From Roseivirga sp. BDSF3-8 (GTDB lineage: Bacteria > Bacteroidota > Bacteroidia > Cytophagales > Cyclobacteriaceae): 64,000 bases of DNA. Location of the stretch: positions 310,001 to 374,000 of the forward strand of contig NZ_JBGNFV010000001.1 of the NCBI RefSeq assembly GCF_041449215.1, given 5' to 3'. The number at the start of each line of letters is the position of its first letter. The stretch's first letter is position 1. Shown in pieces: positions 1 through 64,000 of the stretch. The position numbers and the translations under genes are program-made. The notes under the pieces were generated by a model. That model did not search any database, was not told the DNA's origin, and saw only the letters and a program-made list of their open reading frames with translations.

Positions 1-1
1 G

Positions 2-445
2 AAAAAACTTTTCGAGAAATGGAAGGATCATATCGAAGATGAAACCAAAGAAGTATTTGAGATATCTCTAAAGCGTTTTTCAAATAACGGAAATGAGCTA
101 CCAGAACGAGCGTACTTCTTCAACCTCAATAGAAAGAATTCAGAAGCTACGATCACAGCCTTCAAAGAATACAGTGGTATTAAACAAATCGCTCTATTCG
201 ACTTCTCAACTTACCTAAAGCAGACACCAGCTTATTATCAAAAAACAAAAATTGATTTGTTAGCGGTTTTACCCTTCAATCATCTCAATTTAAGATACCC
301 CATTGTCTATTTCCCCGACTATTATAACAGCCTTGAAGACAACCTTTACTGGTTTGAAAACAGAGCAAACTCAACGGATCTGGTTTTTGATGATGCATTT
401 AATCTGTTCCGCTTTGAGGAAATAATTAATCGAAAAGCAAAATGA
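2..445 (+). CDS. Unrecognised protein, C-terminal part (5' end outside window)
   Basis: The frame is open from base 2 to a TGA at 443-445, so only the last 147 or so residues are visible and the start lies upstream. The fragment is rich in charged and aromatic residues, has no membrane segment, and contains no motif I recognise. Its stop overlaps the ATG of the following aminotransferase (ATGA at 442-445), which implies translational coupling and a shared operon. From that neighbour a role in making or attaching a modified sugar is possible, but this is inference from context only. Confidence 0.6.
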   Translation, partial: KKLFEKWKDHIEDETKEVFEISLKRFSNNGNELPERAYFFNLNRKNSEATITAFKEYSGIKQIALFDFSTYLKQTPAYYQKTKIDLLAVLPFNHLNLRYPIVYFPDYYNSLEDNLYWFENRANSTDLVFDDAFNLFRFEEIINRKAK

Positions 446-1551
446 TCAGAGTATTTAGTTCAAAAGCTGGCGTGGAGGAACTTGAACATGTCAGACAGTC
501 TATAGAAAATCAATGGCTGGGTGGAGGGCCTAAGTTAAAACAGTTTGAAGATTCTATGGCTTCAGACTTGTCTACCCAATATTTTACTATGATTGACAAT
601 GCTACCAATGGGCTATTTCTCGCTTGTCAACTGTTGGGTTTGGAACCGGGGTCAGAAATCATTTGTCCCTCCTTTACCTGGGTGGGTTGCGCTCATGCCA
701 TAAAATTAGCCGGTTTTGAGCCAGTGTTCTGTGATGTGGCAATTGAGTCTCAGAATGTATCTGTGGAAACCATCAAACCAAAAATCACCAGAAAAACCTC
801 CGCTATAATGGTAGTTCATTATGCAGGGCTATCGGTAGACATGAATCCAATTATTGAATTGGGTTACCCTATTATTGAAGATGCTGCCCATGCCGTTTGC
901 TCTACTTATAAGGGCCGTAGGTGCGGTACACTTGGAAAGATTGGTGTCTTTAGTTTTGACTCCATGAAAAACCTAGCGGTGGGAGAAGGAGGTGGTATAG
1001 CATTTTCAAGTGAAGAGCACTTTGAAAGGGCTAAGAAACTGAGGCTTTGTGGACTGGGAAAATCCAGTTATGAAATGCGTGGCAACAAAGACCGATGGTG
1101 GGAGTTGGGGGCAAGAGAAGCCTCTCTCAAATTTAAGCCTTCTGACATAAGTGCAGGCGTTGCTCTTGGCCAATTGGCAAAACTTCCCGTGCTACAACAG
1201 CGAAGAAAGGAAGTATGGACGAGGTACCACCTTGAATTGGCTAACATTAACGAGCTTCATTTACCTATTGAAAAGGAGTTTGATAATAGCCAGCACTCCT
1301 ACTTTACTTATACTATAAGGACACCTAAGCGCGACCAATTGGCAAATTTTCTTTTGTCAGAAGATATTTATACTACCCTTAGATTCTTCCCCATTCATTT
1401 AAATGAAGTCTATATGAATGGACTAATGCTTGAAAATACAGAAATACTTAAGGAGACTGCATTGAACATTCCCTTGCACCCAAATATGGAAGAACAAGAA
1501 GTAGATAAAGTTATTAGTAGTATCAAGAAATTCTTTGACACTGCTAACTGA
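442..1551 (+). CDS. DegT/DnrJ/EryC1/StrS family PLP aminotransferase
   Basis: A 369-aa fold-type I PLP enzyme of the sugar aminotransferase family, which converts a nucleotide-linked keto-sugar to an amino-sugar using glutamate as donor. Visible motifs are WLGGGPKLKQFE near the N-terminus, the PSFTW block around residue 75, IEDAAHAV around residue 150, and the SFDSMKNL block whose Lys176 is the expected PLP Schiff-base lysine, followed by GEGGG. Length and motif order match the WecE/RffA-like subgroup. The ATG overlaps the stop of the preceding gene. The substrate cannot be told from sequence. It probably belongs to surface polysaccharide synthesis lying left of the window, and its 3' end converges on the STAND ATPase gene with an 8-base overlap. 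Confidence 0.85.
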   Translation: MIRVFSSKAGVEELEHVRQSIENQWLGGGPKLKQFEDSMASDLSTQYFTMIDNATNGLFLACQLLGLEPGSEIICPSFTWVGCAHAIKLAGFEPVFCDVAIESQNVSVETIKPKITRKTSAIMVVHYAGLSVDMNPIIELGYPIIEDAAHAVCSTYKGRRCGTLGKIGVFSFDSMKNLAVGEGGGIAFSSEEHFERAKKLRLCGLGKSSYEMRGNKDRWWELGAREASLKFKPSDISAGVALGQLAKLPVLQQRRKEVWTRYHLELANINELHLPIEKEFDNSQHSYFTYTIRTPKRDQLANFLLSEDIYTTLRFFPIHLNEVYMNGLMLENTEILKETALNIPLHPNMEEQEVDKVISSIKKFFDTAN

Positions 1552-4500
1552 AACTCATGAACATGAGTAGAAAAGTATCATGGCCCATTTTGTATTCAAA
1601 GAGCTTATAAAATTCCGGATAGTTTATTTGATCAAGGACGGGTCTGAAGATAGAAAGTGTCTTTTGAATTCCTGTCATTTTCTTAAACTGAGGATTGAGC
1701 TTTATGCTCTCTACCTGCTCCATTCGAAATAAATTTATGATGGCGATTTGCTCATACCTGCTTAGTCTGTGAACATCAATCGACCCAGAGAAAAGCAAAC
1801 AATCACAAACCTTTTCTAGGTAGGCTAGGGCGTTTTCTAATGAATTTGTGTTGTTCCCCGTTTGAAATTCAAATAAATCTTGAATGCTCAGGTTGTTATG
1901 CAAGCATAACTCCAAAGCCTTAGCTTTGTGAGAGTCGATAAAATGAAGGCCGGTGAAATAGGTTTTTCTGGCTAAGTCCTGATCACCCTTAAGCATATAC
2001 ATGTTTCCCAGGTTAATTAGGCCCCGTGTCAACTCCCAACTATAATTTCTCTCGCGAGCGATGGCAATACCAGATTCAAATTCCGCTGCTGCATCGTCAA
2101 GTTTTCCCTTCAGGGTCAACAGTATCCCATAACGAATGGCGGTTCTTGACTTGGCATTCAAATCAATCTGAACCGATTTATTATAGGAATTTTCGTGTAA
2201 CTCTATTGCTTTGTCCAGGTCGTTCATACAAAGTTGACAACCCGCCATGTCATAATAGTTATGATGTATGTAATACAGATGTTCAGACTTTTTAGCCATT
2301 TCCAGGCTTTGTTCCATGGTCTTATAACCACGCAGGATTTCGCCAGAACCCCTTTGAGCCACACCAAGCCTGTTCAATGTCCAGATGAGCATTTCATTAG
2401 CTTCATCCTTATTAGCGTCTTCTTGGTTGGCAACAATGTTTTGTAATTCCTTTTTCAGAACATTCAACCTCACTTGACCATCACGATATTCACTCGCCAT
2501 GATCACAACATCTGAGCATTTCAATTTGCAGTTGAATTCCAACATCTTAAATGATAAATACCCATCAGCAGACACTGTAATCTGATGATCTAAAAGATGC
2601 CTTTTGATTTCGGTAGCTAAAGTATCAAAAGACCTAATGACCTCATCTAGCGGGTAAGTCTCAGAACGAATCTCCCAAAGTGCATACCGAGCACTAAATG
2701 ATTTTAATTCCAGCCCAGGGATCAAATCAACTCTATGGTCGAGTATTAGCTGACCATAACGCTCCATTTTCTTCCAATCGTCGGCCTGTTGGGCTTTGGC
2801 AAAATATGATAGTAAAGATGGATAGAATATTTCCTGTTCATCGGGGAAAACCTGATTAAGGCATCTTACTTGTATTCCATGGCGATCTTGAACATTTGGC
2901 TCATTTTTTAGCCAACTCAATATCCGGCCTGCCGCAATTTTGGCATCAGCAGATTGGTTTTCCGAGATGTAGTTGAAAAGGTTTTCATGAGAAAAGAACA
3001 CCTTTAGCCCCCTCACATTGATCAGTCTTTCATCAATGGCCAATTCCAGACATTGTTCAAAATTTTTCAAATTAGCAATTGTACGCAGATCATCTAGATA
3101 AATACTTGCTTCCAAAAGGCTGACGATATGCATTAGCACCATTAGATCATGGCCTATATCTGTATTCTTCAAATAGTAATCAAAGCGAGCATCTAGTAAT
3201 TTCTTAACCTCATGGTGAAGGACCACACCTTCGAGCTTATGAACATCATGCCATTCCAAACGATGGTTCTTTTCATGGATTACACCAATGTTCCTGAGGT
3301 GTACAATAGTGTGAATTATGTTGAATGGTGTATTTCCAGTTTTCTCTCTAATCTGCTCAACCAAGGAATTATGATATTTTGACTCGAGCACAATTAACTC
3401 ATTGACCAAACTAGTTGCGTCATTATCAGATAGCTCTTCTATTTCAACATCTATAATCGAATAGGTAGGGTCAGATTTGACATTATACTGAAATTCAATG
3501 AATGCACTATTCCGTTCTTTAATCTCCGTACGGGCTGACGAAATGATTGCCACTTTGCAACGAACAGCTTTAAGGCCGTTGTAAAGAAAATTTAGAAAGT
3601 TGATCAACGACCTGTTGGCCAAATGCAAGTCTTCTATAATCAATACGACCATCTTTTTTTGCCCTATAGCCGAAAGCACTTTGACTAAGAATGAAGCGAT
3701 AATCTTTAATTCATGTGTCTGAATATTCTTCTCACCAAAGGAAGATATTTTCCTGGCCCAGCTCATGAATGCCTCAAAATCAGCTTTATTCTGGAATATG
3801 TCTGAAAATTCAGATTCTTTGGCAAACCTCGCCAATACCCGATCTGCTAGGCCAACAAATGAACCTTCACTAAGTCCAAGACAGAAACAGATCATTTTCT
3901 CGATAATTCTTAGTTCCCCTTCAGTGGCAATTACATTAATGTGCAATTTCATGTGGGGGTAATGTTCCGTGTGGTTCATTGCCTCTTCAATGAACCTTGT
4001 TTTTCCCACTCCAGCCCTGCCAGAAACCAGAGCAAAGAAAAAGCGTTTTTCAAGAAATACCCGATCTATCTTCTCATTGAAGAGTCCGATGTTTATTATG
4101 TTATTTTCTCCTATAAAAGGGGCGAAAAACAACGGATTTCGCGCATTGAGGTTGAGATAAGATGAATATACCTCATGATTGTCAACCAGTAATTTCCATG
4201 CCAAGCCTTTGAAAGGAAACCGCTGTATTTTTGCAGGTATAAACACTACTCTCTCGGTCGATGCAGGTGTAACCGCTTCTAAAAAGTATATGCGCTTTCC
4301 CTCATCAATCTTCAGGCCGTTTCCTAATTGGATGAGCCCCTGGGGGATAATTTCGAGTTTCCAGTTGAGGCTATCGGAAAAGTAATTTTGCACATGTAAT
4401 TGTATTTCAAATCCAGCACCCACAATAAGTTCTGATTTATGGGGTACCTGGAAGTTATTTTTGGCAATAGTGAGATTGGCTACAATAAGATTTCTTAAAA

Positions 4501-5152
4501 TATCAGCCTTAAAGACATCAGCAACTTGATCTTCTAACAGTGCTTTTATGGTAAGCGGAGACCTATCAAGAAAAGTCTCCTTCTTTTTGAGTAACTCTAT
4601 CTCTCTGAGAATTACAGCACCTTTATCTTGAAATTCTTGTACTTTGTTTGATAGTTGCAATGGAGTTTTTGATTTGTAGCCGGTCAAGGAGATGGTTTCC
4701 AGCTTTTCAAAATACAACTTCATCGGGTAACTCAAAAAAAGGTGTAAAAACTGTCGTCCGTTCATTGTTTTAACGGCCAAAGGAGATTTCAGAATCCAAT
4801 TATGAATTTCATTATGACTTTGAATAAACCTAAGAAGATCGTTCTGAATAAGGCCATTGGTTAAAATCCAAATAACATCAGCCATTTCAACAATGGCTAT
4901 GTTGATTGATGCCCCCACCATTTCATGGGATAGTTTCTTGGTATTTTCTTCAAAGTGCTTTGATTCAAAATAGAATCTTGCACCTTCTGACATAGCAATA
5001 CCATCGCGTTTACCATCTCTGGTCTCAGGTGTCTTGTGCCACTGTAGTTGGGGGTGTACGGCAGCCATGAGCAGATAGCTCATCAATTCAAACTTCTTGT
5101 TATCATTGACAATCTCCCAGAATCGATGCTCACTTAAATGTGATACAACCAT
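1544..5152 (-). CDS. Avs-like STAND NTPase with N-terminal PD-(D/E)xK nuclease and TPRs
   Basis: A 1202-aa three-part protein. Residues 1-130 look like an Mrr/Cap4-type restriction-endonuclease fold: FELMS around Glu22, Asp50 in RDGKRDG, then FESK with Glu63 and Lys65, spaced as in PD-(D/E)xK enzymes. The centre carries a STAND/AAA16 NTPase with Walker A GRAGVGKT near residues 376-383 and a Walker B-like VVLIIEDLH near residue 500. Roughly residues 900-1130 are TPR-like helical repeats. Nuclease-STAND-repeat order is that of antiviral Avs proteins, in which the repeats sense a phage protein and oligomerisation activates the nuclease. This member is shorter than many Avs proteins and its sensor is not obviously one of the named types. 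It stands alone, next to another conflict operon. MalT-like regulators share the STAND-TPR part but lack the nuclease. Confidence 0.75.
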   Translation of the reverse strand: MVVSHLSEHRFWEIVNDNKKFELMSYLLMAAVHPQLQWHKTPETRDGKRDGIAMSEGARFYFESKHFEENTKKLSHEMVGASINIAIVEMADVIWILTNGLIQNDLLRFIQSHNEIHNWILKSPLAVKTMNGRQFLHLFLSYPMKLYFEKLETISLTGYKSKTPLQLSNKVQEFQDKGAVILREIELLKKKETFLDRSPLTIKALLEDQVADVFKADILRNLIVANLTIAKNNFQVPHKSELIVGAGFEIQLHVQNYFSDSLNWKLEIIPQGLIQLGNGLKIDEGKRIYFLEAVTPASTERVVFIPAKIQRFPFKGLAWKLLVDNHEVYSSYLNLNARNPLFFAPFIGENNIINIGLFNEKIDRVFLEKRFFFALVSGRAGVGKTRFIEEAMNHTEHYPHMKLHINVIATEGELRIIEKMICFCLGLSEGSFVGLADRVLARFAKESEFSDIFQNKADFEAFMSWARKISSFGEKNIQTHELKIIASFLVKVLSAIGQKKMVVLIIEDLHLANRSLINFLNFLYNGLKAVRCKVAIISSARTEIKERNSAFIEFQYNVKSDPTYSIIDVEIEELSDNDATSLVNELIVLESKYHNSLVEQIREKTGNTPFNIIHTIVHLRNIGVIHEKNHRLEWHDVHKLEGVVLHHEVKKLLDARFDYYLKNTDIGHDLMVLMHIVSLLEASIYLDDLRTIANLKNFEQCLELAIDERLINVRGLKVFFSHENLFNYISENQSADAKIAAGRILSWLKNEPNVQDRHGIQVRCLNQVFPDEQEIFYPSLLSYFAKAQQADDWKKMERYGQLILDHRVDLIPGLELKSFSARYALWEIRSETYPLDEVIRSFDTLATEIKRHLLDHQITVSADGYLSFKMLEFNCKLKCSDVVIMASEYRDGQVRLNVLKKELQNIVANQEDANKDEANEMLIWTLNRLGVAQRGSGEILRGYKTMEQSLEMAKKSEHLYYIHHNYYDMAGCQLCMNDLDKAIELHENSYNKSVQIDLNAKSRTAIRYGILLTLKGKLDDAAAEFESGIAIARERNYSWELTRGLINLGNMYMLKGDQDLARKTYFTGLHFIDSHKAKALELCLHNNLSIQDLFEFQTGNNTNSLENALAYLEKVCDCLLFSGSIDVHRLSRYEQIAIINLFRMEQVESIKLNPQFKKMTGIQKTLSIFRPVLDQINYPEFYKLFEYKMGHDTFLLMFMSFS

Positions 5153-5599
5153 AATAAAGAGTTATCGATTGAAGTTAATAATACAATTTTAGTAAAAACA
5201 CACGAACAACTATTGATCTATTTTTAGTAAGAGAATTATCTAAAGCAGACTTAACAGCGTCTGTATGTTGAATTTTTACCTTATTCATCAATAAGTCATT
5301 AACTAGGATATTTCCGATCAACACAGCTTAGTAAAGAGACTCTTTCAGCCTGCTGTTTTGTTGTTGTTACCATCTTCCAATCTGTGAATGTGGCGTAAGT
5401 GCTTCATTAGTTGGTTGTAATAAGATTTTCGTAAGCGGCTTCTTTGAAAGATTACACAAGCTATTACAAACATCAAGCAACGGTTTTCCCCCACATTCTG
5501 GGTAAGAACTAACTGTTTTAAAAGGCGCATATTCCATTCTAAAAATGAGTATATTTTTTAACATAATTAAGTTAATAAAAAACTCTGAAAGCACCTGAA
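5153..5599. other. Gene-free AT-rich stretch upstream of the STAND ATPase
   Basis: AT-rich DNA between the start of the STAND gene and the first recognisable codons of the patatin pseudogene. It should contain the STAND gene promoter, but I found no convincing TTG/TAnnTTTG pair. The open frames on the minus strand here (up to 85 codons) show no motif, no conserved start context and no family resemblance. They look like chance frames or the decayed 5' end of the patatin gene. Confidence 0.5.
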
Positions 5600-6930
5600 T
5601 TAGACCCTTTATATAAAATCGCACTCTGCTTTAGTGGTGGAGGGTACCGAGCAGCTTCTTTTAACCTGGGCAAATTAAGCTATTTCAACCAAGTCCAATT
5701 TAAACAATAACCTTTGCTAATGCGGGTGGAAGGCCTCAGTACGGTTAGCGGAGGAACTTTGGTAGGAGCAGCTTATTCGGCCCAAACCAGCAATGGAAAG
5801 AGCCTTCAGCGATTCTACCAGGATTTTTGGCAATGGCTGCCTCTTCTGGCTTTCCCCTGGGCTTTGAACTGATGATCATGCCAGATAATTTCTTCGCAGA
5901 CTATAACGATCCTGATTATCAAAAGCTAAAGTCTCTGGACTATATGCACAGCGGTATAGGTCTGATGGATGGCGGTATAGTAGACAACCAGGGCATTGGA
6001 AGTATCATGAATGCCAATAAAAGGAGAAAGAAAGGCAACCGGCAATTTGACCTGATTTTGGTATGTGATGTATCTTCATACAAGATGAAACCCTGGGATA
6101 AGTCAGATGAAGTTTATAGCAAGGGTAGTGGTTCCATTTTCAGCCTATGACGAAAATGGAGTACGCGTAAAAAGCTACTGATCTTTGCTATTCTCTTTAC
6201 AAGTTTAACAATCATACTCTTATGGTTTTGGCCTAAAAGCCGGCATTGATCCTGGCCGGTCCACGCTCCTTGTGGTATTGGCCTGGGTGTGCAGTATTCC
6301 ATCAGCCATACTCTGAGGTTTGTGGTTGTTGAGTAAGTTATCCTTAACAATACTAACCATAACGTTTAATTTCCTTCACGATAAGTTGTTGCCTTCGTTT
6401 CTGCGTGGCAAACTCGAGTATTTCAGCCGCTTGCGGTTTAGCCTGCTTAGTCGGATATTGAAAGAACGCCTGAGTTCAGGAGTAAAATGGTGAATGAGGT
6501 ATTCCTGAAACAGATCCGCAGGCTCAATTACAACCTCTTTTTTGCTAAGGATGAGCTGGAAAACAGGCGAATTACCTCCCTGATCTATGAACTTACCAGG
6601 GATGAGTTTTTGCGTTCAGAATCAGACGAGCGCACCAAAAATATGAAAGTGGCCGAAAGGATTTTTTTGCCCAAACCCAGCGAAAAGGTCTTTGATGCTG
6701 CCGAAATTGCAATGGATACCGGCACTACCCTTTGGTTTGATGAAAAGGACCGAAAACTTAACCGTCTGAAAAACCTGGTAGCCTGCGGGCAGTTTACCAC
6801 CTGCTATAACCTTTTGGATTATGTGATGAAACTTCCAGACGAGTATCAAACACCGGAGATAGCGGCCTTGACCGAAGCACTGCAAAAAGACTGGGAAACC
6901 TTTAACAATAATCCATTTTGGTTAGTCTGA
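5600..6930 (+). pseudogene. Patatin-like phospholipase, decayed
   Basis: Pieces of one patatin-like acyl hydrolase lie in order on the plus strand. SGGGYRAA (from 5633) is the glycine-rich oxyanion loop. STVSGGTLVGA (about 5740-5775) holds the nucleophile serine. MDGGIVDNQG (about 5965-5995) is the DGG block of the catalytic dyad. A hydrophobic membrane-like segment (about 6180-6240) follows, then a C-terminal block from 6487 to 6930. The frame is broken by a TAA at 5708-5710, a frameshift near 5820, a TGA at 6148-6150 and a further stop near 6247. About 20 codons separate the nucleophile block from the next block, far fewer than in intact relatives, so an internal deletion is likely. The product must be non-functional as a single protein. 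The intact family cleaves phospholipids and is common in Bacteroidota and in defence operons. Confidence 0.8.
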
Positions 6931-6933
6931 AAA

Positions 6934-9900
6934 TCAGGCTCCGGCCAGTTGCTTTCCTGGACTTCCATGATCTTTTGGAGCTTTTACCCTTCCGAAAGTC
7001 TCCAATTCTAAGTACTTAGCCGGAAATAAATCGGCCGGGATTTTCTTCTTTAAGAGGTTCTGGAAATTTTCGTCATGGGTAGATAGGATAATCTGCTTGC
7101 CGAGGTTCACCACAATGCTCCGGAAGAGATCAATAGTAGAAAGAATGTTAATACTGTCCATGGATTGGATAGGGTCATCAATAAAAATACAATCGACCGG
7201 TTCTCCCTTTTCATTCTTAACATTCAAAGCTTTGGCCAGGAAAATGCTCAAGCTTAATATATTCAATTGTGCGGTACTAAAGTAAAGTGTTGGCACAATC
7301 GTGTTTTGTGTATCATCGCTCACAAAAATATTGAGCATTGGCTTTTTTGTAGAGAAGTCACACTTGAAGGATATTTCTTTATAGGAAGGGTGGGGATCTA
7401 TTTTCTGATAGAGGGAATTGATCAAGCCTTGGTAAAAAAAGGACTCCACCTGCTGATGGATAAATTCCGATATCCGATTCCGTTCTTCTTCTAACTGCTT
7501 ACTCACAACTTTAGTCAAGAATTTCTTTTCGGCTTCAAGCTCTGAACTTTTGTTTAGGCTTACCTGATACTTGAGAAATGGGACTACGTTCTCCCGATAG
7601 GCATCGATTTTGGTGAGATCAATTATTTTCTCGTCTGCGAGCTTGATGGTCGCCAGAATCTCCTTTTTCTCATTTTCGAGTGTTTTGAGCAGCTCTTCCC
7701 CGGACGAACCTGATAAGGAAATATCCAGAAACGACTTCAGCAGGTTTTCAAAGGAGAGAATCTTAGTTCTTAAGTTTTCTCTTATAGATTCCGATTCAGA
7801 TATGTACTTTTCAACCTCATCCCTCACAATACCTTTCAACTTTTCATCGAGACCCTCAAGAGTAGTCTTAAATTCTGTTAATTGATTTCTGATCCTTTCT
7901 ATCTTTAATCTCAAAGCCTCTTTGCTATCGTCCAGGTTTTGTTGTGAGGGAAGATCATCCATCAAACGGTCTTTTTGAAATGAGATAAATCGTGGGTAAG
8001 TAGGCTCATTTTTAAAATCCTGAATTTTTTCTTCAGATCGCTTTATCCGATCCTGCAGAACTTGAATTTTTTCTTCAAATTTTTTCTCTGCTACAGACGA
8101 TTTTCCTAGAGATTTGAGTACTTTATCCAAGGCAGATTTGACTTCTGCTATTTCCTGCCTGAGCTTGGCTTCAAAGTCTTCGGAAGGATGATCAGACAAA
8201 CCTAGTATCTGTAGGCTTTCGCTTATCTGGCTATTCAATAAATGTAGTCTTTCATTTAACTCACTTAGGGAGCGGCTGATTGAATCGCGATGCTCAGTTA
8301 GAGTCTTTAAAGAGGCTCTACGCTTTTCTAATTCGTTATCAATGCTACTTACAAGTTCACCCTTTCTTTCTTCGATTAGTTTCAGTAACCGGTTTTGTCC
8401 TACTTCTAATCTCCCCTTTTCTTCCAATAATTCGCTAATCTGCTTCCCAAGCAGTGGGTTATTCGAAATTCTTTCGGCCAAAACCGTGAAACTCTGGTAT
8501 TGCTGTTGGCACAGCGGACAAGAGGAAGATTGATTGCGATTGACAATAGAGGCTCCTTGCTCAATCAACTCTTTGAGTTCCTGGTTCATGGAATCAGTTT
8601 CAGCGAAACGACCTTGAGCCTTCTCAAGATTTGCTTGAACCTCCTTTAGTTCGTCTTTTACAGCGATTAGAGCTTCAATAAGTTCTCCATACTCCTTATA
8701 GTATTCATGATTCTTCGTAGGAAGAATATCATCTTCCATATTCTTTTTGAAGGCTGAAAAGGCTAGTATATCCGATTCTTTCTTACTGATAGAATCTTTC
8801 ATTTTCTCCAATTCTTCTACTCGCTTGTCCTTCGAGTCCGCTGTGGCTTTCAGTTCATTATTTAAGCCCGATAGCTTTTGTAATACCTCAGGTAATTGAT
8901 TAAGTCTGTCAGATAACTTTTGGTAGTCTGTTTGTTGGGTGTTTTTTCTAGCATTTAAGTCCCCCCTGTTTCTAAGGATATCGTTTAAAACTGTCTTTAA
9001 TTTGTTTATCTCGTACTTATTATTGTCTATTTGTGATTCTTCCTCAGTTATCTTTTTTCTCAGCCAGGCAAAAGTAGGAAAAGCCCTAATTAATTCTGCC
9101 AGGTTTTTATCCTCTTCCAATCGCTCTTCCAATTCTTTTTCCAGATTTAAGAGCTGAATACGTGTTTGTTCGTGTTTTTTGAGTAAATCTTTTTGCGCTC
9201 GTAACTTCTCCAATTGGGAATTTAGATCGGCCAATTGTTCTTTCGTCTCAAAGTAACTTTCCGTACCTAGCTGTTCATTTGCTCTACCACTTACAGCTTG
9301 GTCAACTTTATTTTCCTTCTGTTTTAAGCTGTCAATTTCCGCCTTCAGGTCATTCTTTCTTTCAGCTATAAGATTAGCTAGCCCAAGCACCTCCTTTTCG
9401 CCAAAATGAGCATCTACTTTGGGTAGGTTTTCACCTTTGGCATTGAACTCCTCAATAGATAAGTTGATTTTGGACAGTAGCTCATTGTCAAAATCCAGTT
9501 TTAATATTAATTGGATGCCCTTCAATTGATCAGTGATGTCTTTTATTTTGTCATCGTTGATCTTAATCAGGTCAACTACCGTTTTATACTTCTTATCCAG
9601 GTCAATATCACCAAAGGATTGGATAAACTTTTCGTAGCGGGAATGAGGATCATCTTCTTTCAAAAAGGCATCGATAAAGTCTTGAGATAAAAGAACTTCA
9701 TGGAAGTATTCTTTCTTATCTGTTCGTTTCTGAGTTCCAAATTTATAATCCGAACTGCCCTTTCCTACAACCGGCACAGTATTCGTAAATGGTTCCTCCC
9801 TGGAAGTGGTATAAAGTCTCACAAATCCCTCTTCAAGTTCAGAAAACTTATTCCTGATAATCCATTGTCTGGGCCTTCCAGAACCTTGGGTTTGAATGTC

Positions 9901-10134
9901 CCTTTCTGATTTGGCAAGCGCTTTATTAAATTTGTCCTTTCTGTCGAACCGGCTGATACGATTGGTATAAGCCCACTCTACCGCATCATAAAATGAAGTT
10001 TTACCGAAGCCATTTGGTGCATAAATGGAAATAAAATCTGCAACCTCATTGGACTTCGTTGAAAAGTCAAAGGTTCCGTTTTCAACTTTATCATAAGCCC
10101 GGAATGCTTGTATTTCAACCTTCTGTATCTTCAT
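6934..10134 (-). CDS. Rad50-like ABC ATPase with central zinc hook (ABC-3C ATPase component)
   Basis: A 1066-aa SMC/Rad50-type ATPase. Walker A is APNGFGKT at residues 39-46. Long coiled coils flank a CPLC zinc hook at about residues 538-541, almost exactly at the midpoint as in Rad50. The second half ends with a degenerate signature (FSTAQLN), Walker B CIFIDDPIQSMD and an H-loop STHD. It is the last gene of a four-gene operon (13051 to 6934) and overlaps the preceding gene by 20 bases. In ABC-three-component conflict systems such an ATPase is thought to monitor or process nucleic acid and trigger a partnered effector. That role is inferred here from gene order. There is no Mre11/SbcD partner in the window, which argues against a housekeeping SbcC. 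Confidence 0.8.
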   Translation of the reverse strand: MKIQKVEIQAFRAYDKVENGTFDFSTKSNEVADFISIYAPNGFGKTSFYDAVEWAYTNRISRFDRKDKFNKALAKSERDIQTQGSGRPRQWIIRNKFSELEEGFVRLYTTSREEPFTNTVPVVGKGSSDYKFGTQKRTDKKEYFHEVLLSQDFIDAFLKEDDPHSRYEKFIQSFGDIDLDKKYKTVVDLIKINDDKIKDITDQLKGIQLILKLDFDNELLSKINLSIEEFNAKGENLPKVDAHFGEKEVLGLANLIAERKNDLKAEIDSLKQKENKVDQAVSGRANEQLGTESYFETKEQLADLNSQLEKLRAQKDLLKKHEQTRIQLLNLEKELEERLEEDKNLAELIRAFPTFAWLRKKITEEESQIDNNKYEINKLKTVLNDILRNRGDLNARKNTQQTDYQKLSDRLNQLPEVLQKLSGLNNELKATADSKDKRVEELEKMKDSISKKESDILAFSAFKKNMEDDILPTKNHEYYKEYGELIEALIAVKDELKEVQANLEKAQGRFAETDSMNQELKELIEQGASIVNRNQSSSCPLCQQQYQSFTVLAERISNNPLLGKQISELLEEKGRLEVGQNRLLKLIEERKGELVSSIDNELEKRRASLKTLTEHRDSISRSLSELNERLHLLNSQISESLQILGLSDHPSEDFEAKLRQEIAEVKSALDKVLKSLGKSSVAEKKFEEKIQVLQDRIKRSEEKIQDFKNEPTYPRFISFQKDRLMDDLPSQQNLDDSKEALRLKIERIRNQLTEFKTTLEGLDEKLKGIVRDEVEKYISESESIRENLRTKILSFENLLKSFLDISLSGSSGEELLKTLENEKKEILATIKLADEKIIDLTKIDAYRENVVPFLKYQVSLNKSSELEAEKKFLTKVVSKQLEEERNRISEFIHQQVESFFYQGLINSLYQKIDPHPSYKEISFKCDFSTKKPMLNIFVSDDTQNTIVPTLYFSTAQLNILSLSIFLAKALNVKNEKGEPVDCIFIDDPIQSMDSINILSTIDLFRSIVVNLGKQIILSTHDENFQNLLKKKIPADLFPAKYLELETFGRVKAPKDHGSPGKQLAGA

Positions 10135-10678
10135 TTTTCAATTTGTTTAAAAGGTTGGTATAAAGGAATTGAAGTTGATTTTTTCCTTTATTGTTCTTAC
10201 CAGGTGCATTAATAACTGAAAAGACTTTAGAGTCAGAGGTATATTCCGTTGACCTTTTCTGCGTATCCCCACTGGTTTGGGGCAGAAATAAATCGTTATT
10301 GATGTAGGTAGACAACAGCACTCCTCTGGTTTTATCGTCCATCTTTTGCTCAAAGTTGTCCACCACAATCTTTCGGCTGGATAACTGATCATTTTCAATT
10401 TTATACTTCAGTTCATTGGATACTGCTACAGGTAAGACGAAGATGATATAGATGTTCCAAAGCTCAAAATCTGTTTCTAAATGATTCTGGTAATATACGG
10501 CTATAACATTGCGTATTTTTTCCCAAAGCTCTCCCAGCGTTTTTTCATCAGCAAGTTCAATGAAGAAGACATTGATCTGCCCTTTCATCTCTTCTATATG
10601 ATGGTAAAAGGTTAATTCAGGAAAAGACCTTTTCATCACAACTTCAAAACGCTCTTTAATCGGTAAAGACTTCTCCAT
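10115..10678 (-). CDS. Probable ABC-three-component middle component
   Basis: A 187-aa soluble protein with no catalytic motif that I can see. It begins MEKSLPIKERFEVVM and has an alternating beta-rich core (GQINVFFIELADE, WNIYIIFVLPVAV). It is wedged between a trypsin-fused protein and the Rad50-like ATPase and overlaps both (23 and 20 bases), so all three are translationally coupled. Size, composition and position match the middle component (MC) of ABC-three-component systems, which links the ATPase to the effector-bearing subunit. I assign it mainly on context; a profile search against the MC families would decide. Confidence 0.5.
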   Translation of the reverse strand: MEKSLPIKERFEVVMKRSFPELTFYHHIEEMKGQINVFFIELADEKTLGELWEKIRNVIAVYYQNHLETDFELWNIYIIFVLPVAVSNELKYKIENDQLSSRKIVVDNFEQKMDDKTRGVLLSTYINNDLFLPQTSGDTQKRSTEYTSDSKVFSVINAPGKNNKGKNQLQFLYTNLLNKLKNEDTEG

Positions 10679-11993
10679 ATACTACCCTTAGTTTGTCCAG
10701 CAAATCCTGGTCTTTATTGATTGCTGCATATTCCTGGTGTCGTTTGATAATGCTTTCCTTTTTAAAGAAATCGATGTGAATGAATTTGAATTCATCAAAG
10801 GGAAAACCGAACCCATCATCGATCTTTAATTGATCACGATCCTGGGTACTTCGTACCTGTGCAATAAGAGGTATAGACCCGTCGATAATATAGGTTTCAT
10901 CTTCCGGTGGTTTTTCAACCCCTACTATTACGAGGCCACCTTTTTTTAACCCCTTGTAATCTGAATATACAAGCTTGGGTATTTCATGACACCAATCTCC
11001 ATTGGTATCAGAAAACAACAAGCGATACTGATCAAAAATATCGGACAAGTTATCCACAGTGTGTACTTGCTTCTTCACAATATTTAATATGGTCAGAAAC
11101 TCAAGCCAGAGTATCCAGATATTTTTTGTTTCCAGTTCCTCTCCTTTATTCTGGTCTATGAGCAGTCTAGTTTGAAAAAAATTCTTGATACCAATAGGTG
11201 TAAATTCATTGTCGATTACCTCTTTACATTTATGCTGGAGATAACCTTTGGTGTAGCTAATATTGTCTTGGGAAAGGCCAGCCTTTAAATCGAACGCTTC
11301 CCCTCTTAGAAAATCGAAACTGGATAAGTAGGAAGGGAATAAAAGAGAAAGCTTATCAGGATGCTCCTCGATTATCTCATTGAAAATTTCAACTGGCGTA
11401 AACTCTATTCTACCTAACTGCTCATCTACCGCTTGGGCCATACTGTTTTGTATTCCTGCCAAATACAGCTTGTTGCCGGCATCTTTTAAAATACACCCGC
11501 CAGAATGGCCTCGTACTTCACCCAGATCAGGATTTCCTGGAATGTGCGCTTCCCTGCGTGCATTCTCGGTGGTACCTAGGATGCCAATTCCTTTATCGGA
11601 TCGAAACCATTGAATTTTATAATCGGGTGATCCATTTCGTCTGGTTTCAGGGTAACCTAATAGCCAAAATTCCTCAGGATTAGTATCCAGGTCGATTAAT
11701 TTATAAAGGGCATTCAAGCCTTCTATTCTAGGAACCGTTATTATGGCAATGTCTTTATCTGGGTGCGGAAAATAGTTAACGCCTGTTTCCAAGTTGTCAA
11801 AAGGAATAGTAAATATTTCCCAATGATCATTTTGGTACTGAAAATGCGTTAAATCAGTAATCCGGTCACCTGCATTTACAATATTATGTTTTGCCGTAAG
11901 GATATAGGTAGCCTTCGGGTCGGCCGGTTGAAAGAAGCATCCGCTGCCTCCGTTAACGATTACGGTATATTCCCTGGCTTGATCTATCGTCAT
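10656..11993 (-). CDS. Trypsin-like serine protease fused to ABC-3C-type C-terminal domain
   Basis: A 445-aa protein. Residues 1-200 are a chymotrypsin-fold protease with a complete triad in the expected contexts: His36 (ILTAKHN), Asp81 (DKDIAII) and Ser164 (RGHSGG). The oxyanion glycine is present and there is no signal peptide, so it acts in the cytoplasm. Residues 200-445 are an unfamiliar alpha/beta region that I take to be the complex-forming domain of the third ABC-3C component. The start overlaps the stop of the MBL gene by ATGA (11990-11993). A cytoplasmic protease tied to a Rad50-like ATPase suggests proteolytic activation or killing upon nucleic-acid sensing. The target is unknown. 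Confidence 0.7.
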   Translation of the reverse strand: MTIDQAREYTVIVNGGSGCFFQPADPKATYILTAKHNIVNAGDRITDLTHFQYQNDHWEIFTIPFDNLETGVNYFPHPDKDIAIITVPRIEGLNALYKLIDLDTNPEEFWLLGYPETRRNGSPDYKIQWFRSDKGIGILGTTENARREAHIPGNPDLGEVRGHSGGCILKDAGNKLYLAGIQNSMAQAVDEQLGRIEFTPVEIFNEIIEEHPDKLSLLFPSYLSSFDFLRGEAFDLKAGLSQDNISYTKGYLQHKCKEVIDNEFTPIGIKNFFQTRLLIDQNKGEELETKNIWILWLEFLTILNIVKKQVHTVDNLSDIFDQYRLLFSDTNGDWCHEIPKLVYSDYKGLKKGGLVIVGVEKPPEDETYIIDGSIPLIAQVRSTQDRDQLKIDDGFGFPFDEFKFIHIDFFKKESIIKRHQEYAAINKDQDLLDKLRVVYGEVFTD

Positions 11994-13051
11994 AATGTAA
12001 AGCCATTTTCGGCACTCATGGCTTGAAAATCAGGGAAGGCATTATAGTCCTCATCCTTGAAAATCACAGGTATTTTTTCAGGGTAATTGAAGTAAATCTT
12101 CGCTTTATTATTGTGATTTACAATCCTTGCCAGGCATTGCTTATCAGGTAACTGGTGTTTGTCTCCATTGGAGGATATGATGTAATTATCCGTATCAATC
12201 AGTTCCAATAATTCATAGTTCGTATTGGCCTTACTGCCGTGATGAGATACCTTGAGAAATTCTGCCTCCAATGGCTTTCGTTCACTATACCCCAAAGAAC
12301 GAAGACACTCAGCTATTTGGTTCGGATGAGCGTCTCCCAGAAACACCCCTCGCTTGCCGTTATATTCGAGTATAAAGCCTATTGAACTGCCATTGTGAAC
12401 GGACGTGTCCTCTTTGAAGAAATCCTCTTGAATGTGTTTCTCTAAAGACCAACCGTAATCATCCTTACCTGATGTTTCCGTAATGGGAGCTTCTTTTTCC
12501 CACTTCCCTAAGAGGACTTTTAGTTTATCTATGTCGGGAGAAAGAAAAGTAAGTTTAAAGTCAAATAGCTTTAGCTTCTTAGATGAATGTATCAAGCGCC
12601 TCTCCCACAAGTCATTTTCTTCCAGGAACTCTTCAAACTTAACACCTTGTCTTATACTAGTGTCCAGGCCTGTTGCGTCACCCAAAGAAAGGGCATTCTC
12701 TTCGGTATTTTCTTCTCCAAAATATTCTGAGATAAGCCGCCCGGAATTAAACCATACTTTTTTTATTAGATACTTGGCCTCTTTATCATTTTTAAACCAT
12801 TTCAGCAAGCCACCAATATGATCGTCATCTACATGGGTCAGGATAAGTAAATCAATAATTTGATGTTTACTTTTTATATCTCTGATAAGTTTCTGAAGCT
12901 CACCCGCTTCCTGTTTGTCTTTCTTATTTTTAAATTGGTAGGTGTTTCCTGGACCTCCATCAATTAAAATGTTTCGTAAGACACCTTCACTATCTTTAAA
13001 AAAAATGTGGATAGAATCACCATTAAATGCTTTAAGCATATTAATTTTCAT
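11990..13051 (-). CDS. MBL-fold hydrolase, ComEC/Rec2-like catalytic type
   Basis: A 353-aa metallo-beta-lactamase-fold protein and the first gene of the four-gene operon. The metal-binding motif THVDDDHIGG gives His73, Asp75, Asp77 and His78. Further ligands are probable in FLGDAH (around residue 238) and SHHGSKAN (around residue 265), the latter typical of the ComEC C-terminal domain and related soluble MBL proteins. There is no signal peptide or membrane segment. Family members cleave phosphodiesters or other phosphate esters, so a nuclease or nucleotide hydrolase effector is plausible. MBL plus trypsin pairs recur in predicted conflict systems. A TTG-N20-TACCTTTA promoter lies just upstream. 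Confidence 0.75.
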   Translation of the reverse strand: MKINMLKAFNGDSIHIFFKDSEGVLRNILIDGGPGNTYQFKNKKDKQEAGELQKLIRDIKSKHQIIDLLILTHVDDDHIGGLLKWFKNDKEAKYLIKKVWFNSGRLISEYFGEENTEENALSLGDATGLDTSIRQGVKFEEFLEENDLWERRLIHSSKKLKLFDFKLTFLSPDIDKLKVLLGKWEKEAPITETSGKDDYGWSLEKHIQEDFFKEDTSVHNGSSIGFILEYNGKRGVFLGDAHPNQIAECLRSLGYSERKPLEAEFLKVSHHGSKANTNYELLELIDTDNYIISSNGDKHQLPDKQCLARIVNHNNKAKIYFNYPEKIPVIFKDEDYNAFPDFQAMSAENGFTL

Positions 13052-13078
13052 AGCTTTTTAAAAATTTTTATTAATAAG

Positions 13079-13109
13079 TAAAGGTATAGTAAATCTTCTT
13101 TTTTTTCAA
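13079..13109 (-). promoter_or_regulatory. Promoter of the ABC-3C/MBL operon
   Basis: Read on the minus strand, TTG (13109-13107) is followed after 20 bases by TACCTTTA (13086-13079), close to the Bacteroidota consensus TTG-N17-23-TAnnTTTG. It ends 27 bases upstream of the MBL start at 13051. The only mismatch to the -7 box is the last base. Confidence 0.45.
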
Positions 13110-13442
13110 TAAAAACAACCTGCTATAATACGCTTTAATATATTTCTGATTTAAAATCCATACCATAAGATCCCCCCTTGTGAACATCTAACTACTCCCC
13201 TCCCCACCTTATCAGCTCATCAAACCTAACAGACATGAAGCTGATAAAAGAAAGGTACCATTACCTAACCCACTCTAAAAGTGCATTCCCAACAGGTCAA
13301 AATATCCTAAGCACTTACAGGCCCTTGGCTTATCAATCAGAAGGGCTAAGCCTATTGCAGCCGAAAGCTTACGAAACCCATCCCAATCATTTCAAAGCCT
13401 CACTTTCCTCAACTCAAAGCCCTCAATTTTCAATAGGATTCA
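13110..13442. other. Gene-free junction between conflict operon and mobilization module
   Basis: Non-coding junction. A plus-strand frame (13235-13564) runs through it into the oriT-like hairpins, but its sequence shows no family features and overlaps strong inverted repeats. I regard it as chance. This is the most likely place for a boundary between two modules of different origin, but no direct repeat or att site is visible. Confidence 0.4.
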
Positions 13443-13534
13443 GATTGCCTTTAGTGCAATCAGCAAGATGTACAATTGTGGGACAATTGGTGAATTACCC
13501 AAATGTGCTGCCGAAGTTGCACGTGGGTAAATTC
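13443..13534. promoter_or_regulatory. oriT-like cluster of three inverted repeats
   Basis: Three hairpin-capable elements lie just upstream of the mobilization genes: GATTGC/GCAATC at 13443-13461; CAATTGT-GGG-ACAATTG at 13473-13489 (7-bp perfect stem); and a nested structure at 13492-13534 with GAATTACCC pairing to GGGTAAATTC (one bulge) around GTGC/GCAC. Origins of transfer for MobC/relaxase systems typically sit here and contain such repeats beside the nick site. The exact nic cannot be placed. Confidence 0.55.
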
Positions 13535-13560
13535 ATTCTCGGAACTCGAATAAGTGGGCT

Positions 13561-13947
13561 ATGAAAAGGGAGAAAAAGAACCCCCTGCAGGCCCGTGTGC
13601 ACGTTCGCATGAGCCAGGCCGAAAAGGAGAAGCTGAAGCAAATGCTTTCAAAAAGTCACTGCCACAGGTCAATAAGTGAACTGGTAAGGCACCTGCTATT
13701 TCACAGGCGTATTACTCTGGATTACCGCAATGCCAGCCAGGACGAAGCCAGGGCTGAGCTGATCAGGCTACGCAATGACCTGCGCAAGATTGGGGTAAAC
13801 ATCAACCAGATGGTGCGCTATTTCCACAGGCAGGACAGCCCGGCTTTAAGACAGGCACAGGCAGAAAAAATCATACACCTATACGAGCAGGCACACACCC
13901 AGGTAATCACCGTATTAAAAGGAATTAGTCACCTGCTAAAAAGATGA
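13561..13947 (+). CDS. MobC-like relaxosome accessory protein
   Basis: A 128-aa basic protein. Residues 10-60 look like a ribbon-helix-helix DNA-binding unit (ARVHVRMSQAEKEKL, then SISELVRHLLF). The C-terminal half carries the MobC/BfmA-type block LRNDLRKIGVNINQMVRYF. Such proteins bind oriT and help the relaxase open the strands. It overlaps the relaxase start by ATGA (13944-13947) and follows the oriT-like hairpins directly, so gene order fits a standard MOB module of Bacteroidota mobilizable elements. It probably represses its own promoter, as is common in the family, but no operator is defined here. Confidence 0.85.
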   Translation: MKREKKNPLQARVHVRMSQAEKEKLKQMLSKSHCHRSISELVRHLLFHRRITLDYRNASQDEARAELIRLRNDLRKIGVNINQMVRYFHRQDSPALRQAQAEKIIHLYEQAHTQVITVLKGISHLLKR

Positions 13948-15188
13948 TTGCAAAGATCAGTACAGGAAAAAGCATTCAGGGCATGCTTAACTACAATGAG
14001 CAGAAAGTGAAAAAGGGTGCAGCCAGTCTTATCTTAGCCAATGGCTATGCGGATGAGGCCGGTGCCCTTAGCTTTTACGATAAGCTGGGAGGTTTTACTG
14101 AGCTTACCCATAAAAACCAGCGCACCAAAACCAATGCCGTGCATATCTCCCTGAGCTTCTCTGCGAATGATGAGGTGGACACCCCTACCATGCAGGCCAT
14201 CGCGGATAGCTACATGGAGCAAATAGGCTTCGGCGATCAGCCTTACCTCGTCTACCGTCATTTTGATACCAGCCACCCACATATTCACCTGGTCACGACC
14301 AACATCCGCGCCGACGGAAGCCGCATCAATATGCACAACCTGGGTAAGACCAAATCAGAAGCAGCCAGGAAGGGGATTGAGGAGGAATTCAGGTTGGTAA
14401 AAGCCGAAGAGCAAAAGCCTAAAACGCTAAAGCCTTTGCACATTGAAAAGGCCCAATACGGTAAAGGGGAGACTAAAACTACCATAGGAGACATTGTAAA
14501 GCAAGTAGTAAAGAACTATAAGTACGCCAGCCTGCCGGAGCTAAATGCCATACTGAGCCAGTTCAATATAAACGCAAGTCGTGGAGAACCCGGCACCCAC
14601 CAGTATAAAAACGGGGGTCTGGTCTACAGCATCACAGACGATGAAGGACAAAAGCTGGGAGTGCCTATCAAGGCAAGTGCTTTACAAGCAAAGCCTACCT
14701 TAAAGAACCTGCAAAAACGCTTTGCCAGGAATAAAGAACTCAGGAAAAGAGACATCCCGCGTTTGAGAGGGGCCATTGATCAGGTATTAGCCCACAATCA
14801 GCTACATACAAAGGAGAGCCTGCAACAAGCACTGAAAAAGAAGGGAATAGCAGTCTTTTACAGGACAAACGCAGAGGGGCTGACCTATGGCATTACCTTC
14901 GTGGACAATGTTACCAGGACCGCTTTTAAAGGCAGTGACTTAGGTAAAGAGTACAGCGTAAATGCTATAATAAACCGCATGGAAGGCAAACCAGTATTGG
15001 AGCTGGTAGCTTTAGTAATTAAAGAAAGTAACAGAGACAGGGCCTTTAGCATGAAGCCTGTAAGCTTTAAAACGCCGGATTTATCAGGTTTAAAGGAATT
15101 GGTAGAGGTTTTAACCACTGGGTATACTGATGAAGACATAGCCTATGGTTTTAGGAAGAAAAAGAAGAGCAGAAGCAAAAACCTGTAA
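13944..15188 (+). CDS. HUH relaxase/mobilization nuclease
   Basis: A 414-aa relaxase. Tyr18 in MLNYNEQK is the likely nucleophile that attacks the oriT phosphodiester. The metal-binding histidines are in HFDTSHPHIHLVTTN (His106 and the HIH at 113-115). The relaxase domain occupies about residues 1-180. The remainder is basic and helical, without helicase or primase motifs. There is no coupling protein or type IV secretion gene in the window, so the element is mobilizable rather than self-transmissible on this evidence. The start overlaps the MobC-like stop. Confidence 0.9.
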   Translation: MIAKISTGKSIQGMLNYNEQKVKKGAASLILANGYADEAGALSFYDKLGGFTELTHKNQRTKTNAVHISLSFSANDEVDTPTMQAIADSYMEQIGFGDQPYLVYRHFDTSHPHIHLVTTNIRADGSRINMHNLGKTKSEAARKGIEEEFRLVKAEEQKPKTLKPLHIEKAQYGKGETKTTIGDIVKQVVKNYKYASLPELNAILSQFNINASRGEPGTHQYKNGGLVYSITDDEGQKLGVPIKASALQAKPTLKNLQKRFARNKELRKRDIPRLRGAIDQVLAHNQLHTKESLQQALKKKGIAVFYRTNAEGLTYGITFVDNVTRTAFKGSDLGKEYSVNAIINRMEGKPVLELVALVIKESNRDRAFSMKPVSFKTPDLSGLKELVEVLTTGYTDEDIAYGFRKKKKSRSKNL

Positions 15189-15506
15189 TTCAGGATGATA
15201 AGTATTTGGGCGTTCCCTGCGGGCGGGCCTTCACCAGTCGCCAGTCCACCCGCAAAAGCCATTCCGGGCTCCGACAATGGCTCAGCCCCTAACGCGGAGT
15301 GATATCAGCCCCCGTCCGCTTCCTGCTCCGCCAACGGTATGCACGGGCGGCACAGTGGCAAGGCCGGTGCCCTTTGGGGTTTTGGCGAAAACTGTCCCCT
15401 TCGGGTAAACTTTTCACCAAAAGCCTTGCCCTAGTCCCGCCCTTAGCGATGGGGGCGGCTTAACAAGAAACGGCGGGGTGGTGGGTGCTGCAGGTCGTGC
15501 GGAGGA
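15189..15506. other. GC-rich non-coding region downstream of relaxase
   Basis: About 320 bases of markedly GC-rich DNA with many short GGGCGG/CCGCCC-type runs and imperfect inverted repeats (for example CGGGCGGG near 15220 and GGGGGCGG near 15450), unlike the AT-rich DNA on both sides. No credible reading frame. Similar GC-rich stretches follow mobilization genes in other Bacteroidota elements. It may be a structured RNA, a replication or transfer site, or simply a remnant. Confidence 0.45.
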
Positions 15507-16364
15507 TTAATACCCGCTCTCAGAAATCCTTTTTACCGGCTGATACGGCACCACTATACGATACCTAAGCCCGCTGGAAAATGCAGGATCCGCACCTGCC
15601 ATGCCACCGTATAACCTTGCAAAGGTATAGGCTTGTTCGAGTGCATCCGGCCAATGGTCTAATGAGGAGTACTGTAGGCTGAGGCCATCCGTACTATCAG
15701 GGTCATTATCTTCTATGGTAAAGGTGACCTCTTCGTCTCCAAAAAACAGGTCCATACTGATAGCAGAGGGTGTCCGGTCAAAGGCATAATAGATAAAGAT
15801 TAATAGATAAATCACTATCAGTTCTTCCTCTAATTCCAGCATAAGCCGACGCTCCTTATCATTGCAGGTGAAAGCAAGGTCATCAAAATCCTTTTGCATC
15901 ATCGAAACACAGAATATGTCAAGTACCCCCGAAATGCCGTATTTTATAAACGTGTCCGAGGCCAGGCAAGATTTAAGCAACCGGCTAACTTTGCCCCCGC
16001 GGTCAACTTCATCCACCAGATCGCTAAAATACTGATGGCTTTTTGTATTATCAGGAGATAGTTCGTCAAAGATGCCACCTAAAAGCAATATCAGGTTTTC
16101 AAACCGCTTAATGATCCTGTCTTCTACCTGATGAGCTATCTGCCTGCGATTTTGTCGTTTTGACTGAAAGATAACCTGCTGGATATATCTATTGTCATAC
16201 GGCACCTGCATAACATTTAATGCCACTAAAGCCTCATTAAGCTTATGGTGGCAAACGTTCGTCATGCGGTTCATCCGGCTAATGACCAGCACATTAGCAA
16301 AAATGACCAACAATAAGGCAGCGCCCATTAAAAGCAAAATGATATCCTCCATTAAATAATCCAT
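15507..16364 (-). CDS. Membrane-anchored degenerate histidine kinase (pseudokinase)
   Basis: A 285-aa protein with one N-terminal transmembrane helix (about residues 7-29) followed by a region that aligns with NarL-type kinases. The dimerisation box reads RRQIAHQVEDRI (residues 73-84), where the usual ELHD phosphoacceptor histidine is replaced by Glu81. The ATPase part keeps DNDPDSTDGLS (G1-like) and a C-terminal LYGGMAG...GLRYRIVVPYQP block, but the N-box and glycine loops are eroded. Phosphotransfer through the standard histidine is therefore unlikely. It is the third gene of a minus-strand unit behind a TPR lipoprotein, 15 bases apart, so the pair resembles a TPR sensor kinase split in two. 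No response regulator is adjacent. The kinase assignment is mine from motif reading. Confidence 0.55.
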   Translation of the reverse strand: MDYLMEDIILLLMGAALLLVIFANVLVISRMNRMTNVCHHKLNEALVALNVMQVPYDNRYIQQVIFQSKRQNRRQIAHQVEDRIIKRFENLILLLGGIFDELSPDNTKSHQYFSDLVDEVDRGGKVSRLLKSCLASDTFIKYGISGVLDIFCVSMMQKDFDDLAFTCNDKERRLMLELEEELIVIYLLIFIYYAFDRTPSAISMDLFFGDEEVTFTIEDNDPDSTDGLSLQYSSLDHWPDALEQAYTFARLYGGMAGADPAFSSGLRYRIVVPYQPVKRISESGY

Positions 16365-16379
16365 GAGTCAGCTGCTTTA

Positions 16380-17981
16380 TTAGTCATTATCCTTACCCGA
16401 TTCGTTTTCATCGTCAGGGTTACCACCTTTACGCTTATTTTTCTTTTTGTTCAGGCGGTCCCACATATTATGGATATCCCGCTCATCGGGAGGTCCTGGT
16501 ACTTTCTTTTCCTTAAGGGTGGGAAATATAGCCGAATAGCCTGCTAAGCGCTTTTGAAATGCCCTTTGTAAATCATCGGTTCTAATTAATACCTTTTTGG
16601 AGTTGTCCATATATAGCCGGTAGGGCTTGTAAAGGACCATTACCAAAATGGCAAGGACAAAAAATCCGATCAGGCATAGGGTATAAAAGTCATAGCGTCT
16701 TTCGCTTTCAGCCATTTCGTGGTGAATGTTTTCGATATATGCCTCATGTTCCTTTGTATGGACCTTATCCCGGTAAGCCAGTTCAGCTTTATGCACCCCA
16801 ACATATTGGCTGTTGTTGAGTTGCTTTACTCGTACCTGATCCTTTTTACTTTGAAACTTATAATAGGAAATTGAATCACCTAAAAGCTTATTCGCAAGAC
16901 TCAAATTATGATACAAGCTGTGAATGATATTTGAGGTCCCCTTTTCATCGAGAAGAACTCCCTTCTTTGAGTAGGTAACTGACTCCTTATATTCATTGAG
17001 GTGAAAGTAGCAATTTGATAAGTCTAGCGTGGCATTCAGTTGAACGTCTGTAATGCCATTTTCTGAGGCTATTGTGTAGGCCATTTCGTAAAAGGGTATG
17101 GCTTCGCGATACCCAATAGAATTTTCAAGCAGATATCCCTTTTTAAGGTATAGGGTTGCTAGTAATTCAGTATTATTATGATGTTGGGCCAACTTTAAAC
17201 CTTCGGAAAGGTATTGATCGGCTAACTCGTACTTACCCAGTTTTATGGCTGGATAAGATAGGGCATTTAAAATTTTTATTTTAGCGTTCGGATTATTGAA
17301 TACGGAAACTATCGTATAGGATTTTTTTAAGCTACTTTGAGCCTTCTCATATTCTTCAATGTTGGAATAAAGTATCCCTTGAAGTTGATAAACTGTCCAC
17401 AAAAAAGAGTCATCTACTTCTTCAAAGTATATCTTATTTAAATATTTGAGGGCATCATCATATTTACCAACTTTGTCAAAGACTTTGGAAATGGCATAAA
17501 GAGCATAAGCCTCTTTTTGAAATTCCCCTTGTGAAAGATATAGGTCTCTTGCTTCAAATAGGTATGGAACGGCTTCAGTAAGCTTTTCACTTTTAAAGAG
17601 TGTATAGCCCTTTTTATAGTTTAGTAGGGCCAAATCTTTAGTTTCTTTTAGCTCTTCTGTGACTCGTTTATAAGCTTCATGATGGTTGCCAGCCTTAGTA
17701 TAGTCATCAAACTTATTGAGATAAAGCCAGTGTAATACATTGTGGCTTTTTTGTTCGCCTTTAAGGTAGAAGGAGGATTCAGATTGAGTTAGTGCACTTT
17801 GAGCAAGCTCTAATGCTTTATCAGGATCAGTGTCAAAATTAGCTTTCGCCCTGTTGAGCAACTCATCTACTATGATGTACTCGTTTTTTGGGGAAGAGCT
17901 GGAAAGCTCTTCCTCCAAATTGTCTTTCATACAGCCTACCATTAATAGGCTGATAAAAATAACTGGTATTATCTTTTTCAT
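16380..17981 (-). CDS. TPR lipoprotein with C-terminal transmembrane helix
   Basis: A 533-aa protein with a lipoprotein signal (MKKIIPVIF..LMVGC, Cys17), about ten TPR-like helical pairs from residue 40 to 400, one transmembrane segment near residues 437-456 (LCLIGFFVLAILVMVLY), and a basic cytoplasmic tail ending in a Lys/Asp/Glu-rich stretch. The layout equals the sensory half of Bacteroidota TPR-histidine kinases. It sits between a small Gly-rich protein gene (one base gap) and the degenerate kinase gene (15-base gap), which suggests that the three act together, with the TPR domain sensing a periplasmic ligand. That role is inferred. Confidence 0.7.
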   Translation of the reverse strand: MKKIIPVIFISLLMVGCMKDNLEEELSSSSPKNEYIIVDELLNRAKANFDTDPDKALELAQSALTQSESSFYLKGEQKSHNVLHWLYLNKFDDYTKAGNHHEAYKRVTEELKETKDLALLNYKKGYTLFKSEKLTEAVPYLFEARDLYLSQGEFQKEAYALYAISKVFDKVGKYDDALKYLNKIYFEEVDDSFLWTVYQLQGILYSNIEEYEKAQSSLKKSYTIVSVFNNPNAKIKILNALSYPAIKLGKYELADQYLSEGLKLAQHHNNTELLATLYLKKGYLLENSIGYREAIPFYEMAYTIASENGITDVQLNATLDLSNCYFHLNEYKESVTYSKKGVLLDEKGTSNIIHSLYHNLSLANKLLGDSISYYKFQSKKDQVRVKQLNNSQYVGVHKAELAYRDKVHTKEHEAYIENIHHEMAESERRYDFYTLCLIGFFVLAILVMVLYKPYRLYMDNSKKVLIRTDDLQRAFQKRLAGYSAIFPTLKEKKVPGPPDERDIHNMWDRLNKKKNKRKGGNPDDENESGKDND

Positions 17982-17982
17982 A

Positions 17983-18186
17983 TTAACTTGGTATGGGTGT
18001 ACTCATACGAGCACTGGAGTTATCATCAATCCAAATTGGTGGCGGGTCTTCTGATTCCCCAGCACCGCCCCCACTGCTGCCAGTGGTTCCGCCATCTCCG
18101 GTTCCACCGAATAATCCGGCTGCGTGTACATTTTTCAGGCCGTATTGCCTGACACTGTCGAAGTTTTCTTTTCTGGTTTTCATCAT
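17983..18186 (-). CDS. Small Gly/Ser-rich protein, possible secreted peptide
   Basis: 67 aa. A charged N-terminus (MMKTRKENFDSVRQYG) leads to HAAGLFGGTGDGG, then a Gly/Ser run and an acidic-proline tail with PPPIWIDDN. It has no hydrophobic signal peptide and no cysteine. The LFGG motif resembles a double-glycine cleavage site, so it could be a leader-type peptide. The stop lies one base before the start codon of the TPR lipoprotein (stop at 17983, next start at 17981), so the frame is probably real and co-transcribed. I do not recognise a family. Confidence 0.5.
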   Translation of the reverse strand: MMKTRKENFDSVRQYGLKNVHAAGLFGGTGDGGTTGSSGGGAGESEDPPPIWIDDNSSARMSTPIPS

Positions 18187-18693
18187 ATCGATAAATTTTT
18201 TGAGTAGTGCTTAGCAGGCCTTTAGGGGCTTTTTAAGCTTCATAAATTAAGATATGACAAAATACAATGATTTTTGTGACAGGGGAAGTTTAGCAATCTG
18301 CCTAGCCTGCAGTAAGGGACAGGTTAAACTTTGCTGGCGAAATTGCCGCGATCTTGCAAATATTCGATCTCTGTATTTTTTCATCTTTCTCCATTAAAAA
18401 GCAAATGGGCGTAGCTTACCCGTATTCGCCCAATCGGGCTAATCTGAAAGATGACCTGAGTTAACCTACTAAGACTTCCCACGCAGAAAGGAAGATTGTG
18501 TAGGTCAGTATTTCAGCTGGTTGTAAATACGGGGCTCATCGCCCGCTAGCAGTAAAATTTTTCTTTTGTCAGAACGAGTAGCAAAATATACATTTTTAGT
18601 AATCATTCAAAGCCCAATATATACCTTCATCGCTGATTAAGAATGCCAGGTAGCCACCATCCAGGGGCATAGGCATTCAAATTTGACCTTTTA
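18187..18693. other. Non-coding region between small protein gene and CRISPR array
   Basis: About 500 bases with no credible frame. The right part abuts the leader-distal, decayed end of the CRISPR array. The promoter for the minus-strand three-gene unit should be near 18190-18260, but no clear box was found. A short inverted repeat, GGGCGTAGC / cgcccaatcgggc, occurs near 18410-18440. Confidence 0.4.
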
Positions 18694-18739
18694 CAGCCTC
18701 AATGTAATGGGCCGGAGTCAAACAGACTAGCTCATGAAG
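18694..18739 (-). repeat. Decayed terminal CRISPR repeat
   Basis: The segment ending ACTAGCTCATGAAG keeps the 3' part of the long repeat form, and the left part (CTCAATGTAATGG) is a worn version of the start of the repeat. It is followed by a normal-length spacer (18740-18775) before the first clear repeat. Decay at this end marks it as the oldest, leader-distal part of the array. Confidence 0.6.
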
Positions 18740-18775
18740 TATGAATTATGATGTCCGAAGGGGGGCAAGAGAAAA

Positions 18776-20110
18776 GTTTCAATCCTTATTGTAGTGGATC
18801 CGGGGTTGCGTTCAACTAGCTCACGAAGAGCTTACAATTCCATCATATATATGAAAACAGCTAAGTTTCAATCCTTATTGTAGTGGAAGTAGCTCACGAA
18901 GTCGAGCACGAGCTGGGCCAGCGTCCGGGAAGCTGGCGTTTCAATCCTTATTTTAGTGGATCCGGGGTTGCGCTCAACTAGCACATGAAGCAGCTCTCAG
19001 ACTGCCCACCGGGAATGGCTCCGCCAGTTTCAATCCTTATTGTAATGGACCGGGGTCGCGTCCGACTAGCTCACGAAGATTGGATTATGATTGGAGGGAT
19101 ACAGTAGCATTACGTTTCAATCCTTATTGTAGTGGAACCGGGGTTGCGCTCAACTAGCTCACGAAGTAGGTAGTATCATCTGATTCGTTCTAGGTTCTTT
19201 TGTTTCAATCCTTATTGTAGTGGATGTAGCTCACGAAGCAGGTGAGCCTTTCGAAGGAAGGACCTACTAACAACGTTTCAATCCTTATTGTAGTGGATGT
19301 AGCTCACGAAGGCTCCGCGTCCTCGTAGGCCTCTGCAGCTTCATGCTGTTTCAATCCTTATTGTAGTGGATGTAGCTCACGAAGTAATGCAGATTGGCTA
19401 TTGTTTGAGAATGGTCCGTAGTTTCAATCCTTATTGTAGTGGATGTAGCTCACGAAGCGAACTGGAAAAGATCGCAGACACAGTGCCGGCACGTTTCAAT
19501 CCTTATTGTAGTGGATGTAGCTCACGAAGAAAAGAAGGGCGTAGAGAAGTTCAACCGTGATCTCGTTTCAATCCTTATTGTAGTGGATGTAGCTCACGAA
19601 GAAAAGAAGGGCGTAGAGAAGTTCAACCGTGATCTCGTTTCAATCCTTATTGTAGTGGATGTAGCTCACGAAGGCGGTTCTATTACCATGTTTTTGAAAA
19701 CTTTAACCTGTTTCAATCCTTATTGTAGTGGATGTAGCTCACGAAGAAGCAACAGAACCTAGAATTGCTTCGTCTGAAAAAGTTTCAATCCTTATTGTAG
19801 TGGATGTAGCTCACGAAGCCTGCTCTAACCATTTAACACTGGTGACGAAGTTCTTGTTTCAATCCTTATTGTAGTGGATGTAGCTCACGAAGTGATTTCG
19901 TGATTAGTGTATAACATGCTTATAATTGTTTCAATCCTTATTGTAGTGGATGTAGCTCACGAAGCTTTAAAGGTTGTTTTAGAAGCTCAGACTATGGAAT
20001 GTTTCAATCCTTATTGTAGTGGATGTAGCTCACGAAGTGCTAAAAGGTTGGGTTCCAATTAAGGAGGCAGGCCGTTTCAATCCTTATTGTAGTGGATGTA
20101 GCTCACGAAG
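18776..20110 (-). CRISPR. CRISPR array, 18 clear repeats in two length classes, no cas genes nearby
   Basis: Repeats begin at 18776, 18865, 18938, 19027, 19114, 19202, 19275, 19348, 19421, 19493, 19565, 19637, 19710, 19782, 19856, 19928, 20001 and 20074. Fourteen are 37 bp, starting GTTTCAATCCTTATTGTAGT and ending GTAGCTCACGAAG. Four (at 18776, 18938, 19027 and 19114) are 52-53 bp with an extra 15-16 bases after GTGGA. Spacers are 35-37 bases. On the minus strand the repeat ends ATTGAAAC, the usual crRNA 5' handle of type I and III systems, so transcription runs right to left and the leader is right of 20110. Spacers 19530-19564 and 19602-19636 are identical. No cas gene lies in the window, so processing must depend on a distant locus, or the array is orphaned. 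Confidence 0.97.
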
Positions 20111-20345
20111 TCGATTTTGGAGCTAAGTGGCTGTAAGCTAGTGAGAAACATGCTTTTTACTATCGGCCTTTTTCTCAAAATCAGTACGTCAAAGAGCAGT
20201 ATTTTACCTGCTTTTAGCAAATTTGCGCAAGCAAAAGTAATTGACAGTCAATTTGTTATAGCCCGTTTTCGGCCTTCTCCAAATAAATTGCCACCCGGAA
20301 AAGTGATTTTGGCTGCGTCTACCAAAATTAAAAAATATTGTTTAA
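20111..20345 (-). promoter_or_regulatory. CRISPR leader with inverted repeat
   Basis: AT-rich DNA without a credible gene, directly at the non-degenerate end of the array, as expected for the leader. It contains AATTGAC-A-GTCAATT (20239-20253), a 7-bp perfect inverted repeat, and TTGCGCAA (about 20223-20230). Such motifs can bind Cas1-Cas2 or a host factor during spacer uptake. The 78-codon plus-strand frame across it is taken as chance. Confidence 0.6.
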
Positions 20346-20349
20346 AAGG

Positions 20350-20577
20350 CTAATCCCTCAAAGCTTCCTCTAAAGTTAGATTAAGCGCATTTAAAACCTT
20401 ATAGGCTAAAATCACATTCGGTACTGTCTCGCAGTTCTCAATCTTACGGTAAACCCTAAGATCTGCACCTATTTTTTCAGCTACTTTGGCCTGAGTTAAG
20501 CCCAGTTCTTTACGCCTCTCTTTGAGTCTGGCAGCAAATTGCTTTGCTAATTTTGGTTTATTATCAGCCACAGTCAA
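20350..20577 (-). CDS. XRE-family HTH regulator
   Basis: A 75-aa protein that is essentially one Cro/C1-type helix-turn-helix domain (residues 12-70: RLKERRKELGLTQAKVAEKI, then VYRKIEN and LNLTLEEAL). It is divergent from the 107-aa gene at 20646 and separated by 68 bases that contain a 16-bp perfect palindrome overlapping promoter boxes, so it probably represses itself and its neighbour. It reads towards the CRISPR leader in the same direction as the array. Whether it affects array expression is open. Confidence 0.85.
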   Translation of the reverse strand: MTVADNKPKLAKQFAARLKERRKELGLTQAKVAEKIGADLRVYRKIENCETVPNVILAYKVLNALNLTLEEALRD

Positions 20578-20595
20578 AAGTCATTGATTTAAGGC

Positions 20596-20625
20596 TTGAC
20601 AAAAAGGCCTAATTAGGCCTATATT
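20596..20625 (+). promoter_or_regulatory. Palindromic operator between promoter boxes
   Basis: The perfect 16-bp palindrome AGGCCTAATTAGGCCT (20605-20620) lies between TTGACA (20596-20601) and TATATT (20620-20625), spaced 18 bases, 21 bases before the ATG at 20646. It is the probable binding site of the adjacent XRE repressor, which would block polymerase. Confidence 0.6.
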
Positions 20626-20645
20626 GTAAGTGTTTAAATTTATCA

Positions 20646-20969
20646 ATGACTATGAATGCACGAATGAAACTAAAACAAGCTATTCAGGGGCTAGGTAAGC
20701 CTGAGTTGCTGCAGCTCTACCAGGAGGCGATTAGCGAGTACTGGGAAAGCACTGGCTACACCTTGCCGCAAGAAGCTACCCTGATTCTAGGCCAGGAGGT
20801 ATCCGTAATTTTACCTGAGGCTATTCATCGCGCCGTTGTGACCGGCACCAAGATTACAGGAGATACCGAACTCTATGATCTTGAACTTGAAGGCGACAAA
20901 TGCGGCCTAAAGACTCTCTCCAACATTCCCCTCCAATTCATCAAACACGAAGGGCTCAGGCGGGCCTGA
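20646..20969 (+). CDS. Small uncharacterised protein
   Basis: A 107-aa acidic protein without membrane segment. The first half is helical (MKLKQAIQGLGKPELLQLYQ) and the second is beta-rich (LILGQEVSVILPEAIHR.. GTKITGDTELYDLELEGDKCGLK). I recognise no family. It is divergent from the XRE gene and shares the palindromic operator, so it is probably controlled by it. It could be a cargo or element-maintenance protein, possibly the partner of the XRE protein in a toxin-antitoxin-like pair, but nothing in the sequence proves this. A start three codons later (MNARMKL) is equally possible. Confidence 0.6.
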   Translation: MTMNARMKLKQAIQGLGKPELLQLYQEAISEYWESTGYTLPQEATLILGQEVSVILPEAIHRAVVTGTKITGDTELYDLELEGDKCGLKTLSNIPLQFIKHEGLRRA

Positions 20970-21273
20970 TAACGGCACTACGCCGTTTACTGCTTCTTTC
21001 TCCCGGGTTTCCGGATTCCTTACCTGCTTCTACTCTCATACCTTCCTACTCAAAAGACTGTCCTTTTCCTTTTGCAAGGTTCATCCCTTAATTCATTCTC
21101 TATCAATTTGGCGCAAATATCCGGTTAGGCCTCCTGTCTGGCCAAAAGACTTCGGCATAAACACAGCCCCGCCCGCATACCCTTCATTTATTCCGATTCC
21201 TTTTGGCCCTGAGTCGGCCGTAACCGTAAGCGGGCCCCATAATTAATTTTTCACTTATCAAACGATTTTGATT
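20970..21273. other. Non-coding region with short hairpin
   Basis: About 300 bases without a supported gene. AACGGC-ACTAC-GCCGTT (20971-20987) directly follows the stop of the 107-aa gene and may be a weak terminator. The rest is C- and T-rich. Confidence 0.35.
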
Positions 21274-21777
21274 ATGGATATAACAGCCAAAGAACTAAGC
21301 AACATCACCGAAATTAAGCTTAGCTACTCGAACACCGTTAACCCGAACGAAAGGCCTCAGATTAATAACTCATGGGATGCCTACCAGCTATTATTAAAAT
21401 GCTGGGACCACGAGAAGATTGAAATGGTGATGCAGTATAAGGTACTGCTGATGAACACGAAAAGCAGGGTCTTAGGACTGGTTAATATTGCTTCCGGTTC
21501 TGCGTTTTCCGTACCGATCGATTACAAGCAGATATTTGCTGCCACTATCAAATCAGGAGCTACCAGCATGATTGTCGCCTATAACCATCCATCAGGAGAC
21601 AGTAAGCCGGACAATGCTGAAATAGCGGTGGGTAAGAAGTTGGAAAACGCAGCCAAGCTTCTGGACATCAGATTACTGGACAATCTCATTATTACACTGG
21701 ATGGCTACTATTCCTTCCAGGACGAAGGAATTACATCTTACAAATTGCCCGATTCCCATCTTGATTGTAAGGGCTGA
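21274..21777 (+). CDS. RadC-like JAB-domain protein
   Basis: A 167-aa protein of the RadC/MPN-JAB family. The metal-binding block is YNHPSGDSKPDNAEI (His105, Ser107, Asp109 region). It lacks the N-terminal HhH part of chromosomal RadC, as is usual for the short RadC proteins carried on Bacteroidota integrative elements. The biochemical role is unsettled (proposed metalloprotease or nuclease-like). The ATG at 21274 is preferred over an in-frame TTG two codons upstream. It is the first gene of a plus-strand run that leads to the recombinase. Confidence 0.85.
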   Translation: MDITAKELSNITEIKLSYSNTVNPNERPQINNSWDAYQLLLKCWDHEKIEMVMQYKVLLMNTKSRVLGLVNIASGSAFSVPIDYKQIFAATIKSGATSMIVAYNHPSGDSKPDNAEIAVGKKLENAAKLLDIRLLDNLIITLDGYYSFQDEGITSYKLPDSHLDCKG

Positions 21778-21824
21778 GCAAATAGGTAAAGGTTCTGCCA
21801 GCTTATAAGCTAACCCTTAGGCGT

Positions 21825-21983
21825 ATGGCTGGCAGAAAACACCTCACACCACGGCAGGTACAGAAGGCACTAAGTGAAAAGGGTATTCACCGTGATCTGG
21901 ATACCTGCCGTAATCTTCTTAATTTAATGAAAGAGATAGCTGAAATAGCTGTCACAACCGTACTGAAAAATGACAACAGCTGA
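21825..21983 (+). CDS. 52-aa helical protein overlapping recombinase start
   Basis: A short frame from ATG 21825 to TGA 21981-21983. It starts MAGRKHLTPRQVQKALSEKG and ends with two amphipathic helices (RNLLNLMKEIAEIAV). It overlaps the serine recombinase start (ATG 21970) by 14 bases in another frame, which argues for coupled translation. Small LTPxxVQKxL-type proteins occur before recombinases in Bacteroidota elements and may act as recombination directionality or accessory factors. That role is inferred. Confidence 0.65.
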   Translation: MAGRKHLTPRQVQKALSEKGIHRDLDTCRNLLNLMKEIAEIAVTTVLKNDNS

Positions 21984-23553
21984 TTTATACATACGCGTAA
22001 GCACCGACGAACAGGCAGACAAAGGTTACAGCCAGCGTAACCAGGAAGAAATGCTTTTGAAGTACTGCGAGATAAATAACCTGATACCCGGGAAGGTGAT
22101 CTTTGAAGACCATTCGGCCAAGAGCTTCGAGCGCCCCGAATGGACACACTACCTAAACTACCTGAAGAGCCGCAAGCGGCTAAGCAGCACGCTGGTACTT
22201 TTCACCAAGTGGGACAGGTTCAGCCGCAATGCCGGTGATGCTTATATGATGATAAGTAAGCTCAGACGATTAGGAGTAGAACCGCAGGCTATAGAGCAGC
22301 CTTTAGACCTGAACATCCCGGAAAACAAAATGATGCTGGCTTTCTACCTGGCCGCTCCGGAAGTAGAAAACGACCGCAGGGCATTGAATGTTTTGCACGG
22401 CATGCGCAGAGCGAAGAAAGAGGGTAGATACTGCCATTCAGCACCACGAGGCTACAAGAACACCCGCGACGATAACGGTAATAAGGTGATTGTTCCCAGG
22501 GAGCCGCAGGCCAGCCAGATCAAGTGGATATTTGAACGCGTCGCAGAGGAAATCTATTCCAGTGAGCAGGTACTAAAGTTAGCCCGGAAGGAGATCGGCT
22601 TTAAGTGTAGTAAAAATGCCTTCTACCATGCTTTACGGAATCCGGTGTATTGTGGGAAGATATTCATTCACCAGTATAAGGATGAAGAGGCCCGAATAAT
22701 TAATGGCCAGCACGAAGGCCTTGTATCCGAAAAGCTATTTTATAAAGTGCAGGAGATACTGGAAGGCAGAAGACCTAAACGTAAGACAAAGGTAGTCACT
22801 CACGAAAACATACCGCTGGTGGGCTTTTTGAAGTGTCCTAAGTGCACACGGATGCTAACAGGTAGTGCAAGCAAAGGCCGCAATAAGTATTACTATTATT
22901 ACCACTGTACTTCACAATGTGGGGAGCGTCACAAAGCCGGAGAGGTAAACAAAGCTTTCGTAAATGAGCTGGCGAAGTATACCATCAACCCCGTATTAGG
23001 TGATATATTAAAAGGGGTCATAATAGAAACCTATAATAAAAAAATTAAAGCTTCTACTGACGGCAGGGCAGAACTTATAAAAGGGATAGAAGAACAAAAC
23101 GAGAAGCTAAGTAAGGCACGTATGCTGCTGCTTGATGATGCTATAGACCAGGAAGATTACAAGGCCATAAAACTAGCCTGTAATCAGAAGCTGATAGACC
23201 TGGAAAGCCGCCTTGCCTGCTACAAGACCAAGCAAAGGAACACACTAAAGCCTCAATTAGAAAAAGCCCTGGATATAGCTTTAAACATAGAAAAACTGTA
23301 CGAAGAGGCTGATTTGGAGAGGAAGCGGAAACTGGTTGGTTCGATCTACCCGGAAAATCTGACGTTTACCGAAAGCGGATATCGAACCACTCGCGTCAAT
23401 GAGGTATTTAGCCTTCTATATACTGTAAACCGCGAAATTAAGGACAAAAAGAAAGGGACAAGCCAGCAAAATAGTGACTTGTCCCAAGTGGTGATCCCGC
23501 TGGGTCTCGAACCCAGGACCCTCTCCTTAAAAGGGAGATGCTCTACCAACTGA
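21970..23553 (+). CDS. Large serine recombinase (integrase)
   Basis: 527 aa. The N-terminal resolvase domain has LYIRVSTDEQ with catalytic Ser11 and the arginine-bearing block FTKWDRFSRNAGD (about residues 77-90). The recombinase domain follows (about 170-260), then a zinc ribbon with CPKC and a second cysteine pair (about residues 297-320), and a coiled-coil region (about 370-440). It presumably integrates and excises the element. The last 21 or so codons read antisense through the tRNA-Lys gene, ending at a TGA inside it, so the C-terminus (VVIPLGLEPRT..) is encoded by target-site DNA. Before integration the protein must have had another end. It is the last gene before the tRNA, the usual place for an integrase. 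Confidence 0.9.
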   Translation: MTTADLYIRVSTDEQADKGYSQRNQEEMLLKYCEINNLIPGKVIFEDHSAKSFERPEWTHYLNYLKSRKRLSSTLVLFTKWDRFSRNAGDAYMMISKLRRLGVEPQAIEQPLDLNIPENKMMLAFYLAAPEVENDRRALNVLHGMRRAKKEGRYCHSAPRGYKNTRDDNGNKVIVPREPQASQIKWIFERVAEEIYSSEQVLKLARKEIGFKCSKNAFYHALRNPVYCGKIFIHQYKDEEARIINGQHEGLVSEKLFYKVQEILEGRRPKRKTKVVTHENIPLVGFLKCPKCTRMLTGSASKGRNKYYYYYHCTSQCGERHKAGEVNKAFVNELAKYTINPVLGDILKGVIIETYNKKIKASTDGRAELIKGIEEQNEKLSKARMLLLDDAIDQEDYKAIKLACNQKLIDLESRLACYKTKQRNTLKPQLEKALDIALNIEKLYEEADLERKRKLVGSIYPENLTFTESGYRTTRVNEVFSLLYTVNREIKDKKKGTSQQNSDLSQVVIPLGLEPRTLSLKGRCSTN

Positions 23554-23564
23554 GCTACGGAATC
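23489..23564 (-). tRNA. tRNA-Lys (UUU), CCA encoded
   Basis: On the minus strand GATTCCG pairs with CGGGATC as the acceptor stem (one G-U), followed by discriminator A and encoded CCA. The D-arm TAGCTCAGTTGGTAGAGC, the anticodon stem TCTCC/GGAGA with loop CTTTTAA (anticodon TTT), and the T-arm with GGTTCGAGACC are all present. Length is 76. Its 3' end borders the mobile element. Confidence 0.97.
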
Positions 23565-23681
23565 ATATTGATCTTCCCTCTTTTAGAGCCCTTATTTCCG
23601 TAAGGGGACACAAAAGTAGAACTAAAATTTTAAAAGGCAAACCGCTAACGAAGAAAAGTGATAATTCTGCAGGCAGTTATT

Positions 23682-24416
23682 TTAGCTCTTTCTCTTTTTT
23701 TTCTTCTTTTTACCTTTCCGCATCTTTCTGATCGTGGGAGAAGAATAATAGAAGAGCATGAAACCAGACATGATGGTCACAAGCCCGAAGATGCTGAAGG
23801 CCCGAAGCAACCAATTGTTGAAATTGTCGCGTCCTTCGTAATCCATTGTGTGTAACATCCACAGAAAGTCAAACACCCGCCAAGAGTCGTGTCTTACCCG
23901 CTGAAAACTTCCATCACGGGCCCCTACGTAGGCCTTAAGGTTTTCATCCCCTTCGTAGGTAATCACATAGGCCGGCAGGGGCTTACCTCTGTATTCGTGG
24001 TGGTCTCCTACCTCCTCAATATATTCAGCAGAGGCAATCTTATACTCAGGTTTCATATGCATATCAGCCACAGACAAGGCTTCCTCTTCGCTAATTTGCT
24101 CCTTCCTTTCCCAGGTTTGCGGATCTACCAGGTATGAATCATTCACCCATAAATAGGGCTTATGCCCCACAAACATCAGGCTCATTTGTTTGATCTCAGG
24201 GTCGGAGTTAAGAGAGTCTCCAAGTACGAGGGAGGAGAGAGCGTGATCCATGTTATGACCAATATATTGGTCACCGTGAATCTCATCTATATTGGTCCAG
24301 CTAAAATATAAACCTCCGATAGTCCAGAACAAAAATTGAATGCCAATAATCACACCCAGGTAACGGTGGATCTTTCGGGTAAGTAAATGAGGGTTTTTCT
24401 TCATGCGAACTTTCAA
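23682..24416 (-). CDS. PepSY-domain transmembrane protein
   Basis: A 244-aa protein with an N-terminal helix (YLGVIIGIQFLFWTIGGLYF) and a C-terminal helix (AFSIFGLVTIMSGFMLFYY) flanking a periplasmic region with PepSY-like features (ISEEEALSVADMHM; LPAYVITYEGD). The tail is strongly basic (KKKKKKRKS). PepSY-TM proteins are linked to iron uptake or reductase function in Bacteroidota and have WMLHTMDYEGRDNFNNWLLR-type blocks like the one here. It stands alone, and no iron transporter is visible nearby. A few codons later (MKKNPHLLTRKIHR) is an alternative start. Confidence 0.75.
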   Translation of the reverse strand: MKVRMKKNPHLLTRKIHRYLGVIIGIQFLFWTIGGLYFSWTNIDEIHGDQYIGHNMDHALSSLVLGDSLNSDPEIKQMSLMFVGHKPYLWVNDSYLVDPQTWERKEQISEEEALSVADMHMKPEYKIASAEYIEEVGDHHEYRGKPLPAYVITYEGDENLKAYVGARDGSFQRVRHDSWRVFDFLWMLHTMDYEGRDNFNNWLLRAFSIFGLVTIMSGFMLFYYSSPTIRKMRKGKKKKKKRKS

Positions 24417-25089
24417 ATTTCTATTACATAGCAGGGAAAGTTGACAGCATAATTTTTTAAAACGCTGCTAAGGTAATGAAGAAAAAAATAAAGCACGACA
24501 CGGAATCTACCACTTTCAAAACAAACTACCCCCACCAAAGGTGCGTGACCATCTGGACAAGGATAAAAGCATAGCGATTTTACGTACAATTTAGCTTGAC
24601 AACTTACCTATAAATTGTATTTTTACAACAAGCCATTCACCCCTGCCCTCGAAAAATTCCCCCTGTTTTCCCCCAATTACCAACCCAATGCTGGACCGTT
24701 TCTGAACCGTCTTTAAACCGTATATTGAAGCCCCCTCCTTCGCCCATCGTCCGGGCTGGCCAGGCCCTGGGGCTACTACTTACCAATTGTACATTATGAG
24801 GTTTGTGTACATCTCCATCCTTGCTGCATAGCCGTCAGGTTAAGGTTTTAGATAACCCGAATTAGTTCACCAGCTGATCTCACTCTATTCTAATACCAGG
24901 AATTTTAATAAAGCTCAAACCTAAGGCCACAGTGGGGAGATTAAGCTAGGTTCTGTAAGAAATTTAGCTTACTACGGCAGTAGTAAAAGCCATGCGAAAG
25001 ATTACCATACTTGCTCATTCCTCACTATATCCCAAACTGGTATAGCCCTCAAACATGACCACCGGCCAAGACGGTGGTTTTAGTACGGT
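24417..25089. other. Long intergenic region, mostly unexplained
   Basis: About 670 bases without a supported gene. It contains three direct copies of ACCGT at 24695, 24706 and 24717, exactly 11 bases apart, and an ACCACCG/CGGTGGT hairpin at 25058-25078 followed by TTTT. Frames here are short and lack family features. A small RNA or undetected short peptide cannot be excluded. Confidence 0.4.
24695..24721. promoter_or_regulatory. Triple ACCGT direct repeat, helically phased
   Basis: ACCGT starts at 24695, 24706 and 24717 with an identical 11-base period, so all three copies lie on the same face of the helix. Direct repeats of this spacing are typical of response-regulator operators. The regulator is unknown; an orphan LytTR regulator is encoded elsewhere in the window. 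Confidence 0.4.
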
Positions 25090-25090
25090 T

Positions 25091-25117
25091 AATAAAAAAG
25101 CGCCTGTTGGCGCTTTT
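25091..25117 (-). terminator. Rho-independent terminator of the RiPP precursor gene
   Basis: On the minus strand AAAAGCGCC-AACA-GGCGCTTTT is followed by TTATT, a 9-bp perfect stem with a T tail. It starts 22 bases after the precursor stop codon, which supports that gene as a real transcription unit. Confidence 0.85.
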
Positions 25118-25138
25118 CTGATTTCATCTTTGATCAAT

Positions 25139-25330
25139 TTATCCTCTGCTACAGACATCTCCGCCATCACAGGTAGTATAATTAACTGTGTCACAAATCA
25201 TTTTGGTGTCACAATTATAATAGGAAGCGCATATTCTGTTTGCTGACTCACCACCCCTCACGGAGTGCTTATGGGAAGTAGTAAAGCTACGTACTGCTAG
25301 CTTTGATAGGGAAATTTTAGTCTTTCTCAT
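25139..25330 (-). CDS. Orphan lanthipeptide-like (pinensin-type) RiPP precursor
   Basis: A 63-aa peptide. The leader MRKTKISLSKLAVRSFTTS matches the K-x-SL-x-KL-x-V-x-SF-x-TS pattern of Bacteroidota class I lanthipeptide/pinensin precursors. VRGG at about residues 24-27 is the probable GG cleavage site. The 36-residue core has five cysteines (in RIC, YNC, MIC, TTC and DVC) and several Ser/Thr, as needed for (methyl)lanthionine rings. An ATG six bases upstream (25336) is an alternative start. It is followed by a strong terminator. No LanB dehydratase, LanC cyclase or exporter lies in the window, so maturation would need enzymes encoded elsewhere. An unmodified cysteine-rich peptide is the alternative. 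Confidence 0.7.
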   Translation of the reverse strand: MRKTKISLSKLAVRSFTTSHKHSVRGGESANRICASYYNCDTKMICDTVNYTTCDGGDVCSRG

Positions 25331-25402
25331 CGTCATGGTATGATTAATTAATTTAAGAAGATACCCACCAAAAGGCATAATCACAAGTTAGAAACGCCTG
25401 CT

Positions 25403-25795
25403 TCAGACTTTTTTAGCTATGGGATGAGTAAATGCGATATAGCCGAAGCAGGCCATAAAAAGGGCATGAATGACCAGTACGGGGATAAGTACATATTGCC
25501 CCTGGTTATATGACATGCAATAGCGGCCCATAGAAAGGGTAGCGATGGCAAAATAGGTCAAATTAGCCATTGCCACGGGACGGGAATAAATGCCCCCTAT
25601 CAGGTTACCACGGCCCATCCAGTTCAATAGCCCCAGCCCTGCCCAGGCACCGCCAAGTAACTGAAACATCAGGTCAGTTACAGGGTCCGGAGCCACGCCG
25701 AGAAAAGAGCTGGCTTCCTGCGGAAGAAACAAGGCCATCACCCCTCCTATTCCAAAGAATATGGCGGCAGATTTCATCAGTAGACGGGTCTTCAT
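25403..25795 (-). CDS. Small four-helix membrane protein
   Basis: A 130-aa protein with four hydrophobic segments (about residues 8-26, 44-62, 75-92 and 100-122). I recognise no family beyond a DoxX-like or DUF4345-like small membrane protein look. It lies upstream of, and in the same direction as, the RiPP precursor (gap about 70 bases), so the two could share a transcript. If so it might be an immunity or export helper, but nothing in its sequence shows that. Confidence 0.65.
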   Translation of the reverse strand: MKTRLLMKSAAIFFGIGGVMALFLPQEASSFLGVAPDPVTDLMFQLLGGAWAGLGLLNWMGRGNLIGGIYSRPVAMANLTYFAIATLSMGRYCMSYNQGQYVLIPVLVIHALFMACFGYIAFTHPIAKKV

Positions 25796-26047
25796 ACTTC
25801 AAACGATTGTTTGACAGTAAAATGGGAAATTATGCCTTAAACAAGCTACCGCTTATCAAAATACCACACTGTTACCTGCCTAAAATAACTAGCCGGGCTA
25901 TTGCAGGCGGAAGATATTCTTTTGTATCTAGCAAATAGAACCGACAGATAACCACTTTGCCATTAGGTGGTTAAAGTCACTAAAGAAACCCGATACATTT
26001 TACCTTTTCAGCTTACAAATCACTTAAAAAAAATTACGATCGATTAT

Positions 26048-27703
26048 ATGGCATTACCTGATAAATTTAAGCACCCCTACGCATTCGATCCTAAATACAA
26101 AAAACCTGTAGCCTACTTCTGTATGGAATTTGCCATAGACCAGGCCCTGAAGATTTACTCAGGCGGACTGGGCTTTCTGGCTGGTTCTCATATGCGCAGT
26201 GCCTATGAGCTTAAGCAAAATATGGTGGGAATAGGCATACTTTGGAAATATGGATACTATGACCAGGTCCGTAAAGGGGACCAGAGCATGGACAGCCTTT
26301 TTCAGGAGAAGTTTTATAGCTTTCTGGAAGATACAGGGTTGGTTTTCCAGGTTGATATTAATAACCATCCTGTTCATGTAAAGGCCTATTACCTTGCTCC
26401 CGATACCTTTGGCACGGTACCTATGTTCTTTTTGAGTACGGATCTGCCGGAAAACGATTACCTGGCCCGCACCACGTCGCATCGGCTTTATGATTCAGAC
26501 CCTAATGCCCGGGTGGCCCAGAGTATTTTGTTGGGAGCAGGAGGTGTCAGACTAATGGAAATCCTGGAGTATGAGCCTGCTACGTATCATATAAACGAGG
26601 CCCATGCCCTGCCAGCAGCCTTTTATCTTTACAATAAGTATAAGGATGTAAAAGAGGTAAGTAACCGTCTGACTTTTACCACCCATACCCCGGAAGCTGC
26701 AGGTAACGAAAAGCATGACATCCGGCTACTTGAAAAAATGAATTTCTTCTGCCATACGCCACTGGAAGAGGTGAAAAAGATTACCGGCCAGGAGGGTGAT
26801 GTCTTCGATCACTCTCTGGGTGCCCTAAGACTTGCCAGGCTCGCCAACGGCGTATCACGTATGCATGGGGAGGTGGCCCGTAAGATGTGGTCTGAATACC
26901 ATACCATAGCTCCCATCACTTCTATTACTAATGCCCAGAACCGGAAATACTGGCAGGATAAAGGCCTGGAAGAAGCGCTCAGAAAAAAAGACGATGTGGC
27001 TCTCAAAAGCCGCAAAAGGCACCTGAAATCTCAATTATTTCACCTGGTAGCCGACCAGACAGGCCAGTTATTTGATCCTGATGTGCTCACCATTGTGTGG
27101 GCAAGGCGTTTTGCAGAATATAAGCGCGCTGACCTTATTACCTCTATCGAAGAGCGCTTTCATAAACTGATCACGGACAAGGACCGCCCCGTACAGATTA
27201 TCTGGGCGGGCAAACCTTACCCCCAGGATTATAATGCCATTAGCATATTTAATAAGCTCGTTCATATGGGTAAGCAGTATAAAAACTGCAGTGTGTTAGT
27301 AGGATATGAGCTATGGCTGAGCAAACAGCTAAAAAAGGGGGCTGATGTATGGCTGAATAATCCCCGCGTAACCCGTGAAGCCTCCGGCACCAGCGGCATG
27401 ACCGCTGCTATGAACGGAGCAGTAAACCTGTCTACTAATGACGGATGGATTCCGGAGTTTGCCAAGCACGGCGTTAATAGTTTTGTGGTACCGCACGAGG
27501 ATAAGTATACTTCACAGCATGAACAGGACCGGTACGATGCCGAACAGCTACTGGATATTCTGGAAAACGAATTAATCCCTGCTTACTATGATAATCCGGC
27601 TAAATGGATAGGACTTATGAAAAGCAGTATGGAGGATATTCTGCCTTATTTTGACTCCGGCCGCATGGCGATCGAGTATTATGATAAGCTTTATCTGAGC
27701 TAA
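26048..27703 (+). CDS. Short alpha-glucan phosphorylase-like protein lacking the PLP lysine
   Basis: 551 aa from ATG 26048, which begins ALPDKFKHPYAFDPKYKKPVAYF as the short alpha-glucan phosphorylases do; a longer frame from 25967 adds an unrelated N-terminus. Family blocks include CMEFAIDQALKIYSGGLGFLAG, TTHTPEAAGNEKHD, TIVWARRFAEYKRADL and EASGTSGM. In phosphorylases that last block continues with the lysine that binds pyridoxal phosphate (GMK). Here it is Thr452 (GMTAAMNGA). Phosphorolysis by the PLP mechanism is therefore doubtful, and the protein may be a nucleotide-sugar glycosyltransferase or other alpha-glucan enzyme. It converges on trehalose-phosphatase, with a shared terminator between them. 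Confidence 0.75.
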   Translation: MALPDKFKHPYAFDPKYKKPVAYFCMEFAIDQALKIYSGGLGFLAGSHMRSAYELKQNMVGIGILWKYGYYDQVRKGDQSMDSLFQEKFYSFLEDTGLVFQVDINNHPVHVKAYYLAPDTFGTVPMFFLSTDLPENDYLARTTSHRLYDSDPNARVAQSILLGAGGVRLMEILEYEPATYHINEAHALPAAFYLYNKYKDVKEVSNRLTFTTHTPEAAGNEKHDIRLLEKMNFFCHTPLEEVKKITGQEGDVFDHSLGALRLARLANGVSRMHGEVARKMWSEYHTIAPITSITNAQNRKYWQDKGLEEALRKKDDVALKSRKRHLKSQLFHLVADQTGQLFDPDVLTIVWARRFAEYKRADLITSIEERFHKLITDKDRPVQIIWAGKPYPQDYNAISIFNKLVHMGKQYKNCSVLVGYELWLSKQLKKGADVWLNNPRVTREASGTSGMTAAMNGAVNLSTNDGWIPEFAKHGVNSFVVPHEDKYTSQHEQDRYDAEQLLDILENELIPAYYDNPAKWIGLMKSSMEDILPYFDSGRMAIEYYDKLYLS

Positions 27704-27709
27704 AATACA

Positions 27710-27738
27710 AGAGGCTGCCTTTAATACCGGCAGCCTCT
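27710..27738. terminator. Bidirectional terminator
   Basis: AGAGGCTGCC (27710-27719) and GGCAGCCTCT (27729-27738) form a 10-bp perfect stem with T-rich flanks on both strands, between the convergent phosphorylase-like and trehalose-phosphatase genes. Confidence 0.85.
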
Positions 27739-27764
27739 TTCTTTATCATTAACTGCACAAAGTT

Positions 27765-28577
27765 TCAGGGCAGCTTCTCCAGTAGTTTTTTCAACCACAG
27801 ATGCACCGCCGGAATATCCTCGAGGGCGTAATCCGCCTCTGTCTCTCGTCCATCCGGCCCCACAATTATCCCGAGTCCTTTGCCACCCAGAACCCGGAAT
27901 GCATCCTCATCTGTAAGGTCATCCCCCAGATAAAATACAGGTGTACTCTCCTTATCTACCTCAAATCTCTTAAGCAGCCAAAGGACAGCCTGCCCCTTGT
28001 CCCACTTCACATCAGGCTTAAGTTCATAGATTTTCTTGCCGCCAAGCATTTTTAACCGGCTATGCTGCTGCTTTTCTGCTTCTACTGCTTCTCTGACCTT
28101 ATCCACTTCTGTATCAGCAACATTCCGGTAGTGAATAGCTATCGCAAAACGCTTTCGCTCCACTAGCGCTCCTTTCACCCCGCTCAACTGCTTTTTCAGG
28201 CTGGCCTCTGCCTCGTCCAGCTCGGGAAGCATCTCTACAGCGGCGTCCAGGTGATCATGAAAACCACCGGGTCCACTTATGTCAAACCCATGGCTACCTG
28301 CATAATAGAGATCGGGCAACCCTACTTTCCGGGCTACGTCTGCCCTGTCACGCCCACTAACTACCGCCACATGCAAACCAGCCTGTTTAATTTTCACCAG
28401 GGTATCTTTTACTTCCGCAGGCAACGAGGCCTTTTCAGGGTCGTTTTCTATAGGAGCCAGGGTTCCGTCAAAGTCCAGAAATAGCACCGGCAGATTGTCC
28501 GGTTTTAGATTAAATCGTTCATCAAGAAGTGCCAGTGCATCAGGCAATTCCTTCAGGGGAGGATAGGGTTTTTCCAA
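27765..28577 (-). CDS. otsB: Trehalose-6-phosphate phosphatase
   Basis: A 270-aa HAD-family phosphatase that removes phosphate from trehalose 6-phosphate in the cytoplasm. Motif I is FLDFDGTLAPIENDP (nucleophile Asp in DFDGT), motif II is VSGRDR, and motif III/IV covers KGQAVLWLL and YLGDDLTDEDAF. Length fits the family. No OtsA synthase is in the window. The neighbouring phosphorylase-like protein lacking its PLP lysine could be functionally linked to trehalose or glucan metabolism, but that is speculation. It is transcribed alone, with terminators on both sides. Confidence 0.9.
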   Translation of the reverse strand: MEKPYPPLKELPDALALLDERFNLKPDNLPVLFLDFDGTLAPIENDPEKASLPAEVKDTLVKIKQAGLHVAVVSGRDRADVARKVGLPDLYYAGSHGFDISGPGGFHDHLDAAVEMLPELDEAEASLKKQLSGVKGALVERKRFAIAIHYRNVADTEVDKVREAVEAEKQQHSRLKMLGGKKIYELKPDVKWDKGQAVLWLLKRFEVDKESTPVFYLGDDLTDEDAFRVLGGKGLGIIVGPDGRETEADYALEDIPAVHLWLKKLLEKLP

Positions 28578-28605
28578 AACAGAATAGATTTAGTTTACAT
28601 CTAAT

Positions 28606-28641
28606 GCAAAAAAAAGCCGCAGCACGATGCAGGCTGCGGCT
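28606..28641 (-). terminator. Terminator of the dodecin gene
   Basis: On the minus strand AGCCGCAGC (28641-28633) pairs with GCTGCGGCT (28623-28615), followed by a run of T. It lies 38 bases after the dodecin stop and upstream of otsB, so the two genes are separate units. Confidence 0.85.
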
Positions 28642-28679
28642 GATTCAATCCAGGCATTTAGCCGGATTAAAATAGCTAA

Positions 28680-28883
28680 TTAATTATCAACCGTAAAGGA
28701 AATTTTAGCATTAACGCCATATGAAACGATTTTGTTACCGTCAACATTTCCGTTCATTTCCTTCACATACACTGATTTTATGTTGTTTACACTTTTTGAT
28801 GCTTCCGTTACAGCGTTTTGTGCAGCATCGTCAAAACTCTTTTCTGAAGTACCTATCACTTCAATGATCTTTACAATTGACAT
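28680..28883 (-). CDS. Dodecin
   Basis: A 67-aa flavin-binding storage/buffer protein that forms dodecamers. MSIVKIIEVIGTSEKSFDDAAQ and the C-terminal NGKI-type beta strands (GNKIVSYGVNAKISFTVDN) match the family. The ATG at 28883 is chosen because it gives the conserved MSIVK N-terminus; an upstream in-frame start at 28913 would add ten atypical residues. Ends at a strong terminator. Confidence 0.9.
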   Translation of the reverse strand: MSIVKIIEVIGTSEKSFDDAAQNAVTEASKSVNNIKSVYVKEMNGNVDGNKIVSYGVNAKISFTVDN

Positions 28884-29057
28884 AATAGTAGTTTTTAAGG
28901 TTAAAAAAATCATATAAAGCTATCCATCTGACAATTAAAGGATTAGCTCTTCTTAAGGAATCAATCAAATGGCTCTGTGTTTGAGGTACTTCCGCTTTTT
29001 TTCAAAAATCATCCGGCAGGTTGAATAAGTTGGCAAGCAAATTGCAAATGCTTAATC

Positions 29058-29537
29058 ATGAGACGCTATAACTACATGCTACTGCTTAAGAGACCTGGCT
29101 ATTTCCTACTGGTAATCAGCTCATTGTTTCTGCTGCTTTACCTTACTTCCTGTGAGTTTGAGCAGATAGGCCCCGAAGGACTGACTCGTACGGAAATGCT
29201 GGCAGGCATGCTCGGCTCTGACAAAGCCTGGGAACTACAGTATTTTACAGTAGACGGCCAGCGCATTTACCCCTCATACTGTGATGAGGATAATCTCACC
29301 ATTTTCGCCCACAATGGCAGCTATACGCTGGATCATGGCTATGAGAGCTGCTACCCTTCAGAGCCAGACAGCGAATACGGGCAGTGGTATTTTACTAATA
29401 ATGGCAATGATGTCATGATAGGAGTGAATGGTAACCGTTTTGAATACGAGATTCAGTCTCTAAGCAGTAACAGGCTTGAAATTGCCCTTTATTCATTGGG
29501 AAACCGTACAGTAAGTACTTTCAGAGCAGCCTATTAA
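29058..29537 (+). CDS. Small lipoprotein, lipocalin-like
   Basis: 159 aa with a long hydrophobic signal and lipobox YLTSC, so anchored in a membrane after cleavage. The mature part has KAWELQYFTVDGQRIYPSYCDEDNLTIF and WYFTNNGNDVMI, resembling the lipocalin-like (DUF5004-type) lipoproteins of Bacteroidota, in which a beta barrel is built around such strands. The start could lie at an internal Met (MLLLKRPGYF). Function unknown. It stands alone and is followed by a terminator-like hairpin. Confidence 0.7.
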   Translation: MRRYNYMLLLKRPGYFLLVISSLFLLLYLTSCEFEQIGPEGLTRTEMLAGMLGSDKAWELQYFTVDGQRIYPSYCDEDNLTIFAHNGSYTLDHGYESCYPSEPDSEYGQWYFTNNGNDVMIGVNGNRFEYEIQSLSSNRLEIALYSLGNRTVSTFRAAY

Positions 29538-29578
29538 TTAGCATAAGACGATTATAGATAGATTTGGAATAATGAATT

Positions 29579-29610
29579 AGCCCTCTGCTTCTGGCAGGAG
29601 GCTTTTTTAT
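29579..29610 (+). terminator. Probable terminator of the lipoprotein gene
   Basis: AGCCCTCTGC (29579-29588) and GCAGGAGGCT (29594-29603) form a stem with two central mismatches, followed by TTTTTA. Confidence 0.65.
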
Positions 29611-29760
29611 AGGATAAGCTTGTCTGAGCCCCACCCTTTTAGATTCTGATAAGATATTTTCACAAAAACGTATAATTTTACACCTGTCAGCGTTGACAAC
29701 CACGTGCCGGGTGCATTGCAACATTCGCCCCGGCCAGGCATTAATATGTAAAGAGCACGA

Positions 29761-30729
29761 ATGAAATTCCTCTATTCTTTAGACTGGAACGTACTCATAT
29801 TCGTACCCATTTTTCTGGCGCTGTACCTTGCCTACCTGTTTCGCATGGGACAGATCGGGAGGTATATCTCAACCAGTTGGGGCGTAATCACCTTTAAGTT
29901 GCTGCTACGGGCAGCCTACATAGGCCTTATCTTCATTGCCATACTGGGCCCCTCCTTTGGGGAAACCAAAAAGGAGATCCAATCTGTAGGTAAGGACATC
30001 ATGATTGCCGTAGACCTGAGCCGCTCCATGGATGCTATGGACATACAGCCCAGCCGACTGCAGAAAACCAAGTTTGAACTTAAGCGTATAGCGGATGCCT
30101 TTGGCGGTGACCGCATAGGCCTGGTCATATTCAGCAGCAGTGCCTATATGCAATGCCCCCTTACATACGATGGCAGTGCCCTCAATCTCTTTATCGAGAC
30201 ACTTAGTACCGACCTGGTGCCCAATAGTGGCACGGACTTTGGCCCGCCCCTGCGCATGTCACTGGATAAACTAATGGAAGACTCAGAACCCGGCACCGGC
30301 ACACGCAGTAAAATCATACTGCTCATAAGTGACGGAGAGGACTTTGGCGACAATACTAGTGAGATAGCCAACGAGATACAGACCAATGGCATAAGCCTGT
30401 ATACCCTGGGCGTAGGTACTGAAGAAGGCGCACGGGTCCCTACCCCGCGCGGTTTCCTGGTAGACAAGCAGGGCCAGTTCGTTATCAGTAAGCTCATGCC
30501 AGGTGACCTGAAGAGCCTGGCTCAGAACTCCGGTGGCGAATACTACGAAATCTCGGGAGCCAGAAACGATGTAAGCCGCCTTATCAATACCATAGCCAGC
30601 ATAGAAGGCGAGGTAAGAGATGTGCGGCAGGTAGATACGGAGTCTAATAAGTATATTTATTTCCTTGGCCTGGCCCTGGCACTCATAGCCCTTGATATGA
30701 TGTTGAACCTGAAAGCGGTACGGGTATGA
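29761..30729 (+). CDS. batB: BatB-like VWA-domain membrane protein
   Basis: A 322-aa aerotolerance-type protein. Two N-terminal transmembrane helices (about residues 10-27 and 44-63) and one C-terminal (about 295-315) flank a von Willebrand A domain with a full MIDAS: DLSRSMD at Asp85, a threonine in SGTDFG, and SDGEDFGD. Together with the following two genes (overlaps ATGA at 30726-30729 and 31370-31373) it is the second half of the Bat operon. BatA and the MoxR ATPase are not present upstream, so the operon is split here. Exact role in Bacteroidota is unsettled; envelope stress or macromolecule assembly is proposed. Confidence 0.85.
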   Translation: MKFLYSLDWNVLIFVPIFLALYLAYLFRMGQIGRYISTSWGVITFKLLLRAAYIGLIFIAILGPSFGETKKEIQSVGKDIMIAVDLSRSMDAMDIQPSRLQKTKFELKRIADAFGGDRIGLVIFSSSAYMQCPLTYDGSALNLFIETLSTDLVPNSGTDFGPPLRMSLDKLMEDSEPGTGTRSKIILLISDGEDFGDNTSEIANEIQTNGISLYTLGVGTEEGARVPTPRGFLVDKQGQFVISKLMPGDLKSLAQNSGGEYYEISGARNDVSRLINTIASIEGEVRDVRQVDTESNKYIYFLGLALALIALDMMLNLKAVRV

Positions 30730-31373
30730 GAAATGAGATAATAGCCATTTGCCTCCTGATAGTGGCACTTTACGGTTGCGACAGTAAAAATATATTTACC
30801 GAAGTACCGGATTTTAACGCGCAAAAGAATTTTGCTGCTGCCTCTTACATACAAGGTGAATACGACACGGCTGCCTATGTATATGGCTACCTGACAGACA
30901 GTGCCGGCTACCTGGCACCTATGCTTAAACTAAACCAGGCCAGCGCTCTGTACCAGGCGGAAGACACTGCCGCTGCCCGCAAGCAATACGAGCAACTGCT
31001 GGACAGCCAGGATAGCACTATCCAATCACAGGCATATAATCAACTGGGTATAATGGCTTTAAAAACGGACAAAACAGAAGACCGTAGCCTCAATCTGTTT
31101 AAAAATGCCCTGCTCACGAACCCTGACAACGAACTGGCACGTTATAATTACGAAATCATAAAGATGTACGCTGACCTGATTAGTCCAGACGAGCCAAGCG
31201 ATTTTGCTAAGGAGCTAAAGGAGATGAGTGACAAGCTAGTGTCTGAACACCGCTTTGGAGAGGCCTATCGGCTAATGATGCAAGGCCTGAAAATGGATGT
31301 GACCGTACAACAATATATGGACTATATCCAGCGCCTGGGAGACATCACAGAAATAGAAGAAAATCAACCATGA
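30726..31373 (+). CDS. BatC-like TPR lipoprotein
   Basis: 215 aa with a lipoprotein signal (LLIVALYGC) and TPR-like repeats (about residues 35-170) including LKLNQASALYQAEDTAAARKQYEQLL. Starts four bases inside the BatB stop and overlaps the next gene likewise, so translation is coupled. TPR proteins in Bat operons are thought to scaffold the VWA partners on the periplasmic face of the membrane. Confidence 0.8.
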   Translation: MRNEIIAICLLIVALYGCDSKNIFTEVPDFNAQKNFAAASYIQGEYDTAAYVYGYLTDSAGYLAPMLKLNQASALYQAEDTAAARKQYEQLLDSQDSTIQSQAYNQLGIMALKTDKTEDRSLNLFKNALLTNPDNELARYNYEIIKMYADLISPDEPSDFAKELKEMSDKLVSEHRFGEAYRLMMQGLKMDVTVQQYMDYIQRLGDITEIEENQP

Positions 31374-32110
31374 GAATAGTCAGTATTCTTTTACTTATAA
31401 TCTGCATGGCCGGTACCACTTCTGCACAGAATGTAGCCTCAGCCGGCACAGGCAGCCCCTCTGGTTACTTTAATAATGCCGCCACCCAGCACATAACCGG
31501 TGATAGCCAGGCCGCGCTGCAAACCGCCCTGACAGGCCTGCGCCAGTACCCTAACGACCGCAAACTACGCGAGCTGGTGGATAAACTGCAGAAGGAGCAG
31601 CAACAGCAGCAAAAAGAACAGGAACAGCAGGAGCAGGAAGAAAAAGACCAGCAAGAGAAAGAGGAGCAGGACGGAAAGGAGCAGAACCCCCAGGATGGCG
31701 AACAAAACGAGCAGCAGAACCAGGAGGGCGAGGAAGAACAACAGGACCAGGAAGGTCAGCAGGAAGAGGAGCAACAGCAAAACCAGCAACAGCAGGGTAA
31801 GGATGGCGAGCAGGGAGAAGACGGCGAGCAAAGCCAGGAAGAGTCTGAAGCACAGGATGGTGAAAAAAGTGACCAGCAGGGCACTCCCGATGAGTCTGTG
31901 ACGGAAGCCGGCGAAGAGGGTGAGGAAAGTGACGAAGAAGGCGAGGAAGCCCTCAGGCAACGTACCCTGCAAAAACTCAAGGACATGAATATGACCGAAG
32001 AGAAAGCACGCATGATATTAGAGGCCATGCGTAATGCTGAAATACAGTATATTCAGCAGCGCAAAAGAAAAGCCCCCCGAAAAAGAGACAATAGTAAGCC
32101 CGACTGGTAA
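31370..32110 (+). CDS. BatC/BatE-region protein with Gln/Glu low-complexity centre
   Basis: 246 aa: signal peptide (MRIVSILLLIICMAGTTSAQ), a TPR-like piece (GDSQAALQTALTGLRQYPNDRKL), about 120 residues almost wholly Gln, Glu, Asp and Gly, then a folded basic C-terminus (TEEKARMILEAMRNAEIQYIQQRKRK). The C-terminal block is the one found in the last TPR gene of Bat operons. The low-complexity run is encoded by repetitive CAG/GAG/GAA codons and is prone to length change. Ends the operon. Confidence 0.8.
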   Translation: MRIVSILLLIICMAGTTSAQNVASAGTGSPSGYFNNAATQHITGDSQAALQTALTGLRQYPNDRKLRELVDKLQKEQQQQQKEQEQQEQEEKDQQEKEEQDGKEQNPQDGEQNEQQNQEGEEEQQDQEGQQEEEQQQNQQQQGKDGEQGEDGEQSQEESEAQDGEKSDQQGTPDESVTEAGEEGEESDEEGEEALRQRTLQKLKDMNMTEEKARMILEAMRNAEIQYIQQRKRKAPRKRDNSKPDW

Positions 32111-32138
32111 GCCTGCCTGCTAATTCCTCTTTATTTTT

Positions 32139-32146
32139 TATCTTCG
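32139..32146 (+). promoter_or_regulatory. Probable -7 box of the thiolase gene
   Basis: TATCTTCG, one mismatch from TAnnTTTG, lies 42 bases before the ATG at 32188. No clear -33 box. Confidence 0.35.
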
Positions 32147-32187
32147 CAACCGTTTGCAAATCATTAGTACCGCAAAAAACTCAATCA

Positions 32188-33369
32188 ATGAAAGAAGTAT
32201 ATATCGTTTCGGCCGTAAGAACCCCCATAGGAAGCTTTGGAGGTAGTCTTGCCTCTATTGCAGCGACTGACCTGGGAGCTGCTGCTCTGAAAGGCGCAAT
32301 GGAAAAGGCCGGGATTCAGCCCGATGTAGTAGAAGAAGTATTTATGGGTAATGTATGCTCGGCCAACCTGGGCCAGGCTCCTGCCCGCCAGGCGGCCGTA
32401 AAAGCCGGTCTTGGCTATAACGTACCTTGTACCACAGTTAATAAGGTATGTTCTTCCGGTATGAAGTCGGTAATGATAGGTGCCCAGTCCATCATGCTCG
32501 GCCAGAATGATGTGGTACTTGCCGGTGGTATGGAAAGCATGTCTAACATCCCCTACTATGTGGCCAAGGCACGCTACGGCTACAAGTACGGTCACGGTGA
32601 GCTTACAGATGGTCTGCTGAAAGACGGCCTGTGGGAGCCTTACTATAACTTCCCTATGGGTAACTGTGCTGACAATACAGCAAAGGAAATGTGCATCAGC
32701 CGTGAAGAGCAGGACGAATACGCCATCAATAGCTACAAGCGCGTAGCCACTGCTACCGACGCCGGCTATTTCAAAAATGAAATCGTGCCGGTAGCTGTAC
32801 CCCAGCGCAAAGGTGACCCAGTGATGGTAGAAGAGGACGAGGAGTACAAGAACGTACGCTTCGAAAAGATTCCTGCCCTGCGCCCTGTATTTGACAAAGA
32901 AGGGACCGTAACCGCTGCAAACGCGTCTACTATTAATGACGGCGCCTCCGGCCTTGTACTTGTAAGCAAAGAAAAAGCAGAGGAACTTGGCCTCAAGCCT
33001 ATCGCCAAAATCCTCGGATTTGGTGACGCTGCTCAGGATCCTATCTGGTTTACCACCTCTCCTGCCCTGGCTATTCCTAAAGCAATGAAAATGGCGGGTG
33101 TGGATAAGAGCAACGTGGACTACTACGAGATCAACGAAGCATTCTCAGCAGTAGCCATCGCCAACCAGAAAAAACTGGAACTGGATATGGATAAGCTGAA
33201 CGTATTCGGTGGAGCCGTAGCGCTAGGTCACCCTCTCGGAGCTTCCGGTGCCCGTATCATTACCACCCTGGCCAATGTGCTTAACCAGAAAGACGCCACT
33301 ATCGGTGTCGCTGGTATCTGTAATGGTGGTGGTGGTGCCTCTGCCATCGTAATCGAGCGCATGAACTAA
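32188..33369 (+). CDS. Acetyl-CoA C-acetyltransferase (thiolase)
   Basis: A 393-aa thiolase that joins or splits acyl-CoA and acetyl-CoA in the cytoplasm. Active-site residues are visible: Cys88 in NKVCSSGMKS, His in GHPLGASG (around residue 349) and Cys in CNGGGG (around residue 379). NEAFSAVA is also present. Length and motifs fit the AtoB/PhaA biosynthetic or ketone-body type rather than FadA, but substrate preference cannot be settled from sequence. Monocistronic, bounded by a terminator. Confidence 0.92.
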   Translation: MKEVYIVSAVRTPIGSFGGSLASIAATDLGAAALKGAMEKAGIQPDVVEEVFMGNVCSANLGQAPARQAAVKAGLGYNVPCTTVNKVCSSGMKSVMIGAQSIMLGQNDVVLAGGMESMSNIPYYVAKARYGYKYGHGELTDGLLKDGLWEPYYNFPMGNCADNTAKEMCISREEQDEYAINSYKRVATATDAGYFKNEIVPVAVPQRKGDPVMVEEDEEYKNVRFEKIPALRPVFDKEGTVTAANASTINDGASGLVLVSKEKAEELGLKPIAKILGFGDAAQDPIWFTTSPALAIPKAMKMAGVDKSNVDYYEINEAFSAVAIANQKKLELDMDKLNVFGGAVALGHPLGASGARIITTLANVLNQKDATIGVAGICNGGGGASAIVIERMN

Positions 33370-33395
33370 GCGACTTATACCCTGATAATACTGAT

Positions 33396-33426
33396 CCCCG
33401 GCCTTACCCGCCGGGGATTTTTTTAT
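33396..33426 (+). terminator. Terminator of the thiolase gene
   Basis: CCCCGG (33396-33401) pairs with CCGGGG (33411-33416), then A and a run of eight T. Strong Rho-independent shape. Confidence 0.85.
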
Positions 33427-33510
33427 GTATATTCTGTAATTTCTACCGGCATGAGCCTAAATTTTGCCTGAATGCAATTTTTCGGGGCAGAGTTTGTTTA
33501 TTTATACACT

Positions 33511-34836
33511 ATGAGCCGACTACTTCTTATCACCCTTTTCACATGCCTCTGCCTGCCGGCACTCGCCCAGACAGAGATACGCACCTATTACGAAAATATC
33601 GACGGCAGGCCCCTCCGCGAGCGGTATGTCATACTGAATAGCGATAGTACCATGATAGATGGCCTGTACGTTCGCTTTTACCCCGAGGGCGATACCATGG
33701 CTACTGTCATGTTCGATAAAGGACAGAAGACAGGCCACTTCTTAGAATATTATCCCGGCGGACAATTGCAGCGCAAGACCGGCTTTGAGAGCGGAGAGCG
33801 AAACGGTCCCTTTATAGTATACAACGAGACAGGAGATATCTGGCAGAAAGGCTATTACCAGGATGGTGAGCTATCCGACTCCCTTATGGTATATAATCCC
33901 GATGGCACTATCAAAAGCACCACCATGTTTCAAGCCGGTGCCCCGGAAGGCGAGGTCAAGGAATATTACCCTGACGGTATCCTTAAGGAACTGATCACCT
34001 ACAGCGGAGGCAAACAAAACGGCCCCGCCAAACGCTACTACCGTGACGGCAGCCTGCAGTCGGAGGCCACCTTCCAAAACGGCACCATTGTCGGAGAATC
34101 CCGTACCTACTACCCCGGCGGCCAACTGGAGAAGGTGATGACAATGAGTGAGGACGGGCAGTCCGCCACTTTTAAAAGCTACTATAAATCCGGCAAACTA
34201 AATACGGAAGGTGCCTACGCGCGGGGCCAGCTACATGGTAAAGTGACCAGGTATTATGAGAACGGCCAGCCGGAGCGCAGTATAACCTATCAATATGGCA
34301 CCCCTACCGGTGAAGTCATTACCTATTATGAGGACGGCAGCATCATGTACCGCACTAACTATACTAAAGGGGATCAGGAGTATACAGTAAAAGCCTACTA
34401 TGAAGACGGCACCCTCAAAAGCGATGCGGCGTATGTACAAAAAGACCAGCCCCACGGCACGTTTACTTCATATAACCCGGATGGATCACTGGCCTCGGTG
34501 ATCGAGTACAATAAGGGAAAGATATCCGGTGAGGTAAAACTATATGACGATAAGGGAAGACTACAGGCTACGGAAGCTTACCAAAATGGCGTGAAAGTAG
34601 GAGAACAACTGGTCTACTATCCCGACATGGGCCAGAAAAAAGAGGTGGTGGTCTACAGTAATAATAAGATGCACGGCCCCACCAGGCAGTGGTATCCTGA
34701 CGGTACCCTAAGAATGGAAGGAGAGTACGCAGGAAACCGTAAAGCAGGTGAATGGAAGTATTACACTGAGGCTGGTAAGCTGCAAAAAACAGAGGTTTAC
34801 CGCCGTGGCGAACTTGTAGAAACACGGGAGGAGTGA
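33511..34836 (+). CDS. Secreted MORN/YwqK-like repeat protein
   Basis: 441 aa from ATG 33511, which gives a clean signal peptide ([20 protein letters not shown]); an upstream start at 33472 would bury it. The mature protein is about 16 tandem 22-24-residue repeats of the form G-x-YYPDG-L-x-x-x-Y-x-x-G, as in toxin-antitoxin YwqK-type or MORN-variant proteins of Bacteroidota. These form elongated beta sheets exposed at the surface or periplasm. Function unknown; binding or scaffolding is likely. Repeat number may vary among strains. Confidence 0.75.
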
Positions 34837-34886
34837 AAAATCCTGTAGTCCCTGCATTTTACATTTTTTTAATACACCCCCTTGTC

Positions 34887-34894
34887 TAACTTTG
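34887..34894 (+). promoter_or_regulatory. -7 box of purC
   Basis: TAACTTTG is a perfect TAnnTTTG and ends six bases before the ATG at 34901, so the transcript would begin at or very near the start codon (almost leaderless). Confidence 0.5.
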
Positions 34895-34900
34895 CAGCCG

Positions 34901-35836
34901 ATGAAACAGGCTTTTAAAGAAACCGATTTCCGGTTCGACGGACAAACCGACTTTTATCGCGGAAAGGTTCGTGATGTATACTTCTTTGGCGATAAGGTCG
35001 CTATGGTGGCAACAGATCGTATCAGCGCATTTGATGTGGTATTGCCCAGGCCTATACCCTACAAAGGACAGGTACTGAACCAACTGGCTGCCAAAGCAAT
35101 GGAAGCCACCAAAGATATCGTACCCAACTGGATAGAAAAGGTACCCGACCCCAACGTGACCATGGGTAAGCGCTGCGAAGCCCTGCCCGTGGAGATGGTG
35201 ATCCGGGGCTACCTGGCGGGCCATGCCTGGCGCGAGTACCGTGACGGTAAGCGTACTATCTGCGGGGTATCCATGCCTGAGGGCCTTAAAGAAAACGACC
35301 GGTTCCCCGAGCCACTCATCACCCCTACCACCAAAGCTCACGAAGGCCATGATGAGGATATCTCACGTGAAGAGATTCTGAAGCAGGGCCTGGTACCTGA
35401 GGATATCTACGTAAAACTGGAAGAATACACCAGGGCTTTGTACAAACGCGGCTCTGAGCTGGCAGCCAAGCAGGGGCTTATCCTGGTAGACACAAAATAT
35501 GAATTTGGCCTGTACAACGGGGAGGTTTATCTTATTGACGAGGTTCATACCCCGGATAGCAGCCGCTACTTTTATACAGAGGGCTACGAGGACAGACAGC
35601 AGGCCGGCGAGGTCCAGCGACAACTTAGTAAAGAATTTGTGCGGCAGTGGCTCATTCAGCATGGCTTTCAGGGACAGGGCGATCAGCAGATACCCGTCCT
35701 GCCTGACGAGTTCGTGCAGACAGTGACTAACCGTTATATTGAATTATACGAGAAATTTACCGGCGAAACCTTCCAAAAGCCGGCTGAAGGGGATGCTTTG
35801 GAACGTATCCGAAAAAACATAAATTTGGCACTTTAG
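34901..35836 (+). CDS. purC: SAICAR synthase
   Basis: 311 aa from ATG 34901. Catalyses ATP-dependent joining of CAIR and aspartate in purine synthesis. Motifs: [28 protein letters not shown] near the N-terminus, [20 protein letters not shown] and the nucleotide-binding [17 protein letters not shown] three codons upstream exists but would overlap the promoter box, so I use the ATG. The STAS gene follows after 42 bases. Confidence 0.95.
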
Positions 35837-35878
35837 TTGACTAGGGAAGGTTAACCTACAGCTTTTTAATCTACATCA

Positions 35879-36274
35879 ATGAAATACTCCATTAACAAAG
35901 AGGAAAAATACTCAGTCTTCACCCTTAATGAAGAAAAACTTGATTCCTCAATAGCGCCCGCGCTAAAGAGTGAATTTATCACGCTAAACGCAGAAGGGGT
36001 ACGCAACCTCGTACTGGATATGAGCCCTGTGAAATATTGCGACAGCTCAGGACTCAGCTCTCTGCTTGTAGCTAACCGAACTTATACTCAGGAAGGCGGC
36101 ATGTTTGTACTGACCGGCCTTAACGATCATGTACAAAAGCTGGTAACCATTTCTCAACTGGAATCGGTACTTACCATACTGCCAACCGTAGAAGAGGGTA
36201 TTGACACTGTTTTCATGAACGAGATCGAGAATGATCTTAAGAGCGAAAACGGAGAATCAAACCAGGACGTATAA
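35879..36274 (+). CDS. STAS-domain anti-anti-sigma factor-like protein
   Basis: A 131-aa single STAS domain with the phosphorylatable serine loop VKYCDSSGLSSLL (Ser56/57), as in SpoIIAA-type antagonists. It may release a sigma factor or act in a partner-switch module, but no anti-sigma kinase is in the window. It heads a run with RNase Z and the queuosine-precursor transporter (21- and 2-base gaps), so it is probably co-transcribed with them. Confidence 0.85.
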   Translation: MKYSINKEEKYSVFTLNEEKLDSSIAPALKSEFITLNAEGVRNLVLDMSPVKYCDSSGLSSLLVANRTYTQEGGMFVLTGLNDHVQKLVTISQLESVLTILPTVEEGIDTVFMNEIENDLKSENGESNQDV

Positions 36275-36295
36275 CAGGCTGGCCCTGGCAGTATT

Positions 36296-37213
36296 TTGAC
36301 GTTCAAATTAAAAATACTGGGCTCTAATAGTGCTGCCCCGGCACATAATCGTCATCAGTCTGCCCAATTGCTACAGATCGAGAACCAGTTTATACTGATC
36401 GACTGTGGTGAGGGCACCCAGATGCAACTGAAAAAGTACCGGGCCAAAGCCCGCAAGATCTCCCATATATTTATCAGTCACCTGCACGGTGACCACTACC
36501 TGGGGCTGGTAGGGTTGCTCTCAACCATGCACCTGCAGGGAAGAAAACAGGACCTGCACCTGTATGGGCCTGCTCCTCTGGCGGAGATCATTACCGTACA
36601 CCTGCGCCACTCGGAAATGTACTTTAACTACAAGGTACATTTCCATGCGCTGGATCTGGATAAGAAAGAACTGATCATGGAAACCAATACGCTGGAAGTA
36701 CATGCTTTTCCTCTCCAGCACCGGATCACCTGCCACGGATTTATTTTCCAGGAAAAGCCTAAACCCTACCGTATTAATAAAAGCGTGATGCCAGTAAATA
36801 TGAAGCTGGAACACATCATGAAACTGAAAAAGGGTGAAGATGTATATGATGAAAAAGGTGAGCTGTTATACAACGCATCGGAGATGACCTTCCCCCCAAG
36901 ACGGTCCCGAAGTTATGCGTACTGCTCAGACACTATTTTTGACCCCACCCTGCCTTTATACTTTAAGGGTGTGGACCTTCTCTACCATGAGGCCACCTTT
37001 TTGAAAGATCAGGCCAGCCGTGCCAGTGATACGTTTCACAGCACCGCAGAACAGGCAGCCATGATAGCGAAAGATGCTGAGGCGGGTCAATTGCTTTTGG
37101 GTCACTTCTCCATACGGTATAAAGACCTCTCCCCCATCTTATCAGAAGCTAAAGAAGTATTTCGTGCCTCCCGTCTTGCCCTGGAAGGCGAGACCATTAC
37201 CATAGATGACTAA
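36296..37213 (+). CDS. rnz: Ribonuclease Z
   Basis: A 305-aa MBL-fold endonuclease that trims tRNA 3' ends. Metal motif SHLHGDHYLG (His62, His64, Asp66, His67), the later CSDT and HEATF blocks, and GHFSIRY near the C-terminus match the family. The start is a TTG at 36296, chosen because it gives the conserved MTFKLKILGSNSA N-terminus; no ATG is available near it. The gene lies 21 bases after the STAS gene and ends 2 bases before the next. Confidence 0.92.
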   Translation: MTFKLKILGSNSAAPAHNRHQSAQLLQIENQFILIDCGEGTQMQLKKYRAKARKISHIFISHLHGDHYLGLVGLLSTMHLQGRKQDLHLYGPAPLAEIITVHLRHSEMYFNYKVHFHALDLDKKELIMETNTLEVHAFPLQHRITCHGFIFQEKPKPYRINKSVMPVNMKLEHIMKLKKGEDVYDEKGELLYNASEMTFPPRRSRSYAYCSDTIFDPTLPLYFKGVDLLYHEATFLKDQASRASDTFHSTAEQAAMIAKDAEAGQLLLGHFSIRYKDLSPILSEAKEVFRASRLALEGETITIDD

Positions 37214-37215
37214 AT

Positions 37216-38052
37216 ATGGCGAGCGATGCATCCTCTGGTACGGCTGATTCCGTACTCAATGACCCTGAACTGGTCAGAAAACGTAATAACCTGTTTATAT
37301 TTCTGAGCGGTATTTTTCTCACCAATGCCATACTGGCCGAGCTTATAGGTACTAAAATATTTTCGCTGGAACGCTCACTGGGCTTTCCCCCGGCACGGTT
37401 AGAGGTTATCAGCGGCTATGAACTTAGCTTTGATCTTACCGCAGGCGTGGTTATATGGCCGGTAGTATTTATCACCACCGACATTATCAATGAATACTTC
37501 GGTAAGAAAGGAGTACGCAAAATCAGCTACCTTGCCGCTCTCTTCATCATCTATGCGTTTGTCATTATTTACTTTGTGACAGACCTGACCCCTGCTGAAT
37601 TCTGGACAAATATTAACGCAACAGACCCGGCGGGCAACCCCTTTAATATTGATTATGCCTTTGGCGTCATATTCCGGCAGGGCATGGGCATTATTGCCGG
37701 ATCCCTCATTGCCTTTCTTATTGGGCAGCTACTTGACGTATTCGTATTTCAGAAGCTACGACGAATTACCGGCAATAAAATGATCTGGCTGAGGGCCACA
37801 GGGAGCACATTGGTGAGTCAATTGGTAGACAGTTTTGTCGTATTATTTGTCGCATTTTACATTTTTGGCGCATGGCCTTTATCGCAGGTAGCCGCGGTAG
37901 GACTCAACAACTACTTCTATAAGTTTGCCATAGCCATAGCCCTTACGCCTTTACTTTACGTAGCACATTATTTGATAGACCGCTACCTGGGTGTGAAGAA
38001 TGCCGAACGGGTAATGGAAGAGGCCAGCCGGGAAAGCAAAGGATTTTTCTAG
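37216..38052 (+). CDS. Queuosine precursor transporter (YhhQ/DUF165)
   Basis: A 278-aa integral membrane protein with about six helices, including FLTNAILAELIGTKIF and DIINEYFGKKGVRKISY, the latter being the signature block of the VUT/YhhQ family that imports preQ1 or preQ0. It follows RNase Z by 2 bases, and both touch tRNA metabolism. C-terminal tail soluble. Confidence 0.88.
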   Translation: MASDASSGTADSVLNDPELVRKRNNLFIFLSGIFLTNAILAELIGTKIFSLERSLGFPPARLEVISGYELSFDLTAGVVIWPVVFITTDIINEYFGKKGVRKISYLAALFIIYAFVIIYFVTDLTPAEFWTNINATDPAGNPFNIDYAFGVIFRQGMGIIAGSLIAFLIGQLLDVFVFQKLRRITGNKMIWLRATGSTLVSQLVDSFVVLFVAFYIFGAWPLSQVAAVGLNNYFYKFAIAIALTPLLYVAHYLIDRYLGVKNAERVMEEASRESKGFF

Positions 38053-38077
38053 TGCAATAAAGAACAATAGCCGTGTA

Positions 38078-38830
38078 TCATGTTTCTTTGCTAAGCCTTA
38101 CAAGGTTGTCACAGAGCACGGCAGTAGCGATAGCTACATTAAGCGATTCGGCTTGTCCCTGCCCGGGTATGGTGATGGGTTGAGATATAAAAGGATCGAG
38201 TTCATCCCGGATTCCGGTAGACTCGTTGCCCATAACCAGCCAGCCCGGCTTCAGCGCCTGTGCCTTGTGTATATCCTGGCCCTCCAGGTAGGCACCGTAA
38301 ACCGGCACTGATACAGAGCCAAGCAGGTCAGGCAGAGAAGCATAAGCAGGCACTATACGGGAAAAAGAGCCCATAGTAGCTGCTATCGTTTTGGGGTTGA
38401 AGAAATCGGCACAGGTACGGCTGCAAATCACCGAGTGAAAGCCATACCAGTCGGCGATGCGGATAATAGTACCCAGGTTACCCGGGTTTCTGACATCGTC
38501 AAGAATCAGGCCCCAGCGACCTTCCGGCAGAAAAGCCGGTTTGCTGTCGGGCATACGTACTACGGCAAGTGCAGCTTCGTTGGTTTTAAAGGAACCCAAT
38601 GAAGAAATTTCTGCCGGTGATGCCTCAAGTGGCTCTGCCACCTTTTTATTTACCATTGTCCCGTATTTTTCGATAAATTCGGGCGCGGCAACCAGTTTGT
38701 CGATATGCAGGTGTGACTGAAGGAGTTCTGCAACGCTTTTTTCTCCTTCCACAAGAAAGGCTTGGGCTTTTTGCCTGTATTTTTTTATTTGGAGCGATCG
38801 TATGAATTTAGCTGTACTTTTTGAAACCAT
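38078..38830 (-). CDS. TrmH/SpoU family RNA 2'-O-methyltransferase
   Basis: About 250 aa from ATG 38830 (MVSKSTAKFIRSLQIKKYRQ), chosen because the longer frame to 38995 overlaps the divergent gene and adds an unrelated N-terminus. SPOUT motifs are DDVRNPGNLGTIIRIADWYG, VMGNESTGI and PGQGQAESLNVAIATAV; the N-terminal part is the substrate-binding SpoU_sub domain. It methylates ribose in tRNA or rRNA; the target is not predictable. Confidence 0.88.
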   Translation of the reverse strand: MVSKSTAKFIRSLQIKKYRQKAQAFLVEGEKSVAELLQSHLHIDKLVAAPEFIEKYGTMVNKKVAEPLEASPAEISSLGSFKTNEAALAVVRMPDSKPAFLPEGRWGLILDDVRNPGNLGTIIRIADWYGFHSVICSRTCADFFNPKTIAATMGSFSRIVPAYASLPDLLGSVSVPVYGAYLEGQDIHKAQALKPGWLVMGNESTGIRDELDPFISQPITIPGQGQAESLNVAIATAVLCDNLVRLSKET

Positions 38831-38858
38831 GGTACCATCCCGCATAGCCACAAAAATA

Positions 38859-41261
38859 ATGGTTCGGGTATTCTTTTGGGCATTCATCCCCCTCTTTTTG
38901 TCAGGATGCCTCGGTACCAAATATCTGGATGAAAACGAGGTACTGCTTCGTAAGCAACAGATCGAAGGCAATGAAGAGTTGAGCGCCACTACCATGGAGA
39001 GCTACTATCAGCAGGAAACCAACCGGCAGATACTTTTTTTTCCTGTATACCCCTATGTCTATCTGTACCACTGGGGCTTGAATAACTATGACAAAACGGA
39101 AATCCGGGCAGATAAGGAAGATAAGATGGTGGAGATCAATGCGAAGATCGAAGAAGCCAAAGCAGAAGATAAGGAAAATAAGGTAGAACGGCTGGAGCGT
39201 AAGAAGGAACGAAAGGAGGAAAAGTTTGACAAGAAACTTAGAGAAGGCAATATTCTGATGCGCTGGGGGGAACCTTTGGCCGTACTGGATACGGGTGCCG
39301 TAAGGACCACTACGGAGCAATTACGACTGCTTATGAGCAGCCGCGGCTACCTGAACTCAGAAGCAGATTTTAATATAGACGTAGAAGATAAAAAGGCCTA
39401 TGTCACCTACAATGTCGAGGAAAAGACGGCGTGGACGATAGATACCTTCCAATTCAGAACCGACGATGAAGCGATCAGAGAATTAATATCCGGTACCCTG
39501 GAGGAAAGCCCTATCCAGCAGGGAGAGAACTACGAAACCCGTGACCTGGATGCAGAACGTCAGCGGGTGGATGAACTGCTTAAAAACAACGGTTTTTATG
39601 ACTTCAGCCGCCAGTATCTGGTATTTAACGTAGACACCACGGTAGACGATCACAAGGCCTGGGTGGAAATGGTGGTGCAAAAACCCCGCAGTGGCACCCA
39701 TAAACGCTATAAGCTGGACTCTGTCATCTTTGTAACAGATGCCAGTGAATCGGGCGAAGAAGAAGCCCGGAAGGTAAAGCAGTACCAGGGAGTGACCTAT
39801 AAATACTATGATGATATATACAGCCGGAAAATACTTGACCGCAGGCTGTTCATATACCCTGATAGCTTCTACAGCAAGCAGAATACTTTCGAGACCCAGC
39901 GTCAGCTTGCTAACCTGGACATGTTCAAGTTTATCAACATAAACTATGATACCACAGGCGGCCGCTTCGTAGCCAACATCTTCACCAGTCCGCTGAAATC
40001 ATACCAGACCAGTAATGAGGTGGGTGTAAATGTGAGCCAGGGCTTACCCGGTCCTTTTTACAACCTGTCATTTAAAAAACGAAATGTATTCGGAGGGCTG
40101 GAGATTCTGGAATTGAACGGTCGTATAGCCGCAGAAGGTGTAGCTTCCTTCTCTGACCCTGAAAATGTATATCAGAGCCGGGAATACAGCGCCAACCTGT
40201 CCCTGATCTTCCCGCAATTTATCTTTCCCTTCAGCGATAATTTTCAGCGAAAGATTGGTGAGTACAACCCGAAAACCCGGGTGCAAACGGGGTATTCCTT
40301 TACTAACCGACCGGAGTACGAACGAAGTAACCTGAACGCCGCACTGGTGTACACCTGGCAAAAGGACACCAAAATATTTTATAACCTGACACTGGCAGAT
40401 TTGAGTGTGATACGGACGCCACGGACGACAGAAGCCTTTGACAGCCTCCTTCTTACCCTGTTTGAGAATGGTAATAACCTGATCAACTCATTTAACTCAG
40501 CCTTTGTATCCAGTGTGAGCTTCAGCCCCACCTTTAGTTTTAATAACTACGGCGACTATGAGCAGAAGGCCAGCTACCTGAAGCTGTTTGTAGAAAGCGG
40601 AGGTACGACCCTCAATCTTTATAAGCCGCGCTTTCTCAAATCAGAACAGATGGACAGCACGGGGCTGGACTTTTATCAATGGGTAAAGTTCTTTGCAGAC
40701 TACAGGCAGAATATACCGTTAAATCAAAATCAGTCCTTTGCCTGGCGTATTAATGCCGGTGCTGCCAAGCCCTATGGCAGAAATGAAGCATTACCCTATG
40801 AAAAATATTTCTTTGCCGGAGGTAGTAACAGTGTGCGGGCATGGCGTCCGCGCAGGCTTGGGCCAGGAAGCTATACACCCCGACTGGCAGATGGCTCCAG
40901 GGACTACCAAAGTCTCTTTGAACAACCGGGAGAGATCATCTTCGTAGCAAGCGCGGAGTTCAGACGCAAAATCATAGGCTTTTTAAACGGCGCCGTGTTT
41001 GTAGATGCAGGTAATGTGTGGACCATCTCGGAAGACCGCTCCAGGCCAGGTGCCGACTTCAGCCTTACGGACTTCTACCAGGAGATGGCGATAGGTACAG
41101 GCATTGGCTTCCGCTTTGACTTCAGCTTTCTTATACTCAGGCTGGATATTGCAACCAAGGTCCGTGATCCTGCCATAGAAGAGGGTAGTAAGTGGCTCTT
41201 CAGGCCTTTTGGTGACCGTGAAGAGACTGTGCTTAATATCGGTATCGGTTATCCTTTCTGA
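38859..41261 (+). CDS. BamA/TamA-like outer-membrane assembly protein
   Basis: 800 aa from ATG 38859 (MVRVFFWAFIPLFLSGC), giving a lipoprotein-type signal; earlier starts overlap the divergent TrmH gene. A charged coiled region (about residues 80-130) precedes POTRA-like repeats and a C-terminal 16-strand surface-antigen barrel (FAGGSNSVRAWRPRRLGPG, GNVWTISEDRSRPGADF, ending in GIGYPF). It belongs to the TamA-type Omp85 family that inserts outer-membrane proteins. A lipoprotein signal on a barrel protein is unusual but occurs in Bacteroidota. The 3' end overlaps the convergent MscS gene by 13 bases. Confidence 0.82.
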   Translation: MVRVFFWAFIPLFLSGCLGTKYLDENEVLLRKQQIEGNEELSATTMESYYQQETNRQILFFPVYPYVYLYHWGLNNYDKTEIRADKEDKMVEINAKIEEAKAEDKENKVERLERKKERKEEKFDKKLREGNILMRWGEPLAVLDTGAVRTTTEQLRLLMSSRGYLNSEADFNIDVEDKKAYVTYNVEEKTAWTIDTFQFRTDDEAIRELISGTLEESPIQQGENYETRDLDAERQRVDELLKNNGFYDFSRQYLVFNVDTTVDDHKAWVEMVVQKPRSGTHKRYKLDSVIFVTDASESGEEEARKVKQYQGVTYKYYDDIYSRKILDRRLFIYPDSFYSKQNTFETQRQLANLDMFKFININYDTTGGRFVANIFTSPLKSYQTSNEVGVNVSQGLPGPFYNLSFKKRNVFGGLEILELNGRIAAEGVASFSDPENVYQSREYSANLSLIFPQFIFPFSDNFQRKIGEYNPKTRVQTGYSFTNRPEYERSNLNAALVYTWQKDTKIFYNLTLADLSVIRTPRTTEAFDSLLLTLFENGNNLINSFNSAFVSSVSFSPTFSFNNYGDYEQKASYLKLFVESGGTTLNLYKPRFLKSEQMDSTGLDFYQWVKFFADYRQNIPLNQNQSFAWRINAGAAKPYGRNEALPYEKYFFAGGSNSVRAWRPRRLGPGSYTPRLADGSRDYQSLFEQPGEIIFVASAEFRRKIIGFLNGAVFVDAGNVWTISEDRSRPGADFSLTDFYQEMAIGTGIGFRFDFSFLILRLDIATKVRDPAIEEGSKWLFRPFGDREETVLNIGIGYPF

Positions 41262-42193
41262 TCAGGTGAAGGAGGCTGGCTTCCACGTTTTGTATTGGGC
41301 GGATTAGGTATCTCCAGGTTATCCACCAGCACTGAAATGGGCAAGCGCCTTTCTTCCTCGTACATCTTGAATTCGACTATGTCCGAAGGCAACTTAATAC
41401 CTTTTGCGATAAGCCGGTTCATCACTGCCAGCATTACCCTGTATTTCAGGATAGTAAATGACGTAAGCATGTCTAGCGTATTAATCCAGAAATAGATACG
41501 CAGGTTAATCGTACTGGCGGCAAATTCTTCTATTACAATGAAGGGACGGAGGTGCTCCCTCTTTTCGATATCATTCTGCTCATTCATTATATCCAGGATA
41601 ATGCGCTCAGCCTCTACCACATCGGTGCCATAGTCCAGCCCGATGAGGAAGTCATGGCGCATAAGCCCATCCTTGGTGTAATTTGTCAGGGGGTTCTTAA
41701 TGAGCATGCTGTTAGGCAGGAAAACATCTCTTCCATCAAAGGTACGGATCTGGGTATTGCGCAGGTTAAGCATTTGTACATTCCCCATAAAGCTATCTAC
41801 CTGTATGAGGTCCCCTATCTTAAAGGGCCTTCCAAAAGCCAGAAACACCCCGCTAAGGAGGTTTTCACCAATATCTTTAAAGGCAAAACCAAGCACCAGG
41901 GCAGTAACGCCAGCCCCTGCCAGCAACCCCCTGGCTGTACCAGCCAGTCCTACAGCATTTAGAAACGACACAAAGCCTATTAGTACCATAATAAGCATAA
42001 CCAACCGGCCTGCGAAAACCACGGGGAGCCTGTCGTGTACTTTTCTGAACAGCCTGCGCACCACCAGTCTTCTGAGTAAAATACCGATGAGAAGGAAAAT
42101 GATAAACAGGCCTATGCCTACAAGGATTTCAGGGGCATTATCAGCCCATTTTTCACCAAAGCGCTGAAAGGCTTCGCGAATGCGGGTTTTCAT
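41249..42193 (-). CDS. Small-conductance mechanosensitive channel (MscS family)
   Basis: 314 aa. Three N-terminal helices lead into the pore-lining TM3 and the MscS beta domain (GLLAGAGVTALVLGFAFKDI, then LSGVFLAFGRPFKIGDLIQV). VFLPNSMLIKNPLTNY is the conserved post-beta block. It opens on membrane tension to release osmolytes. A short-form MscS similar to YnaI-like plain members. Monocistronic. Confidence 0.9.
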   Translation of the reverse strand: MKTRIREAFQRFGEKWADNAPEILVGIGLFIIFLLIGILLRRLVVRRLFRKVHDRLPVVFAGRLVMLIMVLIGFVSFLNAVGLAGTARGLLAGAGVTALVLGFAFKDIGENLLSGVFLAFGRPFKIGDLIQVDSFMGNVQMLNLRNTQIRTFDGRDVFLPNSMLIKNPLTNYTKDGLMRHDFLIGLDYGTDVVEAERIILDIMNEQNDIEKREHLRPFIVIEEFAASTINLRIYFWINTLDMLTSFTILKYRVMLAVMNRLIAKGIKLPSDIVEFKMYEEERRLPISVLVDNLEIPNPPNTKRGSQPPSPDQKG

Positions 42194-42257
42194 AGTCGAA
42201 CAAATTTATCCTGAACAACCTGCTACCAGGGTTTTGGTTTAGCGGGGTATAAAATGA

Positions 42258-42286
42258 AAAGCCCCTGACCTGAGGCCGGGGGCTTT
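42258..42286. terminator. Terminator between PRC-barrel and MscS genes
   Basis: AAAGCCCC (42258-42265) and GGGGCTTT (42279-42286) form an 8-bp stem. It lies after the stop of the minus-strand PRC-barrel gene and upstream of mscS; read on the minus strand it is followed by TTCATTTT. Confidence 0.65.
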
Positions 42287-42310
42287 CACATATCATTCAT
42301 AATTTAAACC

Positions 42311-42988
42311 TTATGTATGCGTATACCGATCGCGGTAAGAGGCATCGTTATAATCTTCATCATTATAAAACTCGTCATCATCTTTACCAGTCGCGGCACG
42401 GCGAATATTACGGAGCTGGTGCTGCAGCATCTCATATCTTGATTTATAGATATCCCTTTCAGCCTTGGCTACATCCCGCTCAGCCCGGGCCCTTACCAGT
42501 GGGTCATCGCTCTCCAGGCCATCTTTGTGAGTATGCCGTTTATTTTCATACTCCTGCGAGTGCATGTGATGTGACTCATACATATGCCGGGTATCGTCAT
42601 CATCCCGCAGGGCGTGCTTAAGGCCATACTCATAATCGCGGGTTATGGGTTCCCCGGTATATACAGGGTAAAAGCGTACTTTTTCCCTATCCAGGGAATC
42701 TACTACCACCGCCTTATGATCGCCCTCTACCCTGGTCCTGCCTACAGGTACCAGTATCTGGCGTTCGGTTTCATTAGCGTACAGTTTTTTATCTGTCGTT
42801 ACGGTCAGGTACCGTGCTTTGCCCCGTTCGGTATCTACTATAAGGTCATTTACTACCCCAAAGGCATCATTTTTCTTACCTACTACCTTCCATCCGCGAA
42901 TATCGTGGCTGTCGTCTGATACGTGGAAGTGCTTAAGATCATTTAATGATTGCAAGGGGGCATTATCGTGTGAGTCGGTCGTTACCAT
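42311..42988 (-). CDS. PRC-barrel domain protein
   Basis: 225 aa. Residues 15-115 contain two PRC-barrel-like units (IRGWKVVGKKNDAFGVVNDLIVDTERGKARYLTV). The rest is charged and His/Asp-rich, ending in NDEDYNDASYRDRYTH. Such proteins in Bacteroidota are stress or envelope linked, but their role is not settled. It is followed downstream by a terminator, and a small membrane protein gene lies 9 bases upstream in the same direction, so the two are likely co-transcribed. Confidence 0.8.
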   Translation of the reverse strand: MVTTDSHDNAPLQSLNDLKHFHVSDDSHDIRGWKVVGKKNDAFGVVNDLIVDTERGKARYLTVTTDKKLYANETERQILVPVGRTRVEGDHKAVVVDSLDREKVRFYPVYTGEPITRDYEYGLKHALRDDDDTRHMYESHHMHSQEYENKRHTHKDGLESDDPLVRARAERDVAKAERDIYKSRYEMLQHQLRNIRRAATGKDDDEFYNDEDYNDASYRDRYTHT

Positions 42989-42997
42989 AAAAAAATG

Positions 42998-43246
42998 TTA
43001 TAGGGTATAAAAAATATGCTGATTACTGGCATATAGCCCTGAAGGATGCGAGTCATCCTCTATATTGAAGTTAATTTCATTATCTTCAATTACCTCACCC
43101 TCGGCGGGTTCGGTTTCTATATTACCATCCTCTACGTCGAGCAGGGCATCCAATACAAAATACCCTATCAGCAGCAGTACAATAATACCCAGCAGCCAGG
43201 GCCATGAGGACTTCTTCTTTTTTCGTTCAATATTGATCTCTGTCAT
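42998..43246 (-). CDS. Small single-helix membrane protein
   Basis: 82 aa: basic start (MTEINIERKKKKSSWPW), one transmembrane helix (LLGIIVLLLIGYFVLDALL), then an acidic tail (EDGNIETEPAEGEVIEDNEINFNIEDD). No family recognised. It lies directly before the PRC-barrel gene (9 bases). Confidence 0.65.
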   Translation of the reverse strand: MTEINIERKKKKSSWPWLLGIIVLLLIGYFVLDALLDVEDGNIETEPAEGEVIEDNEINFNIEDDSHPSGLYASNQHIFYTL

Positions 43247-43331
43247 AATTTAAAAAAATTAATATGCGTGTGGTCAGATCAAAAAATCATCAATTAAGTA
43301 ACTGATAAAGAATAATTTAGTTAAATGATCT

Positions 43332-44909
43332 CTATAAAGAAGAAACCATCTGCTTCCACTCTACTCCTTTTTTAATTAGGGAAGGTTCCGGCATGCGTCG
43401 TTCATGCATCAGATGGTGTATGGCCGCAAGGTCACCGGTGCGGCCCAGTTCCATTACAGCCCTTACTTCATTTTCTTTGATGTAAAAAGCCAAAAACTCC
43501 TTGTCCGTCACACTGCCGCTAATAACTACTTCGTCAAATTCATCAGCGTGTCCGGTATAGTGTAGGGACAAGCCATGCTGGGCTGTCCAGAAGAAGGGAA
43601 CGTTCTTATAGGGCACTCTCCTGCCAGCCATATTTTGTCCGGCCACACGTCCCATCTGGCAGGCTACCTGCCAGTGTTCTATCCGGCTCTGACCATTTGG
43701 AAAAGGGAAGTAGGCTATATCCCCGGCCGCATATACGTCCCGCCCGGCATAGGCATACACATCAGTCTTAATACCCCCGTCCTTTTCGAGAGTAAGGCCT
43801 TTCACCATATCAGTATTAGGCTGCACACCTATCCCCCCTACTACCAGGTCGGCCTCCAGCGTTTCGCCGTTTTCCAGTACCACTGAAGTCACTTTGCCAT
43901 TTTCCCCTTTGATCTCTTTAGGCTTGGTTTCAAGTTTAAACGTAGTACCATTCTCCTTGTGCGTATCAGTAATTAGTTTACCTATTTCCTCTCCGAACTT
44001 TTTGGCAAACGGCAGACTATCAGGAGTAACCACAGTAACTTCACAGTCAAGTTCTCTCAGGCTGAAGGCACACTCCATTCCAATAAATGATGCGCCGATG
44101 ATCACCACTTTTTTGGCACTTTTGCCTGCATCCCTCAGTTGGCGGCTGTCTTCCAGTGAGCGCAGGTAATGCACACCTTTCAGGTCATGACCAGGGATAT
44201 CAAGGTGACGGGGCTTGCCTCCTGTACATATCAATATGCTGTCATAGGCAATATCTTCACCGCCCTCCAGGCTCACAGTCTTCCTAGCTACGTCCACACT
44301 GGTGGCCTTACTACCAAGCTTTAATTCTACATCTATGCGGTCATAAAATGCTTTATCACGAAGGGGCATCCATTCGTCAGGGGCATTATCCTGCAGGAAA
44401 TCCTTGCTACAGTTAGGCCGGTCATAGGGCAGCTCATCTTCTGCAGTTACCAATACGATACGTCCCTGAAAACCTTCTGCCCGCATGGACTCAACGGCAT
44501 AGGCCCCGGCGGCTCCGCCGCCCAGCACCACGAATACGCGCCCATCTCCCTCATCAGCTACAGACATGGGGGGCACGGCATGTTCCGGTGCAGGTTCAGG
44601 AACCTGTACGTAAATATCATCCCCATCGAGCCTTACGGAAAATTTTGGAAGGTCATTACACCCTGGTGCATTTAAATGCTTGCCGGTAGATACATCGAAA
44701 CAGGCATGGTGCCAGGGGCAAACCACCTTATTACCGTGCAGAGAGCCTTCTGCAAGTGGAGCCCCATAGTGGGTACAATGGGCCGCCAATGCATAAAAGT
44801 GGCCATCCTGTCTTACCAGCAGGAGCTCGGTATCTCCTGCCTTCACCTGTTTCATCTCACCATTTCTTAGTTCGCCGGTGCGGGCTACTTTCACTTCCTT
44901 GGATGCCAT
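43332..44909 (-). CDS. Rieske-FAD pyridine nucleotide-disulfide oxidoreductase fusion
   Basis: 525 aa. An N-terminal Rieske [2Fe-2S] domain (Cys45, His47 in CTH; Cys64, His67 in CPWH) is followed by an FAD/NAD oxidoreductase (VVLGGGAAGAYAVESMRAEG, the GASFIGMECAFSL dinucleotide fold, and YAAGDIAYFP). Domain order equals the AIF-like/ferredoxin-reductase fusions (AIFL type). It presumably passes electrons from NAD(P)H to an acceptor; its partner is not in the window. Monocistronic. Confidence 0.88.
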   Translation of the reverse strand: MASKEVKVARTGELRNGEMKQVKAGDTELLLVRQDGHFYALAAHCTHYGAPLAEGSLHGNKVVCPWHHACFDVSTGKHLNAPGCNDLPKFSVRLDGDDIYVQVPEPAPEHAVPPMSVADEGDGRVFVVLGGGAAGAYAVESMRAEGFQGRIVLVTAEDELPYDRPNCSKDFLQDNAPDEWMPLRDKAFYDRIDVELKLGSKATSVDVARKTVSLEGGEDIAYDSILICTGGKPRHLDIPGHDLKGVHYLRSLEDSRQLRDAGKSAKKVVIIGASFIGMECAFSLRELDCEVTVVTPDSLPFAKKFGEEIGKLITDTHKENGTTFKLETKPKEIKGENGKVTSVVLENGETLEADLVVGGIGVQPNTDMVKGLTLEKDGGIKTDVYAYAGRDVYAAGDIAYFPFPNGQSRIEHWQVACQMGRVAGQNMAGRRVPYKNVPFFWTAQHGLSLHYTGHADEFDEVVISGSVTDKEFLAFYIKENEVRAVMELGRTGDLAAIHHLMHERRMPEPSLIKKGVEWKQMVSSL

Positions 44910-45010
44910 GATCTAGTCGTTTGGTTAATCGTCCCAAAAAAAACCAGCGTCCGGGGATAGTGTTTGAAAGAGAGAGACTTAGAGCTAATAATTATTTACC
45001 GGAAAGATCC

Positions 45011-45427
45011 TTACCTGCGAATCCTGAACTCAAAATCACAGTTTTTGCACTTATATACCGTGCGGACATAAATAGGAAAAACAGCCAGCAAGAAAGCCGA
45101 CACAGAGGATAGAACACCTTTTATTCCTTTGTTTGAAATAAAGTGCCCATATAACTTCTTACTACCGCAATTGGGGCAGGTAACATCTTCTTCCTGATCG
45201 TTTTTATAGGGTAGGCCTTCCATATCTTCCAGCAATTGCTGTGCCCTGGCCTGGTCCTCTTCCAGCACTTTGACTTTGATACCTCCCACTGTCACATTAT
45301 ACAGTGGGTTCATAGTTACCATATTTTCATCAAAAATAAAGCAGGGTATATCTTCACTTTCAAGTTTTGTCTTCAGTAAGTGAGCTTCCACATGGTTAGG
45401 AAAGGATCTGAGAGTTACTAGTGACAT
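45011..45427 (-). CDS. DUF2007-type protein with zinc ribbon
   Basis: 138 aa. The N-terminal DUF2007 (GlnB-like) unit reads LRSFPNHVEAHLLKTKLESEDIPCFIFDEN and VGGIKVKVLEED; the C-terminal part has CPNCGS and CKNC zinc-ribbon pairs around a hydrophobic segment (VSAFLLAVFPIYV). DUF2007 proteins are annotated as putative signal-transducing proteins; no function is proven. Confidence 0.8.
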   Translation of the reverse strand: MSLVTLRSFPNHVEAHLLKTKLESEDIPCFIFDENMVTMNPLYNVTVGGIKVKVLEEDQARAQQLLEDMEGLPYKNDQEEDVTCPNCGSKKLYGHFISNKGIKGVLSSVSAFLLAVFPIYVRTVYKCKNCDFEFRIRR

Positions 45428-45532
45428 AGATTATTCAGGTTCATTAGTCTATTATTATAATACATTCACCCCGACGCTACAGGTATAGCATCCACAATTA
45501 TACAGTGGGGCACAAGCCAGTTGAGGACTTTA

Positions 45533-46765
45533 TTAATTTTGAGGTAGTTGGTACCAGGGCATGCCCAGTAGTCCTACACCCTTTTCTACGTGTACCGAAT
45601 CACCCACTTCTGTGGCCTGATAGAGACTGCTGCCTACATTCACCTCCTCAGGGCTGGTTAACGGACCCCATGGCTCCAGAGTAAGGTGATAAGAGGTATA
45701 TTTTCCCTTTCCAATACGCTTGTCAATAACCACCGGCGCATATTTTTCCAGCTGGCTGTGGTCATAATAGCAGTTAACAAATAAACTGGCAGCAAGCATA
45801 TAAGCGGCACTAAACAGAGCCATCACAGATAGCAACATATAGTCTGTGGCTGTCTTTTTACTGAATTCATCCGTGCCGGTCATTAGTAAAATGGCGACCA
45901 TGAAGCCCCACAGCCCTGCGATGTACCACCCCTCCTTGAACTGAATTACGTTGTAGTCCCACACTACCCGAAGGCCTATCACGGGTACCGGTATAAAGTA
46001 AGCATATAAAATGGAAGGGTACCTGCTTTTCTCATAGCTGTTCATCCTTATCAGGCCTTTGTACCGGATCACTGTAAGTAAACAAATTAGTGGCAGGAGC
46101 ACGAGCGCCCACATAATTACCTCGTAGTATTGCCTAATAAAAAGCCCTGCCGCCCCTACGGCAATCCCTGATCCATTTAACAGGTAAGATGTTATTTTTG
46201 CCCGCCTTAGTAATGCTTCACGACTCTTCTCATCCAGCCCCCGACCTGAGCTATCCAGAGTGGTCTCTAGCTGATTATCGGGTTCCAAAACATCCAGATC
46301 GGGAAAATACCGGCTCAATAAAGCTTCGAAAAAGTCAGAGTACTGGTAGTACTTGTGCACTTTTACTCTTTTTAAGTCCGCATTTCGGGGTTCCAGATAA
46401 AGGTACATATCAGTTCTCCTGTAGCCACGAATCTCATCAAACCTTAAAGTCCGGTTCGTAAATGTGGATGTATGTCGGATAACCCCGTTTTTTATCACTA
46501 CCCTTTCGTAGAGGGCATCTCTAAGGCCCACTATGGTCAGCACCAGGCCAGCCAGGAAAAGTACGCTGAAAATAGTTAAACCCAAGGTACCCAGGCCATC
46601 AGGGCCGTTACCAACGACAAGGGGGAAGGTGGCAGCTCCGGCCGGCAGTAGGGGAAGAACTATAAATGATAGGATTCGTACCCCTTTATCCATCCGCATA
46701 TCCAAAGATACAGTGGCGAGAGAGGGTAGCTCCTCAGACCCCTTCTCTGCCGATCGGACTCCCAT
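45533..46765 (-). CDS. Multi-pass membrane protein of unknown function
   Basis: 410 aa from ATG 46765; an upstream start at 46849 would overlap the preceding gene by 70 bases. Nine or so hydrophobic segments are split by a PH-like soluble loop (ERVVIKNGVIRHTSTFTNRTLRFDEIRGYRRTDMYLYLEPRN). The C-terminal soluble part includes GKYTSYHLTLEPWGP. I recognise no family. It follows the sterol-desaturase gene by 14 bases in the same direction and is probably co-transcribed. Confidence 0.65.
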   Translation of the reverse strand: MGVRSAEKGSEELPSLATVSLDMRMDKGVRILSFIVLPLLPAGAATFPLVVGNGPDGLGTLGLTIFSVLFLAGLVLTIVGLRDALYERVVIKNGVIRHTSTFTNRTLRFDEIRGYRRTDMYLYLEPRNADLKRVKVHKYYQYSDFFEALLSRYFPDLDVLEPDNQLETTLDSSGRGLDEKSREALLRRAKITSYLLNGSGIAVGAAGLFIRQYYEVIMWALVLLPLICLLTVIRYKGLIRMNSYEKSRYPSILYAYFIPVPVIGLRVVWDYNVIQFKEGWYIAGLWGFMVAILLMTGTDEFSKKTATDYMLLSVMALFSAAYMLAASLFVNCYYDHSQLEKYAPVVIDKRIGKGKYTSYHLTLEPWGPLTSPEEVNVGSSLYQATEVGDSVHVEKGVGLLGMPWYQLPQN

Positions 46766-46779
46766 TTGTTCAACTTTAT

Positions 46780-47637
46780 TCAATACCCTATTACTTTCTT
46801 CTCTTCTTTGAGTGGCCTTTTCGACCTTAACCTTGTCAGCCGCTCCCACGCCTTCTTTGACACGACAGGCTTTACTAATTGTCCGGCGTAGGTGGCCGGT
46901 GCCTCTTCTGTTAGACCAAAGGCTTCAGGTTCATGATCGGGACATACGTAGGTGCCAAACAGCACGTCCATCAAAGGGGAAATATTAGCATAATTGCCGG
47001 TATCCCTTTCTTTATTATGATGCCAGTGATGGAGCTCAGGTGCTCCGATTAATACCCTCAGGGGGCCTAGAGGTAAACGGACATTACTATGAATGTATAT
47101 TGCCCATATGCCTCTGAAAGCGATCACCCCGGCAATGCTCTCCAGGGGAAAGCCCATGATAAAGGCAGGCAGGTTTATGAGGCCAATAGTATACAGGCTA
47201 TCAAGTGGGTGCTCCCGGTGGGAGGCAAGCCAGTCCAGGTGCTCTGCACTGTGATGAACTTTATGAAAGCGCCAGAGAAAATCTATGCGGTGCTGTAACC
47301 GGTGTCCCCAGTAGATGAGGAGATCACTAAAGAAAAACATTTCCAATACCTGTAGCCAAAAGGGCTGCGAACGGATAGCAGACTGCCAGGCAGATGGAAT
47401 GAGGCCTGTAAGAGGTTGGGATAAATAATCTAAAACCCAGATAACAAGACTACTCCAGATCAGGTACTGACCTACCATAAAGCTTAGGTCTATTAACCAA
47501 TGGCGGCGGAAGATCTTCTGGCCTGCTTTTGCCGGAAAAGCCTTTTCCATTGGTATGAAAAGAAGCCCCAGAAAAAGAATACTGATCAGGAGGCCTTCAA
47601 AACCCGCCAGTATGGTACTACTTATAAGGCTAATCAT
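46780..47637 (-). CDS. Sterol desaturase/fatty acid hydroxylase family protein
   Basis: A 285-aa membrane di-iron enzyme. The histidine motifs HRLQH, HKVHHSAEH and ELHHWHHNKE supply the metal ligands, with several transmembrane helices between. It hydroxylates or desaturates a lipid; the substrate is unknown. The stop of the preceding gene overlaps its start by 8 bases (47630-47637), forming an operon with the 104-aa and 410-aa proteins. Confidence 0.88.
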   Translation of the reverse strand: MISLISSTILAGFEGLLISILFLGLLFIPMEKAFPAKAGQKIFRRHWLIDLSFMVGQYLIWSSLVIWVLDYLSQPLTGLIPSAWQSAIRSQPFWLQVLEMFFFSDLLIYWGHRLQHRIDFLWRFHKVHHSAEHLDWLASHREHPLDSLYTIGLINLPAFIMGFPLESIAGVIAFRGIWAIYIHSNVRLPLGPLRVLIGAPELHHWHHNKERDTGNYANISPLMDVLFGTYVCPDHEPEAFGLTEEAPATYAGQLVKPVVSKKAWERLTRLRSKRPLKEEKKVIGY

Positions 47638-47944
47638 TATCCTTAAGCGAATCAGGGATGGCTAGATACAGAGAGTCTAACAGGAAGTTTCTTTCCTGGT
47701 CAGGCTTTATGATCAGTACCTTGGTACTTCCCAAAGCCTTCATCATTTTATTATCAAACTCCTCCTTTATAGAATCGGCTCTTTCTCCTGTCCACTCAAA
47801 TCCGGCAGGAGTCGTGCCCCCATTCGGGTTACCAAGGAGTATGATTTTTCTACCCGTTATATAGCCTGCATTATAGGCCACAAACCCACCTATAAGACAT
47901 ATAAAAAGGGTTAACGCCAAGGGCTTAAGCAAGGTCTTTTGCAT
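47630..47944 (-). CDS. Small membrane-anchored protein
   Basis: 104 aa with one N-terminal signal-anchor (LALTLFICLIGGFVAYNAGYI) and a soluble C-terminal part ending KDND. No family recognised. First gene of the three-gene unit with the sterol-desaturase-like enzyme. Confidence 0.65.
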   Translation of the reverse strand: MQKTLLKPLALTLFICLIGGFVAYNAGYITGRKIILLGNPNGGTTPAGFEWTGERADSIKEEFDNKMMKALGSTKVLIIKPDQERNFLLDSLYLAIPDSLKDND

Positions 47945-48066
47945 ATCATATAGTTTCAGGCAAGATACCCCATTATCTCATATCAAGGAACAGGCTAAAT
48001 ATATAAAAGGGTAAATGTTAAGAGGGTGCCTCGGGCTATATACCAAAGGATATAGCCTGAAACAAT

Positions 48067-48090
48067 AAAAGCCGCCTACCGGCAGCTTTT
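48067..48090 (-). terminator. Terminator of the branched-chain dehydrogenase gene
   Basis: AAAAGC-C-GCC-TACC-GGC-A-GCTTTT, a hairpin with one internal mismatch and T-rich flanks, lies 20 bases past the stop codon at 48110. Confidence 0.65.
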
Positions 48091-48109
48091 TATTTAATAT
48101 CAAATTAAA

Positions 48110-50194
48110 TCAATAATTCAGTAGCTCATCCAGCTTATCCCCTACCTTATCGGCATTGGGCAACATTTCCTTTTCCAGGTCCATGTTGAGCGCAATAGCG
48201 GGCAGGTTAAGGGCGCCGAGAGTCATTACAGGAGCATCCAGTTCCTGGAAGCACTCCTGGGCGATACGGCCGGCAAGGCTTTCGGCAAAGCTATTCATCA
48301 GTGGCTCTTCTGTGAGCACCAAGGCTTTATTATGACGGCGTACGGCACTTACGACAGCCTCCCAATCAAGAGGATTGAGGGTACGCAGGTCGAGTATCTC
48401 AATGGAGCCGGGGAATTTTTTTGACGCTTCCAGAGTCCAGTATACTCCCATTCCGTAGGTGATAACCACGGCAGAGTAGCCTTCTTCCACCATATCGGTA
48501 TCGGCTTCCTGCACGGTGCGGGCTTTACCTAGAGGCACTACGTAATCTTCAGAAGGCTCTTTGGATTTAGCCTTTTCTGTCCCGGGCACCTTACTCCAGT
48601 ACAGGCCTTTGTGCTCCAACATCACCACAGGGTTAGGGTCATGCCATGCGGCCTTCATTAGCCCCTTCATATCAGCGGCGGTAGAAGGATACACCACTTT
48701 TATACCCCGGATATTGCATAGTGTACTTTCTACGCTTCCTGAGTGGTAAGGTCCGCCACCTCCATAAGCACCGATAGGCACTCTGATAACAGAACGGACA
48801 GGAAACTGTCCCATACTCAGGTAGCAGCTCTTACTAAGCTCTTCTACCAATTGGTTTATACCGGGCCAGATGTAATCGGCAAACTGGATCTCTACCACGG
48901 GGGCAAGCCCTACGGCAGACATGCCTGCCGTGCTACCCACGATGTAGGCCTCTTGTATGGGGGTGTTAAATACCCGGTCTTCGCCATACTTCTTACCCAA
49001 AGTAGCCGCCTCACGAAATACGCCGCCGAGGCGTGCCCCTACGTCCTGCCCATATAGCAGGGCCTCAGGGTTGTTTTTCATGATTTCGTTCATGGCAAAC
49101 AGCGCAGCATCTACCATCACGATCTTCTCAGCTCCTTCCGGCTCGCGCTCGCCTGTCTCTTCTGTAATGGGTGTGGGGGCAAACTCGTGATCCGATACGG
49201 TAGCCGGATCAGGGTCTGGAGAATTCACGGCTTTTTCCCACGCTTCTTCAGCTACTTTGCGGCCCTGTGTTTCCAGCTCTTCCACTTCGTCCTGAGGCAT
49301 GCCACCCTCCAGCAGGTAGTGACGCAGGCGTGGAGTGGGGTCGTCTTCGTGGTGCAGGTTCAGGTTTTGTTCGTCGCGGTAAAATTCTTTCCTCACCCCA
49401 CTGGTATGATGCCCGAGCAAGGGGCATTTAGCATGAACCAATATGGGTTTGCGGTTTTTCCGCACATAGTTGACGGCTTTCTCCATGCCGTTGTAGCTAT
49501 CGGCAAAGTCGGCCCCGTTTACCCTCATACGTTTGAGGCCCTTAAATCCGGCCGCAAACTCATAGGCATCCATGGCCCTCATTTCCTCACCGGTGGCCGA
49601 TATCCCCCAGTCGTTATCCTGGATCAGGTAAATAATTGGCAGGTCTTTCAGTATAGCCATCTGAAATGCCTCAGACACTTCACCCTCTGTCACTGAGCCA
49701 TCGCCCAGAGAGCAGAGTACTACGGGCTTATTATCATCGCCTAAGCCCTGGCTTTCCTTATACTTTATTCCGTGGGCCATGCCTGTAGCTGGTATGGCCT
49801 GCATGCCTGTGGCACTACTCTGGTGAGGAATGGTGGGCATACCCTCACGCTTAAGGCTGGGGTGATTGTAATAGGTACGCCCTCCGCTAAAGGGGTCATC
49901 GCGCTTGGCCATGAGTTGTAGCATCAGCTCATAGGGTTCCATGCCTATACCCAGCAGAATGGACTCATCCCTGTAGTAGGGTGCGGCATAGTCCCAGGGC
50001 TTCAGGTGAAAAGCAGCCGCTAACTGTATGGCTTCATGGCCCCTGGAAGTAGAGTGCACATACTTACTGGCCAGTTTTTTATTTTCATCGTAAATTTCCG
50101 CCATGCGGCCGGCTGTGCACATGAGCCGGTAGGCTTTTTTTAATACATCGGTGCTGATCTCAAACTCAACGTCGTGGGTCACAGATGAACTCAT
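48110..50194 (-). CDS. Fused E1 alpha-beta 2-oxoacid dehydrogenase (branched-chain type)
   Basis: 694 aa. The E1-alpha half (residues 1-330) carries the thiamin-diphosphate motif GDGSVTEGEV (Gly164 to Glu172) with Asn194; the E1-beta half (360-694) carries EIQFADYIWPGINQLV and PIGAYGGGGPYHSGSVE. This single-chain fusion is common in Bacteroidota and decarboxylates branched-chain or related 2-oxo acids for branched fatty acid precursors. E2 and E3 are elsewhere. Monocistronic. Confidence 0.92.
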   Translation of the reverse strand: MSSSVTHDVEFEISTDVLKKAYRLMCTAGRMAEIYDENKKLASKYVHSTSRGHEAIQLAAAFHLKPWDYAAPYYRDESILLGIGMEPYELMLQLMAKRDDPFSGGRTYYNHPSLKREGMPTIPHQSSATGMQAIPATGMAHGIKYKESQGLGDDNKPVVLCSLGDGSVTEGEVSEAFQMAILKDLPIIYLIQDNDWGISATGEEMRAMDAYEFAAGFKGLKRMRVNGADFADSYNGMEKAVNYVRKNRKPILVHAKCPLLGHHTSGVRKEFYRDEQNLNLHHEDDPTPRLRHYLLEGGMPQDEVEELETQGRKVAEEAWEKAVNSPDPDPATVSDHEFAPTPITEETGEREPEGAEKIVMVDAALFAMNEIMKNNPEALLYGQDVGARLGGVFREAATLGKKYGEDRVFNTPIQEAYIVGSTAGMSAVGLAPVVEIQFADYIWPGINQLVEELSKSCYLSMGQFPVRSVIRVPIGAYGGGGPYHSGSVESTLCNIRGIKVVYPSTAADMKGLMKAAWHDPNPVVMLEHKGLYWSKVPGTEKAKSKEPSEDYVVPLGKARTVQEADTDMVEEGYSAVVITYGMGVYWTLEASKKFPGSIEILDLRTLNPLDWEAVVSAVRRHNKALVLTEEPLMNSFAESLAGRIAQECFQELDAPVMTLGALNLPAIALNMDLEKEMLPNADKVGDKLDELLNY

Positions 50195-50262
50195 TATTGG
50201 GTCGTTGTTTGGCTCAAAAATACGAACAATTTTGAAGAACTAAATCGTTTGCAAGATTACCC

Positions 50263-50270
50263 TATCTTTG
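50263..50270 (+). promoter_or_regulatory. -7 box of hemF
   Basis: TATCTTTG matches TAnnTTTG perfectly, 52 bases before the ATG at 50322. The -33 box is unclear. Confidence 0.45.
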
Positions 50271-50321
50271 TCTCGCTCTTTGCCGGGTATTATGTACGTA
50301 TAACTAAGTATAAGTAACTGT

Positions 50322-51251
50322 ATGCAGAAAGAAGAGATTGCACACTATTTCAAAAACCTTCAGGACGCTATTTGTTCTTCACTGGAAGGCCTGGACGGTA
50401 AGGCTAAGTTTCAGGAAGACAACTGGGAAAGGCCCGGGGGCGGGGGCGGCAGAAGCCGTGTGATACAGGGAGGTGACCTGATTGAGAAGGGGGGTGTGAA
50501 TTTTTCTGCCGTGCATGGCGATGCGCCTGAAAGGATGCTTTCAGCGCTAAAGCTAGGTGGCAAGCAGTTTTTTGCCACCGGGGTAAGTATTGTACTACAT
50601 CCGGCCAGCCCGATGGTGCCTATTATTCATATGAATGTACGGTACTTTGAAATGTCAGACGGTACCATGTGGTTTGGCGGGGGCATAGATCTTACGCCAC
50701 ATTATGTAGTGCCGGAAGACGCTGCTTTCTTTCATAAAACCCTGAAGGAAACGTGTGACCGGCATAATACAGATTACTATGAGCGCTTTCGCAAATGGGC
50801 CGATGACTATTTTTATATTCGCCACCGCAGTGAGACCAGAGGCATAGGTGGTATCTTCTTTGACCGCCTGGCCCCCGGACAGCCTGCCGGTAAGCCTGGC
50901 AGTAGTGAGCTACCCGGACCGGATAAGGAGGCGCTTTTTGCCTTTGTAAAGGATGTAGGAGAGACCTTTGTGCCGGTATACAGCGAAATTGCAAACCGGA
51001 GACGGGGAGATAGCTTTGGCGAAAGGGAGAAAACCTGGCAAATGCTCAGACGTGGCCGCTATGTAGAGTTTAACCTCGTGTGGGACAAAGGCACCAAATT
51101 TGGCCTGGATACGGATGGGCGTACGGAATCAATTCTGATGAGTCTGCCCCCTGTCGCTAATTGGGAATATGCACATACGGCCGAACCTGGCAGCCGGGAG
51201 GAGGCCACTTTATCTTATCTTAAAAAAGGCATAGACTGGACCAAGCAATGA
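50322..51251 (+). CDS. hemF: Oxygen-dependent coproporphyrinogen III oxidase
   Basis: 309 aa. Uses O2 to convert two propionates of coproporphyrinogen III to vinyl groups in haem synthesis. FGGGIDLTPHYVVPEDAAFFH and YVEFNLVWDKGTKFGLDTDGR are signature blocks. Overlaps the PAP2 gene start by 4 bases (51248-51251), so they are coupled. Confidence 0.95.
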   Translation: MQKEEIAHYFKNLQDAICSSLEGLDGKAKFQEDNWERPGGGGGRSRVIQGGDLIEKGGVNFSAVHGDAPERMLSALKLGGKQFFATGVSIVLHPASPMVPIIHMNVRYFEMSDGTMWFGGGIDLTPHYVVPEDAAFFHKTLKETCDRHNTDYYERFRKWADDYFYIRHRSETRGIGGIFFDRLAPGQPAGKPGSSELPGPDKEALFAFVKDVGETFVPVYSEIANRRRGDSFGEREKTWQMLRRGRYVEFNLVWDKGTKFGLDTDGRTESILMSLPPVANWEYAHTAEPGSREEATLSYLKKGIDWTKQ

Positions 51252-51820
51252 TCGAAACCCTAGCTAAACTTGACGAAGAGCTTTTTTTATTCCTAAACGG
51301 ATTACATACACCATTCTGGGATACGGTTATGTATTACGTATCGGAGCGGTATACCTGGGTGCCCTTCTATTTGTTCCTCATCTTTCTGGTATATAAGGCC
51401 AGAAAGCGGGAGTCCCTGCTAATCATCTTTTGCCTGATCATTGCAGTAAGTATTGCCGACCAGGTAACGAGCGGATTCATGAAGCCATTTTTTATGCGCT
51501 TCAGGCCCTGTCAGGATCCGACCATTAGGGACCTGGTACACATAGTAAACGACCACTGCGGAGGCAGATATGGCTTTGCTTCTTCGCATAGCTCGACCAC
51601 ATTTGCCCTGGCTGCATCTGTATTCATGTTTTTACGGCACCACTACCGGTTTATCTTCCTTATCTTTTTATGGGCAGCCACGGTAGCGTACAGCCGTGTT
51701 TACCTGGGCGTACATTACCCGGGAGACATCATTGTCGGCGGCTTTTTGGGTGTTATTATCGGAATCCTGGTATATATCGGGTATAAGGGGGCCGTTAAAA
51801 AGTTCAGGAAACAGGAATAA
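51248..51820 (+). CDS. PAP2-family phosphatase
   Basis: A 190-aa membrane phosphatase with five hydrophobic segments. The three family motifs are KPFFMRFRP, FASSHSST and SRVYLGVHYPGDI. Likely acts on undecaprenyl diphosphate or another lipid phosphate. ATG overlaps the hemF stop. Confidence 0.9.
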   Translation: MIETLAKLDEELFLFLNGLHTPFWDTVMYYVSERYTWVPFYLFLIFLVYKARKRESLLIIFCLIIAVSIADQVTSGFMKPFFMRFRPCQDPTIRDLVHIVNDHCGGRYGFASSHSSTTFALAASVFMFLRHHYRFIFLIFLWAATVAYSRVYLGVHYPGDIIVGGFLGVIIGILVYIGYKGAVKKFRKQE

Positions 51821-51828
51821 GCATCCGG

Positions 51829-52521
51829 CTACAGGAAATTCAGCCTCCGGTAGAAGGCATCCTTATAGCTTGCACCTATGGGAATTGACTTATTTCCGAT
51901 CACCACATTCAGGTCCTCAAGGGAGTTTACCTGCCGGCAGTTTACAATAAAGCTGCGATGTACCCTGGCAAAAAAGCTGGTGGGGAGCCTTTTCTCCACT
52001 CCTTTCATGGTATAGTGTACGATATAGCGCTGCTCAGCGGTGTGAAAAATTATGTAATCCGCCATAGCCTCAATATACAGCAGGTCATCGAAAGGGATAC
52101 GAACAAAGCGCGCGTCCGTTTTCACATACACATCGATCTGCTCCTCGGTTTCTTTCCTTATGGCCTCTATCTGAGTACGGGCTTTTTGTACAGCCTGCAG
52201 GAAGCGGGGATACTCGAAGGGCTTGACCAGGTAGTCGGTCACACTTCTTTCAAAAGCCTCCGCAGCATGCTCTTCAGCACCGGATATGAGGATAACTTTA
52301 TGGGGAGTTTCTAAGTGCCTGAGCAGATCCATACCGGACTTACCCGGCATTTTGACATCCAGAAAGAGAAGGTCTATATTTTTCTCATTCAGAGCCTTCT
52401 CTGCCGCTTCGGCACTTTCACATTCATCAGCCAACTCGAGGAAGCTGGTTTTCGAGATAAAGCGTTTTACTATGGCACGCGATACCTCTTCATCATCTAC
52501 TACAAGACAGTTGATTTTCAT
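51829..52521 (-). CDS. LytTR-type response regulator
   Basis: 230 aa from ATG 52521 (MKINCLVVDDEE); a longer start at 52554 adds atypical residues. Receiver domain with phosphoacceptor Asp55 (LLFLDVKMPG) and the conserved DYLVKPF lysine; C-terminal LytTR DNA-binding domain (VKTDARFVRIPFDDLLYIEAMADYI). No histidine kinase is adjacent, so it is an orphan regulator. Its sites are usually paired direct repeats. Confidence 0.92.
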   Translation of the reverse strand: MKINCLVVDDEEVSRAIVKRFISKTSFLELADECESAEAAEKALNEKNIDLLFLDVKMPGKSGMDLLRHLETPHKVILISGAEEHAAEAFERSVTDYLVKPFEYPRFLQAVQKARTQIEAIRKETEEQIDVYVKTDARFVRIPFDDLLYIEAMADYIIFHTAEQRYIVHYTMKGVEKRLPTSFFARVHRSFIVNCRQVNSLEDLNVVIGNKSIPIGASYKDAFYRRLNFL

Positions 52522-52607
52522 AGAGATACGAGTAATTGGCCTGCGCCGCACCATTCAGATACGGCTTAAGTTTGCCAAATATAAGAAAATAGGGTAATTA
52601 CCCTACT

Positions 52608-53201
52608 TCACATTCCTCTATGCTGTAACATCCTGGCGACATATTTACCAATGATATCGAATTCCAGGTTGATCCTGTCACCCTCCTTCAGTTGCTTCAG
52701 GTTGGTATGTTCATGGGTGTAGGGTATAATAGTAACCGTAAAGGTATCTTCTGTTACATTAAAGCAGGTAAGGCTGATGCCACTTATACAAATACTTCCT
52801 TTTTCTACAATCAGACTCTGAAAATCAGCAGGGTAATGAAAAGTGTAAAGCCAACTTCCTTCAAGCACCTCCACAGATTTGATGGTGCCAGTGGCGTCTA
52901 CGTGCCCCTGAACAATGTGCCCGTCATAGCGACCATTTGCAGCCATACAGCGTTCCAGGTTTACCAGGGTGCCCTCCTCCAGCTCACCAATGGCTGTCTT
53001 CTTCAGGGTCTCCTCCACCGCCGTAACCCAGTGGGTATCACCTTCTACTTTGGTAACAGTAAGGCACACCCCGTTATGAGCCACACTCTGATCTATATGC
53101 ATTTCGGATGAGATGGGGCTTTGTACCTTCAAATGTAGGTTAGTCCCTTCCTTTACCAGGCCGGTTACGGTACCTGTGGTTTCGATGATTCCTGTAAACA
53201 T
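52608..53201 (-). CDS. ribE: Riboflavin synthase alpha chain
   Basis: 197 aa with two tandem lumazine-binding domains, each starting with a MFTGIIE/HIVQGHVDATG-type block. It dismutates two 6,7-dimethyl-8-ribityllumazine molecules to riboflavin. SVAHNGVCLTV is conserved. Monocistronic. Confidence 0.93.
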   Translation of the reverse strand: MFTGIIETTGTVTGLVKEGTNLHLKVQSPISSEMHIDQSVAHNGVCLTVTKVEGDTHWVTAVEETLKKTAIGELEEGTLVNLERCMAANGRYDGHIVQGHVDATGTIKSVEVLEGSWLYTFHYPADFQSLIVEKGSICISGISLTCFNVTEDTFTVTIIPYTHEHTNLKQLKEGDRINLEFDIIGKYVARMLQHRGM

Positions 53202-53379
53202 TGTCCGCCGGGATCTTTTACTTAAATATACGCACCTGCCAATTTCAGAGGAAAAGAATAGAAAACCATTAAAATTCTATCCTTTTTTCACCTCTCTGAC
53301 CGTCAGAAGATTACACTACAATTGAAACGGCCTGGCAGGATAAAGGAAAGATTTGACCGGGAAAAGTGCTGAGGCCGTG

Positions 53380-53387
53380 TATTTTTG
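53380..53387 (+). promoter_or_regulatory. -7 box of pcm
   Basis: TATTTTTG matches TAnnTTTG and lies 18 bases before ATG 53406; TTTG at 53352-53355 may be the -33 box (24-base gap, slightly long). The location of this box favours ATG 53406 over the frame start at 53385. Confidence 0.45.
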
Positions 53388-53405
53388 CAACCTAAGCCCA
53401 CACGT

Positions 53406-54062
53406 ATGGAAATTAACGATAGTTATCGGCATAGAGGTATGCGCAAAGCGCTGGTTCGTACCCTTAAGGGAAAGGGTATCACTCAGCCCGACGTACTGAA
53501 AGCCATCGGTAAAGTGCCCCGGCATGTGTTTTTTGAAAATGCTTTTCTGGAGCATGCTTACCAGGATAAGGCTTTTCCTATTGGTGAAGGGCAAACTATA
53601 TCCCAGCCTTATACTGTAGCTTTTCAAACAGAACTACTGGACGTAAAACCACAGGACAAGGTACTGGAAATAGGCACTGGCAGCGGTTATCAATGCTGTG
53701 TACTATGCGAAATGGGCGCCAGGGTGTATACCATAGAGTATAACAAGGTACTATATGAGCGTACCAGGAAGTTTCTCCCTGAAATGGGTTACCGGGCAAC
53801 GTTTGTACATGGAGATGGCTCCAGAGGAATCCCCTCCTACGCACCATACGATAAGATCATAGTGACTGCAGGCGCACCTACGGTACCTACCGCACTACTC
53901 GATCAGCTTAAGCCAGGTGGGTGTCTGGTTATACCTGTGGGCAATGATCGCATGCAAAAAATGCTGCGCCTCACCCGCCAGGGAGAAAAACAAATTAAAA
54001 GAGAAGCCTTCGATAACTTTAGCTTTGTACCTTTGCTCGGTAAATTCGGCTGGCAGAAATAA
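53406..54062 (+). CDS. pcm: Protein-L-isoaspartate O-methyltransferase
   Basis: 218 aa from ATG 53406. Repairs isoaspartyl residues in aged proteins using S-adenosylmethionine. Blocks: VPRHVFFENAFLEHAYQDKAFPIGEGQTISQP and the SAM-binding VLEIGTGSGYQ. Length matches the family. Two other genes follow in the same direction. Confidence 0.93.
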   Translation: MEINDSYRHRGMRKALVRTLKGKGITQPDVLKAIGKVPRHVFFENAFLEHAYQDKAFPIGEGQTISQPYTVAFQTELLDVKPQDKVLEIGTGSGYQCCVLCEMGARVYTIEYNKVLYERTRKFLPEMGYRATFVHGDGSRGIPSYAPYDKIIVTAGAPTVPTALLDQLKPGGCLVIPVGNDRMQKMLRLTRQGEKQIKREAFDNFSFVPLLGKFGWQK

Positions 54063-54089
54063 ACAGGTAAAACGAACGAACAGGCTAAT

Positions 54090-54611
54090 ATGGCAAAATT
54101 AAAAAAGCACCCCAAAGAGAGCGCGGTTACTATGACGGAAATGGTGATGCCCAATGACACCAATACACTGAATAACCTGATGGGGGGTAAGCTGATGCAC
54201 TGGATGGACATCGTGTCGGCAATAGCCGCCCAGAAGCATAGCAACCGTATTGTGGTAACGGCCAGTTGTGATAACATCTCCTTTCGCAAACCTATCGCTC
54301 TGGGCAATGTGGTTACACTCAGTGCAAGGGTAACGCGTTCATTCAGTTCATCTATAGAAGTGCACATCTCTGTACAGGCTGAGGATATTCCCAGTGGCAA
54401 GAAATTCGAAAGCAACAGTGCATTCTTTACTTTTGTAGCGGTAGATCAAAGTGGTCGTCCGATAGATGTACCTGAAATAGAACCTGAAACAAACGAGGAA
54501 AAAGAGTTATATGACGGGGCCCTCCGTCGTCGCCAGCTTCGCCTTGTACTGGCAAAAAGAATGAAACCTGAAGACGCTACTGAATTAAAGAGTATCTTCA
54601 ATATCAAATAA
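54090..54611 (+). CDS. Acyl-CoA thioesterase (hotdog fold)
   Basis: 173 aa, YciA-like. MVMPNDTNTLNNLMGGKLMHWMD contains the catalytic Asn/Asp context of the family; KPIALGNVVTLSARVTR is the second strand block. Hydrolyses acyl-CoA thioesters. 27 bases after pcm and 11 before the next gene. Confidence 0.88.
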   Translation: MAKLKKHPKESAVTMTEMVMPNDTNTLNNLMGGKLMHWMDIVSAIAAQKHSNRIVVTASCDNISFRKPIALGNVVTLSARVTRSFSSSIEVHISVQAEDIPSGKKFESNSAFFTFVAVDQSGRPIDVPEIEPETNEEKELYDGALRRRQLRLVLAKRMKPEDATELKSIFNIK

Positions 54612-54622
54612 TTCTATAGCAG

Positions 54623-55252
54623 ATGAGCATGAAGGAAGATGACCTCTCGTACCTGCCCTTGTTTATCACTGAACCGGTCTACCTTTTTGATGAGGAAGAA
54701 CCGGTGACGTCTGTTTCTTCTGCTGCCGAAACGACTCCTGGCGAAGTAGCGGAGAACCCTGCCAAAAGAGAACGGGTACCAGAGGAGCCTTCTGCTGATA
54801 ATAATGGGGTAAGAGAGCCGGAGCAACCTGCCTATGCGGCGGGTGAGCCTGAGAAAAAAGAGCCTGCACCTGCCCCGGTTCCCCCAAAACCACTACCTTT
54901 TCAGGGCAAAAATGAAAAGAGTATCGTTCTCGCTATCGATACGCCTACTAATCAGGACCAGCGCGACCTGCTAAAGAAGATCATGGCTTCCGTGAATATC
55001 ACAGGACGGGATGTGGCTATGACAGACGTAAGAGGACTACAGGACCCTGCTTCTCTCCCTCCTCACCGGTTACTCATTAGTTTCGGGGTTGAAGACCCCC
55101 TTTTGTTTCATGGTGAGGTTCCAGTTCCCTATGAGATCAAAAAAGTTGACCATCAATCATTCGTTCTAGCGGACTCGCTATCAACACTTTACAGCGACAT
55201 TTCTGCGAAGAAAAACCTCTGGGAAGTGCTTAAAAAACTTTTTGTAGCATAA
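54623..55252 (+). CDS. Uncharacterised protein with Pro/Glu-rich linker
   Basis: 209 aa. A short N-terminal motif (YLPLFITEPVYLFDEEE), about 75 disordered Pro/Glu/Ala residues, then a folded C-terminal domain (SIVLAIDTPTNQDQRDLLKKIM to KKNLWEVLKKLF). The layout of a short N-terminal peptide, linker and small alpha/beta domain is reminiscent of DNA polymerase III psi-like or clamp-loader accessory proteins, but I cannot confirm this. The stop overlaps the next frame. Confidence 0.6.
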   Translation: MSMKEDDLSYLPLFITEPVYLFDEEEPVTSVSSAAETTPGEVAENPAKRERVPEEPSADNNGVREPEQPAYAAGEPEKKEPAPAPVPPKPLPFQGKNEKSIVLAIDTPTNQDQRDLLKKIMASVNITGRDVAMTDVRGLQDPASLPPHRLLISFGVEDPLLFHGEVPVPYEIKKVDHQSFVLADSLSTLYSDISAKKNLWEVLKKLFVA

Positions 55253-55335
55253 TGCTTGTTGTTACCATGTCAACAACCAAAAGAATCTATATGCTATCAC
55301 CTGCATGGACGATATTGCACTACGGTAAAAAGATC

Positions 55336-55917
55336 ATGCGATATAAGTTTGTATACTTTGTGGTCTTCATCGTATTGCTGGTACACGTATCAGACAGCTT
55401 CAGTGCTCGCCTGGAAAAGCCAGAGGTACGCACTGAAACGGCCAGGATGGAGGCCATGGAGCCGATGGATAAAATGGGGGCTGACAAAGCTTCCGTAGTT
55501 GCCGACCCTGATAACGAACTCGAAAAATCCATACTGGGAGCTGATATTGTGACCTTCGCCATGAGCCTGAAGGGTAAACCTTATACATGGGCCGGGGTAA
55601 AGCCTTCCACAGGATTTGACTGTTCTGGCTTTATCTACTTCGTATACGGTGAATATGGAATCTCACTGCCTCATAGTAGCCGTGCACAATACAAAGAAGG
55701 CACTGAAATATCAGAAAGCGAGGCCCGCAAGGGTGACCTGGTATTTTTCAGGGGCACTAACCCAAAGAGTAAGGCAGTAGGCCATGTGGGTATTGTGACT
55801 TCAGAGCCCGGTGAGCCGGTACGATTTGTACACAGTAGTACAGGCCGCGGTGTGGTAGAGGATGGAATTGTCCGAAGCTATCGCCGCCGCTACATCGGTA
55901 TCAAGCGAATACTGTAA
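55336..55917 (+). CDS. NlpC/P60 (C40) cell-wall peptidase
   Basis: 193 aa from ATG 55336, which gives a signal peptide (MRYKFVYFVVFIVLLVHVSDSFS); the longer frame from 55252 buries it. Catalytic Cys96 in TGFDCSGF and His in VGHVGIV. RKGDLVFFRG is also present. Cleaves peptide cross-links in peptidoglycan outside the cytoplasmic membrane. Confidence 0.9.
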   Translation: MRYKFVYFVVFIVLLVHVSDSFSARLEKPEVRTETARMEAMEPMDKMGADKASVVADPDNELEKSILGADIVTFAMSLKGKPYTWAGVKPSTGFDCSGFIYFVYGEYGISLPHSSRAQYKEGTEISESEARKGDLVFFRGTNPKSKAVGHVGIVTSEPGEPVRFVHSSTGRGVVEDGIVRSYRRRYIGIKRIL

Positions 55918-55940
55918 GTGAGAGTTTATAATATTGATAG

Positions 55941-55971
55941 AGCAGCCTGTTACAATGCAGGCTGCTTTTTT
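55941..55971. terminator. Bidirectional terminator
   Basis: AGCAGCCTG (55941-55949) and CAGGCTGCT (55958-55966) form a 9-bp perfect stem followed by TTTTTTA, between convergent genes. Confidence 0.85.
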
Positions 55972-56785
55972 ATTGACTGACTCTCAAGTCAAAGCTGAAC
56001 CCCGGTTTATAATCATGTGCTACCCGACTTACCAGCAGGCTTAGGCTGCCGGATAGTGTATAGGTGCCGACTTCGGCCGGAGTAAAAGTTCCCGTTAGCA
56101 CATCACCCATTTGTTTCCAATCTACGGACACCTTTTCACCCTGCCAGGAGATAGCAAGGTCAGTATAGGTAAGTACAACTTCAGGAGAGACCTGCTCAGC
56201 TATATAAATAATGAAGTGAACCTCTTCATGAGGGCGAATGCCTGATGAGTCCACCGCCAAACGGAAGGGCACCCCACTGGGAAACCTCGGTGCGATAAAG
56301 CTTCGGGAAAGATGACTTATAAATTCGTTTTCATACTGGAGAACCTGCAGAAGCAATAACTTATCAGAATATGCCGCTCTGTCATCGGGTGTGTTTACCA
56401 GTTTTTCAACAGCGGCAGCCCCTCCCGGTAATTCTGCATCGGAGTCAAATACCTGGATGAGGCTATCTATCTGACGGACATAAGTCAGGACATTTCCTGA
56501 GTCCAGCTCATCAGATTCCGAAATTGCAGAAGAGGGTATCCCTGCTTCCTTCCTCAGGTTTAGCATGCTGTAAATAAGCTCGAGGGTAGTCACATCATTA
56601 GTAAGCCTACCTCTGTCATCCACTACCTGTTTTAACTCTATAAAAAGCTGCATATTATTATCCCACTGCCTGCTGGTAGCCTCATCCAATACATCTAATT
56701 CATACCTGTCCGGCTCCTTCTCTTTCTGACAGGACTGAAAAATTATAAGCAAGGATAACAATAGCACAAATCGCATCATGAGCAT
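55970..56785 (-). CDS. Uncharacterised lipoprotein
   Basis: 271 aa with lipobox IIFQSC, a helical middle part and a C-terminal Ig-like beta domain (KQMGDVLTGTFTPAEVGTYTLSGSLSLLV). Parts recall GldM/PorM domains but the length and layout differ, so I do not assign it. Membrane-anchored on the periplasmic side or outer surface. Confidence 0.6.
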   Translation of the reverse strand: MLMMRFVLLLSLLIIFQSCQKEKEPDRYELDVLDEATSRQWDNNMQLFIELKQVVDDRGRLTNDVTTLELIYSMLNLRKEAGIPSSAISESDELDSGNVLTYVRQIDSLIQVFDSDAELPGGAAAVEKLVNTPDDRAAYSDKLLLLQVLQYENEFISHLSRSFIAPRFPSGVPFRLAVDSSGIRPHEEVHFIIYIAEQVSPEVVLTYTDLAISWQGEKVSVDWKQMGDVLTGTFTPAEVGTYTLSGSLSLLVSRVAHDYKPGFSFDLRVSQ

Positions 56786-56832
56786 TAAACAGGGATTACC
56801 TTAATAGATAATTGGTATTCGAATATTCAGGC

Positions 56833-57933
56833 TTACGGCAGCACCTCATTCAGGTATTGCCACATTTGGTTATGAAAAGTGATGGGCACAAGGGCATTAT
56901 CCGGCGCCTCACCCATGCGCACCACAATCAGGTTTTCCTCAGGTACCACATCGATGATTTGTCCATTCTTGCCCATAGCTGCGTACAAATCTGACGGCGC
57001 ATCAGGTGCCACCGCTATGTTGTAGCTATCCGGACTACCCGGAAAGACAGCAGAGGGCTGGCCGTTTAGCCACCATAGGTACCCATAGGAAGGGTTAAGG
57101 CTTTGGGATGGACTGATCATATCACGGATATAGCTGGTGTCACTTAATACAGGCATGTCATCCCACAACCCATTATTTAGCACAAGCAATCCAAAACGGG
57201 CCGCATCGCGTGGTTTACTCCAATACACATTATTGTAACCGCTCTGAATCCAGGTGCCGCTCATGCCGGTTTTGTCTTCCAGTTTCTCGTCGGTATAGGC
57301 ATTATAGCTCATGCCGGAGGCATTGCTGATTACCTGTTCCAGCAGTGTATAGGGCGCATTATGATAGTACCACCGGGTGCCGGGATCAGCCATATAATCC
57401 AGGCATTCAGGGTCGGTGCAGTGTATATCATTTACCGTATAATCAAGCCCCGTAGTCATGGTAAGCTGGTGGCGTATGGTGATTTGCTCCTCCCGGGCGG
57501 CTGACATACTGGTCCAGCCGGTACCCAGGTACTCAGAGGTCTTATCCGAAATACTCAATAACCTGTCAAACTGTGCCCTGCCTACCAAAAAGGCGGTAAT
57601 CGTTTTACCGGCTGAGGCCCAGTACCATTGGGAGTCCTTATCAAAAGGCGCTGTGCGGGTGATGTTTTCGCCCCAGTATTTTTCGGTTACGATCCGGCCA
57701 TTTTTGAGCACAATAAATGCCCGTGTGCCATTGCTTTCCAGGAAACTGTATAACTCCTGCAGTTTCTGCTCATTCCATCCGAGTTCCGCAGGAGTTGTTG
57801 TCTCCCATTCCTCACCGGTTAAAGGAGGGAAATAAATCTCCTGACCGGGTATTTTGTCTGTGGGAGATACATCATCTTTTTCACACGCAAAAAGACCGAG
57901 GACAAGGCATAGTAAAAGATACTTCTTCATCAT
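56833..57933 (-). CDS. Serine hydrolase, beta-lactamase class C family lipoprotein
   Basis: About 366 aa from ATG 57933 (MMKKYLLLCLVLGLFAC; lipobox Cys17); the longer frame adds an untranslatable-looking N-terminus. SxxK nucleophile at Ser107-Lys110 (WASAGK), a YxN-type Tyr in WYYHNAPYTLLEQ, and an HxG-like region near the end. Family members are esterases, amidases or DD-peptidases. Substrate unknown. Confidence 0.8.
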   Translation of the reverse strand: MMKKYLLLCLVLGLFACEKDDVSPTDKIPGQEIYFPPLTGEEWETTTPAELGWNEQKLQELYSFLESNGTRAFIVLKNGRIVTEKYWGENITRTAPFDKDSQWYWASAGKTITAFLVGRAQFDRLLSISDKTSEYLGTGWTSMSAAREEQITIRHQLTMTTGLDYTVNDIHCTDPECLDYMADPGTRWYYHNAPYTLLEQVISNASGMSYNAYTDEKLEDKTGMSGTWIQSGYNNVYWSKPRDAARFGLLVLNNGLWDDMPVLSDTSYIRDMISPSQSLNPSYGYLWWLNGQPSAVFPGSPDSYNIAVAPDAPSDLYAAMGKNGQIIDVVPEENLIVVRMGEAPDNALVPITFHNQMWQYLNEVLP

Positions 57934-58083
57934 AGAGACATTCGGATGCTTAGACCTGCTTTCTATCGCAGGCCAGAGGTAATAAGGTGTGTAAAATAGG
58001 CAAAACCGGCCTGGCTGTAAAATCAACGTGTTAAGCGCTATGTAAGGATGAGGGCTATAATTAATGCATTTAATCTGCAGGGC

Positions 58084-58872
58084 TTACCGGAAATAGACCG
58101 CTACAAATTTGGCCAGAGGAGCCATCCGGGCTTTGTTCAGGAACAGCGTATCATCATTAATGGCATAGTTGTCTGCCAGCTCGAATACTTCAAGGAATGC
58201 TTGCTCTGTCTCTTCCGCCGGGCAGGCCATACGAGTGGAAGCGATCTTGGAAAAGCTGATCCGAGCCGGTTCGGAAAGGCTGTAGGAACCATTCATGGAA
58301 TTACAACCCGTGTGACCCTCTACTCTTTGCTCGTTACCTTTCAGGGTAAAGTAGGGCTCCCTCTTCATACCGGTGCTTACCTCTACTGGTTGTCCCCGCA
58401 GTTCGATAAGCTTCCAGTACGTATTTTTAATATCTGTACTCACCTTGGTAAGATAGCTTTTTTGGGTTTCATCATCCATCAGAGGATTGCCATTACTTCC
58501 AAGAGGGATAAGCAGGTTTTCGCCCACCTTGTATTGTTCCCCACTCGACAGGGTAATCTGCCCCCCGGAATCATTCCACCTGAAGGAGCCACTCTCGTAG
58601 GTAAAAAGCTCATCCACCTCCTTGTGCCGGTAGGATTTCTCAAATACCCCTCCCTGTTTCAATGTTATTGTGGTTTGTATGCCCTCGCAATCATTACAGG
58701 GCAGCGTACCCCTGTAGGTGCCAGACCAGTCGAGTGAATTTCGGCTGTTATGCATATCTACAGATTGTGAGGTTTCTTCGGCCTCGGTTTGTGCATCTAG
58801 GACAGTAGACTGGCGATTGTTAGTACAACTACATATTAAGCTTGCAAGGATAAATAAGAGGGCGTATTTCAT
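58084..58872 (-). CDS. Lipoprotein with NlpE-like and META (HslJ-like) domains
   Basis: 262 aa: lipobox LICSC, an NlpE-like region (SGTYRGTLPCNDCEGIQTTITL), then a META domain (YWKLIELRGQPV and EGHTGCNSMNGSYSL). NlpE-like proteins sense surface or copper stress and META domains occur in heat-shock HslJ. Membrane anchored; function inferred from family only. Confidence 0.8.
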   Translation of the reverse strand: MKYALLFILASLICSCTNNRQSTVLDAQTEAEETSQSVDMHNSRNSLDWSGTYRGTLPCNDCEGIQTTITLKQGGVFEKSYRHKEVDELFTYESGSFRWNDSGGQITLSSGEQYKVGENLLIPLGSNGNPLMDDETQKSYLTKVSTDIKNTYWKLIELRGQPVEVSTGMKREPYFTLKGNEQRVEGHTGCNSMNGSYSLSEPARISFSKIASTRMACPAEETEQAFLEVFELADNYAINDDTLFLNKARMAPLAKFVAVYFR

Positions 58873-58984
58873 AGCAGATGAATTTAGCTGTTTTACCTCT
58901 ACAACGTAACGAGTGAATATTCAGATGTCCGGACGTACCAAAACCGGTATGAGGCGAGGGTTAACCCTGTTTTCATTTATGTAA

Positions 58985-59013
58985 ATAAAAAACCGGACCT
59001 TGTAAAGGCCCGG
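58985..59013 (-). terminator. Terminator of the MBL-rhodanese operon
   Basis: CCGG-A-CCTT and AAGG-C-CCGG form an 8-bp stem with one mismatch, followed on the minus strand by a run of T, 27 bases past the stop codon at 59040. Confidence 0.75.
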
Positions 59014-59039
59014 CTTGGAGAGTGTGTGAATATAAAAAC

Positions 59040-60449
59040 TTACTTCAATGTACTGGGGCAAACATAGTCCGTTTTAGGTACGTCTGTTTCCTTAATGGCC
59101 TTATAGCCACCCTCTACATTGATCAAATCGTGATATCCGCGAGACTTAAGGATGGACCCGGCTATTACTGACCGGTATCCGCCCGCACAGTGAATATGAA
59201 AAGACTTATCCTTAGGTACCTCCGCCATTTGCTCATTCAGGAAATCAAGCGGTATGTTCATTGCATTTTCCACATGCTCGGACTGGTATTCGCCAGGCTT
59301 ACGTACATCGACGATTATAGCCCCTTGTTTATAGGCTGTGGCCATGTCTTCTGCAGACTCTAAAGCCATCGTGTCCAATTCCTTGCCTGCCTGATTCCAT
59401 GCTTCCACACCTCCCTCGAGGTAGCCCAGCACATTATCAAAACCTACCCGTGCGAGCCTGGTAACAGCCTCTTCTTCACGGCCCTCAGGACTGATAAGCA
59501 ATATAGGCTGTTTTACATCCCTGATAAGGGCACCTACCCAGGGAGCAAAGCTACCATCCAGTCCGATGAACACTGAATTAGGGACAAAGCCTTTTACAAA
59601 CTCATTCTGATGACGTACATCCAGCAGGATAGCCCCGGTTTCGTTAGCCGCTGCCTCAAAGGCATCCGGCCCCAGCTTACGCAGGCCTTTTTCCAATACA
59701 TCATCTATGCTATCATAGCCCTCTTTGTTCATTTGAACATTCAGGGGGAAATACTGGGGAGGAGGCAACAGGCCATCGGTCACTTCTTTTACGAACTCCT
59801 CTTTGGTCATATTCTCCCGCAGGGCATAGTTCATTTTCTTCTGGTTACCGAGGGTGTCCACAGTCTCCTTCATCATGTTTTTGCCACATGCAGACCCGGC
59901 CCCGTGGCCAGGGTACACGATTATGTCGTCTGCCAGGGGCATGACCTTATTTCTCAGGCTGTCATACAGGGTAGCAGCAAGTTCTTCCTGGGTCATATGA
60001 GCCGCCTTCTGGGCCAGGTCCGGTCGCCCTACATCTCCAAGGAAAAGGGTATCCCCAGTAAAGATGGCGTGGTCTTCCCCTTCCTCATCTTTAAGCAGAT
60101 AGGTAGTACTCTCCATGGTATGGCCGGGCGTGTGGAGTACCTTTATAGTTACGTTACCGAGTTTGAGCTCTTCGCCGTCACTGGCTATATGAGCTTCAAA
60201 TTTAGGGTTGGCCTGAGGACCATATACGATAGTGGCACCGGTTTTTTCTGCCAGGGTCAGGTGGCCGCTTACAAAGTCTGCGTGAAAGTGGGTCTCGAGT
60301 ATGTATTTGATCTTGGCCCCGCTCTTTTCAGCCTGATCTATATAGGGCTGCACTTCGCGCAGGGGATCCACAATAGCTACCTCACCATTGCTTTCGATAT
60401 AGTAGGCACCTTGTGCCAGGCAACCGGTATATATCTGTTCGATCTTCAT
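59040..60449 (-). CDS. MBL-fold/rhodanese fusion (persulfide dioxygenase-like)
   Basis: 469 aa. N-terminal MBL domain with THFHADFVSGH (His54, His56, Asp58), TPGHTMES and FTGDTLFLGDVGRPDL; two rhodanese domains follow. The first (DVRHQNEFV) lacks a catalytic Cys at its active loop (LLISPEGREEEA). The second has HCAGGYRS with the Cys. The family oxidises glutathione or other low-thiol persulfides. It is the second of two tandem paralogs and the last gene of the sulfur locus. Confidence 0.88.
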   Translation of the reverse strand: MKIEQIYTGCLAQGAYYIESNGEVAIVDPLREVQPYIDQAEKSGAKIKYILETHFHADFVSGHLTLAEKTGATIVYGPQANPKFEAHIASDGEELKLGNVTIKVLHTPGHTMESTTYLLKDEEGEDHAIFTGDTLFLGDVGRPDLAQKAAHMTQEELAATLYDSLRNKVMPLADDIIVYPGHGAGSACGKNMMKETVDTLGNQKKMNYALRENMTKEEFVKEVTDGLLPPPQYFPLNVQMNKEGYDSIDDVLEKGLRKLGPDAFEAAANETGAILLDVRHQNEFVKGFVPNSVFIGLDGSFAPWVGALIRDVKQPILLISPEGREEEAVTRLARVGFDNVLGYLEGGVEAWNQAGKELDTMALESAEDMATAYKQGAIIVDVRKPGEYQSEHVENAMNIPLDFLNEQMAEVPKDKSFHIHCAGGYRSVIAGSILKSRGYHDLINVEGGYKAIKETDVPKTDYVCPSTLK

Positions 60450-60559
60450 ATTATGTATGTTAGCACGCCGGAGTGGCGTAAGTGTTACTTTGTTTTTCTT
60501 AATATAAAGTACGTAAATACCCTGTTAAAGGTGGGTAACCAAAGTTACAGCCCGCGAAT

Positions 60560-61909
60560 TTAGTCTTTTTTGAAATCCTTTACACGATCACTCAGGTCAT
60601 ATACCTGTGTGCCTTTCATTTCAGACTCAAGAATACTGTACCCTGCGGCACTTCGGTAGCCTCCGGCACAGTGCACCACCACAGGCTTATCAGAAGGCAC
60701 CTCACCAGAACGGTCGCGCAGTTCATGAAGAGGTATAGCCAGGGCTTTAGCAAACAGCTTACCATCATTTACCTCACTTTTATTTCTTATATCCACTATG
60801 GTATAGTGCTCCGGGTTTGATTTGAAGTCCGCCATATCAAGCGAGTCGGCTTTTGCACTATCCGCGGAACCTTCGATTACCCGGGCCCCCTCCATAAGCA
60901 GCTCATACCCAATTTTTGCGCCACGGCCTATGGCAGCTTCTCTTTCCTTATCGGAACTACTGACCAGGTAAAAGGTCTCCTCGGGAGAAATAACTGACCC
61001 AAGCCAGGTTTCGAACTTATCGCCGTCGGAGATCATGATATTAATGGCATTGGGATGATGTCCCTGCTTAAATATCGCTTCATCGCGTGTATCTACCACC
61101 AGGGCATCAGCGGGGATTTCCTCATCGGCTCCCAGGCGCTTCACCGATTCCACGCTGCCGCTATAGGGTCGCGCACCGCTTTTATTCATATCCACATCAT
61201 AACCAAAGTATTTTGGTATAAATGGTTGCTCATGAAGAAGCTCATTAACAAAGCTATCCTCTTTCATTTCCTGCAGGGCCCAGTTTTCCTCCTTTTCACG
61301 GCCGATAGTGCTGTAGGTATCGGAGCTCATATTCTTACCGCATAATGATCCGGCTCCATGTGCCGGGTAAACCAGTGTTTCATCATCCATGGGAAGAAAC
61401 TTCTCGCGGAGAGTCCGGTACATATCCCGGGCCAGACTTTCCCTCTTTGCCCGCATTTTACCCGCTTTCTCTCTGAGGTCAGGCCGTCCCACATCGCCTA
61501 CAAACAGGGTGTCTCCTGTAAAAACAGCTCTCTCATCAGAATCATTATCAATAGCCTGGACGCTGATACTATCCGGTGAATGACCTGGTGTATTAATAGC
61601 CCTGAAGGTAATACTTCCCATCACAGCTTCCTGCTCGTCATCAAATCCCTGATGAGGGTAATCCGCTCCGGTAAGCTCACTGGTGAGAATAGTAGCCCCT
61701 GTCTCCTGATGGATCTGCAGGTGGCTGCTCACAAAGTCCGCATGCGGGTGGGTCTCAATCACAAGTTTAATTTTTGCTCCATGCTCGCTGGCGTAGTCAT
61801 AATAGGGCTGAGGATCTCTTGCAGGATCTACTACGGCCATGTTCCCATTACTGATAATGGCATAGCTGGCATGGGCAAGAGGTTTATCGTAAAACTGATG
61901 TATATGCAT
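60560..61909 (-). CDS. MBL-fold/rhodanese fusion, paralog
   Basis: 449 aa, same layout: THPHADFVSSH (His54, His56, Asp58), TPGHSPDS and FTGDTLFVGDVGRPDL, then two rhodanese domains. The first has no Cys in its loop (FYLVSSSDKEREA); the second has HCAGGYRSA. Divergent enough from its neighbour to suggest separate substrates. It lies 35 bases after the TauE/SafE gene in the same direction; the 110-base gap to the other paralog may hold an internal promoter. Confidence 0.88.
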   Translation of the reverse strand: MHIHQFYDKPLAHASYAIISNGNMAVVDPARDPQPYYDYASEHGAKIKLVIETHPHADFVSSHLQIHQETGATILTSELTGADYPHQGFDDEQEAVMGSITFRAINTPGHSPDSISVQAIDNDSDERAVFTGDTLFVGDVGRPDLREKAGKMRAKRESLARDMYRTLREKFLPMDDETLVYPAHGAGSLCGKNMSSDTYSTIGREKEENWALQEMKEDSFVNELLHEQPFIPKYFGYDVDMNKSGARPYSGSVESVKRLGADEEIPADALVVDTRDEAIFKQGHHPNAINIMISDGDKFETWLGSVISPEETFYLVSSSDKEREAAIGRGAKIGYELLMEGARVIEGSADSAKADSLDMADFKSNPEHYTIVDIRNKSEVNDGKLFAKALAIPLHELRDRSGEVPSDKPVVVHCAGGYRSAAGYSILESEMKGTQVYDLSDRVKDFKKD

Positions 61910-61944
61910 GTCAAAAAAGTATTAGTGGTAATAAAAAATGAAGA

Positions 61945-62742
61945 CTATACGGCAAAAACTGTTTCGCTGAGAATGATGAAAATGCCCATAGCAAGTACAA
62001 ACCAGCCAAATCCTTTCTTAAGCCTGTCTGCTGAGACAAACCTGGTAGCATAGGTACCTATGAACATGCCGGCAAATGAACAAGCCGTAAAGAGCAATAA
62101 AAACGTCCAATTAATGTCCTGTCCTGAACCAATGTCTCCCAGAAAACCGATAAGGCTCTTAATAGCGATAATAACCAGGCTGGTACCAACCGCTTCTTTG
62201 ATGGGCAGCCCTACAAGCAGAACTAAGGCAGGCACGATGAGAAATCCACCGCCAGCCCCTACCAGGCCTGTTATCACTCCCACGATAAGGCCTTCTGCCA
62301 GGATCAGGGGGAAGTTAAATGGCTTTTCCTTCTGCTCACTGGTATCTTTCCGGTCTTTAATCATAGAGTATGAAGCCAGCAACATCACCACTCCGAAGAA
62401 TACCATGATGGCGATATCCTTGGTAAAACTGAAGCCATCCAGGCGAAAGATGGTCTCCGGGATAGCAGGCACCAGGTAGAGGCGTGTAAGAAGCACCGCC
62501 ACCAGCGAGGGGATGGCAAAGACGATACCCGTCTTCCACCTTACCAGTCCTTGTCTGTGTTTTTGCGCACCTCCTATGACGGCAGTAGATCCTACCACAA
62601 AGAGGCTATAAGCTGTAGCCAGGACAGGCTCCACTCCCAGTACATACACAAGTATAGGTACAGTGAGTATGGATCCTCCCCCGCCAAGCAGGCCAAGGGT
62701 AAAACCCATCACTACGGCTAACAGGTATCCGAGTATTTCCAT
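61945..62742 (-). CDS. TauE/SafE-family sulfite or sulfonate exporter
   Basis: A 265-aa membrane protein with about eight helices in two homologous halves, each with a [13 protein letters not shown] or [16 protein letters not shown] block. Exports sulfite or related anions. Sits between the YeeE/YedE-type genes and the MBL-rhodanese genes in one direction, fitting export of the product of persulfide oxidation. Confidence 0.88.
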
Positions 62743-62768
62743 TGATGCTTATTTTCTAAGGGAGGCCC

Positions 62769-63182
62769 TTAGTGTGGTAGTTTATGTCGTAAGAATCCGT
62801 ATAGGGCCGTACCGGCCAGCGCGCCGAAAATAACGAGGAAAATGCTTGCATAACCAAACCCGGCCAGAATAAACATGGGGCCTGGGCAAGCTCCCACCAG
62901 GGCCCAGCCCAGACCAAATATTATCCCTCCTATGAGGTAACGGGGTACGCTTTTATCCTTATCATTAAAGGTGATTACCTGACCGTTCATGTCCTTCATG
63001 CCGGTACGTTTGATGAACTGTATCCCGATAACTCCCACTGCAATGGCTGAGCCGATGACTCCGAACATGTGAAAATTATCAAAGCGGAACATCTCGTAAA
63101 TCCGGTACCAGGATATGACCTCTGCTTTGGCCAGTATAATCCCGAACACTGCACCGGCCAGTATATATTTTATGTATTTCAT
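62769..63182 (-). CDS. YeeE/YedE-type half transporter (DUF6691)
   Basis: A 137-aa protein with four hydrophobic segments and the GACPGPM motif, whose cysteine corresponds to the sulfur-relay cysteine of TsuA-type thiosulfate transporters. Lies 12 bases after the 189-aa partner. The two together equal one full YeeE/YedE protein. Confidence 0.85.
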   Translation of the reverse strand: MKYIKYILAGAVFGIILAKAEVISWYRIYEMFRFDNFHMFGVIGSAIAVGVIGIQFIKRTGMKDMNGQVITFNDKDKSVPRYLIGGIIFGLGWALVGACPGPMFILAGFGYASIFLVIFGALAGTALYGFLRHKLPH

Positions 63183-63194
63183 TCTGATAAATGC

Positions 63195-63764
63195 TTAAGA
63201 AAAGATGACGGGAAATAACAGGTAGACCATGGAAAGTCCTCCGATGAAAAAGCCTATTACGGCAATCAACGAGGGTAACTGCAGCATGCTCATGCCGGTA
63301 ATGGCATGGCCTGAGGTACACCCCCCGGCGTAGCGTGAGCCAAAGCCTACCATCAACCCACCCGCAAGCAGAATAATGATATTACGTACTGAGGTGAAGG
63401 CTTCAGGGCCAAATATGGAAGAGGGCAGATAAGCCTCCCCTGCCTGGGTAAAGCCCAGTTGTTGAAGGGCACTGACGGTGTCCGCAGAAAGGTCTATGGT
63501 GGTGTTGCCACTAAGCCAGGCAGTGATGAAGCCACCCAGCACAGCTCCCAGGAGGAAGGCAAGGTTCCAGCGCTGGCTTTTCCAGTCGAAATTGAAAAAG
63601 CTGGCTTTTTTACCCATGCCTGAGACGGCACACATCGTGCGGAAGTTGGAGGAAAACCCGAAGGTTTTGCCGAAATAAATAAGGGACAGCATGACTATCC
63701 CGATCAGCGGTCCTGCCACATACCATGGCCAGGGTTCTTTAAATATCCAGTTGATTACGTCCAT
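63195..63764 (-). CDS. YeeE/YedE-type half transporter
   Basis: 189 aa with four or five helices and the GGCTSGHAITG motif, holding the other conserved cysteine of the YeeE/YedE family. First of the two half-transporter genes, probably transcribed under the Crp/Fnr regulator just upstream. Likely imports thiosulfate or a related sulfur species. Confidence 0.85.
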   Translation of the reverse strand: MDVINWIFKEPWPWYVAGPLIGIVMLSLIYFGKTFGFSSNFRTMCAVSGMGKKASFFNFDWKSQRWNLAFLLGAVLGGFITAWLSGNTTIDLSADTVSALQQLGFTQAGEAYLPSSIFGPEAFTSVRNIIILLAGGLMVGFGSRYAGGCTSGHAITGMSMLQLPSLIAVIGFFIGGLSMVYLLFPVIFS

Positions 63765-63852
63765 TCGCTTCAGTTCTCATTTAATTTCAATTACAAATTA
63801 CGCGAGAACTCTCCGGAAGGATCGTAACCTAAGTTACAGTAAGCGGCACAGA

Positions 63853-64000
63853 CTAGGCAAATTCACTGACGCTCACCATGTTACGATCATGGGTAATCTT
63901 GCCCTGCTGTTCCAGTTTCTTCATAAGGCGGCTTATTACCACCCGGCTGGTATTTAGCTCCTGGGCTATCTGGTGGTGAGTGATGCGGAGTTGTGCATTG
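63853..64000 (-). CDS. Crp/Fnr-family regulator, C-terminal HTH part (5' end outside window)
   Basis: About 49 residues are visible, ending at a TAG (63853-63855 on the plus strand). ITHHQIAQELNTSRVVISRLMKKLEQQGKI is a typical Crp-type winged helix. It continues beyond the window. Its position directly upstream and in the same direction suggests that it controls the sulfur genes. Confidence 0.85.
   Translation of the reverse strand, partial: NAQLRITHHQIAQELNTSRVVISRLMKKLEQQGKITHDRNMVSVSEFA

Follow-up and report, generated by a model that had tools for sequence, protein, structure and literature searches.

A dispersed family of probable pinensin-type lanthipeptide precursors and a putative single class I machinery in Roseivirga sp. 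BDSF3-8

The window analysed here (a 64,000-nucleotide stretch of the Roseivirga sp. BDSF3-8 genome, C1:310001-374000) contains a short gene for a 63-aa peptide that is almost certainly a real precursor of a family with pinensin-type leaders. The peptide is probably a class I lanthipeptide precursor that is modified in trans by an enzyme locus at C1:2,590,426-2,601,036, and it belongs to a paralogous family of at least 165 frames at 97 places in the 6.1-Mb genome (6,098,086 bases, 4 contigs). On balance, we favour the view that this is the largest known lanthipeptide precursor repertoire, mostly dispersed and served by one class I machine with a leader-recognition domain on its LanC, and that it is prochlorosin-like in organization, arose independently and recurs outside Bacteroidota. 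We know of no larger lanthipeptide precursor repertoire.

The precursor gene and its surroundings

The features of the region, in window coordinates, are as follows.
25139..25330, minus strand: precursor peptide gene, 63 aa, with a TAA stop at 25139-25141
25250..25330, minus strand: 27-aa leader MRKTKISLSKLAVRSFTTSHKHSVRGG with double-Gly site, from the leader alignment and family codon-position entropy
25142..25249, minus strand: 36-aa core with 5 Cys and seven Ser/Thr, by direct reading
25096..25117, minus strand: intrinsic-terminator-like hairpin of the precursor, by direct reading and our own scan
24978..25097, plus strand: remnant of one IS200 (Y1 transposase) element end, abutting the terminator, by sequence identity
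24550..24833, no strand assigned: dispersed repeat, about 260-280 bp long and separate from the peptide gene, by sequence identity
25403..25795, minus strand: upstream same-strand neighbour, a 130-aa protein ending 72 bases before the precursor, no Pfam match

The 63-aa frame picked out by the first-pass annotation was confirmed on the minus strand (C1:335139-335330). The frame remains open upstream; a start at the ATG two codons before (25336) would lengthen the product to 65 aa, and the exact start is not certain. The leader motif, the VRGG and the 36-residue core with five Cys and several Ser/Thr that had been described were all present, the leader containing KISLSKLAVRSFTTS and ending in VRGG. 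All five core Cys are pairable, each with its own Ser/Thr 2-13 residues to the N-terminal side. The core falls into a subfamily of seven in which the pattern C-x-T-x-x-Y-T-x-C-x-G-x-x-x-C is loosely kept. Searches of 19 other leader-positive genomes gave no match to this subfamily below E 0.1, so there is no orthologue to show long-term selection on the window core.

The sole curated NCBIfam model matched by the peptide was NF038180 (leader_pinensin), at 15.4 bits against a cut-off of 24; the score in the genome scan was 15.7 bits, so that membership by cut-off was not reached there either. In two leader alignments the peptide does carry the LxLxxLxVxSFxT block followed by GG, as expected of an NF038180-type leader. 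The earlier assignment to a pinensin-type leader was right in kind, although the peptide by itself does not reach the family cut-off. The family HMM gave 36.3 bits, with the peptide itself in the seed. A Pfam search of the peptide returned no match, and neither did a search with PF14867, for which the controls gave none either.

The perfect 9-bp hairpin reported 22 bases past the stop was recovered both by reading and by our own scan with a shorter arm. It begins at the 22nd base past the stop, with arms at 25096-25104 and 25109-25117 and a 4-base loop at 25105-25108, and is followed on the minus strand by T-rich sequence. A generic terminator scanner found nothing at this hairpin (0 against 0.7 expected in shuffles), by our reading because the A-T pairs of the stem consume most of the T-run.

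The gap between the flanking genes, given earlier as 985 bases, measures 986 bases (24417-25402). It is typical of the family: over 152 members, the large frames on either side are separated by a median of 1025 bases. About 40% of the 986 bases consists of the IS200 remnant and the other repeat, neither of which had been noticed. Judged by its 87% identity to positions 467-585 of a 585-bp IS200 with 24 intact copies in the genome, the segment at 24978-25097 is the end of a decayed IS200. The repeat at 24550-24833 is 72-75% identical to sequences at C1:2254218, C1:3166167 and C1:5528165 (fetched stretches only) and by reading contains ACCGT-like units about 11 bases apart; it may be regulatory or a decayed mobile element, and its nature is undetermined. 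The 130-aa neighbour was not assigned to the lanthipeptide system. Elsewhere in the window, a large serine recombinase (21970-23564) overlaps with its 3' end a tRNA-Lys gene (23489-23564, minus strand); it is likely the integrase of an element at the tRNA site, 1.6 kb from the precursor.

Carriage of precursors by IS200 was considered and rejected. Seven of the 24 intact copies have a catalogued precursor no more than 65 bases away, five of them lying directly behind the precursor's terminator-like hairpin, one inside a precursor frame (C1:5775365) and one touching a precursor start. The remaining 17 have no catalogued precursor within 9.8 kb, the distance of the next nearest. After allowing for intergenic space the enrichment is weak (p about 0.02, with assumed shares).

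A precursor family dispersed over the genome

What had been described as a lone orphan is one of at least 165 siblings, and the check for sibling precursors that had been proposed was answered at 97 places, 60 of which hold a single member. A tblastn search of the genome with the 63-aa peptide gave 63 matches at E<=10, itself included, with the best paralogue at E=1.7e-9. A first leader HMM found 168 frames at 8 bits or more against 1 in reversed proteins, and an HMM rebuilt from the members, which it contains as seeds, found 165 frames at 16 bits or more against 0 in the reversed control. The reversed-protein control and the 165 relatives rule out a chance frame. The count of 165 is a minimum, as our HMM was run only on stretches fetched around matches and enzyme loci (85 stretches, 835,483 bases including the window; stop-to-stop frames).

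In genome-wide searches, a 26-row leader alignment gave at least 85 matches in one scan (85 of 185 candidates scored) and at least 142 in another (150 of 227 candidates scored), and NF038180 gave at least 150 at E<=10 (150 of 219 candidates scored). Among the candidates scored with NF038180, the window peptide falls short of the 24-bit cut-off, but 72 others reach it alone and nine more do so together with in-frame neighbours. At E<=10 this model also matched 8 of 14 control genomes, in none of which was the cut-off passed.

A pinensin-type leader, LxLxxLxVxSFxT ... GG, is common to the members; their cores diverge and are for the most part rich in Cys. M1, S15, F16, T18 and G27 were invariant in the 26-row alignment. 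Mean pairwise identity was 47% for leaders and 22% for cores, the latter against 20% for core versus shuffled core (1500 pairs; 500 for the shuffle), and Cys made up 12% of core residues against about 0.05% of leader residues. By a simple pattern that set some cut sites wrongly, the leader ended in GG in 132 and in AG in 25 of the 165 members; in five the cut site was missing or the core was shorter than 12 residues.

Codon-position entropy was calculated over 160 aligned leaders. At the conserved Leu, Val, Ser, Phe and Thr, position 2 hardly varied (0-0.4 bits). Position 1 was just as constrained at Ser, Phe and Thr (0-0.4 bits) and less so at Leu and Val (1.0-1.8 bits). Position 3 came close to random for Leu, Val and Thr (1.75-2.0 bits) and had 0.9 bits at Phe and 1.15 at Ser, both of them two-codon-like. 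As far as can be judged from codon usage, the family leaders show protein-level constraint.

A terminator-like hairpin with a T-run follows 57 of the 165 members, compared with 16 of 165 sampled control genes and 0.4 expected from shuffles. Bacteroidota-type promoters have the motif TTG, 17-23 bases, TAnnTTTG; it occurred upstream of 5/165 members and 5/279 controls, giving no support for a common promoter motif. A few 8-mers such as AACTAAAC were commoner upstream of the family (9/165 versus 1/279 controls). Family upstream regions were A-rich at -14 to -12, -6 and -3 and G-poor relative to 279 control upstreams, and these positions are described as positive for translation in Flavobacterium johnsoniae in the available portion of that report (PMC6847099). 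Overlap with a frame of at least 150 aa was seen for 5 of 158 tested members.

Four family cores lack Cys altogether and are unable to form lanthionine, which means that not every member fits one product type. At C1:3352874, C1:3353890, C1:3354069 and C1:3365478 (loci L045 and L048), cores with one or no Cys are rich in Thr and hydrophobic residues. These members could not form several lanthionines and may represent another product type.

A single split LanB set and inferred modification in trans

The genome encodes one PF04738 protein (LanB-N; two stretches, one frame) and one PF14028 protein (LanB-C). Both lie in the locus at C1:2,590,426-2,601,036, 2.26 Mb from the window gene, which comprises a C39-peptidase ABC transporter (736 aa), an HlyD protein (462 aa), LanB-N (1003 aa, C1:2594150-2597158), LanB-C (353 aa) and LanC (672 aa). 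PF04738, PF14028 and PF05147 all exceed their cut-offs within this one locus, as expected of class I enzymes with a split LanB. The suggested search for a LanB/LanC pair or split dehydratase elsewhere in the genome has therefore found a complete split class I set. Class I precursors usually, if not universally, lie in or beside the enzyme cluster, and linkage of this kind is absent for the window precursor.

The LanC of this locus and those of four other genomes (G034, G069, G018 and G035) keep the WCHG and CHG motifs, which are conserved metal-site motifs. Four further LanC-like genes are present in the genome, and the assignment of LanC consequently rests on gene order. LanC-like proteins without LanB occur at C1:5107000-5124000 (L070) and C1:1230000-1249000 (L071), each adjoining a 293-298-aa protein of undetermined kind (MKIVQSFWSKPFF.. 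and MSYKIIQSFWTKPFF.., respectively). At a further locus, C1:4162720-4167069 (L067/L068), a multi-core precursor of about 312 aa contains four Cys-rich repeats in tandem, each about 47 aa long; after it come genes for an APH-type kinase, a HopA1 protein and a LanC. The locus looks class V-like, with a score of 51.9 bits for the LxmK model against a cut-off of 315.

The proposed steps follow the known chemistry of the LanB-N, LanB-C, LanC and C39 families. The leader would be recognized by the single split LanB/LanC machine, probably with the help of a recognition domain at the LanC C-terminus. LanB-N would glutamylate core Ser/Thr and LanB-C would eliminate the glutamate, after which LanC would join every Cys to a dehydroamino acid lying N-terminal to it, so that the core of the 63-aa peptide could gain as many as five thioether rings. 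The C39-peptidase ABC transporter would then cleave after GG and export the ring-bearing core with HlyD. From at least 165 precursors with divergent cores, one tolerant machine may in this way produce a large library of secreted cyclic peptides. Computation establishes the gene family, the conservation of its leader, the single LanB set, the co-occurrence across genomes, the Cys-Ser/Thr polarity and the conserved metal-site motifs of LanC. That a single machine acts on all of the at least 165 precursors is inferred, as are expression, modification in trans, the ring pattern and export; there are no transcript, peptide or mass data, which limits the claim of modification in trans. The biological role is likewise inferred: antagonism or defence against other microbes is the most likely one, at roughly an even chance.

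Polarity of the cores and alternative readings

The arrangement of Cys and Ser/Thr in the cores was assessed by pairing each Cys with the nearest unused Ser/Thr 2-13 residues upstream, excluding members without Cys or cut site (leaving 158 of 165 cores from this genome and 98 of 102 from other genomes with a recognizable cut). In the 158 cores, 581 of 608 Cys were pairable upstream and 371 in the downstream direction. The controls gave 390 for shuffled cores (sd 10, maximum 420) and 439 when Cys were kept and the Ser/Thr pattern was borrowed (sd 11, maximum 472). The result held for 138 non-redundant cores (504/526 upstream, against 338 shuffled, 384 positional and 317 downstream) and for the 98 cores from other genomes (432/448 upstream, against 301 shuffled, sd 9, 336 positional and 308 downstream). 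According to the accessible part of a preprint (PMC13060382), the usual partner of Cys in ring formation by LanC is an N-terminal Dha or Dhb, and this holds for pinensins too. Read from sequence, the core polarity is that of lanthionine rings, not disulfides; it is only indirect evidence of dehydration or lanthionine in the product. Together with the distant split LanB/LanC locus, it supports the first-pass inference of a functional precursor whose enzymes are encoded elsewhere.

The Cys-rich core might also suit a secreted, unmodified disulfide peptide for which the RiPP-type leader has been kept only as a C39 export signal, and C39 cleavage and export alone would account for the GG site. Disulfide peptides, however, predict no upstream Cys-Ser/Thr polarity. 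Upstream pairing lay far above the shuffled and positional controls and downstream pairing was at the shuffled level in two sets of cores, which disfavours a disulfide peptide and, with it, the recruited unmodified Cys-rich peptide that had been offered as an alternative. The leaders also track the split LanB-C across genomes, and we regard the disulfide reading as improbable. It is equally hard to favour the view that the frame is a relic, dead or silent, in a gene family that is expanding. A few relatives do look broken, namely the one with IS200 inside it and the five without a cut site or with a core under 12 residues, and repeat remnants lie in the window gap. The window frame itself is nevertheless intact, with leader, GG site, full core, 5/5 pairable Cys and a terminator-like hairpin, and the leader codons of the family show constraint at the protein level.

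The APH kinase/HopA1/LanC locus at C1:4,163,792-4,167,069 could in principle modify the family by a class V-like route, since its LanC has WCHG and CHG motifs and a pinensin-type precursor is encoded at a distance of about 3 kb. Against this, HopA1 was found in only one of nine leader-positive genomes (this one) and in 1/89 others (p=0.18), so that the association expected of such a route is absent, and the multi-core precursor just upstream of the kinase/HopA1/LanC genes has a different leader. On the HopA1 census and the locus' own precursor, this locus was rejected as the enzyme source, and we consider the class V-like route very improbable. Class I modification by the split LanB/LanC locus remains the preferred reading.

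A predicted recognition domain on LanC

The LanC of the enzyme locus continues for about 245 residues beyond the cyclase domain, and all 22 aligned LanC proteins carry this extension, given their lengths of 621-701 aa (for two of the 22, L194 and L218, the alignment to the reference reaches only into the extension). A model of the whole protein (mean pLDDT 91.7) matches LanC structures over about residues 1-428, and Foldseek and VIA-align searches with it matched only the LanC domain. When predicted alone from 20 sequences, the extension had a mean pLDDT of 88.4 and consisted of strands followed by three helices, as in an RRE except for an additional short strand on either side.

The modelled extension resembled TbiB1, a leader-binding protein (Z 9.0, rmsd 2.4, 87 residues of an 88-residue chain), the recognition domain of NisB (Z 8.7, rmsd 3.3, 106 residues), a TglHI chain over most of its length (Z 13.2, rmsd 5.4, 198 residues), which we infer to be TglI, and 3dee, a putative regulatory protein (Z 11.7). 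Foldseek E-values were weak (best 2.2e-3), Z values of 6-7 were also reached by unrelated proteins, NO66 among them, and middling Z values may reflect no more than a common arrangement. Of the sequence searches of the extension against the PDB, one run gave no match and another nine weak ones, including one PqqD-family protein at E=1. From the model we infer an RRE-like, leader-binding domain, with the reservation that the Foldseek E-values are weak and that there are no binding data. Such a domain, if real, would help one machine to serve many unlinked precursors.

Co-occurrence across genomes

Ninety-eight genomes (relatives and this one) were compared, nine of which were leader-positive (match at E<=1e-4). 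A split LanB-C (PF14028 over cut-off in a separate frame of less than 400 aa) was present in 8/9 leader-positive genomes against 2/89 others (p=2.5e-9), and any PF14028 over cut-off in 8/9 against 10/89 (p=2.3e-6). The exception, G036, has leader matches without a PF14028 match in an assembly of 1300 contigs. The five-gene locus occurs in the same order in G034, G069, G035 and, with more distant sequence, G052. G035 and G018 have a precursor within the locus, and in G034 one lies beside it at a distance of about 3 kb. In G018 the LanC is apart from the other locus genes and the contig showed no ABC gene; in G053 the locus is cut by the contig, and the G021 stretch showed only LanB-C.

In the reverse test, 17 of 18 other genomes picked among 79 LanB-C loci had a leader match at E<=0.01. 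Within the LanB-C loci themselves, leader matches at E<=0.01 were found in 20/79 (named genomes), and none was found near LanB-C in the other 59, many of which are distant actinobacterial loci or short contigs. The nearest LanB-C sequences were from Fulvivirga, and leader matches numbered 29 in Fulvivirga imtechensis (L171), 21 in F. kasyanovii (L170) and 13 in F. marina (L172), with only 1-4 in several other genomes. Of 395 Bacteroidota genomes drawn, four matched NF038180 at E<=5e-4: this genome (20 candidates scored) and three with 1, 4 and 1 matches. A LanB scan of genome contigs confirmed no relative.

Outside Bacteroidota, the Acidobacteriota MAG MO_135.B14 (L189, G499) has 64 leader matches over many contigs and a LanB-N/LanB-C/LanC locus, and 14 precursors, mostly with Cys-containing cores, were read in 13 fetched stretches. 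As far as these predicted genes indicate, the same kind of many-precursor system recurs there.

Comparison with known systems

The closest known relatives are the pinensins of Chitinophaga pinensis (class I, NF038180), which share the leader family, the split LanB and class I machinery in Bacteroidota. The pinensin LanB is given as split in the part of PMC7268733 available, and pinensins are termed a two-component lanthipeptide in the accessible text of PMC13060382. Unlike this two-component arrangement, the present system comprises at least 165 precursors, spread over 97 places and for the most part distant from the enzymes. In Chitinophaga silvatica (L218), a leader scoring 44.5 bits accompanies LanB-N, LanB-C, HlyD, ABC and LanC genes. 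Bacteroidetes class I LanAs were described with LxLxKx5L...GG leaders and C39 proteases in the cluster (Walker et al. 2020, PMC7268733, in the portion available), the same leader style, GG end and C39 protease as found here. As far as that portion describes it, the survey was confined to seven genes on either side of a LanC-domain protein and would for that reason miss dispersed members. More generally, mining restricted to the vicinity of LanC would overlook most of these precursor genes. The accessible part of the F. kasyanovii paper (PMC12565237) names the lanthipeptide class among the clusters and does not mention dispersed precursors. We found no report of a dispersed class I many-precursor system in the open-licence PMC literature, which is no proof of absence, nor, in a narrow search of the same literature, of a LanC-RRE fusion. 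The structural likeness of the modelled extension is to RiPP recognition elements (TbiB1, NisB, TglHI), from which it differs in being fused to LanC and in lacking a confident sequence match.

In organization the system is closest to the prochlorosins and synechococsins of Prochlorococcus and Synechococcus (ProcM, SyncM), which, in the portions of the reports available, likewise have scattered precursors with one conserved leader, GG, variable cores and one enzyme (PMC10783134; PMC12328550). The genome has the outward features of this mode, one enzyme set beside many unlinked precursors whose leader is conserved and whose cores diverge; action of the one machine on all of them is inferred. Membership of the prochlorosin family itself (ProcA, LanM and Nif11 leader) is not, the leader matching only the pinensin model in NCBIfam and the enzymes being LanB/LanC; no genome-wide LanM search was made. 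The cyanobacterial systems are class II, with LanM and Nif11-type leaders, whereas the system described here has a class I split LanB and LanC, another leader and another phylum. The accessible part of PMC10783134 gives 83 and 79 precursors for the richest cyanobacterial strains and describes the biological role of such systems as unknown.

A counterpart in class I that has roughly double the number of precursors, and smaller versions in genera such as Fulvivirga, would amount to an independent evolutionary replicate of the cyanobacterial systems. It would supply a natural set of well over a hundred cores for one split LanB/LanC, and the cyclase-borne recognition domain is a testable idea of how one machine finds its precursors. 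The leader type, the split LanB and C39 in Bacteroidetes are known, as are scattered class II precursors; their combination in class I, of which we found no report in the open-licence literature, appears to be new.
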